Of a stretch of DNA of 22,685 nt, positions 1-22,685 are shown piece after piece. The notes under the pieces are model-generated. The model made no database searches. It saw only the letters and a list, made by a program, of their open reading frames with translations, and was not told the origin of the DNA. The first letter of the stretch is position 1. Every line of letters starts with the position of its first letter. The translations under genes and the position numbers were made by a program. Origin of the DNA: a virus. The stretch is taken from the IMG/VR virus record IMGVR_UViG_3300025785_000105, positions 1-22,685 of that record; one strand, 5' to 3'.

Positions 1-1
1 T

Positions 2-94
2 ACTAACTATTTCGGAGACAATGCCTATACAAATACCTGGTACGGTGTACGCATTAGCCAAATGTTCCTTGGTAAAAGAAACAGCGTCACCTAA
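2..94 (+). CDS. C-terminal end of an unidentified phage protein (partial)
   Basis: An open frame enters from the left edge and ends in TAA at 92-94, leaving 30 residues ending GKRNSVT. The peptide is rich in aromatic and polar residues (YFGD, NTWYGVR), as is common in virion proteins, but it is too short to assign. The stop codon runs straight into the late-promoter-like AATAAATA at 93-100, an arrangement seen at several gene ends in this window. The upstream part lies outside the window. Confidence 0.6.
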   Translation, partial: TNYFGDNAYTNTWYGVRISQMFLGKRNSVT

Positions 95-100
95 TAAATA
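93..100 (+). promoter_or_regulatory. T4-type late promoter (AATAAATA)
   Basis: This is one base from the T4 late consensus TATAAATA. It overlaps the upstream stop codon and lies 18 bases before the ATG at 119, which leaves room for a short leader with the ribosome site AGGAAAC (109-115). Confidence 0.55.
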
Positions 101-118
101 TACAAACAGGAAACAAAT

Positions 119-544
119 ATGAGAGCAAGCGAAATATTAGCAGGTCTAGCAGAGTTATTGGGTGGGATTGATTCTAGTTCAACAACACAACCATCTGTAG
201 TTGTTATTAATAATACCCCACCAACAACACCTGCTCCACAACAACAGCCTGTAGCACAAACTTCTGCTCCTGTGCCTGCTGGTACACTAACACCAGTTAC
301 ACCTAGTAACACAGATGATAGTGAAAAAACCACAATGGTTCCTCCACTTCAACAAAAGATTGAATTGTTGAAACGATCTGTCAATGTTGATAACGAGTTT
401 AATCAAGGATTTGATCAAATCGATCAAGAACAAGATGCTAAAGAACAGCAACAACCCGACGAACTTGCTCGTATGAAAAAAATGGCAGGCATAAACCCAC
501 TTATTAAACAAGAATTAGTTGGTGACGAACCAGTAGATGATTAA
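119..544 (+). CDS. Pro/Gln/Thr-rich candidate internal head protein
   Basis: This 141-residue protein starts at ATG 119 behind AGGAAAC. The N-terminus MRASEILAGLAELL is a short amphipathic helix. A low-complexity stretch rich in Pro, Thr and Gln follows (about residues 20-65), then a charged, Gln-rich helical tail ending DEPVDD. The N-terminus resembles the capsid-targeting peptide of T4 internal proteins (MKTYQEFIAEA), and Leu-Ala-Glu at residues 10-12 fits the (L/I)xE cleavage rule of the T4 prohead protease. Packaging is an inference from this resemblance. A protein of similar composition starts at 5473 (both contain PVPAG). No enzymatic domain is visible. Confidence 0.7.
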   Translation: MRASEILAGLAELLGGIDSSSTTQPSVVVINNTPPTTPAPQQQPVAQTSAPVPAGTLTPVTPSNTDDSEKTTMVPPLQQKIELLKRSVNVDNEFNQGFDQIDQEQDAKEQQQPDELARMKKMAGINPLIKQELVGDEPVDD

Positions 545-554
545 GGAGTAAACT

Positions 555-962
555 GTGCCTATATCACATAAGGTTTACTCAAGCAGAGCACTAAACATTG
601 ACAGCGACACCTATGTAGGTGAAGAAGGTCGATTATTCTACGCACAGACCACTGCCACAGGTATCGCGCCTATATTAAAATACAGCGACGGTGTTACTCC
701 AGGTGGATTACCATTAAGCGGTAGCTCATTAACATTTTCAGGATCATCTGCACCTAGTAATCCTCATGATGGTTTATTATGGTGGGATAGTAACAGTGGT
801 CGTTTGTACATCTACTATCAAGGCGCATGGGTTGACGGAACCCCTCAACCATCTACAATGAGTTATACTCCAGCAGTCCCTGCTAACTGGCATTCAACAG
901 TTACTACTATTAGTCAAGCCTTAAATGAAATAGCCGCAAGGTTAACCAACGCCGGATTTTAA
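555..962 (+). CDS. Small tail/neck fibre-type virion protein
   Basis: A 135-residue protein starts at GTG 555; TTAAGGAG at 541-548 is a well placed ribosome site and no better ATG lies nearby. The first half (TYVGEEGRLFYAQ ... LKYSDGVTPGG) matches the 'VG..G.L.Y...L..SDG.TPGG' pattern of phage fibre N-terminal modules. The second half carries the 'HDGLLWWDSNSGRLYIYYQGAWVD' type segment common in virion proteins of T4-like cyanophages and pelagiphages. These patterns are recalled family features, not a search result. The C-terminus (ISQALNEIAARLTNAGF) looks helical and could be an oligomerisation end. The TAA is followed at once by a perfect late promoter. Confidence 0.72.
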   Translation: MPISHKVYSSRALNIDSDTYVGEEGRLFYAQTTATGIAPILKYSDGVTPGGLPLSGSSLTFSGSSAPSNPHDGLLWWDSNSGRLYIYYQGAWVDGTPQPSTMSYTPAVPANWHSTVTTISQALNEIAARLTNAGF

Positions 963-970
963 TATAAATA
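963..970 (+). promoter_or_regulatory. T4-type late promoter (TATAAATA)
   Basis: This is a perfect match to the late consensus, just after the stop of the fibre-type gene. It points into the roughly 300-base stretch that holds only short or broken reading frames, so its present target may be the remnant there or the metallopeptidase at 1268. Confidence 0.65.
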
Positions 971-1042
971 AAGTATCAAACCACAATGACTGAAGTGGAA
1001 AAAGCCACTGGTATGAAGTTTAATCTTGGACAGTAATGTTGA

Positions 1043-1174
1043 ATGAATATCCAGTCTATCCCGAAGACGATGGCTACGATAGGCCTCGCAATCCTTACAG
1101 CCCTGTATGATGGGCTTGTAAGATTTGGATTAGGTATGGCAGGATTGCCATATCCTGAAGAACACCTACCTTAG
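1043..1174 (+). pseudogene. Short ORF, probable remnant related to the protein at 19737-20804
   Basis: Forty-three codons from ATG 1043 to TAG 1172-1174. The segment LTALYDGLVRFGLG lines up with LYALYEALKRFGLG in the 355-aa protein near 20000, and the DNA is alike too (aagatttgg, then taggt). In the same frame, another 16-codon stretch (986-1036) precedes it and ends in stops, and no good ribosome site precedes ATG 1043. A duplicated and decayed gene piece is the simplest reading. It could instead be a genuine single-helix miniprotein. The rest of 971-1267 has no intact gene: frame 1 at 1168-1242 reads TLGSVGSHGKGVREIS before TAA, and the DNA from 1185 to 1255 is noticeably GC-richer than its surroundings. 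Confidence 0.45.
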
Positions 1175-1255
1175 GTTCCGTTGGAAGCCACGGCAAAGGC
1201 GTCCGCGAAATTTCACTGCACCGCGTAGTGTGCCCCGTATAAAGTCAGCGGGACT

Positions 1256-1263
1256 AATAAATA
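1256..1263 (+). promoter_or_regulatory. Late-promoter-like AATAAATA close to a start codon
   Basis: The octamer lies 4 bases before the ATG at 1268. If it acts as a late promoter, transcription would begin about at the start codon and give a nearly leaderless mRNA. It may instead be inert, with the gene served by the promoter at 963. Confidence 0.4.
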
Positions 1264-1267
1264 CACA

Positions 1268-1687
1268 ATGCGTATTCCAGAACTATTAGAAGACATTGAA
1301 GGCTTAGAACATCATAAAACAAACTTTATGGAAATGTTCCGTAAGTTCTTGCCTGTTGCCATGCACTATATCGGCCTAAAGTCTTTGCCTACTATGAAGT
1401 TTGAAGCGCATATACACGATGATGTTCAACCTACTTTTGGTAAGTACGAAAATAGTGAAAAAACTCTGTATGTTGCCTTACTAAATCGTCATCCTAATGA
1501 TATACTGCGTACTGTTGCTCACGAACTTGTACACTATAAACAAGACACAGAACACGAACTAGAAGCAGATAGCGGGCGTACTGGTAGCCCGCATGAGAAT
1601 GAGGCACATGCTATCGCTGGTGTGGTCCTTCGCCACTTTAATAAACTCTATCCCGAGTACCTATCGGCTAAACCGATAATTATATAA
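1268..1687 (+). CDS. HExxH zinc metallopeptidase-like protein
   Basis: A 139-residue protein with the zinc-protease signature HELVH (residues 85-89) in the context RTVAHELVHYKQD. Acidic residues follow (ENEAHA, 110-115), where a Glu could be the third zinc ligand. Small proteins of this type occur in T4-like phages, some described as SprT-like or generic metallopeptidases; the substrate is unknown. The N-terminus MRIPELLEDIEGLE resembles the candidate capsid-targeting peptides of other genes here and contains Leu-Leu-Glu, so the enzyme may be packed in the head; that is an inference. No Shine-Dalgarno sequence is clear before ATG 1268. The stop codon is part of the late promoter at 1683-1690. 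Confidence 0.8.
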   Translation: MRIPELLEDIEGLEHHKTNFMEMFRKFLPVAMHYIGLKSLPTMKFEAHIHDDVQPTFGKYENSEKTLYVALLNRHPNDILRTVAHELVHYKQDTEHELEADSGRTGSPHENEAHAIAGVVLRHFNKLYPEYLSAKPIII

Positions 1688-1690
1688 ATA
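1683..1690 (+). promoter_or_regulatory. T4-type late promoter (TATAAATA)
   Basis: Perfect late consensus overlapping the metallopeptidase stop codon. It lies 68 bases before the GIY-YIG endonuclease, whose own ribosome site is AAAGGAAAC at 1743-1751. Confidence 0.65.
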
Positions 1691-1758
1691 AAAATGCCGT
1701 CCGCGATGCGCTAACATCCGACAGCTCTAATTGTAATAACTTAAAGGAAACAATCAGC

Positions 1759-2397
1759 ATGACTATTTACAAACTCTATGTCAAAACCCATAATAAAACT
1801 GGGTTAAAATATCTCGGCAAAACTACAGCAAAAGATCCTCATAAGTATACAGGATCTGGTTTGTACTGGAAACGCCATCTCGAAACACATGGTAAAGATT
1901 ATACTACAGAAATACTTCGAGAATGTCAAAATTCATTCGATGCTAAATCCTGGGGAATGTATTATAGCAACCTCTGGAACATAGTTGAAAGTAGTGAGTG
2001 GGCTAATCTTAAACCTGAGGCAGGAGACGGAAATGATCCCGAAACTGCTCGTAAAATAAATCAGAAGCGAATAAGCGAAGGCACCCATAACTGGCAAAAT
2101 AGTGAAACAGCAAGTCAACGAGCAAATATTAGATTAGCAAATAATAACCATCATTTCTTAAACAAAGAATGGGCTCGCGAAAAAGAACTTAACAAGGTAA
2201 AGAATGGAACTCATCCGTTCCTCGGGGGAGAAGTTCAACATAAATCTAATATAGAAAGATTGTCTAAAGGAACACATAACTTTCAAGGATCAAACAACCC
2301 AAACAATATAAAAATAACTTGTCCTCATTGCGGTAAGATAGGAGGTAAACCTAATATGATTAACCATCACTTTGATAAGTGTAAACTTAAACCATAA
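1759..2397 (+). CDS. GIY-YIG homing endonuclease (Seg-like)
   Basis: A 212-residue protein. The N-terminal catalytic module has the spaced signature Y4-KLY ... KYLGKT (residues 4-22), followed by a conserved YTGSGLYWKRHLETHG segment (30-45) typical of phage GIY-YIG enzymes. The middle holds three repeats of the NUMOD3 type (GTHNWQNSE, GTHPFLGGE, GTHNFQGSN), which bind DNA in related homing endonucleases. The C-terminus has a possible zinc finger, CPHCGK ... HHFDKC. Free-standing enzymes of this family (T4 SegA-E) cut related phage genomes and spread their own gene. It sits between the metallopeptidase and a bidirectional terminator, and interrupts no visible gene. Its coding DNA is AT-rich. 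Confidence 0.9.
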   Translation: MTIYKLYVKTHNKTGLKYLGKTTAKDPHKYTGSGLYWKRHLETHGKDYTTEILRECQNSFDAKSWGMYYSNLWNIVESSEWANLKPEAGDGNDPETARKINQKRISEGTHNWQNSETASQRANIRLANNNHHFLNKEWAREKELNKVKNGTHPFLGGEVQHKSNIERLSKGTHNFQGSNNPNNIKITCPHCGKIGGKPNMINHHFDKCKLKP

Positions 2398-2428
2398 AAA
2401 AAGCCCCAGTTAAGGGGCTTTCTTTTTC
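2393..2428. terminator. Bidirectional Rho-independent terminator
   Basis: Stem AAAGCCCC (2400-2407), loop AGTTAA, stem GGGGCTTT (2414-2421). It is followed by a T-rich run on the plus strand (CTTTTTC), and on the minus strand by seven T's. It separates the endonuclease from the converging minus-strand genes and can end transcripts from both sides. A second small hairpin, AGGGC-TAT-GCCCT, lies at 2444-2456. Confidence 0.88.
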
Positions 2429-2485
2429 TACGAACATATTATAAGGGCTATGCCCTGACATCTTTATATCGCTTATTATTTAATA

Positions 2486-2758
2486 TTATTTTTTTGTATT
2501 TCCGGCATTTACAAATTCATACATTTTTTCAGCAGTTTCGAGAACTTTGTCTAGTCCTGGGAACTCAGGCATGCCTACTGTGGTAACGATCTGACCAGTC
2601 TTCTCATCACGCTTGGCGCTCATTTCCCATCCAGCAAACTTGGTACTGTATTCGCTTTGAACCATATCTTTGGCCATTGCTAGGATGTCTGTACGAATTT
2701 CATAACCGTTTTTGTTGAATTTAACTTCTGGTAGTTTAGGTGTTTCAAATTGTGACAT
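2486..2758 (-). CDS. Conserved small phage protein, unknown function
   Basis: A 90-residue acidic/basic mixed protein (MSQFETPKLPEVKFNKNGYEIRTDILAMAK...). It has no signal peptide or membrane segment, and its second half is predicted helical (LDKVLETAEKMYEFVNAG). I recall similar N-termini in T4-like phages of marine bacteria but know no assigned role. The start ATG at 2758 follows AAAGGAAAAATATC, and the leader and late promoter at 2756-2822 are nearly a copy of those in front of the 55-aa gene at 3699. It is the last gene of the minus-strand island and runs towards the shared terminator. Confidence 0.8.
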   Translation of the reverse strand: MSQFETPKLPEVKFNKNGYEIRTDILAMAKDMVQSEYSTKFAGWEMSAKRDEKTGQIVTTVGMPEFPGLDKVLETAEKMYEFVNAGNTKK

Positions 2759-2793
2759 GATATTTTTCCTTTATGTGTGTTATGTCTGTGTAA

Positions 2794-2822
2794 GCAGTAA
2801 CTTTACTGCCTATGTATTTATT
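2794..2822 (-). promoter_or_regulatory. Late promoter plus 5'-terminal leader hairpin (minus strand)
   Basis: On the minus strand AATAAATA (2815-2822) is followed after 5 bases by the hairpin GCAGTA-AAGT-TACTGC (2809 down to 2794). The ribosome site AAAGGAAAA then precedes ATG 2758. With the usual late start about 6 bases past the octamer, the mRNA would begin in the hairpin. Confidence 0.6.
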
Positions 2823-2824
2823 AT

Positions 2825-2839
2825 ACAGTCTTATACTGT
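2825..2839 (-). terminator. Small inverted repeat after the acetyltransferase gene
   Basis: ACAGT-5-ACTGT just beyond the acetyltransferase stop and before the next minus-strand promoter. The stem is short and no clear T-run follows, so it would be at most a weak terminator or processing site. Confidence 0.25.
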
Positions 2840-2857
2840 GTAATAAAGCTGTAATGG

Positions 2858-3418
2858 TTAAAATAGTAGACTAGTTTTTACCAGACTACGTTTACTCCAG
2901 TAATCTAATACACCTAGTTGCGTATCTAATGATTCGTCTATGTATGTTGTGACATTAGCTGTCGGCAGTTTAATGTCGGCCAGTGCTTCACCGGCTTCTG
3001 TAGTTACAGCAATACCATGTTTACGGCATAGGTGGCGTATGGCAGAATTATATGTTAGACAAACCATGGTACCTGATAATCTATTATGAATTCGGCACCA
3101 TTGAATACAACGTCCCATTAGCTTGCTGCCCATGCCCTGCTTTTGATATTCTTTGTGAACGCTAAAGGCCAGTTCCATGTTATTGTCTTCTAAGGCAATA
3201 TGACCAACCGCAATAAAATTTAGATCACTATCTTCTATAGCAAATAGAATATGTTGATGTGGTTCCGCTTCTACACGGTCGCAGAATTGATCGATTACAA
3301 GATCAGAGACTGGATTAGCAAACCGAAGTGTCCTAGATTCTGCATCCAAGGCTTTAAGGTGGTTGCGATATTTAGAGTACTCATTCGGTAGTACCCTTCT
3401 AATAGTTTGGCCCGGCAT
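2858..3418 (-). CDS. GNAT-family N-acetyltransferase
   Basis: A 186-residue protein. The GNAT core is visible as a strand NNMELAFSVHKEYQKQGMGSKL (about 80-100), where QKQGMGS corresponds to the acetyl-CoA pyrophosphate-binding motif A (Q/RxxGxG/A), followed by helix MGRCIQWCRIH and the motif-B-like region SAIRHLCRKHG. The family moves acetyl from acetyl-CoA to amines of small molecules or proteins; the substrate cannot be told. It starts at ATG 3418, 9 bases after the 35-aa gene ends, and belongs to the minus-strand late unit beginning at 3699. The C-terminal ~40 residues (ITYIDE...YWSKRSLVKTSLLF type) lie beyond the usual fold. Confidence 0.87.
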   Translation of the reverse strand: MPGQTIRRVLPNEYSKYRNHLKALDAESRTLRFANPVSDLVIDQFCDRVEAEPHQHILFAIEDSDLNFIAVGHIALEDNNMELAFSVHKEYQKQGMGSKLMGRCIQWCRIHNRLSGTMVCLTYNSAIRHLCRKHGIAVTTEAGEALADIKLPTANVTTYIDESLDTQLGVLDYWSKRSLVKTSLLF

Positions 3419-3427
3419 AGTTCAGCC

Positions 3428-3535
3428 TTACTTAACATTGGCAAACAGTTCTATGGCCAGAGCCATTTGTGTAGCGTAAATTGCTAGGGCAGTTACCAGG
3501 AACCAGCTAGATTTCTTAAAGATTTTGCTGATCAT
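3428..3535 (-). CDS. Small single-pass membrane protein (35 aa)
   Basis: Reads MISKIFKKSSWFLVTALAIY... to TAA at 3428-3430. It has a basic N-terminus (KIFKK) followed by a hydrophobic segment of about 20 residues (WFLVTALAIYATQMALAIEL), so it is probably one transmembrane helix or a small signal-anchor peptide. GGGAG lies 6 bases before the ATG, inside the end of the upstream gene, and the two genes overlap as ATGA (3532-3535), which suggests translational coupling. Function unknown; lysis-related or host-membrane roles are possible, but nothing specific shows. Confidence 0.65.
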   Translation of the reverse strand: MISKIFKKSSWFLVTALAIYATQMALAIELFANVK

Positions 3536-3699
3536 AGATAACTCCCACGGCGACTCATACGATCGTACTGGCGAATATAGTAGTCTACTTCAGCAGCATT
3601 GGTTGGGTTTTGAGCTTCAATAAAACGCTCTAAACTGGTTTGTTTCGAGCTAAACATTTCTCCTAGTTTTGCTAGAACTAATGTAATATATGTTAACAT
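3532..3699 (-). CDS. Small helical protein of unknown function (55 aa)
   Basis: Starts MLTYITLVLAKLGEMF at 3699 behind AAAGGAAAAC and ends at the ATGA overlap with the next gene. The C-terminal half (SLERFIEAQNPTNAAEVDYYIRQYDRMSRRG) resembles short phage and cyanobacterial proteins of the 'FI..k.P...aevEyyiR.ydr' pattern, and is faintly like DUF3563. It is first in the minus-strand late unit, so it is probably made in quantity late in infection. A second start at Met15 with GGAGA in front is possible. Confidence 0.65.
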   Translation of the reverse strand: MLTYITLVLAKLGEMFSSKQTSLERFIEAQNPTNAAEVDYYIRQYDRMSRRGSYL

Positions 3700-3730
3700 T
3701 TTGTGTTTTCCTTTCTGTGTGAGTTTTGTC

Positions 3731-3762
3731 TATCAGTGTTTCTACTGATATATTTATTTATA
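3731..3762 (-). promoter_or_regulatory. Late promoter plus 5'-terminal leader hairpin (minus strand)
   Basis: On the minus strand TATAAATA (3755-3762, perfect) is followed after 4 bases by TATCAGT-AGAAAC-ACTGATA (3750 down to 3731). An ACA-rich stretch and AAAGGAAAAC then precede ATG 3699. The predicted start site puts the hairpin at the very 5' end of the mRNA. Confidence 0.68.
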
Positions 3763-3816
3763 CAAGTATGTGGCACCGCAACATGAATGTCAAGTCTTTA
3801 TTTTGCTCAAACAGTA

Positions 3817-3825
3817 TGTTATACT
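3817..3825 (+). promoter_or_regulatory. Extended -10 promoter (TGTTATACT)
   Basis: TG-N-TATACT with no good -35 box at 17 bases. TTTGCTCAA lies at 3802-3810, faintly like a T4 MotA box but slightly close. It would start transcription about 20 bases before the TTG start at 3854. Confidence 0.4.
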
Positions 3826-3853
3826 AAATATTACAGTAACAAAGGAAACTGCC

Positions 3854-4153
3854 TTGAAACGTGCTACCCGTAGTTTATTAGAAGAACTTAACAGTATATC
3901 CGAACGTAAGAATGGCGAAGCTATCGTAGAAGCTCGCGCCACGCACGTTATCAATAGTGCTATCAATCTATTAACTCTTATCAAAGAAAACTTTAATCCC
4001 AAGGAAGCCTATGAATTAGAGCGTAGACTTATTAATAGCATCAAAGGCGGCGATGCCAGCAAGTTTACTCGCAGTATTCGTCGACTACGAGACAGTAAAG
4101 AAACCGCTCGAGGTCTTAAGATCATCGAAGGTGATCTAAAAGACGACGAATAA
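3854..4153 (+). CDS. Small helical protein of unknown function (99 aa)
   Basis: The frame is open further upstream, but TTG at 3854 has AAAGGAAA 5 bases in front and gives MKRATRSLLEELNSISERKNGEAIVEARATHVINSAINLLTLIKENF..., so I place the start there. The protein is almost all charged amphipathic helix with an acidic end (EGDLKDDE). No DNA-binding or enzymatic signature is recognised. The promoter in front is sigma70-like rather than late-type, and the next gene has its own late promoter, so timing may differ from the neighbours. It diverges from the minus-strand island. Confidence 0.75.
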   Translation: MKRATRSLLEELNSISERKNGEAIVEARATHVINSAINLLTLIKENFNPKEAYELERRLINSIKGGDASKFTRSIRRLRDSKETARGLKIIEGDLKDDE

Positions 4154-4183
4154 TACCCATTATAAGCATTTTTTTCCAAAAGG

Positions 4184-4223
4184 CATAAATATCTTTACAT
4201 AAAAAACATTCCGGAGCGGAATG
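4184..4223 (+). promoter_or_regulatory. Late promoter and leader hairpin of the 146-aa protein
   Basis: CATAAATA (4184-4191) is one base off the late consensus. Downstream in the leader is a 7-bp hairpin CATTCCG-GAG-CGGAATG (4207-4223), followed by the strong ribosome site AAAGGAG at 4237-4243. Confidence 0.62.
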
Positions 4224-4250
4224 GACATAAATGATTAAAGGAGATATATT

Positions 4251-4691
4251 ATGTCAGCAGGTATTTCAAGAGTTCACGGTTATGTCGTTGCACCAAGTCA
4301 ACGTCCATCAACACTAAGTTTCTTCAACCTACAAGTTAGCGGAAACTTAACAACAAGCGACGCTACAACAGCCAACGGTGCGTTAGATCAAATCTTCCGT
4401 ACAGCTTTGGACAGCTTTGCTACTGTTGGTTTAATCGGTACACCAACATATAACGGTACTACAGCAACCTATGTTAACTTTGCCATTGAAGACACAGGCG
4501 TTCTAAGTAGCGTAGCTGGTCAAACAGCTCCAAGCGGTCTAGGCCTAGGTTCTGTTGAAGGCACTACTGCTAGTACTGTAACAGCAGCTTTAACCGCTGC
4601 TGTTCAAGCACTAGGTACAGTTAACGGCTTCAACTTGTCTACAGCAACAGTATTCGCTGGTGTTGTTGCTACAACTAGCCCAACACTATAA
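4251..4691 (+). CDS. Abundant virion protein candidate (146 aa)
   Basis: MSAGISRVHGYVVAPSQRPSTLSFF... is rich in Thr, Ser, Ala and Gly and low in charge, with predicted beta strands throughout; no known motif is recognised. Its expression signals are the strongest in the window: a late promoter, a leader hairpin, AAAGGAG with 7-base spacing before ATG, and a strong terminator directly after the stop. It is therefore a single-gene late unit. Such signals suit a protein made in many copies, for example a capsid decoration or tail protein; the exact role is not shown by the sequence. Confidence 0.72.
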   Translation: MSAGISRVHGYVVAPSQRPSTLSFFNLQVSGNLTTSDATTANGALDQIFRTALDSFATVGLIGTPTYNGTTATYVNFAIEDTGVLSSVAGQTAPSGLGLGSVEGTTASTVTAALTAAVQALGTVNGFNLSTATVFAGVVATTSPTL

Positions 4692-4712
4692 TCTAAACAT
4701 TAGATTAAAAAT

Positions 4713-4738
4713 AAAGGGAGTTTTTAACTCCCTTTTTT
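4713..4738 (+). terminator. Rho-independent terminator
   Basis: Ten-base stem AAAGGGAGTT (4713-4722), loop TTT, AACTCCCTTT (4726-4735), with the T-run continuing to 4738. It closes the 146-aa protein's unit. A smaller repeat, AATCTA...TAGATT (4690-4706), precedes it. Confidence 0.9.
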
Positions 4739-4742
4739 ACGA

Positions 4743-4761
4743 CTATAAATATATTATATAG
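4743..4761 (+). promoter_or_regulatory. Late promoter TATAAATA within an AT-rich inverted repeat
   Basis: TATAAATA at 4744-4751 is perfect. The flanking CTATA (4743-4747) pairs with TATAG (4757-4761), the latter touching the ribosome site AGG(TAG) before ATG 4769. The stem is short and AT-only, so its effect may be slight. Confidence 0.6.
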
Positions 4762-4768
4762 GTAGTTT

Positions 4769-5194
4769 ATGGACAGAATAGAAATACATACATTAGTTGA
4801 TATTACCAACACGCAGGTCAATCGACCTAATCAAGGAAGTCAGCTGGAGTATGACCAAAATAGAAATTTTATTACACTAAGACAATGTGTGGAGTTGCGT
4901 AGTATTGTGTCCTACGATAATAAACCACAGTATGAAGAATGTGAAATAGATGGACTGGGATTTGGTAGCAGCTATAAAGGAAAACACCGTGTATGGTCTT
5001 TTGTGTTTAGTCCTGATCGTTCTTTTGTATATTTAGACAACGGTGATCCTATAGGTGGGCTAATAGAAGACATAGACGGTGTTCCGATCATTGTAAATTT
5101 AACAGAAACTATAAATATAGCGAAGGCAATTTTCGATTGTAAGAACGTTGCTACTAAAAACACAATCATCAAGGCTCATTTAGGCACAACTTAA
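4769..5194 (+). CDS. Conserved phage protein, unknown function (141 aa)
   Basis: MDRIEIHTLVDITNTQVNRPNQGSQLEYDQNRNFITLRQCVELRSIV... The N-terminal phrase 'LVDITNT.V.RPNQG..LEYDQ.RNF.TL.QC..LRS' recalls a protein family found across T4-like cyanophages and related marine phages, with no assigned function. The rest is mixed alpha/beta without catalytic motifs, membrane segments or signal peptide. It begins a late unit (perfect TATAAATA upstream) that runs on into the membrane protein and the Pro-rich protein. Confidence 0.76.
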   Translation: MDRIEIHTLVDITNTQVNRPNQGSQLEYDQNRNFITLRQCVELRSIVSYDNKPQYEECEIDGLGFGSSYKGKHRVWSFVFSPDRSFVYLDNGDPIGGLIEDIDGVPIIVNLTETINIAKAIFDCKNVATKNTIIKAHLGTT

Positions 5195-5231
5195 GGCAAT
5201 CCGTACTACACCAACTGAAGGAGTGAATAAA

Positions 5232-5471
5232 ATGGCCAATGGTCAAATAATTGATATAGAAAAAACAAATTTAGAAGCGCATGTAGACTTATGTGCTCAA
5301 CGTTATGACAATCTTGACAAGCGATTAACTTCTATTGAAGGAAAGTTTGGCGATCTTAAAAAACTAATCGAAGACGGCCACAACAGCATGGCCAAAGTTA
5401 TCATTGGTACCGCCGGCACTATCATTACTGGTATTATCGGTGTTCTTGTCATGATATTACAAAAGCATTAA
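5232..5471 (+). CDS. XhlA-like coiled-coil/transmembrane protein (79 aa)
   Basis: I choose ATG 5232 because AAGGAG at 5218-5223 lies 8 bases upstream; a GTG at 5223 would overlap that site. Residues 8-50 form a coiled coil (YDNLDKRLTSIEGKFGDLKKLIEDG), and residues 55-76 are one hydrophobic helix (VIIGTAGTIITGIIGVLVMIL) ending QKH. This order is that of XhlA/holin-accessory proteins, which help holins permeabilise the inner membrane. Phages also use it for other membrane-anchored proteins, so a lysis role is a suggestion only. No endolysin lies alongside. Confidence 0.68.
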   Translation: MANGQIIDIEKTNLEAHVDLCAQRYDNLDKRLTSIEGKFGDLKKLIEDGHNSMAKVIIGTAGTIITGIIGVLVMILQKH

Positions 5472-5472
5472 T

Positions 5473-5916
5473 ATGAAAATCAGAGAATTAGTTGAACAAA
5501 CATTACCTCAGGCTACCAATACCACTCCTGGTAATGTTGTAGGACCTGTACCAGCCGGCGGCAAACCCAGTGGTGATAGCCCTATTCCTAATACAGAACC
5601 AAAACCCAATACTTCTAATACTCCAAAGACAACTCAACCTACTGGTTTTGCCCCAAGTACTAAAGCACCCAGTGCTCCTACCACAGTTCCTCCACAACCT
5701 CAGCAACAAGTGGGACAGGCTACAAGTCAACCTATTCAACCACAGTCTACTCAACCAGAAGCCGAAGATGCTGAAACCCAACAACCTGGTCAACAGCCAG
5801 CAACAGTTCAAGATTTACAAACACAAATGGGTAACTTAATGGCCAAGTTACGCCAAATACAAGGCCAGGAACCTCCTCCAGAAACATTAAATCCACAACC
5901 GGGAGTATCGGGATGA
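5473..5916 (+). CDS. Pro/Gln-rich candidate internal head protein (147 aa)
   Basis: MKIRELVEQTLPQATNTTPG... The N-terminal helix contains Leu-Val-Glu (6-8), a possible prohead-protease site. A long disordered tract follows (about residues 20-115) made mostly of Pro, Gln, Thr and Ser. Near the end a short coiled coil, LQTQMGNLMAKLRQIQG, is visible. It shares overall plan and the phrase PVPAG with the protein at 119-544; the two may be paralogues. It starts one base after the upstream stop and ends in an ATGA overlap with the next gene, so the three are probably translated together. An alternative frame over the same DNA is an artefact of the repetitive composition. Confidence 0.72.
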   Translation: MKIRELVEQTLPQATNTTPGNVVGPVPAGGKPSGDSPIPNTEPKPNTSNTPKTTQPTGFAPSTKAPSAPTTVPPQPQQQVGQATSQPIQPQSTQPEAEDAETQQPGQQPATVQDLQTQMGNLMAKLRQIQGQEPPPETLNPQPGVSG

Positions 5917-6122
5917 AAATCCATCAACTCCTATCAGGCATAAGTTTACCTGTAACCAATGAAGAACAACACTTCATTGAACATCATGACAACGGCATTA
6001 AAATCAGTAGTCTTGATGAGCACGATCACTGGCTTGCTCAAAGTCTTGTTCGTAAGGGTGTATATACTATAAGTAAAGATAACAATACTTTAGTTAAAAA
6101 CATCAATGAAAACAATACCTGA
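5913..6122 (+). CDS. Small phage protein, unknown function (69 aa)
   Basis: MKIHQLLSGISLPVTNEEQHFIEHHDNGIKISSLDEHDHWLAQSLVRKGVYTISKDNNTLVKNINENNT. It overlaps the upstream stop as ATGA (5913-5916) and the next gene by 17 bases. The short beginning MKIHQLLSGI belongs to the recurring N-terminal type described in the findings but has no (L/I)xE triplet in it. The region HDHWLAQSLVRKGVYTI looks like a small alpha/beta or winged fold. No function recognised. Confidence 0.7.
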   Translation: MKIHQLLSGISLPVTNEEQHFIEHHDNGIKISSLDEHDHWLAQSLVRKGVYTISKDNNTLVKNINENNT

Positions 6123-6561
6123 AGAACTTTACAAACGAATACAAAAAATCAGCGAAGAAGTCAAACAAGATCTTCGTCGCAAAGGTCTTGTAGTTCCTGT
6201 CAAACAGGATGACGGTTCTATAACAGTGGGAACATATACTATTGTAAAAGATCCTAATGGGTATACAATATTAGACTTCTGTGACGAAGAAGTAGTAACA
6301 GGCATTAACTTGCCACAAACTGCCATTATTGTTGCTAATAAACTAGCCCTTGGATATTACAAAGATACTAAGTTATTAGAAGAAGATAAACGTTACGGAT
6401 TTGCTGAGTTTGAAGAGAAACTATACAAACGTGCCATGTTGAATAAAAGTATCGAGAAATTTGATATTTTTTTATCCAAGCACAGCATAGCACACTACAA
6501 AAAACAAGAGCATAAAAAGACCATCATTAATAGTTTCGAGAAACTTATCAAACTGGTATAA
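6106..6561 (+). CDS. Conserved phage protein, unknown function (151 aa)
   Basis: MKTIPEELYKRIQKISEEVKQDLRRKGLVVPVKQDDGSITVGTYTIVKD... An N-terminal helix, a small beta region (residues 27-60) and a long helical C-terminal half rich in Lys and Glu (KLYKRAMLNKSIEKFDIFLSKHSIAHYKKQEHKK). The C-terminal pattern 'AL.Y.KDTKLLEEDKRYG..EFEEKLYKRAM..K..EK.DI...K...A..K' recalls proteins in T4-like marine phages with no assigned role. Its stop overlaps the late promoter of the following gene. It starts inside the previous gene, so expression is probably coupled. Confidence 0.74.
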   Translation: MKTIPEELYKRIQKISEEVKQDLRRKGLVVPVKQDDGSITVGTYTIVKDPNGYTILDFCDEEVVTGINLPQTAIIVANKLALGYYKDTKLLEEDKRYGFAEFEEKLYKRAMLNKSIEKFDIFLSKHSIAHYKKQEHKKTIINSFEKLIKLV

Positions 6562-6564
6562 ATA
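6557..6564 (+). promoter_or_regulatory. T4-type late promoter (TATAAATA)
   Basis: Perfect late consensus overlapping the upstream stop codon. It lies 28 bases before ATG 6592, with TGGAAC as a modest ribosome site. Confidence 0.66.
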
Positions 6565-6591
6565 ACATTAACCAATTTTCTGGAACTCAAT

Positions 6592-8103
6592 ATGAAAACT
6601 ACCGATTTTAACAAACCTGTCACAAGCACTTTATTAGAAACTAATCTAGAAAAGCAGTTTGGTTCCAAGGTTAATTTAAACAAGTACAATCGCGAACAGT
6701 TGGAAGACTTTCGTAATAAGTTGCGTACCCGTATTTTTCAACAAGAAGGATCAGCAAAGATCAATGATTTGTTGACCAATGAGACTTACCAAAAAGACAA
6801 AGCAATGTTAGAATTGCTAAACACAAGGATTAAAGAAATGCTAGGCGAACAAATGAAACAACTACGCGACAAGATCGACCAACTTAACGAAAACAAAAAA
6901 GATGTTAAGACCACAAAGAAGCCAAAGGGTGCTAAACCAGACTTCCTAGATCTAGACAAAGATGGCAACAAAACAGAGCCAATGAAAAGTGCTGCTAAGA
7001 GTGCTAAAGTAAAAGAAACTATCAAGAAAGATAAAAAAGAATTAGAAGGTAATGCCTTTGGCAAAGCAGTTCGTGATGCTAAAAAAGATGGTGTTCAACC
7101 TGGCGAAAAAATCAAAGTCGGTGGTAAAGAATATGATGTCAAAGAAAACTTTGACGGTGATCGTAATGCTGATCAAGATACTCCTAGCCGCTTCAACAAG
7201 AAGAAAACATCTACTGGTACAGTACACACTAAAAAGTCAAAAGAGTTTGATAAAGACTCCAGCGATAGCGGTAAAAAAGATACTAGCCACCTACAAGGTA
7301 TGTTAGGCGGTGCTCCTAAAGCTGCGGTCAAAGGCCGTGTACACAAGATGAAGGAAGGCATGAAGCATCCTAAGGACTGTGATTGCAAAGAGTGCATGGG
7401 TACATTTGAAGGTAAAGACGAAGGCAAACCAGGTAAGAACTTTGCCAAGATTGCTAAGTCAGCAGGCAAGCGTTATGGCAGCAAGGCAGCAGGTGAACGT
7501 GTAGCCGGTGCTGTTCGTGCTAAACTAGCCAAGCAAGGTAAGTTAGAAGAAAGCCAATATAAACACAATGTTCGTTTTGTAAATGAAAGTCTTGCTTTCT
7601 TGTTAATGGAAGACGAAGAAGCCAAAGCCAAGACAATCACAGCCGCTGGCGACATTGTTAACGATTATACAAGTTGGATGCAACGTGTTGGTCAATACCA
7701 AACCAAGGCTATCATTGAACTAGCTGATAGTATTCGTGCCGACTTTGGTCAAGCAGAAGCCGAAGCATTTAAACAAACAGTTGCTCCAGCTCTAAGTGCT
7801 ACACTAGAAACATTGACACAACAACGTGAAGCTATCAGCAATGCTGTTGCTGCTCTAGCTGGCGGCGCTGCTCCTGCAGAACCAATGGGTACTGATCCAA
7901 TGGATACAGGAATGGAACCAGGTGTTGATATGAGCGCCCCAGATGATATGAATCCAGAACCAGCAGGTGACGAGTTTGGTGCAAGTGATGCAGCCGTTGG
8001 CGGTGATGTAACTGCCGGACGTGAAATGCGCGAAAGCCGTGAAGTTCGTCGTGCTCGAAAACTACAAGAAGCACATAGCATTATTGCTCGACTAGCAAAA
8101 TGA
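6592..8103 (+). CDS. Prohead core/scaffold-like virion protein (503 aa)
   Basis: A 503-residue protein of strongly charged helices. Residues 30-85 (YNREQLEDFRNKLRTRIFQQ ... AMLELLNTRIKEMLGE) match a family I recall from T4-like cyanophages and pelagiphages. Residues 113-135 carry AKPDFLDLDKDGNKTEPMKSA, a calcium-loop-like phrase also common there. A Lys/Asp-rich middle includes CDCKEC (a possible metal site). A basic Ala/Lys segment follows (FAKIAKSAGKRYGSKAAGERVAGAV), then a C-terminal helical domain (SWMQRVGQYQTKAIIELADSI...). Composition and several LxE/IxE triplets suit a prohead core protein cut during maturation; this is inferred. It overlaps the next gene as ATGA. Confidence 0.72.
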   Translation: MKTTDFNKPVTSTLLETNLEKQFGSKVNLNKYNREQLEDFRNKLRTRIFQQEGSAKINDLLTNETYQKDKAMLELLNTRIKEMLGEQMKQLRDKIDQLNENKKDVKTTKKPKGAKPDFLDLDKDGNKTEPMKSAAKSAKVKETIKKDKKELEGNAFGKAVRDAKKDGVQPGEKIKVGGKEYDVKENFDGDRNADQDTPSRFNKKKTSTGTVHTKKSKEFDKDSSDSGKKDTSHLQGMLGGAPKAAVKGRVHKMKEGMKHPKDCDCKECMGTFEGKDEGKPGKNFAKIAKSAGKRYGSKAAGERVAGAVRAKLAKQGKLEESQYKHNVRFVNESLAFLLMEDEEAKAKTITAAGDIVNDYTSWMQRVGQYQTKAIIELADSIRADFGQAEAEAFKQTVAPALSATLETLTQQREAISNAVAALAGGAAPAEPMGTDPMDTGMEPGVDMSAPDDMNPEPAGDEFGASDAAVGGDVTAGREMRESREVRRARKLQEAHSIIARLAK

Positions 8104-8453
8104 GATTGTTTGAAGTAGATCAAGGATCTGCTAGAGAAGTTCTAGCAGTTCTTCAAGGCCTTGCTAATATGGATGGACAAACTAGTGAAATCCCATTCAA
8201 GGCTGTTCTAAATATCATTCGTCCATTTGCTTTGGGTATTGCTACTCCCGATGGTCTAATTGCTTTAAAAAATAATATTGATCCGCAAGGTGATGTTATT
8301 CAGGATATCAAAGATGACGGTACTGTTATCTTAAAAACAACTACTCAGGATCCCAATGCTGAGCCCCAAGATACTGCTGCCCCAAAAGCAGGTAACGGTG
8401 GCCCTAGTATAGACAGTATGGCTGCTCATAACGCCAAAACGGCATTTAAATAA
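8100..8453 (+). CDS. Small phage protein, unknown function (117 aa)
   Basis: MRLFEVDQGSAREVLAVLQGLANMDGQTSEIPFKAVLNIIRPFALGIATPDGLIALKNNIDP... followed by an acidic, Pro-rich, probably disordered tail from residue 85. ATG 8100 overlaps the stop of the 503-aa protein (ATGA), so the two are translationally coupled and may act in the same structure. The N-terminus again has the M(R/K)-x2-(E) form with Leu-Phe-Glu. No motif or membrane segment is seen. Confidence 0.72.
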   Translation: MRLFEVDQGSAREVLAVLQGLANMDGQTSEIPFKAVLNIIRPFALGIATPDGLIALKNNIDPQGDVIQDIKDDGTVILKTTTQDPNAEPQDTAAPKAGNGGPSIDSMAAHNAKTAFK

Positions 8454-8482
8454 TTGTATTAATAGGTCATATGTGTTATAAT
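8454..8482 (+). promoter_or_regulatory. sigma70 promoter TTGTAT-N17-TATAAT (extended -10)
   Basis: -35 TTGTAT at 8454-8459, exact 17-base spacer, -10 TATAAT at 8477-8482 preceded by TG-N. The expected start is 8489-8490, the same position as the ATG of the exonuclease, so the mRNA would be leaderless. Confidence 0.7.
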
Positions 8483-8489
8483 TAACAAT

Positions 8490-9218
8490 ATGACTTTAAC
8501 TTTTACTCCCCCTCCATTCGTAGAACGATTCCAATATAAAAACTGTAAGCAGGTTAATGATCCTGTTACAAAAAAACGTGTCTACCAAACTCCAGACGGA
8601 GAATCTTTACCCAGTGTAACAACCATTCTTAGTGCCATGAAAGACATGACACATTTGAATGAATGGAAAAAACGGGTGGGCGAAGCCAACGCCGCACAGA
8701 TTACCAAAGAAGCCAGTGGTGTTGGTACTGCTATGCATGCCAACTTGGAACGTTTTATTGTAGGTGAACAACGCCAACCCGGAAATAACCCTGTACATGT
8801 ACAAGCCAATAAAATGGCTGATGTTATTATTGAAAATGGTCTAAGCAAAATGGACGAAATTTGGGCCATGGAACAAAGCCTATACTTCCCGGGACTATAT
8901 AGCGGAACTACTGACCTAGTGGGCGTATATCAAGGCAAGCCCGCAGTTTGCGATTATAAACAAACCAATAAGCCTAAGAAAGAAGAATGGGTTGAAGATT
9001 ATTACCTACAACTCATGGCCTATATTCTAGCACACAACGAAGTATATGGAACAGATATCCGTGAAGGACATATCTTTATGTGCTCTAGGGATTTTCAATA
9101 TCAACAGTTTACATTGAAACCTGAAGATTTTAATAAATGGCAAGATGCTTGGTTAAAGAAAGTCGAAGAGTACTACACCATAGGTCTACAGGGCTACCGA
9201 CAGTTGCTCACACAGTAA
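8490..9218 (+). CDS. PD-(D/E)XK superfamily exonuclease
   Basis: A 242-residue protein of the Cas4/RecB-like nuclease group found in T4-like marine phages. Seen motifs: GVGTAMHANLERFI with His83; TTD at 140-142, where Asp142 fits the metal-binding Asp; CDYK at 154-157 (Asp155, Lys157), the DxK core; and YYLQLMAYIL (171-180), the QxxxY-type motif that follows in this family. Such enzymes degrade or trim DNA during phage recombination and replication; the substrate is not shown. The promoter is of host sigma70 type, unlike the late promoters around it, fitting early expression. There is no Shine-Dalgarno sequence. Confidence 0.86.
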   Translation: MTLTFTPPPFVERFQYKNCKQVNDPVTKKRVYQTPDGESLPSVTTILSAMKDMTHLNEWKKRVGEANAAQITKEASGVGTAMHANLERFIVGEQRQPGNNPVHVQANKMADVIIENGLSKMDEIWAMEQSLYFPGLYSGTTDLVGVYQGKPAVCDYKQTNKPKKEEWVEDYYLQLMAYILAHNEVYGTDIREGHIFMCSRDFQYQQFTLKPEDFNKWQDAWLKKVEEYYTIGLQGYRQLLTQ

Positions 9219-9219
9219 G

Positions 9220-9248
9220 CATAAATATCCTTATACAGAGGATATTTA
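9220..9248 (+). promoter_or_regulatory. Late promoter nested in a hairpin before the tail-fibre gene
   Basis: CATAAATA lies at 9220-9227. TAAATATCC (9222-9230) pairs perfectly with GGATATTTA (9240-9248) around a 9-base loop. The ribosome site GAGG (9239-9242) is in the 3' arm and ATG 9250 follows directly. A transcript started by this promoter (about 9233) would lack the 5' arm; a read-through transcript would have it. Confidence 0.62.
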
Positions 9249-9249
9249 G

Positions 9250-11610
9250 ATGCCGATTATTGAAATTGCCAAAATACAAGTTAGACGCGGCACCGAATTA
9301 GGTGCCAACAATGGTGTGCCGCAACTAGCACCAGGTGAGTTTGCTTGGGCTGTAGATACACAAAACTTATACATTGGTAAGAGACAATATGAAGATGGTG
9401 TCTTTACTGGGGCTAGTGATGATAGTAACACACGTATTCTGACAGAAAAGGATTTAAATTCTATTCTGACAATGGCATCTCAGAATTTAACAATCACTAA
9501 TCTAAATACAAGTTCTTATAGATTTAAAGGTAATTTAGGCGCTGATAACTTAACCTACGGGATTGCGACCAATAACGGCAAGGCCCAAACACTGGCAACT
9601 ACATCTAGTTATGGTGTTTATACTAAACTGGATAACTTTGTTAGTATAACAGATTTTGCTCCGGGCGGCATATGGCCTCCATTAAACAACGATATTACCA
9701 TAGCACTACAAAATGCTATAGGTATAACCGGCGGTCCTTTACAAACTGGTGGTGGTGTTGTTTTTCAAACTACTGGAACCGATGGTCCTACCGCATTGGG
9801 ACCTTATAGCATTAAAATACCACCAGGTCAATGGGCATTAAGTAGCCCTGTATTTCTTCCACCGTATACATCACTAGTAGGCGAAGGTTCTGCTATGACA
9901 GTGCTGACCGCTACTAATATGATTGGTTATAATGGCGCATTGTTCCAAACAGTAGACTCCACAGGAACTACATTCAGTCAAGGTATGAATTTAAGTCCAG
10001 CATCTGTGCCTAGATCTATTAAACTAAAAGGCATGACTATTCAACCGCCTAATCAAAATCCCTATGGCGGCACATTGTTAAGTTTAGATAATGCTCAAGA
10101 TGTAACCATTGACGATGTTTATTTTGGTAATCCTTTAAGTACTACTTCTACATCTAGTATTACAGCTATTCAAATACGCAGTAGCCAACCAGTTATAACA
10201 GATGTCACAATCTCTGTGCTTAAAAATATCAAGATCAATAACTGTACATTCCAAGGGTTAACAACTGGTATCATAAGTACAGGTACCATTGATAAGTTTT
10301 CTATTACAGGAAATAAATTCAGTTGGTTGAATAACGGTGTTGTTACATCTGCACCGTCAGGCAATGCTTGGGGTATCAACGGAAATGTAGAAAACAATAT
10401 GTTTGAGTATATTAGTGCCGAGGCCATGATTATTGGTACTTCCACTAATGCTGTACAGTCTTATGTTTCTAGTGCGTTTAACTCGTTTGTTAATGTAGGT
10501 AATAACTTCCAAAGTGACACAACTCAAACTAATAATATTATCACTGTTAATGACAAAGGATTCCAGTCACATCATGATTATTTTGATAGACTAGTTAATA
10601 GTTCGGGAATAAATCCATTGACTGCAACACCTTCTGGAAAATATCAATATCCTTTAATATCCGCTAACTCGATAATGCGTAGTGGAACTACATTTAAGAA
10701 AACGATTCCAGGAAATACTGGTATAGTCAGTGTTCTCAGAATACCAATGACTGCTAACTCACAAGTTGCAACAATGAACTATAATGCATATAACGCCAAT
10801 ATGTCTAGGCAAGGACAGTTGGTTATGAGTATATCCACAGCAGGTTCTACAACAATACCTGATGGATTTGCTTCGGTAACAGACAAATATCAGTTTGAAG
10901 AAAATACTGCTGGAACTTCTCCTTACTTAAAATTTACCACTAATCTATTCTATTCGCAACAAGGTATTATAGCTCAAGGAGGATTCTTCTATCCATGGGG
11001 AACCCTTAACTCTAGTGGATTGGTTGCCGGCAACACTTCTACCCAGTTTAATTGGCAAAATGGTACAAGTACATACATTATTCCGGGAACTACTAAAATA
11101 ACCTTTGAATCACCAACTGCACCGTTTAACGGATCTTATACAGCTACCGTTAACACATTTACTGTAACTAATGGTATTGCTACTATTCAACTTGATACAA
11201 CTGCAACAACATCTGTTGGAGGATTAACCACAGTTATATTTTCAAATGGTACCGCATCGTGGTCTTCAACAACTGTTAATTCTTATGTATTTTCTACTGC
11301 TCAAGACCCTAGTATTGAAATACTATCAACACAAACAGTTACCTATACCACATCAAGTTTGTTACAACCTTATATCTATAAAAATGGTGATTTAACTAAG
11401 AAATATTTGGTAACAACATCGTCTTATATTTCTACATTATCTTCATATGTGTTATACTTTACTACAACTGGTACAGTTTCTTTTGATATTCAAGATATAG
11501 TAGATGTACAAATAGCTAATAGTAACTTTTCAAACTATGTTGAATTAACAGCCATAAATGTAGACACAGTTCCTACATCAGTGGAAGTAGATCTAACCTT
11601 AATGAATTAA
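9250..11610 (+). CDS. Tail fibre/tailspike with right-handed beta-helix
   Basis: A 786-residue protein. Residues 1-45 (IAKIQVRRGTELGANNGVPQLAPGEFAWAVDTQNLYIGKR) are the 'RRGT ... L..GE....D...L.IG' attachment module of many phage fibres. Residues ~130-225 show the start of a pectate-lyase-type beta-helix: SITDFAPGG ... NNDITIALQNAI, then KIPPGQWALSSPVFLPPYTSLVGEGSAMTVL. About 200 residues of helix repeats follow with many Asn/Thr/Ser rungs (KNIKINNCTFQGL, IDKFSITGNKF). The C-terminal 250 residues are beta-rich, probably trimerisation and receptor-binding. It should bind, and perhaps cut, host surface polysaccharide; no catalytic residues can be assigned. Confidence 0.86.
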   Translation: MPIIEIAKIQVRRGTELGANNGVPQLAPGEFAWAVDTQNLYIGKRQYEDGVFTGASDDSNTRILTEKDLNSILTMASQNLTITNLNTSSYRFKGNLGADNLTYGIATNNGKAQTLATTSSYGVYTKLDNFVSITDFAPGGIWPPLNNDITIALQNAIGITGGPLQTGGGVVFQTTGTDGPTALGPYSIKIPPGQWALSSPVFLPPYTSLVGEGSAMTVLTATNMIGYNGALFQTVDSTGTTFSQGMNLSPASVPRSIKLKGMTIQPPNQNPYGGTLLSLDNAQDVTIDDVYFGNPLSTTSTSSITAIQIRSSQPVITDVTISVLKNIKINNCTFQGLTTGIISTGTIDKFSITGNKFSWLNNGVVTSAPSGNAWGINGNVENNMFEYISAEAMIIGTSTNAVQSYVSSAFNSFVNVGNNFQSDTTQTNNIITVNDKGFQSHHDYFDRLVNSSGINPLTATPSGKYQYPLISANSIMRSGTTFKKTIPGNTGIVSVLRIPMTANSQVATMNYNAYNANMSRQGQLVMSISTAGSTTIPDGFASVTDKYQFEENTAGTSPYLKFTTNLFYSQQGIIAQGGFFYPWGTLNSSGLVAGNTSTQFNWQNGTSTYIIPGTTKITFESPTAPFNGSYTATVNTFTVTNGIATIQLDTTATTSVGGLTTVIFSNGTASWSSTTVNSYVFSTAQDPSIEILSTQTVTYTTSSLLQPYIYKNGDLTKKYLVTTSSYISTLSSYVLYFTTTGTVSFDIQDIVDVQIANSNFSNYVELTAINVDTVPTSVEVDLTLMN

Positions 11611-11613
11611 TAA

Positions 11614-12036
11614 ATGTTTAATCGGTCAACAGACGATAGAATATCGTCTTGGGCTCAGTTTCGCGCCCAGTTAGAAACTTGCGAACAACCATTACAATGT
11701 GTGATTGACTTTTGGCGTGATGCACCATACATACCATACAATCACAACATTGATCAATTCAATCGTAAATCATGGCCAACACCGTGGGACATTATTGTGG
11801 AGAATCATTACGATGACTTCACAAAGGCCCTAATGATGGCATATTCGCTCAAATATACAGAGAAGTTTAAAAATTCTGTAATAGAACTGCGTAGTCTCGT
11901 AGACAATGCTAGAAAAACATACTATAATATAGTTTGTGTAGACGGAGAATGGGCTATAAACTACAAAGATAATGAGCCCTTTGCCCTTAAAGATATACCC
12001 GAGTCGTTTTTGGTAGAAAATATTATCGAACTTTGA
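11614..12036 (+). CDS. Conserved phage protein, unknown function (140 aa)
   Basis: MFNRSTDDRISSWAQFRAQLETCEQPLQCVIDFWRDAPYIPYNHNIDQFNRKSWPTPWDIIVENHYDDFTKALMMAYSLKYTEKF... The phrase 'SWPTPWDII..N.YDDF..ALMMAYSLK.T' recalls a protein found in several marine T4-like phages without assigned function. Trp- and aromatic-rich, no membrane segment or signal peptide. It begins 4 bases after the fibre gene stop without a recognisable ribosome site, so it may depend on translation of the fibre gene; a role in fibre assembly is possible but not shown. Confidence 0.74.
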   Translation: MFNRSTDDRISSWAQFRAQLETCEQPLQCVIDFWRDAPYIPYNHNIDQFNRKSWPTPWDIIVENHYDDFTKALMMAYSLKYTEKFKNSVIELRSLVDNARKTYYNIVCVDGEWAINYKDNEPFALKDIPESFLVENIIEL

Positions 12037-12043
12037 GTTGGTT

Positions 12044-12051
12044 GGTAAATA
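12044..12051 (+). promoter_or_regulatory. Weak late-promoter-like GGTAAATA
   Basis: Two bases off TATAAATA, 41 bases before nrdA. No convincing sigma70 promoter is seen in the same gap, so nrdA may depend on read-through or on this site. Confidence 0.25.
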
Positions 12052-12091
12052 TCTTCCTCGACACATTTAAGAAGGTTAGTTAAAACAATAT

Positions 12092-14422
12092 ATGATCACA
12101 GTGGTCAAACGTAATGGGGAGAAGGTTCCTTTGGACATCTCCAAAATACAGAGACAAGTAGCCCATGCATGTAACGGGATTGACGGAGTTAGTCCTAGCA
12201 TGGTAGAAATTAAAGCACAAATAGAACTACACGATGGCATGACCACAAAGACAATAGATGAACTATTGTTAAAAGCCATGGTAGATTTGATTGATGAAAC
12301 AGAAAATCCAGAAATCAATAATGTAAACTATCAATACGTAGCTGGACGTCAGCGTGTTAGTATGTTGCGTAAAGAAGTTTATGGTAGTTATACTCCTCCT
12401 AAACTCTACGACATTGTTAAACGTAATGTAGAACTGGGTATGTATACCTCTGAACTTTTAGATTGGTATACAGAAGATGAATGGAACATTATTGATTTGT
12501 TTATCGATCATGCCAAGGACGAAAGCTATACCTATGCTGCCATTGCCCAACTATGTGAAAAGTATCTAGTGCAAAATCGTGCCACTAATACTATCTATGA
12601 AACCCCGCAAGTTCGTTATGCTGTGGCATCTGCTACTGCTTTCCATGGTGAACCCCAAGACAAGAGATTAAAATATGTTAAAGAATACTATGAATGTGCC
12701 AGCGATGGCCACTTTACCCTTGCTACACCAGTATTGGCTGGGCTGGGCACTACCACTAAGCAGTTTTCAAGTTGCGTGCTTATCAGTAGCGATGACACCC
12801 TGGACAGTATATTTGCCGCAGGCGAAATGATGGCCAAATATGCTTCAAAACGAGCTGGAATCGGCCTGGAAATCGGCCGAATTCGCCCGTTAGGAGCACC
12901 AATTCGCAATGGAGAAATCAAGCATACGGGTTTGATACCATTCTTGAAGAAATGGTTCGCAGATCTACGTAGTTGCTCACAAGGCGGTATTCGAAACGCC
13001 AGTTGTACAGTTACATTTCCGTTGTGGCATTATCAGTTTGAAGATCTTATTGTATTGAAAAACAATCAAGGTACAGACGAAACTCGTGTTCGTCAAATGG
13101 ACTATAGCGTAGTTGTTAATAAGATGTTTTGGAATCGTTACAAGAACAAACAAACCATTACCTTGTTTGATCCTGCCGAAGTTCCAGACTTGTACATGGC
13201 TTACTATCGTAGCACCGAAGAGTTTGAACAACTATACTTAAACTATGAAAAGCATCCGACAATTAAAAAGAAAGTCGTATCGGCAGATGAGATTTTCAAA
13301 AATCAGATCCTTAAAGAAAGGACTGATACGGGGCGCATATATCTTGTCAATGTCGACAACGTCATTGCCCAAGGCCCGTTTGATACGACAACAGATCCTA
13401 TATATCAATCAAATCTATGCCAAGAAATACTTTTACCCACCCGTCCTTTCCAGAGAATTGAAGATCCAGAGGGACGAATTGCTCTTTGCACTCTTGGCAG
13501 CATCAACTGGGGTGCCTTCCGTAACCCTCAGGAAATGAGAAAAGCCTGTCGTGTACTAGTACGCAGTCTGAGCAACCTGCTGAACTATCAAGATTTCTTG
13601 AGCGTACAAAGTAAACTAGCAAATGAAGATTTTGAACCCCTGGGTGTTGGTATTACTAATTTGGCTTTTTGGCATGCCCGTCGTAGTTACAAATATGGCA
13701 CAGCAGAAGCTCTAGCAGAAGTCAAACGCTGGATGGAACATCAAGCATACTACCTTACCGAGACTAGTGTAGAACTTGCCCAAGAAAGAGGGGCCTGTAA
13801 GCGTAGCGAATACACTTACTACGGTAAGGGAGTATTCCCTTGGGAACGTCGTAGCGCAGGTGTTGATGAACTAACAGACTTCACACCTAGTATGGATTGG
13901 GAACCGTTGCGTGAACGTATGAAAACATATGGTATTCGTAATGCTACCTTAATGGCAGTGGCTCCGGTGGAGTCCAGTAGCGTTGTATTAAACTCTACTA
14001 ATGGTATTGAGATGCCCATGGAGTTGATCAGTGTTAAGGAATCCAAAGCAGGTTCATTCGTGCAAGTAGTTCCTGACTATCGTAGATTAAAGAACCGCTA
14101 TCAACTGATGTGGGACCAAACCGATTGTGTTGACTATTTGAAAACCAGTGCTGTGTTAGCCGCTTATATTGACCAAAGTCTAAGCACAAATACATTCTAT
14201 AATCCAGCACACTTTAAGGACGGTAAAGTTCCTGGCACACTGATTGCTAAGAATCTAATGCTGGCCAGTAAGTGGGGATTGAAGACCATGTACTATTCAT
14301 TGATCAATAAAGTAGGTGCAAAGACTTCTTTAAATACTCAAAGTGATAGATTAGTGCCAGCTGAACCTGTTACAGTATATGCTGAACTGGAAGATGATTC
14401 TTGCGAAGCCTGCAAGTTGTAA
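12092..14422 (+). CDS. nrdA: Class Ia ribonucleotide reductase, large subunit
   Basis: A 776-residue protein that reduces ribonucleoside diphosphates to deoxy forms together with NrdB. It has an N-terminal ATP-cone (residues 2-95, VVKRNGEKVPLDISKI ... YVAGRQR), so dATP control may be kept. Catalytic residues are all present: Cys228 in QFSSC, the NLCQE motif with Asn441/Cys443/Glu445, Cys466 in GRIALCTLGS, and the Tyr pair in LKTMYYS. The C-terminal redox pair is CEAC (Cys771, Cys774), two residues between cysteines rather than four as in the E. coli protein. RSCSQGGIRN is also intact. Uninterrupted by intron or intein; an HNH endonuclease gene follows. Confidence 0.97.
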   Translation: MITVVKRNGEKVPLDISKIQRQVAHACNGIDGVSPSMVEIKAQIELHDGMTTKTIDELLLKAMVDLIDETENPEINNVNYQYVAGRQRVSMLRKEVYGSYTPPKLYDIVKRNVELGMYTSELLDWYTEDEWNIIDLFIDHAKDESYTYAAIAQLCEKYLVQNRATNTIYETPQVRYAVASATAFHGEPQDKRLKYVKEYYECASDGHFTLATPVLAGLGTTTKQFSSCVLISSDDTLDSIFAAGEMMAKYASKRAGIGLEIGRIRPLGAPIRNGEIKHTGLIPFLKKWFADLRSCSQGGIRNASCTVTFPLWHYQFEDLIVLKNNQGTDETRVRQMDYSVVVNKMFWNRYKNKQTITLFDPAEVPDLYMAYYRSTEEFEQLYLNYEKHPTIKKKVVSADEIFKNQILKERTDTGRIYLVNVDNVIAQGPFDTTTDPIYQSNLCQEILLPTRPFQRIEDPEGRIALCTLGSINWGAFRNPQEMRKACRVLVRSLSNLLNYQDFLSVQSKLANEDFEPLGVGITNLAFWHARRSYKYGTAEALAEVKRWMEHQAYYLTETSVELAQERGACKRSEYTYYGKGVFPWERRSAGVDELTDFTPSMDWEPLRERMKTYGIRNATLMAVAPVESSSVVLNSTNGIEMPMELISVKESKAGSFVQVVPDYRRLKNRYQLMWDQTDCVDYLKTSAVLAAYIDQSLSTNTFYNPAHFKDGKVPGTLIAKNLMLASKWGLKTMYYSLINKVGAKTSLNTQSDRLVPAEPVTVYAELEDDSCEACKL

Positions 14423-14424
14423 AC

Positions 14425-14472
14425 TATAAGTTTTCTGCAAACTATGATAAATAGTTTTGCAGAAAACTTATA
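14425..14472 (+). promoter_or_regulatory. Long hairpin enclosing a late-promoter-like site before the HNH gene
   Basis: The arm at 14425-14445 pairs with 14451-14472, giving 21 base pairs with a single bulged T and the loop GATAA. GATAAATA (14446-14453) lies across the loop and could act as a late promoter. The 3' arm runs up to and includes the A of ATG 14472. No T-run follows, so this is not a standard terminator of nrdA. Confidence 0.68.
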
Positions 14473-15146
14473 TGAATTACCAAAAGATATATGATAATAT
14501 AGTAAGGAGAGGACAGCATAGAATATTAGAAGGATATAGTGAAAAGCATCATATTGTTCCGAGATGCCTTGGAGGAACAGATGACGTAACTAACTTAGTA
14601 TCGCTAACACCAGAAGAACATTATTTGTGTCATCTTCTATTAGTTAAAATACATCCTAACAATATACGTCTAGTCAAAGCCGCTATGTTTATGGTATCAG
14701 CAAACAAAGATCAGCAACGCAACAACAAAGTATATGGGTGGTTGAAACGGCAGTATTCTGAATATATGCAGGGACCAAATAATCCTTCAAAATTAAACGG
14801 TCCATGGAATAAAGGCGTTACAGGATATAAAACTAATGTAATTTTTTCAGAAGATACTATAAAACAAATTTCTGAAAGAATGAAAAGTAACAACCCGTGT
14901 GCAGGTGTTAAGCCATGGAATCATCCCAGAGCAACAGATTACTCTAAATCTGTTTGGAAACAAGCAGGTACGATTTATCAAGTATGGACAGAAAATAGCA
15001 AGCCATCTTATTGTAAGTTATATACATTAGTGAACAATAAATGTTATACTAATGATTCAAAAGTTATCGGTCCTTATATGAATATGGTGAAGTATTTTAG
15101 GAACGGATGGATTCCTGTAGAAGATAACGAATGGATTAAATTATGA
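14472..15146 (+). CDS. HNH homing endonuclease between nrdA and nrdB (MobE-like position)
   Basis: A 224-residue protein from ATG 14472 (a TTG at 14457 is in frame but lies within the hairpin arm). The HNH module is EKHHIVPRCLGGTDDVTNLVSLTPEEHYLCHLLL: His26-His27, Asn41 and His50 are the expected catalytic and structural positions. The remainder has the WNKGVTGYK- and NPRA-type linkers seen in phage homing enzymes, then a C-terminal region probably reading DNA. T4 and its close relatives carry the HNH gene mobE at this same nrdA-nrdB junction. The gene overlaps the next as ATGA. AT-rich codon use fits a mobile gene. Confidence 0.9.
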   Translation: MNYQKIYDNIVRRGQHRILEGYSEKHHIVPRCLGGTDDVTNLVSLTPEEHYLCHLLLVKIHPNNIRLVKAAMFMVSANKDQQRNNKVYGWLKRQYSEYMQGPNNPSKLNGPWNKGVTGYKTNVIFSEDTIKQISERMKSNNPCAGVKPWNHPRATDYSKSVWKQAGTIYQVWTENSKPSYCKLYTLVNNKCYTNDSKVIGPYMNMVKYFRNGWIPVEDNEWIKL

Positions 15147-15919
15147 GAATAGCATATTACGGAAATAGTTTTGCCGAAAGCGGCCACGATATTTCTTGGA
15201 CAAAAGTTTTGGCAAGAAAAATGAACGCTGACTATTCGCAATCTTTTGCCAAGGGTGGTAGTTCTTTATTATATTCTTATCAACAGTTTTTAAAGAATTA
15301 CAAAAACTTTGACCTTAATGTTTTTGTAGTCACACATTGGGAAAACTATTCAAGAGAACTACCATTGATGCATAAGGATGGGACTACAAAAATGTTTCGT
15401 CCAAACAGCATACACAATGTAGAAGAAATGATTAGAATGAATAAAGACATACTAACCAATACTGCTATTGAAACTTTAGAATATCTAAGAGGTTGGTTTA
15501 TTGTAGCAGACGATGAATATATGATTCTAACATGGGAGTTGATTTTAAAACATGTTGAATCACTAGATCCTAAAGTTGTTTTTATTTCATCGGGTGATTT
15601 AAAAGAAAAAGATTTTATGTATAGCGATGAAAAAAGACGTAAACAGTTTAAGCGACATTTATCTCAATATCATCATATACAAACAAAGAGTCTGGGAATG
15701 GTCGAGCCTTGGAGTTATGACGGTAAGACCAAACTAAGAGAAAGTCCAGATACTATGGCTAATCACTTAACTGAAGAAACGGCTAAAATAGTTGCTGATT
15801 CAATTTATTCTTTGATTACCACAGGGGAAATGTTACCGGCACCTTCTCGAATCGAACACCAATATACATATGAACACTACTATCTCTCTGAAGATAGAGG
15901 ATACGTTTGGAGCAGTTAA
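15143..15919 (+). CDS. SGNH/GDSL-hydrolase-like protein
   Basis: A 258-residue protein. Block I is YGNSFAE near the N-terminus (residues 5-11; Ser9 the probable nucleophile), KGGSSL matches the block II glycine region, VVTHWENYSR takes the place of block III, and a late NHLTEETAKIVADSI matches block V with its catalytic His. Asp in 'SPDTMANHLT' could complete the triad. The family cleaves acyl or acetyl esters, often on polysaccharides or lipids; this protein lacks a signal peptide, and the substrate is unknown. It sits between the homing endonuclease and nrdB, translationally coupled to the former by ATGA, and may have travelled with it. Confidence 0.7.
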   Translation: MRIAYYGNSFAESGHDISWTKVLARKMNADYSQSFAKGGSSLLYSYQQFLKNYKNFDLNVFVVTHWENYSRELPLMHKDGTTKMFRPNSIHNVEEMIRMNKDILTNTAIETLEYLRGWFIVADDEYMILTWELILKHVESLDPKVVFISSGDLKEKDFMYSDEKRRKQFKRHLSQYHHIQTKSLGMVEPWSYDGKTKLRESPDTMANHLTEETAKIVADSIYSLITTGEMLPAPSRIEHQYTYEHYYLSEDRGYVWSS

Positions 15920-15921
15920 AA

Positions 15922-17016
15922 ATGAGTAAAGAACAATATAATTTATCAGTAGCACCTAACTACTTAAAACGACGAATGTTTTTAGATGGTGCTGTTACAG
16001 TACAGAGATTTGAGGAATTCCGTCATCCTAAGATTGCTAAGTTTGAAGAACTAGCACGGGGATTCTTTTGGGTTCCTGAAGAAATCAGTCTTACCAAAGA
16101 CAAAATGGATCATAAGGATGCTAGTGATGCTGTTAAACATATCTTTACTAGCAATCTTCTAAGACAAACAGCCTTGGACAGTATTCAAGGTCGTGCACCG
16201 AATCAAGTTTTTGGCCCAGTGGTATCTATCCCTGAGCTAGAAGCATTGATCAGCAACTGGAGCTTTTTTGAAACAAATATTCATTCAAAGAGCTACAGTC
16301 ACATTATTAGGAATGTTTATGGTGTACCCAAAGAAGAATTCAATAAAATCCATGATACACAAGAAATTGTGGGCATGGCTGCTAATATCGGTAGATACTA
16401 CGAAGCGTTACACGAACTCAACTGCCGCAAAGAATTGGGTGAAGAAATTTCAACAATGGAACATAAACGTGCTATCTGGTTGGCTTTGCAGGCCAGTTAC
16501 GCACTCGAAGCACTGAGATTCATGGTCTCTTTTGCTACTAGTTTAGCCATGGTGGAAAATAAAATCTACATTGGCAATGGTAACATTATTAGTTTGATTT
16601 TACAAGACGAATTATTACACGCAGAGTGGACTGCTTGGATTATTAATCAAACAGTCAAAGAAGATGCAGACTTTGCAGAACTGGAAAAAGAATGTGCCGA
16701 AGAAGTCTACGCCATGTACTTAGAAGTTATTGCAGAAGAAAAAGCATGGGCTGACTACTTGTTCAAAAAAGGTCCTGTGATCGGTCTTAATGCTACTATT
16801 CTAAAAGACTTTGTGGATTATACAGCATTTACACGACTGAAGGAAATAGGAATTAAATATTTAGAAGATCATCCTAAGAGTAATCCTGTTCCTTGGTTTA
16901 ATAAACACGTTAACATCAATAAAAAGCAAACAGCATTGCAAGAAAATGAATCTACTAACTATGTTATCGGAGTAATGAGCGATAATGTTAGTTACGACGA
17001 GTTGCCCGATCTATAA
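15922..17016 (+). CDS. nrdB: Class Ia ribonucleotide reductase, small (radical) subunit
   Basis: A 364-residue protein carrying the di-iron/tyrosyl-radical site. ATG 15922 is chosen over an upstream in-frame TTG because GGAGC lies 8 bases ahead. Iron ligands by alignment with the E. coli protein: Asp86 (LDSIQGR), Glu117, His121, Glu196 (LEALRF), Glu230 and His233 (DELLH); the radical Tyr is Tyr125 (HSKSY). The first pair reads ETNIH, one residue longer than the usual ExxH. The C-terminus NYVIGVMSDNVSYDELPDL is the tail that binds NrdA and holds the conserved Tyr of the radical path. It lies 3 bases after the SGNH-like gene. Confidence 0.95.
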   Translation: MSKEQYNLSVAPNYLKRRMFLDGAVTVQRFEEFRHPKIAKFEELARGFFWVPEEISLTKDKMDHKDASDAVKHIFTSNLLRQTALDSIQGRAPNQVFGPVVSIPELEALISNWSFFETNIHSKSYSHIIRNVYGVPKEEFNKIHDTQEIVGMAANIGRYYEALHELNCRKELGEEISTMEHKRAIWLALQASYALEALRFMVSFATSLAMVENKIYIGNGNIISLILQDELLHAEWTAWIINQTVKEDADFAELEKECAEEVYAMYLEVIAEEKAWADYLFKKGPVIGLNATILKDFVDYTAFTRLKEIGIKYLEDHPKSNPVPWFNKHVNINKKQTALQENESTNYVIGVMSDNVSYDELPDL

Positions 17017-17027
17017 TAGGGATTGTA

Positions 17028-18188
17028 ATGAATATCGGTGTTGTTACCAGCCCGTCTGTTAGAGATGATATATTAACGCCTTTCTTGTATCCCCTAACCA
17101 ATGGGGAGATTGAGATGCTGGATGCGTTTGTCACGTCCAGTAAAATATACCATCCTAACAAGTTTAAAATTAAGGAAGGTGGACATTGTTATCACTTTAG
17201 TAAAAATTTAGACGACATAAACTATTGTGATATAAAACTCATGGTAATGCCTGTGTCATCTGATGCCTTTCATATTATTCAAAAATATGAAAATGATATA
17301 GATTATTTTATATTTTCCAGGCAAGATGACGAAGCAGAGCATCCTACTAATATGCAGTATATAAAAAGCCTGTTAGAAAGATCCAATACAATTTTCATTT
17401 ATCCACATGGAATAAATCAATCTGAAAATCCTAGATGTATTGTAGATTATTCAATTAATCTTTATTTGCATTATCATGCGTTTGGGTTTTATTATTTGAA
17501 CTATTATCCTAATAAAGAAAAACAACACCTTGTGGGAGTGTACAATAGATTTGATAACTATAAACCTTTTAGAAAAAAAACAATAGAGTATTTTCGTTCA
17601 AAAGTTGACCCCGAAGATATTCATATTTTTAAAACAGAAACTCCATATACTTCTAGCATAAGTGGCCAACTACTAGATAGATGGTCGTGGCAACAGATGC
17701 ATATATCTTCCTACACTGATTATAACTCATCTGTTGCAAATATAGTGTTTGAAACTGGTGCTGTAGTTACTGAACGATTTTTATTCTCAGAAAAAACTGT
17801 TAAAAGTATAGCGTTTCAAAGTGCTGATATATTTTTCATATACATGGGAATAAGTAAAGGTATTGAATGGTTACACGAAAAAGGATTTTGGTTTTTAAAT
17901 AGCGAGTTTTATGATACAGAAGATGACGATTTTGATTATGATAATTTAGGACGTCTTACTATGTTTAAATCAGAGTTTCCTTTAATGCGTAGTGTACAAC
18001 GATCAATAAACTATTTAAAAACATTAAAAGAAGAACTAAAAACAAATAATGCAGTACATGCGTTTTTAGTAAAAAAATATAGAGATAAGTTAGATGCCAA
18101 TGAACAAGCATTTAAAAAACTATTAACAAATTGCGAATACAAAGAAAAACTGTTAAACTTAATAACTAAAAAGGAGATAACATTATGA
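17028..18188 (+). CDS. Unidentified 386-aa protein, possibly glycosyltransferase-like
   Basis: MNIGVVTSPSVRDDILTPFLYPLTNGEIEMLDAF... A large soluble protein with many aromatic and acidic residues. The segment around residues 240-300 (NIVFETGAVVTERFLFSEKTVKSIAFQSADIFFIYMGISKGIEWLHEKGFWFLN) has the form 'TE...SEKT.K.IA......I..G....I..L...GF' seen in phage and bacterial proteins sometimes annotated as glycosyltransferases (compare the SEK motif of GT10). I cannot assign a function with confidence. It lies 12 bases after nrdB behind AGGG and overlaps glutaredoxin as ATGA, so it is part of the nucleotide-metabolism unit by position only. Confidence 0.7.
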   Translation: MNIGVVTSPSVRDDILTPFLYPLTNGEIEMLDAFVTSSKIYHPNKFKIKEGGHCYHFSKNLDDINYCDIKLMVMPVSSDAFHIIQKYENDIDYFIFSRQDDEAEHPTNMQYIKSLLERSNTIFIYPHGINQSENPRCIVDYSINLYLHYHAFGFYYLNYYPNKEKQHLVGVYNRFDNYKPFRKKTIEYFRSKVDPEDIHIFKTETPYTSSISGQLLDRWSWQQMHISSYTDYNSSVANIVFETGAVVTERFLFSEKTVKSIAFQSADIFFIYMGISKGIEWLHEKGFWFLNSEFYDTEDDDFDYDNLGRLTMFKSEFPLMRSVQRSINYLKTLKEELKTNNAVHAFLVKKYRDKLDANEQAFKKLLTNCEYKEKLLNLITKKEITL

Positions 18189-18433
18189 CAAAGGCTATTG
18201 TTTGGAGTAAGTATAACTGTACCTTTTGCGATCAGGCAAAGGCATTATTAAAGCAACGTGGTATTCCCTACGAGGAAAAGAAAATCGGTGACGGCTATAC
18301 TAAAGAAGAACTATTAGAAGCAGTACCAACAGCACGTACTGTTCCACAGATTTTTATTAATGACCAACTAGTTGGCGGCTTTACCGAACTCAAAAAATAC
18401 ATTGAGGAAACGGCTGGCGGATATGGCGACTAA
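18185..18433 (+). CDS. grx: Glutaredoxin
   Basis: An 82-residue thioredoxin-fold protein. The redox motif is CTFC (Cys12-Cys15) in YNCTFCDQAKALL; TVPQIFI holds the cis-proline loop, and GGFTELKKYI is the C-terminal glutathione-binding region. It is the expected electron donor to the NrdA C-terminal cysteines, and gene order nrdA-nrdB-grx fits that role (T4 has nrdC). ATG 18185 overlaps the previous stop (ATGA), preceded by AAGGAG at 18171-18176; the next gene starts 11 bases before its end. Confidence 0.94.
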   Translation: MTKAIVWSKYNCTFCDQAKALLKQRGIPYEEKKIGDGYTKEELLEAVPTARTVPQIFINDQLVGGFTELKKYIEETAGGYGD

Positions 18434-18983
18434 AGAAGAACTTGATAAACTCAAAGAAGCCTTAGAAAAGGTAAATTCTTTTGAAGTTGAGTTTGATGAT
18501 AAACCATCAATTGGCATTATTGCCCAAGAGATTGAAGAGTTTCCGGGACTTGAAAGTCAAGAACTCCCGGCATTGACTACTTTGGATTTGTCTAGTTTAT
18601 CTAGTCTATGGAATATGCCTAGCGGCAACATTACTATAAGTACAGGTGCAACAGGAAGTTCTGGATCAATATTAACCAGTGCTGGTGCTAACGGAGCTTC
18701 TTGGTCAAATTATGGAAATTCTGGTCCATATACAATATCTTCAGCTGGCTTTAATCCCAAGAGTTCCCTGGAAGTCAGCGGTGATGCAAACTTCGAAGGC
18801 GATATCAAGTGGAGGGGTCGCAGTCTAGGAGATATGCTAGAGACCATTGAAAGTCGGTTGGCCATATTGGTTCCTGATCCAGAAAAACTTGAACACTTTG
18901 AGGCATTACAAAAGGCCTACGAACATTATAAAACTTTAGAAGCATTGTGCACAATGCCAACAAAGGATGACACAGAACACTAA
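18423..18983 (+). CDS. Phage protein with C-terminal helical 'RLAIL-P' module (186 aa)
   Basis: ATG 18423 gives MATKEELDKLKEALEKV...; the longer frame would lie inside glutaredoxin. Three parts are visible: an N-terminal acidic helix (1-35), a Gly/Ser/Thr-rich stretch (75-125, TGATGSSGSILTSAGANGASW) like fibre linkers, and a C-terminal module SLEVSGDANFEGDIKWRGRSLGDMLETIESRLAILVPDPEKLEHFEALQKAYEHYKTLE. I recall that last module (strand pair, helix, 'RL.IL.P..E', helix) in many phage structural-type proteins. A virion role is likely; nothing enzymatic shows. Confidence 0.68.
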   Translation: MATKEELDKLKEALEKVNSFEVEFDDKPSIGIIAQEIEEFPGLESQELPALTTLDLSSLSSLWNMPSGNITISTGATGSSGSILTSAGANGASWSNYGNSGPYTISSAGFNPKSSLEVSGDANFEGDIKWRGRSLGDMLETIESRLAILVPDPEKLEHFEALQKAYEHYKTLEALCTMPTKDDTEH

Positions 18984-19458
18984 TTCTGCCAAAGGCAGAT
19001 CTAGCTATGATGTAGAAGTAGGAGGATTAATTGTTCCGTTTTTTAATAGGAATGTTACTCCTTACGCTACAGAAGCGGGCGGTCCTAAATTTGATCTAGT
19101 TCCTGTTGAAAAGCAAAAAGATGTAATGCTGAATGTAGCACGTCTACATGCTCAACAGGAATATGATAGAATAATGGAAATGGTTGAAGTATTGCAGCGT
19201 CAAGCCAATCAAATCAAACGTAGACTGGAAATAACTGATGCTGTACACGCAGCAAAATATGACTTTCAAGTTTCGCATGGTCAAAACTATTGGCTGGTCT
19301 ATGATACTAGGCATAAATTTACAAGACTATGTCTACAAGGGCCCGATGAATGGTCATCAGGTCCACCAGTAGATTATGAATATTTTGCAAGGGTTAAATA
19401 CCTAGGCGATTATAGTTGGCAAGAAATAGATAAAGAAGGAAACTATGTTACTAATTAA
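18967..19458 (+). CDS. DUF2452-like protein
   Basis: A 163-residue protein. The core AGGPKFDLVPVEKQKDVMLNVARLHAQQEYDRIMEMVEVLQRQANQIKRRLEITDAVHAAKYDFQVSHGQNYWLVYD matches my memory of the DUF2452 family, found in bacteria and T4-like phages and of unknown function. The long helix (residues 50-95) is followed by a beta sheet with aromatic residues (NYWLVYDTRHKFTRLCLQGPDEW). It overlaps the upstream gene by 17 bases, with AAAGG in front of ATG, and the downstream gene by 14 bases. Confidence 0.74.
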   Translation: MTQNTNSAKGRSSYDVEVGGLIVPFFNRNVTPYATEAGGPKFDLVPVEKQKDVMLNVARLHAQQEYDRIMEMVEVLQRQANQIKRRLEITDAVHAAKYDFQVSHGQNYWLVYDTRHKFTRLCLQGPDEWSSGPPVDYEYFARVKYLGDYSWQEIDKEGNYVTN

Positions 19459-19735
19459 TAAAGGTTATAAATCGGGCGATGTTGTTAGTTTGAAACTGAT
19501 CAACAGTGATGAAATCATTGCACGGTTTGAAGAAGAAACTGACACCACTATCAAAATCAATCGCCCATTGGCATTGACCATGAACGCACAAGGACTGGGA
19601 ATGATGCCTTGGATGATTCTGGGTAGTGATGAGTTTATTACACTAAGCAAGACACATGTCATGGCAATCAGCGCTAGTAAACAAGATGCCGCAGATCAAT
19701 ATATTCAAGGTACAACAGGTATCGCATTAAAATAA
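19445..19735 (+). CDS. Small Sm/Lsm-like beta-barrel phage protein (96 aa)
   Basis: MLLINKGYKSGDVVSLKLINSDEIIARFEEETDTTIKINRPLALTMNAQGLGMMPWMILGSDEFITL... The pattern 'GDVV...L..GDEIIA.......I...RP..L' is that of a small five-strand barrel as in Sm/Lsm proteins and is common in T4-like marine phages; the exact role is not known. AAGGAA lies 4 bases before ATG 19445, inside the preceding gene. Coupled translation with the DUF2452-like protein is likely. Assignment to Sm-like is tentative. Confidence 0.66.
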   Translation: MLLINKGYKSGDVVSLKLINSDEIIARFEEETDTTIKINRPLALTMNAQGLGMMPWMILGSDEFITLSKTHVMAISASKQDAADQYIQGTTGIALK

Positions 19736-19736
19736 T

Positions 19737-20804
19737 ATGTCCATTGAATCCAGTTTAACTCCGTCGACTTTGATATTAGATCCTATTCATGGGTTTAACA
19801 TGCAGGCTATTGCTGATGGTCTATCCAAGGCTTACCCTGCGTCAACTACTTCGACCACAGTTACTGGTGTATATGTTCCTATTGTTTGTATGGGCGGCTG
19901 TGTAAAAACAGGCATTATTAATCCAGAAAACGATGCTAAAGAAACTGCTAGTCGGGTTTACAACTATGCCATGCAGGCAGCATATCAACCTGTATGGAAT
20001 GTGTTATATGCTTTATATGAAGCACTTAAAAGATTTGGTCTAGGTGTGATAGATTTAAAATTGCCTGTGTTTGATTTACACATTAGTGATTTATTCAATC
20101 CAGATATTACCTGCGTTATAGAAAAAATCATTAATAAATTATTGGCAAAATTCAAAAACGCATATGATAAGTTTCTAGCAGAGATTAAAAGGATTTTTGG
20201 ATTACTGGGTATTCCTTTTCCGTTGTTTAAAAATCTAAACAGTCCATCGGAACTAATCAAATACATTGTCAAACACATTGTGGCAAGTTTATGGGATCAG
20301 TTGTCTAGAAAGATTAGACTGATTATAGATTTAATCCAAACAGGTTTAAAAATCTATGATTCGATAGTAAAAAATGGATTTGTTTTATATAATCTTTGGA
20401 AAACAGCAATAGCCCAGCTTCTAAAAACAGTATTACATTATTTGTCAAATCCACCTAGTTTAAATGATATTAAAAATCTTCTTGAAAAATTTGCCAAAAA
20501 AGTTTTAAAGAAAGCACAAGTTACTATTGCTGAAATATTATCAGTAATAGATAAGTTTAAACTACCAATATTTGGAAATCCGTTTGATTGGAAACTCCCA
20601 TTGAATATACATATGAAGATTCCTGAACTGGATTTTAATAAAATAATAAACGATATTAAACTTTGGCTAAACAACTTTGTGATGAACTTGATGATTAAGT
20701 TTATACAACTTGTTGAGAGAATATTGAAAATATTTGGGATTACTTTTCATTTGCCCAAGATACATATTCCGTTTTTTGTTTGTACATTAAAAAATACCCC
20801 TTGA
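19737..20804 (+). CDS. Unidentified amphipathic-helix-rich phage protein (355 aa)
   Basis: MSIESSLTPSTLILDPIHGFNMQAIADGLSKAYPASTTSTTVTGVYVPIVCMGGCVKTG... After a ~60-residue head with two Cys (CMGGC), the rest is a succession of amphipathic helices separated by Pro-rich turns (LPVFDL, IPFPLFKN, LPIFGNPF, LPKIHIPFF), about every 60-80 residues. It is rich in Lys and Ile/Leu, and no single stretch is a clear transmembrane helix. The regular alternation suggests an elongated virion or injected membrane-active protein. I know no function. A fragment of a related gene appears at 1043-1174. It overlaps the sigma70 -35 box that follows. Confidence 0.66.
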   Translation: MSIESSLTPSTLILDPIHGFNMQAIADGLSKAYPASTTSTTVTGVYVPIVCMGGCVKTGIINPENDAKETASRVYNYAMQAAYQPVWNVLYALYEALKRFGLGVIDLKLPVFDLHISDLFNPDITCVIEKIINKLLAKFKNAYDKFLAEIKRIFGLLGIPFPLFKNLNSPSELIKYIVKHIVASLWDQLSRKIRLIIDLIQTGLKIYDSIVKNGFVLYNLWKTAIAQLLKTVLHYLSNPPSLNDIKNLLEKFAKKVLKKAQVTIAEILSVIDKFKLPIFGNPFDWKLPLNIHMKIPELDFNKIINDIKLWLNNFVMNLMIKFIQLVERILKIFGITFHLPKIHIPFFVCTLKNTP

Positions 20805-20834
20805 CAACTAGTTAGAAATACCGTACAATAAATA
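20801..20834 (+). promoter_or_regulatory. sigma70 promoter TTGACA-N17-TACAAT with overlapping AATAAATA
   Basis: -35 TTGACA (20801-20806), exact 17-base spacer, -10 TACAAT (20824-20829): the best host-type promoter in the window. The late-type octamer AATAAATA (20827-20834) overlaps the -10, so the site could be used both early and late. Confidence 0.82.
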
Positions 20835-20835
20835 T

Positions 20836-20949
20836 ATATGCTTTCGCAGGGGCAAGTTCGCGTAGCGGATAGCAGTAGTTTAGATACTTCAGGCTCGGCA
20901 GAGGCTCTACACGCCCTGGGAAGTCTGTCAATTATTTTTGGAGTTCAAT
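20836..20949 (+). promoter_or_regulatory. Long GC-richer leader, probably structured
   Basis: About 110 untranslated bases between promoter and ATG 20950. CAGGG (20849-20853) can pair with CCCTG near 20913-20918 as a closing stem. Inside, TTCGC-GTA-GCGGA and AGTA-7-TACT form hairpins. It is GC-richer than its surroundings. No known riboswitch consensus is recognised. The ribosome site is GGAG (20940-20943). Confidence 0.5.
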
Positions 20950-21354
20950 ATGAAAAAAGTCACCGCATCGATGTTTTTGATTTTTGCCAGCAGTCTATGC
21001 CTAGCACAGGAAGTTGCCACAGTGGTCAACGTTCAACCCCGTTATGTCACCGTTCAACAACGACAATGTGAACAGCGTGAAGTAGTTCGTGATAACAGCC
21101 GAGGTGACACCGCAATTGGTGCTATTGCCGGTGGTGCGATTGGCAGCACATTGGGTCACAATAGCAATGATCGACTAGTTGGCGGTATTGCTGGTGCTCT
21201 TATTGGTGGTGCGATTGGTAACGAAGCAGGTCGCGACGGTGCTAGAGCAGAAGTGCGTGAAGTCTGCAGATATGTTCCGGTTACTATTCAGCAAGGTTCA
21301 ACTGTGACCTTTAACTATCGTGGACAGGTGTTTACACAATCATTTGGTCAATAA
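20950..21354 (+). CDS. Glycine-zipper (SlyB-type) envelope protein
   Basis: A 134-residue protein from ATG 20950 (GGAG 6 bases upstream; an in-frame TTG at 20938 would include the ribosome site). A signal peptide MKKVTASMFLIFASSLCLAQ is clear. After a short region comes a glycine-zipper 2TM segment, TAIGAIAGGAIGSTLGHN ... LVGGIAGALIGGAIGNEAG (about residues 55-95), followed by a beta-type end. The family sits in the outer membrane or periplasm of Gram-negative bacteria and affects envelope integrity. In a phage it could stabilise or alter the host envelope, for example against superinfection. Such genes are usually bacterial, so host origin is likely. Confidence 0.85.
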   Translation: MKKVTASMFLIFASSLCLAQEVATVVNVQPRYVTVQQRQCEQREVVRDNSRGDTAIGAIAGGAIGSTLGHNSNDRLVGGIAGALIGGAIGNEAGRDGARAEVREVCRYVPVTIQQGSTVTFNYRGQVFTQSFGQ

Positions 21355-21355
21355 T

Positions 21356-21550
21356 ATGAAAAAGTTTGAATATATTAACTGTCGATTTTTTAGATCATTA
21401 AAACTAAGATTAAAAAATAAAACATATACAGTATATCGAAATAAACCTAATCGTACTTGGCATTTTTATGTGTTTGATAATATAGGGAGTTATTATGAAG
21501 AAGATTATAACATCGATTTTAGTAGCGTTCACAGTTCTAGCAACATTTAA
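21356..21550 (+). CDS. Small basic protein, doubtful (64 aa)
   Basis: ATG 21356, just after the glycine-zipper gene, gives MKKFEYINCRFFRSLKLRLKNKTYTVYRNKPNRTWHFYVFDNIGSYYEEDYNIDF... It is basic and aromatic with alternating strands, plausible as a small beta protein. Its last 56 bases overlap the next gene in another frame, and the ribosome site in front is poor. Either a real small gene or a spacer that happens to be open. Confidence 0.45.
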   Translation: MKKFEYINCRFFRSLKLRLKNKTYTVYRNKPNRTWHFYVFDNIGSYYEEDYNIDFSSVHSSSNI

Positions 21551-21815
21551 TGCTAATGCTCACGAGTGGCATCACGGTGGTTACTATCGTGGCGGATGCC
21601 GAGGCTGTGGTTGGGTGCCATTGGCAGCAGGGGTTGTTATCGGTGCTGAATTAGCTCGTCCCTATCCCTACATTGTAAACGAACCAGTTTATGTTCAACC
21701 ACAACCGGTATTTGTTCTGCAGCCAACATTGCCTCCTCCACCATACGGATATCACTACGAGCAAATTTTTGATTCGCAGATCAATGCTCAAAGAATTGTA
21801 TTGGTGCCAAATTGA
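21495..21815 (+). CDS. Exported His/Pro/Tyr-rich small protein (106 aa)
   Basis: Signal peptide MKKIITSILVAFTVLATFNANA with a probable cut after ANA, then HEWHHGGYYRGGCRGCGW (His- and Cys-containing, perhaps metal-binding), a short Gly/Ala hydrophobic segment (VPLAAGVVIGAELA), and a Pro/Gln-rich tail (VYVQPQPVFVLQPTLPPPPYGYHY). Similar short exported proteins are common in proteobacteria with unknown roles. AGGGAG is well placed before ATG 21495. It belongs to the run of envelope genes after the sigma70 promoter at 20801. Confidence 0.78.
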   Translation: MKKIITSILVAFTVLATFNANAHEWHHGGYYRGGCRGCGWVPLAAGVVIGAELARPYPYIVNEPVYVQPQPVFVLQPTLPPPPYGYHYEQIFDSQINAQRIVLVPN

Positions 21816-21997
21816 AACCGCTTCCAGAATATGGATGGGGTACTTTTGCAGAAGAATGGGAAAGAATGAATACACCTGAATTTGAAGAAGAACAAAAACA
21901 ATGGAGTAGATATGCTGTCACTTTTACAGCAATACTCGCTGTGGTTGTTTGCATATTAAAATATTATAATTTAATTCCCCCAAATGCGCCAGTATAA
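21812..21997 (+). CDS. Small single-TM protein (up to 61 aa)
   Basis: An acidic N-terminal part (LPEYGWGTFAEEWERMNTPEFEEEQKQW) is followed by one hydrophobic helix (YAVTFTAILAVVVCILKYY). The start is uncertain: TTG 21812 overlaps the upstream stop (TTGA), while ATG 21866 with GGGAAAG right before it gives a 43-residue version. Function unknown; a small inner-membrane protein in the envelope cluster. Its stop shares bases with the next start (TAATGG). Confidence 0.6.
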   Translation: MKPLPEYGWGTFAEEWERMNTPEFEEEQKQWSRYAVTFTAILAVVVCILKYYNLIPPNAPV

Positions 21998-22197
21998 TGG
22001 AATCGCATAAAAGAACATTAGCAAGAAGTATCACATATAGACTTAGTGCTTGGATGTTGACAATTTTGTTATCTTATATGTATACAGGCAATCTTTCAGA
22101 ATCAACTGGATTTAGTACTTTCCTACATTTGATTCTTTCATTAGATTATTATATTCATGAAAGAATTTGGATGAAGATTAGTTGGGGTAAGATTTGA
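21997..22197 (+). CDS. DUF2061 membrane protein
   Basis: A 66-residue protein, MESHKRTLARSITYRLSAWMLTILLSYMYTGNLSESTGFSTFLHLILSLDYYIHERIWMKISWGKI. The opening 'ESHKR.LAR.I.YR', the hydrophobic helix, and the closing 'YYIHERIW.KISWG' are the hallmarks of DUF2061, a small two-helix inner-membrane family of unknown function seen in bacteria and some phages. It starts directly on the upstream stop and its own stop lies within the first hairpin near ssrA. A sigma70-like promoter is buried in its middle. Confidence 0.85.
   Translation: MESHKRTLARSITYRLSAWMLTILLSYMYTGNLSESTGFSTFLHLILSLDYYIHERIWMKISWGKI
22057..22086 (+). promoter_or_regulatory. sigma70-like promoter TTGACA-N18-TATACA inside the DUF2061 gene
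   Basis: Perfect -35 at 22057-22062, 18-base spacer, TATACA at 22081-22086. It would start about 100 bases before the tmRNA acceptor piece and could drive ssrA on its own. The match could also be a chance feature of AT-rich coding DNA. Confidence 0.45.
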
Positions 22198-22209
22198 GAG
22201 TAATCTCAA
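22194..22209 (+). other. Hairpin TTGAGA-GTAA-TCTCAA at the 5' side of ssrA
   Basis: A perfect 6-bp stem with a GNRA-type loop, overlapping the DUF2061 stop codon, just before the acceptor piece. It may be the precursor's 5' end structure or a processing signal. Confidence 0.5.
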
Positions 22210-22210
22210 T

Positions 22211-22277
22211 AGTAAGACTGTATGAAGTTGACAGAAAAGGATTCTGGACGCGGGTTCGACTCCCGCCAGGTCCACCA
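22211..22277 (+). ncRNA. tmRNA acceptor piece
   Basis: Contains the GACTGT and TTGAC strands of P2, the T arm and the 3' strand of the acceptor stem, ending in encoded ACCA. The 5' end is approximate. Confidence 0.85.
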
Positions 22278-22367
22278 TAAACACATGTGGGTTTAAGTCC
22301 CAAGTGGTAGTGTTATAGACACATAGCGGCACAGCCGATACCTTTCAGATTTGAGTGTGTTTATGAT
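22278..22367 (+). ncRNA. Intervening segment removed in tmRNA maturation
   Basis: Ninety bases between CCA and the mature 5' G. TAAACACA (22278-22285) pairs with TGTGTTTA (22356-22363), extending the acceptor stem. Within it TGGG-7-CCCA, GTGT-5-ACAC and CGGC-ACA-GCCG (22327-22337) can form three small hairpins. RNase P and other RNases would cut it out. Confidence 0.75.
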
Positions 22368-22548
22368 GGGCCTGACCTGGTTTTCGACAGGGTCAAGAGT
22401 AATGAAATGGACAGTCCGGCAATGTAGAAGCCGTTAGGATTGGGGTGACCCGATCGAAGACACGCAAAAAGTAATCGCAAACGATTCACAATATTCCATG
22501 GCCGCTTGAGCCAAGGTGAGGTAACTATACCTTATTACCCAAAATAGT
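22368..22548 (+). ncRNA. tmRNA coding piece
   Basis: Starts with the acceptor 5' strand and the D-loop-like TGGTTTTCGACAGGG. It contains hairpins CGGC-9-GCCG (from 22417) and GATTGGG-GTGA-CCCGATC (22438-22455), the resume region, the tag ORF, and a 3' hairpin AGGTA-4-TACCT. The stop codon lies in the loop of CCATGGC/GCCAAGG. The 3' end lies at or just before the terminator. Confidence 0.85.
22477..22509 (+). CDS. tmRNA proteolysis-tag ORF (ANDSQYSMAA)
   Basis: Resume codon GCA at 22477, preceded by GCAAAAAGTAATC as in other tmRNAs (E. coli has GCAAAAAATAGTC). Codons read Ala-Asn-Asp-Ser-Gln-Tyr-Ser-Met-Ala-Ala-TGA. With the Ala charged on the tmRNA the added tag is A-ANDSQYSMAA. The ending MAA rather than LAA is unusual; the last two Ala, needed for ClpXP recognition, are kept. 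Confidence 0.92.
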   Translation, partial: ANDSQYSMAA

Positions 22549-22578
22549 AGAAAGGGCCTTGACGGGCCCTTTCTTTTT
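22549..22578 (+). terminator. Rho-independent terminator of ssrA
   Basis: Stem AGAAAGGGCC (22549-22558), loop TTGACG, GGCCCTTTCT (22565-22574), then TTTT. The loop sequence is also the -35 box of the next promoter. Confidence 0.92.
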
Positions 22579-22587
22579 GTGTATACT
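22559..22587 (+). promoter_or_regulatory. sigma70 promoter TTGACG-N17-TATACT embedded in the terminator
   Basis: -35 TTGACG (22559-22564) is the terminator loop; exact 17-base spacer; -10 TATACT (22582-22587). It would start near 22594, about 20 bases before ATG 22615. Confidence 0.7.
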
Positions 22588-22614
22588 AACTTTACTTTAA
22601 CAAACAAGGTTCTT

Positions 22615-22685
22615 ATGAAAAAGACTCTTTTAGCAGTGATGTTTGGTATCGCACTATGCGGCGCAGTTAATGCCAAACCCGGCCA
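22615..22685 (+). CDS. Exported protein, N-terminal fragment (partial)
   Basis: From ATG 22615 the frame reads MKKTLLAVMFGIALCGAVNAKPG and runs off the right edge. This is a typical Sec signal peptide with probable cleavage after VNA. CAAGGT ahead is a weak ribosome site. It has its own sigma70 promoter and continues the envelope-protein cluster on the far side of ssrA. The mature protein is outside the window. Confidence 0.8.
   Translation, partial: MKKTLLAVMFGIALCGAVNAKPG

Follow-up and report, generated by a model that had tools for sequence, protein, structure and literature searches.

A circularly permuted tmRNA gene on a T4-like phage contig and a pseudoknotted leader RNA upstream of it

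The DNA analysed here (the window) is the whole of the 22,685-base IMG/VR virus record IMGVR_UViG_3300025785_000105, the features of which are collected in table 1. Positions 22207-22576 are confirmed as a tmRNA gene of the circularly permuted form on the contig of a T4-like phage; a 90-nt spacer separates its halves, and a terminator follows. When the entire window was compared with Rfam by cmscan, two matches reached the gathering score, both at this locus, namely RF04321 (tmRNA_permuted) at 22216-22509 (105 bits, cut-off 47, E = 6.9e-20) and RF01850 (beta_tmRNA) at 22165-22576 (95.3 bits, cut-off 84, E = 4.6e-28), and ARAGORN reported a permuted tmRNA with the tag ANDSQYSMAA. As is characteristic of permuted tmRNAs, the acceptor half lies 5' of the coding half with the spacer between them, CCA is encoded, and the tag frame ends in a protease signal, the degradation of tagged products being a prediction. 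The initial annotation, made from the letters alone, had read the same gene order, on which RF04321, RF01850 (both over their Infernal cut-offs) and ARAGORN all agree; the acceptor stem with its G3-U70 pair, the T arm, CCA, P2 strands and tag frame that it had called intact are seen in the sequence in agreement with the models, the paired spacer that it described is exactly 90 nt long and closed by a helix, and the gene's own terminator is found as a hairpin of 11 pairs followed by TTTTT. The minimum free energy of the stretch 22200-22575 corresponds to z = −4.34, with 0/100 shuffles equally low. An identical copy of the tmRNA is present in contig IMGVR_UViG_3300025789_000120 (L129), which is 100% identical to the window over 11,138 bp and runs 3.4 kb beyond the window end. 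From what is known of the family, the window tmRNA would be processed into two pieces.

Table 1. Coordinates and basis of assignment of the features of the window.
Feature	Position	Strand	Basis or remark
Intron-type DNA endonuclease, free-standing	1759-2397		PHROG 12324
nrdA	12092-14422	+	family searches
HNH-like free-standing ORF between nrdA and nrdB	14457-15146		below Pfam cut-off
258-aa ORF	within nrdA-nrdB block 12092..17016	+	
nrdB	15907-17016	+	
Glutaredoxin gene	18185..18433	+	in conserved nrdA-nrdB-grx block upstream of tmRNA
Putative promoter region	20801..20834	+	consensus matches only
Sigma70-like TTGACA-17-TACAAT	20801-20829	+	overlaps T4-late-like TAAATA 20829-20834
Pseudoknotted leader RNA, 5' UTR of the operon ending in the tmRNA	20844..20934	+	model R1, covariation
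Glycine-zipper 2TM protein, PF05433	20950..21354	+	signal-like start; first gene after leader; ORF listed from 20938, later ATG (20950) taken as start
Small His/Gly-rich protein	21495..21815	+	signal-like start (by reading); no Pfam family
Small ORF overlapping its neighbours	21812..21997	+	no PHROG
DUF2061 membrane protein	21997..22197	+	stop codon just before acceptor half
Acceptor half	22207..22277	+	5' end approximate; sequence reading, cmscan, ARAGORN, stem covariation, T-stem pair types
P2 strands, GACTGT with ACAGTC	22216-22221 with 22411-22416	+	sequence reading
T arm, GCGGG TTCGACT CCCGC	within acceptor half	+	sequence reading
Acceptor 3' strand CAGGTCC	22267-22273	+	sequence reading
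Encoded ACCA	22274-22277	+	sequence reading
Intervening spacer, exactly 90 nt	22278..22367	+	closing helix extends acceptor stem; UGAU end precedes G1
Coding half	22368..22548	+	3' end approximate; holds acceptor 5' strand, D-loop region, P2 strand, tag frame
Acceptor 5' strand GGGCCTG	22368-22374	+	gives G3-U70 as the third pair
Tag reading frame ANDSQYSMAA, stop TGA	22477..22509	+	ARAGORN; protein-level selection in relatives
Intrinsic terminator hairpin, 11 pairs, then TTTTT	22549..22574	+	sequence

The gene is ordinary for its kind. At least 120 stretches with permuted tmRNAs were recovered from IMG/VR with one pattern, and its parts were compared across 120 distinct phage tmRNAs, the window included (L001, L031, L129, L082 and identical rows being left out). 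The seven acceptor pairs are intact in 120/120 of these sequences and G3-U70 is invariant, while pairs 4-6 covary through several pair types (fraction paired 1.00, against approximately 0.5 with the 3' strand shuffled). The helix closing the spacer reaches at least six pairs in 116/120 sequences as opposed to 73/357 shuffled spacers, the spacer end before G1 is UGAU or UAAU in 105, and ACCA is encoded in 116. A terminator-like site follows 59/114 phage tmRNAs (control stretches, 9/210), and a sigma70-like promoter (at least 10/12 matches) lies just upstream of 37/119, in 33 of these at a spacing of 11-17 nt, compared with 3.7% of 2380 control stretches. Directly upstream of the window tmRNA the best such match is 7/12, so that this gene is probably read through from the promoter at 20801. 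For the spacer and tag measurements two rows with unclear acceptor pairing (L083, L240) were dropped. Spacers of 24-42 nt are found in 9/10 distinct betaproteobacterial genes (the tenth, L253, is doubtful), as opposed to 90 nt in the window; those of Microvirga measure 82-92 nt, so long spacers are not confined to phages, and the search pattern itself asked for 80-110 nt between its motifs. The spacers of L076, L095, L185, L198 and L067 contain a T-arm-like GTGGTTCGATTCCAC or GAGGGTTCGATTCCC stretch.

Comparison of the tags indicates selection on the peptide. Among the 58 distinct 10-residue tags, position 10 is Ala in 58 and position 9 in 56, and in the codons of these two residues the diversity of the first and second bases is 0-0.07, that of the third base 0.69 and 0.54; with the third bases free and Ala-Ala fixed, selection acts on the peptide as well as on the RNA, a pattern fitting trans-translation with degradation. 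Tags end in Ala-Ala in 132/138 phage rows and 72/77 distinct tags. The window tag ends in MAA rather than LAA, an ending shared by 14/138 phage rows (3 of them copies of the window), 8/77 distinct tags and the bacterial L252. The suggestion that the phage might redirect tagged proteins thus appears less likely than ordinary degradation tagging, since the C-terminal Ala-Ala is selected. Some tags end differently, in RYA (phage X1, L002 5951-6401) or SNA (L145, L146), and may be altered tags or misread frames. Long tags of 24-31 residues, e.g. ANADTFDFSAMSFTGNTVRGAANESRFALAA, still ending in LAA, occur in L012, L022, L023, L028, L044, L057, L061, L064, L071, L074, L093, L100, L107, L121, L193, L194, L196, L199 and L201; by eye, relatives differ mostly synonymously, which suggests that these are real translated extensions. 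Phage permuted tmRNAs with tags of the form ANDAFYGE(D/E)RLAA (L015, L039, L059, L086, L096, L109, L120) closely resemble in this respect the one-piece bacterial tag ANDSFYGESRLAA of L269, L274 and L275, so that a phage tag may here match that of its host despite the different gene form.

The tmRNA occupies a recurrent place in phage genomes, in the order nrdAB-grx, leader, tmRNA, ahpC/ahpD. nrdB is found upstream of it on the same strand in 37/38 viral loci having both, glutaredoxin likewise in 39/39, and AhpC downstream on the same strand in 20/22. In L129, the region past the tmRNA (18136-20195) encodes AhpC, an AhpD-like CMD protein and, where the contig ends, the first part of a protein resembling Gram-negative porins, which scores just under the Pfam cut-off. 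From the side of nrdB, a tmRNA is present in 20 of 80 relatives' loci by ARAGORN, to which RF04321, run over 31 further contigs, adds 13; the other 29 loci, with less than 3.5 kb beyond nrdB, lay outside the RF04321 search. Among the 27 nrdB relatives with at least 6.5 kb past nrdB, 23 have the tmRNA on the contig (14 + 9) and 4 give no match over cut-off, and these 4 are counted against the explanation preferred below.

That the gene is phage-borne, as initially annotated, is upheld by the virus record itself, by the window NrdA, which shares 60.4% identity with its counterpart in Xanthomonas phage X1, by the conserved phage gene order and by the T4 major capsid protein Gp23, present in 9/21 related records, including the 194-kb nrdB relative G005, the window itself being a fragment. 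The description of the surroundings as T4-like agrees with these Gp23 matches and with late-type TAAATA motifs (TATAAATA type), of which, on the plus strand of the window, 14/20 have an ORF start no more than 150 nt downstream (counted without a control set), 10 of the 14 outside any listed ORF; it is at odds with G004, a 229-kb nrdB relative with a tmRNA, in which Gp23 was not found. The upstream genes, described as encoding envelope proteins, are of that type where they can be recognized (PF05433, DUF2061); the others belong to no family. SmpB was found in 0/12 related records (4 isolates and 8 IMG/VR contigs, some possibly fragments), so that host SmpB is probably used.

In sequence the window tmRNA is of the betaproteobacterial type and falls within a mainly phage clade. 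Its nearest phage relative is 79% identical, the nearest sampled bacterial gene 56%. The phylogeny proposed at the outset was computed on rows from which L001, L031, L129, L082 and identical sequences had been taken out and only 4 Microvirga rows kept. In this tree, rooted on the alphaproteobacterial type, a branch with 97/86 support parts 8 alpha rows from the other 127; among these, the window belongs to a clade of mainly phage rows, outside the 10 beta rows, and forms with five phage rows a starred clade of 6 (support 100/100). L004, L005, L010 and the L177 group fall outside the main phage clade in this larger tree (88/91, not starred). In a second tree, with ten of eleven rows flagged as long removed, 4 phages group with 2 beta bacteria (97/91) and the phage rows require 3 label changes, from which it follows that phages captured the gene more than once. 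The host is probably a betaproteobacterium. A weak pointer in this direction comes from the downstream AhpC, which matched 17 genomes; the seven best of these, at 66-70% identity, are all from the order of G281, an order that includes carriers of the beta-type tmRNA (10/250 genomes over the RF01850 cut-off with strict filters). Of 24 loci fetched from this order (L254-L277), 21 carry a one-piece tmRNA; with this form so common there, the phage may bring a gene form that its host lacks. The exact acceptor-half pattern matched 0 genome contigs, and among the blastn matches listed for the tmRNA against the 250 genomes of the order almost all lie in the T arm.

At the head of the operon that would end in the tmRNA lies a structured RNA. 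The initial annotation had seen no riboswitch of the glutamine type here: at gathering score no Rfam riboswitch, the glutamine riboswitch included, is found in the window or in the further 3.4 kb of L129, but a structured leader that matches no Rfam family, 1.3 kb upstream of the tmRNA, had been missed. It emerged from a comparison of upstream regions as a conserved stretch that precedes the Gly-zipper gene in the window and its relatives and is found directly before the tmRNA in L008 and L204. A leader-only pattern retrieved 56 stretches from IMG/VR, bringing the total to 33 distinct sequences in 62 loci (some loci being one contig under two ids), of which 25 form alignment A3, with 8 near-identical ones left out. 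The structure comprises four nested helices and one pseudoknot, in which the loop GGCAGA pairs with UCUGUC. Pairing is kept in 97.3% of cells (25 sequences) and falls to 30-51% when the partner is slid by 1-3 columns; double changes occupy 74 cells as opposed to 17.9 after shuffling (0/500 shuffles reach 74), counts for which the structure was drawn from the same sequences and which, in related rows, can exceed those of shuffles through common descent. Since helix 1, ACAC and a portion of helix 4 had been set in the search pattern, constancy there is no evidence; helices 2 and 3 and the pseudoknot were left free, as was the UAG at the tip of hairpin 2, which is nevertheless invariant. The minimum free energies of three single leaders are little or no better than those of shuffled sequences (z from −0.06 to −1.01), so the claim rests on covariation and not on energy; RNAalifold, which takes no account of the pseudoknot, found only 2 double-change pairs in alignment A2. 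One leader hairpin has a cobalamin-like look, for which Rfam gives no support.

Within the loci searched, the leader is restricted to a clade, all its occurrences being in viral contigs of T4-like phages that carry a tmRNA, in one copy per locus. Model R1 scores 94.4 bits on the window leader, which belongs to its own alignment; it recovers 46/46 pattern-selected loci and 0/3 others, and gave no match at E up to 1 on 76 isolate or bacterial loci. The leader was found in 35 of 80 nrdB loci (31 scoring over 40 bits and four scoring 24-27 bits, two of the four partial) and in 5 of 120 tmRNA-pattern loci, one of which (L031) is the window's own copy. Blastn gave no match among 50,697 phage records, and the exact pattern, which detects exact matches only, occurs in 0/399 genomes. 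Up to E = 10, the window leader has 0 matches in Rfam, and two other copies have only chance matches to lncRNA and miRNA families, far below cut-off. No description of it was found in the open-access literature, as far as the accessible text of those papers extends; one may exist in subscription papers or preprints, which lay outside the search, and the comparison sets the leader apart from Rfam families only, as the accessible part of a table in PMC2864571 lists motifs that have no Rfam number, e.g. Burkholderiales-1.

The leader is positioned as a 5' element of a transcript. TAAATA, which forms the T4 late promoter core, occurs within 45 nt upstream in 32/33 distinct upstream stretches (29/660 control stretches), in 23 at −15 to −17 and in 9 at −34 to −36, and a sigma70-like promoter (at least 10/12) also precedes 13/33 leaders. 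Its association with the tmRNA is frequent. When 44 of the 56 leader-pattern contigs were searched with RF04321, 36 were found to hold a tmRNA over cut-off, or 32/39 with the contigs that seeded the pattern (of L142, L148, L160, L163 and L181) taken out. In 16/19 leader loci covered by a whole contig, the tmRNA over cut-off is downstream on the same strand, at 18 nt past the end of the leader pattern (approximately 5 nt past the model) in L297, L299, L300, L305, L316, L317, L325 and L335 and at 444-1478 nt in eight others; in the remaining L293, L294 and L311 only 84, 299 and 606 nt are left on the contig. The leader and tmRNA models are likewise 5 nt apart in L008, L181 and L204. Of the 31 nrdB loci counted with a leader, 19 extend at least 1.6 kb beyond it, and in 15 of these the tmRNA is found within 3 kb downstream on the same strand; in L141 and L143 it is approximately 8 kb past the leader, in L171 there is a sub-threshold match only, and in L180 no match downstream of the leader. 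A leader was not found in 13 tmRNA-bearing nrdB loci, five of which share one tag and spacing. Shared ancestry of the gene order explains part of the linkage. Since 13 nrdB loci with a tmRNA have no leader and only 5/120 tmRNA-pattern loci have one, the leader is not required for the tmRNA; and with the tmRNA 0.2-2.8 kb away, twice approximately 8 kb, it may serve the protein genes instead. In L113 (3612-3743), on a phage contig, a leader lies 22 nt before an ORF starting MAYSNQVIDHYENPRNVGSF, a start that we take to read like the Fe-S scaffold protein IscU.

The explanation that we favour, with a probability of approximately 0.7, is that a T4-like phage supplies its own working permuted tmRNA and that the leader acts in cis on its operon; the value is kept at this level because the leader is present in only 5/120 tmRNA loci and Gp23 is missing in G004. 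According to this proposal, one transcript, for which we infer the limits of approximately 20835-22575, would begin with the structured leader, continue through four small ORFs (envelope-type where recognizable) and finish with the tmRNA precursor. Through stacking of the acceptor stem, CCA and spacer, this precursor would fold into a single long hairpin, from which host tRNA-processing enzymes would excise the 90-nt spacer; the two resulting RNAs would stay together through pairing in the acceptor stem and P2. The tmRNA would then be charged by host AlaRS through G3-U70 and delivered by host SmpB to ribosomes stalled on broken mRNA, where the ANDSQYSMAA tag would direct the product to host ClpXP-type proteases. 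Ribosomes may in this way be kept free while host mRNA is destroyed. By analogy with other tmRNAs, the likely course is ordinary trans-translation, in which the tagged product is degraded, and the pseudoknotted leader would most likely act in cis on the output of the operon, tmRNA included. More tentatively, at somewhat less than even odds, the leader would represent an undescribed class of pseudoknotted regulatory RNAs that sets the amount of the rescue RNA, either by sensing a signal of infection or by modifying RNA polymerase.

Two other views of the tmRNA need to be weighed. It might be a functionless passenger or an attachment-site relic of imprecise prophage excision, in that ssrA is a known integration site of which fragments occur in prophages (PMC9004378). 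This we regard as very improbable, given that the gene is complete, its stems covary, its tag codons are selected and its location is conserved over many divergent phages, that the window belongs to the starred clade of six phages with at most 56% identity to sampled bacterial genes, and that no integrase was found among the window ORFs submitted to family scans (part of all ORFs). Alternatively, the RNA could be a decoy that competes for SmpB, or an altered tagger that escapes host proteases, as might be suggested by the tag-less tmRNA of mycobacteriophage DS6A, which resembles a known inhibitor (PMC11915505 and PMC4131195), and by the few phage tags without Ala-Ala (RYA in X1, SNA in L145 and L146) or the MAA of the window. 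The strong constraint, as protein, on the last two codons of tags that nearly all end in Ala-Ala, together with the recurrence of MAA in other phages and in L252, makes this improbable too. Selection of the tag, the recurrent position and the failure to find SmpB in the records searched favour rescue with degradation over a relic.

As to the leader, a riboswitch for a metabolite or an ion is a possibility to which we give roughly one chance in three. Its 5' UTR position, single copy per locus and pseudoknot would suit such a function, as would the invariance of UAG in the tip of hairpin 2, and several downstream ORFs, read from their letters, start like small secreted, often His-rich proteins, besides the IscU-like one in L113. 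Published precedents exist in a phage tmRNA accompanied by a glutamine riboswitch (PMC9004378) and in the leaders manA and wcaG of T4-like cyanophages (PMC2864571). Against it, no ligand is known, the constancy of ACAC is void, having been fixed by the search pattern, and the 5-nt gap in L008, L181 and L204 leaves no ribosome-binding site or intrinsic terminator as expression platform. The same closeness would suit an RNA for processive antitermination across the strongly folded, untranslated tmRNA, which we presume to be comparable to put or EAR, or an element of precursor processing or stability; the leader comes directly after promoter motifs, could act from different distances and in some loci lies against the tmRNA. 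This reading is rather unlikely in view of the lack of a match to any Rfam family, the single copy per locus and the 13 tmRNA-bearing nrdB loci that have no leader.

Permuted tmRNAs in phages have already been published (PMC9004378) and are common in IMG/VR; the part that appears to be new is the leader. In the literature, 53/133 unique phage tmRNA structures are suggested to be two-piece (PMC9004378), RF04321 is treated with 79 phage sequences (PMC11915505), and an earlier list of phage tmRNAs includes DS6A (PMC4131195). The window resembles Melnitz and the pelagimyophages (PMC9004378) in being T4-like and in having a permuted tmRNA, nrdA/nrdB and a linked structured regulatory RNA, and the likeness that the initial annotation drew to Melnitz holds to the extent that a phage two-piece tmRNA is already in print. 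It fails for the tmRNA type, which is described as alphaproteobacterial in Melnitz, whose authors locate a glutamine riboswitch in the ssrA 3' domain, and is betaproteobacterial in the window, where a different leader without Rfam family lies at the 5' end of the operon. With the betaproteobacterial tmRNA of RF01850 the window gene shares the halves, P2, the acceptor, the xAA tag end and the terminator. Structured 5' RNAs are likewise found in T4-like marine phages as leaders of the manA, wcaG and glutamine riboswitch types (PMC2864571 and PMC9004378); the present leader is distinct, three of its copies matching no riboswitch or phage leader in Rfam up to E = 10. The reasons for which lytic phages carry tmRNA are conjecture in the literature accessible to us. 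Should the leader respond to a ligand or the transcription machinery, it would tell when infection needs ribosome rescue, and, together with Melnitz, would mean that separate phage lineages have independently put tmRNA under structured-RNA control; it is the leader that makes the locus worth an experiment.

The isolated phages X1, DLP6, BUCT628, QDWS595 and Bohxovirus gave no leader match in the stretches searched; their RF04321 scores range from 70.6 to 136.8 bits, and 3/5 also match RF01850. The permuted tmRNA is unannotated as such in the corresponding stretches L002 (X1), L003 (DLP6), L004 (BUCT628), L005 (QDWS595) and L006 (Bohxovirus), and these isolates open the way to genetic tests.
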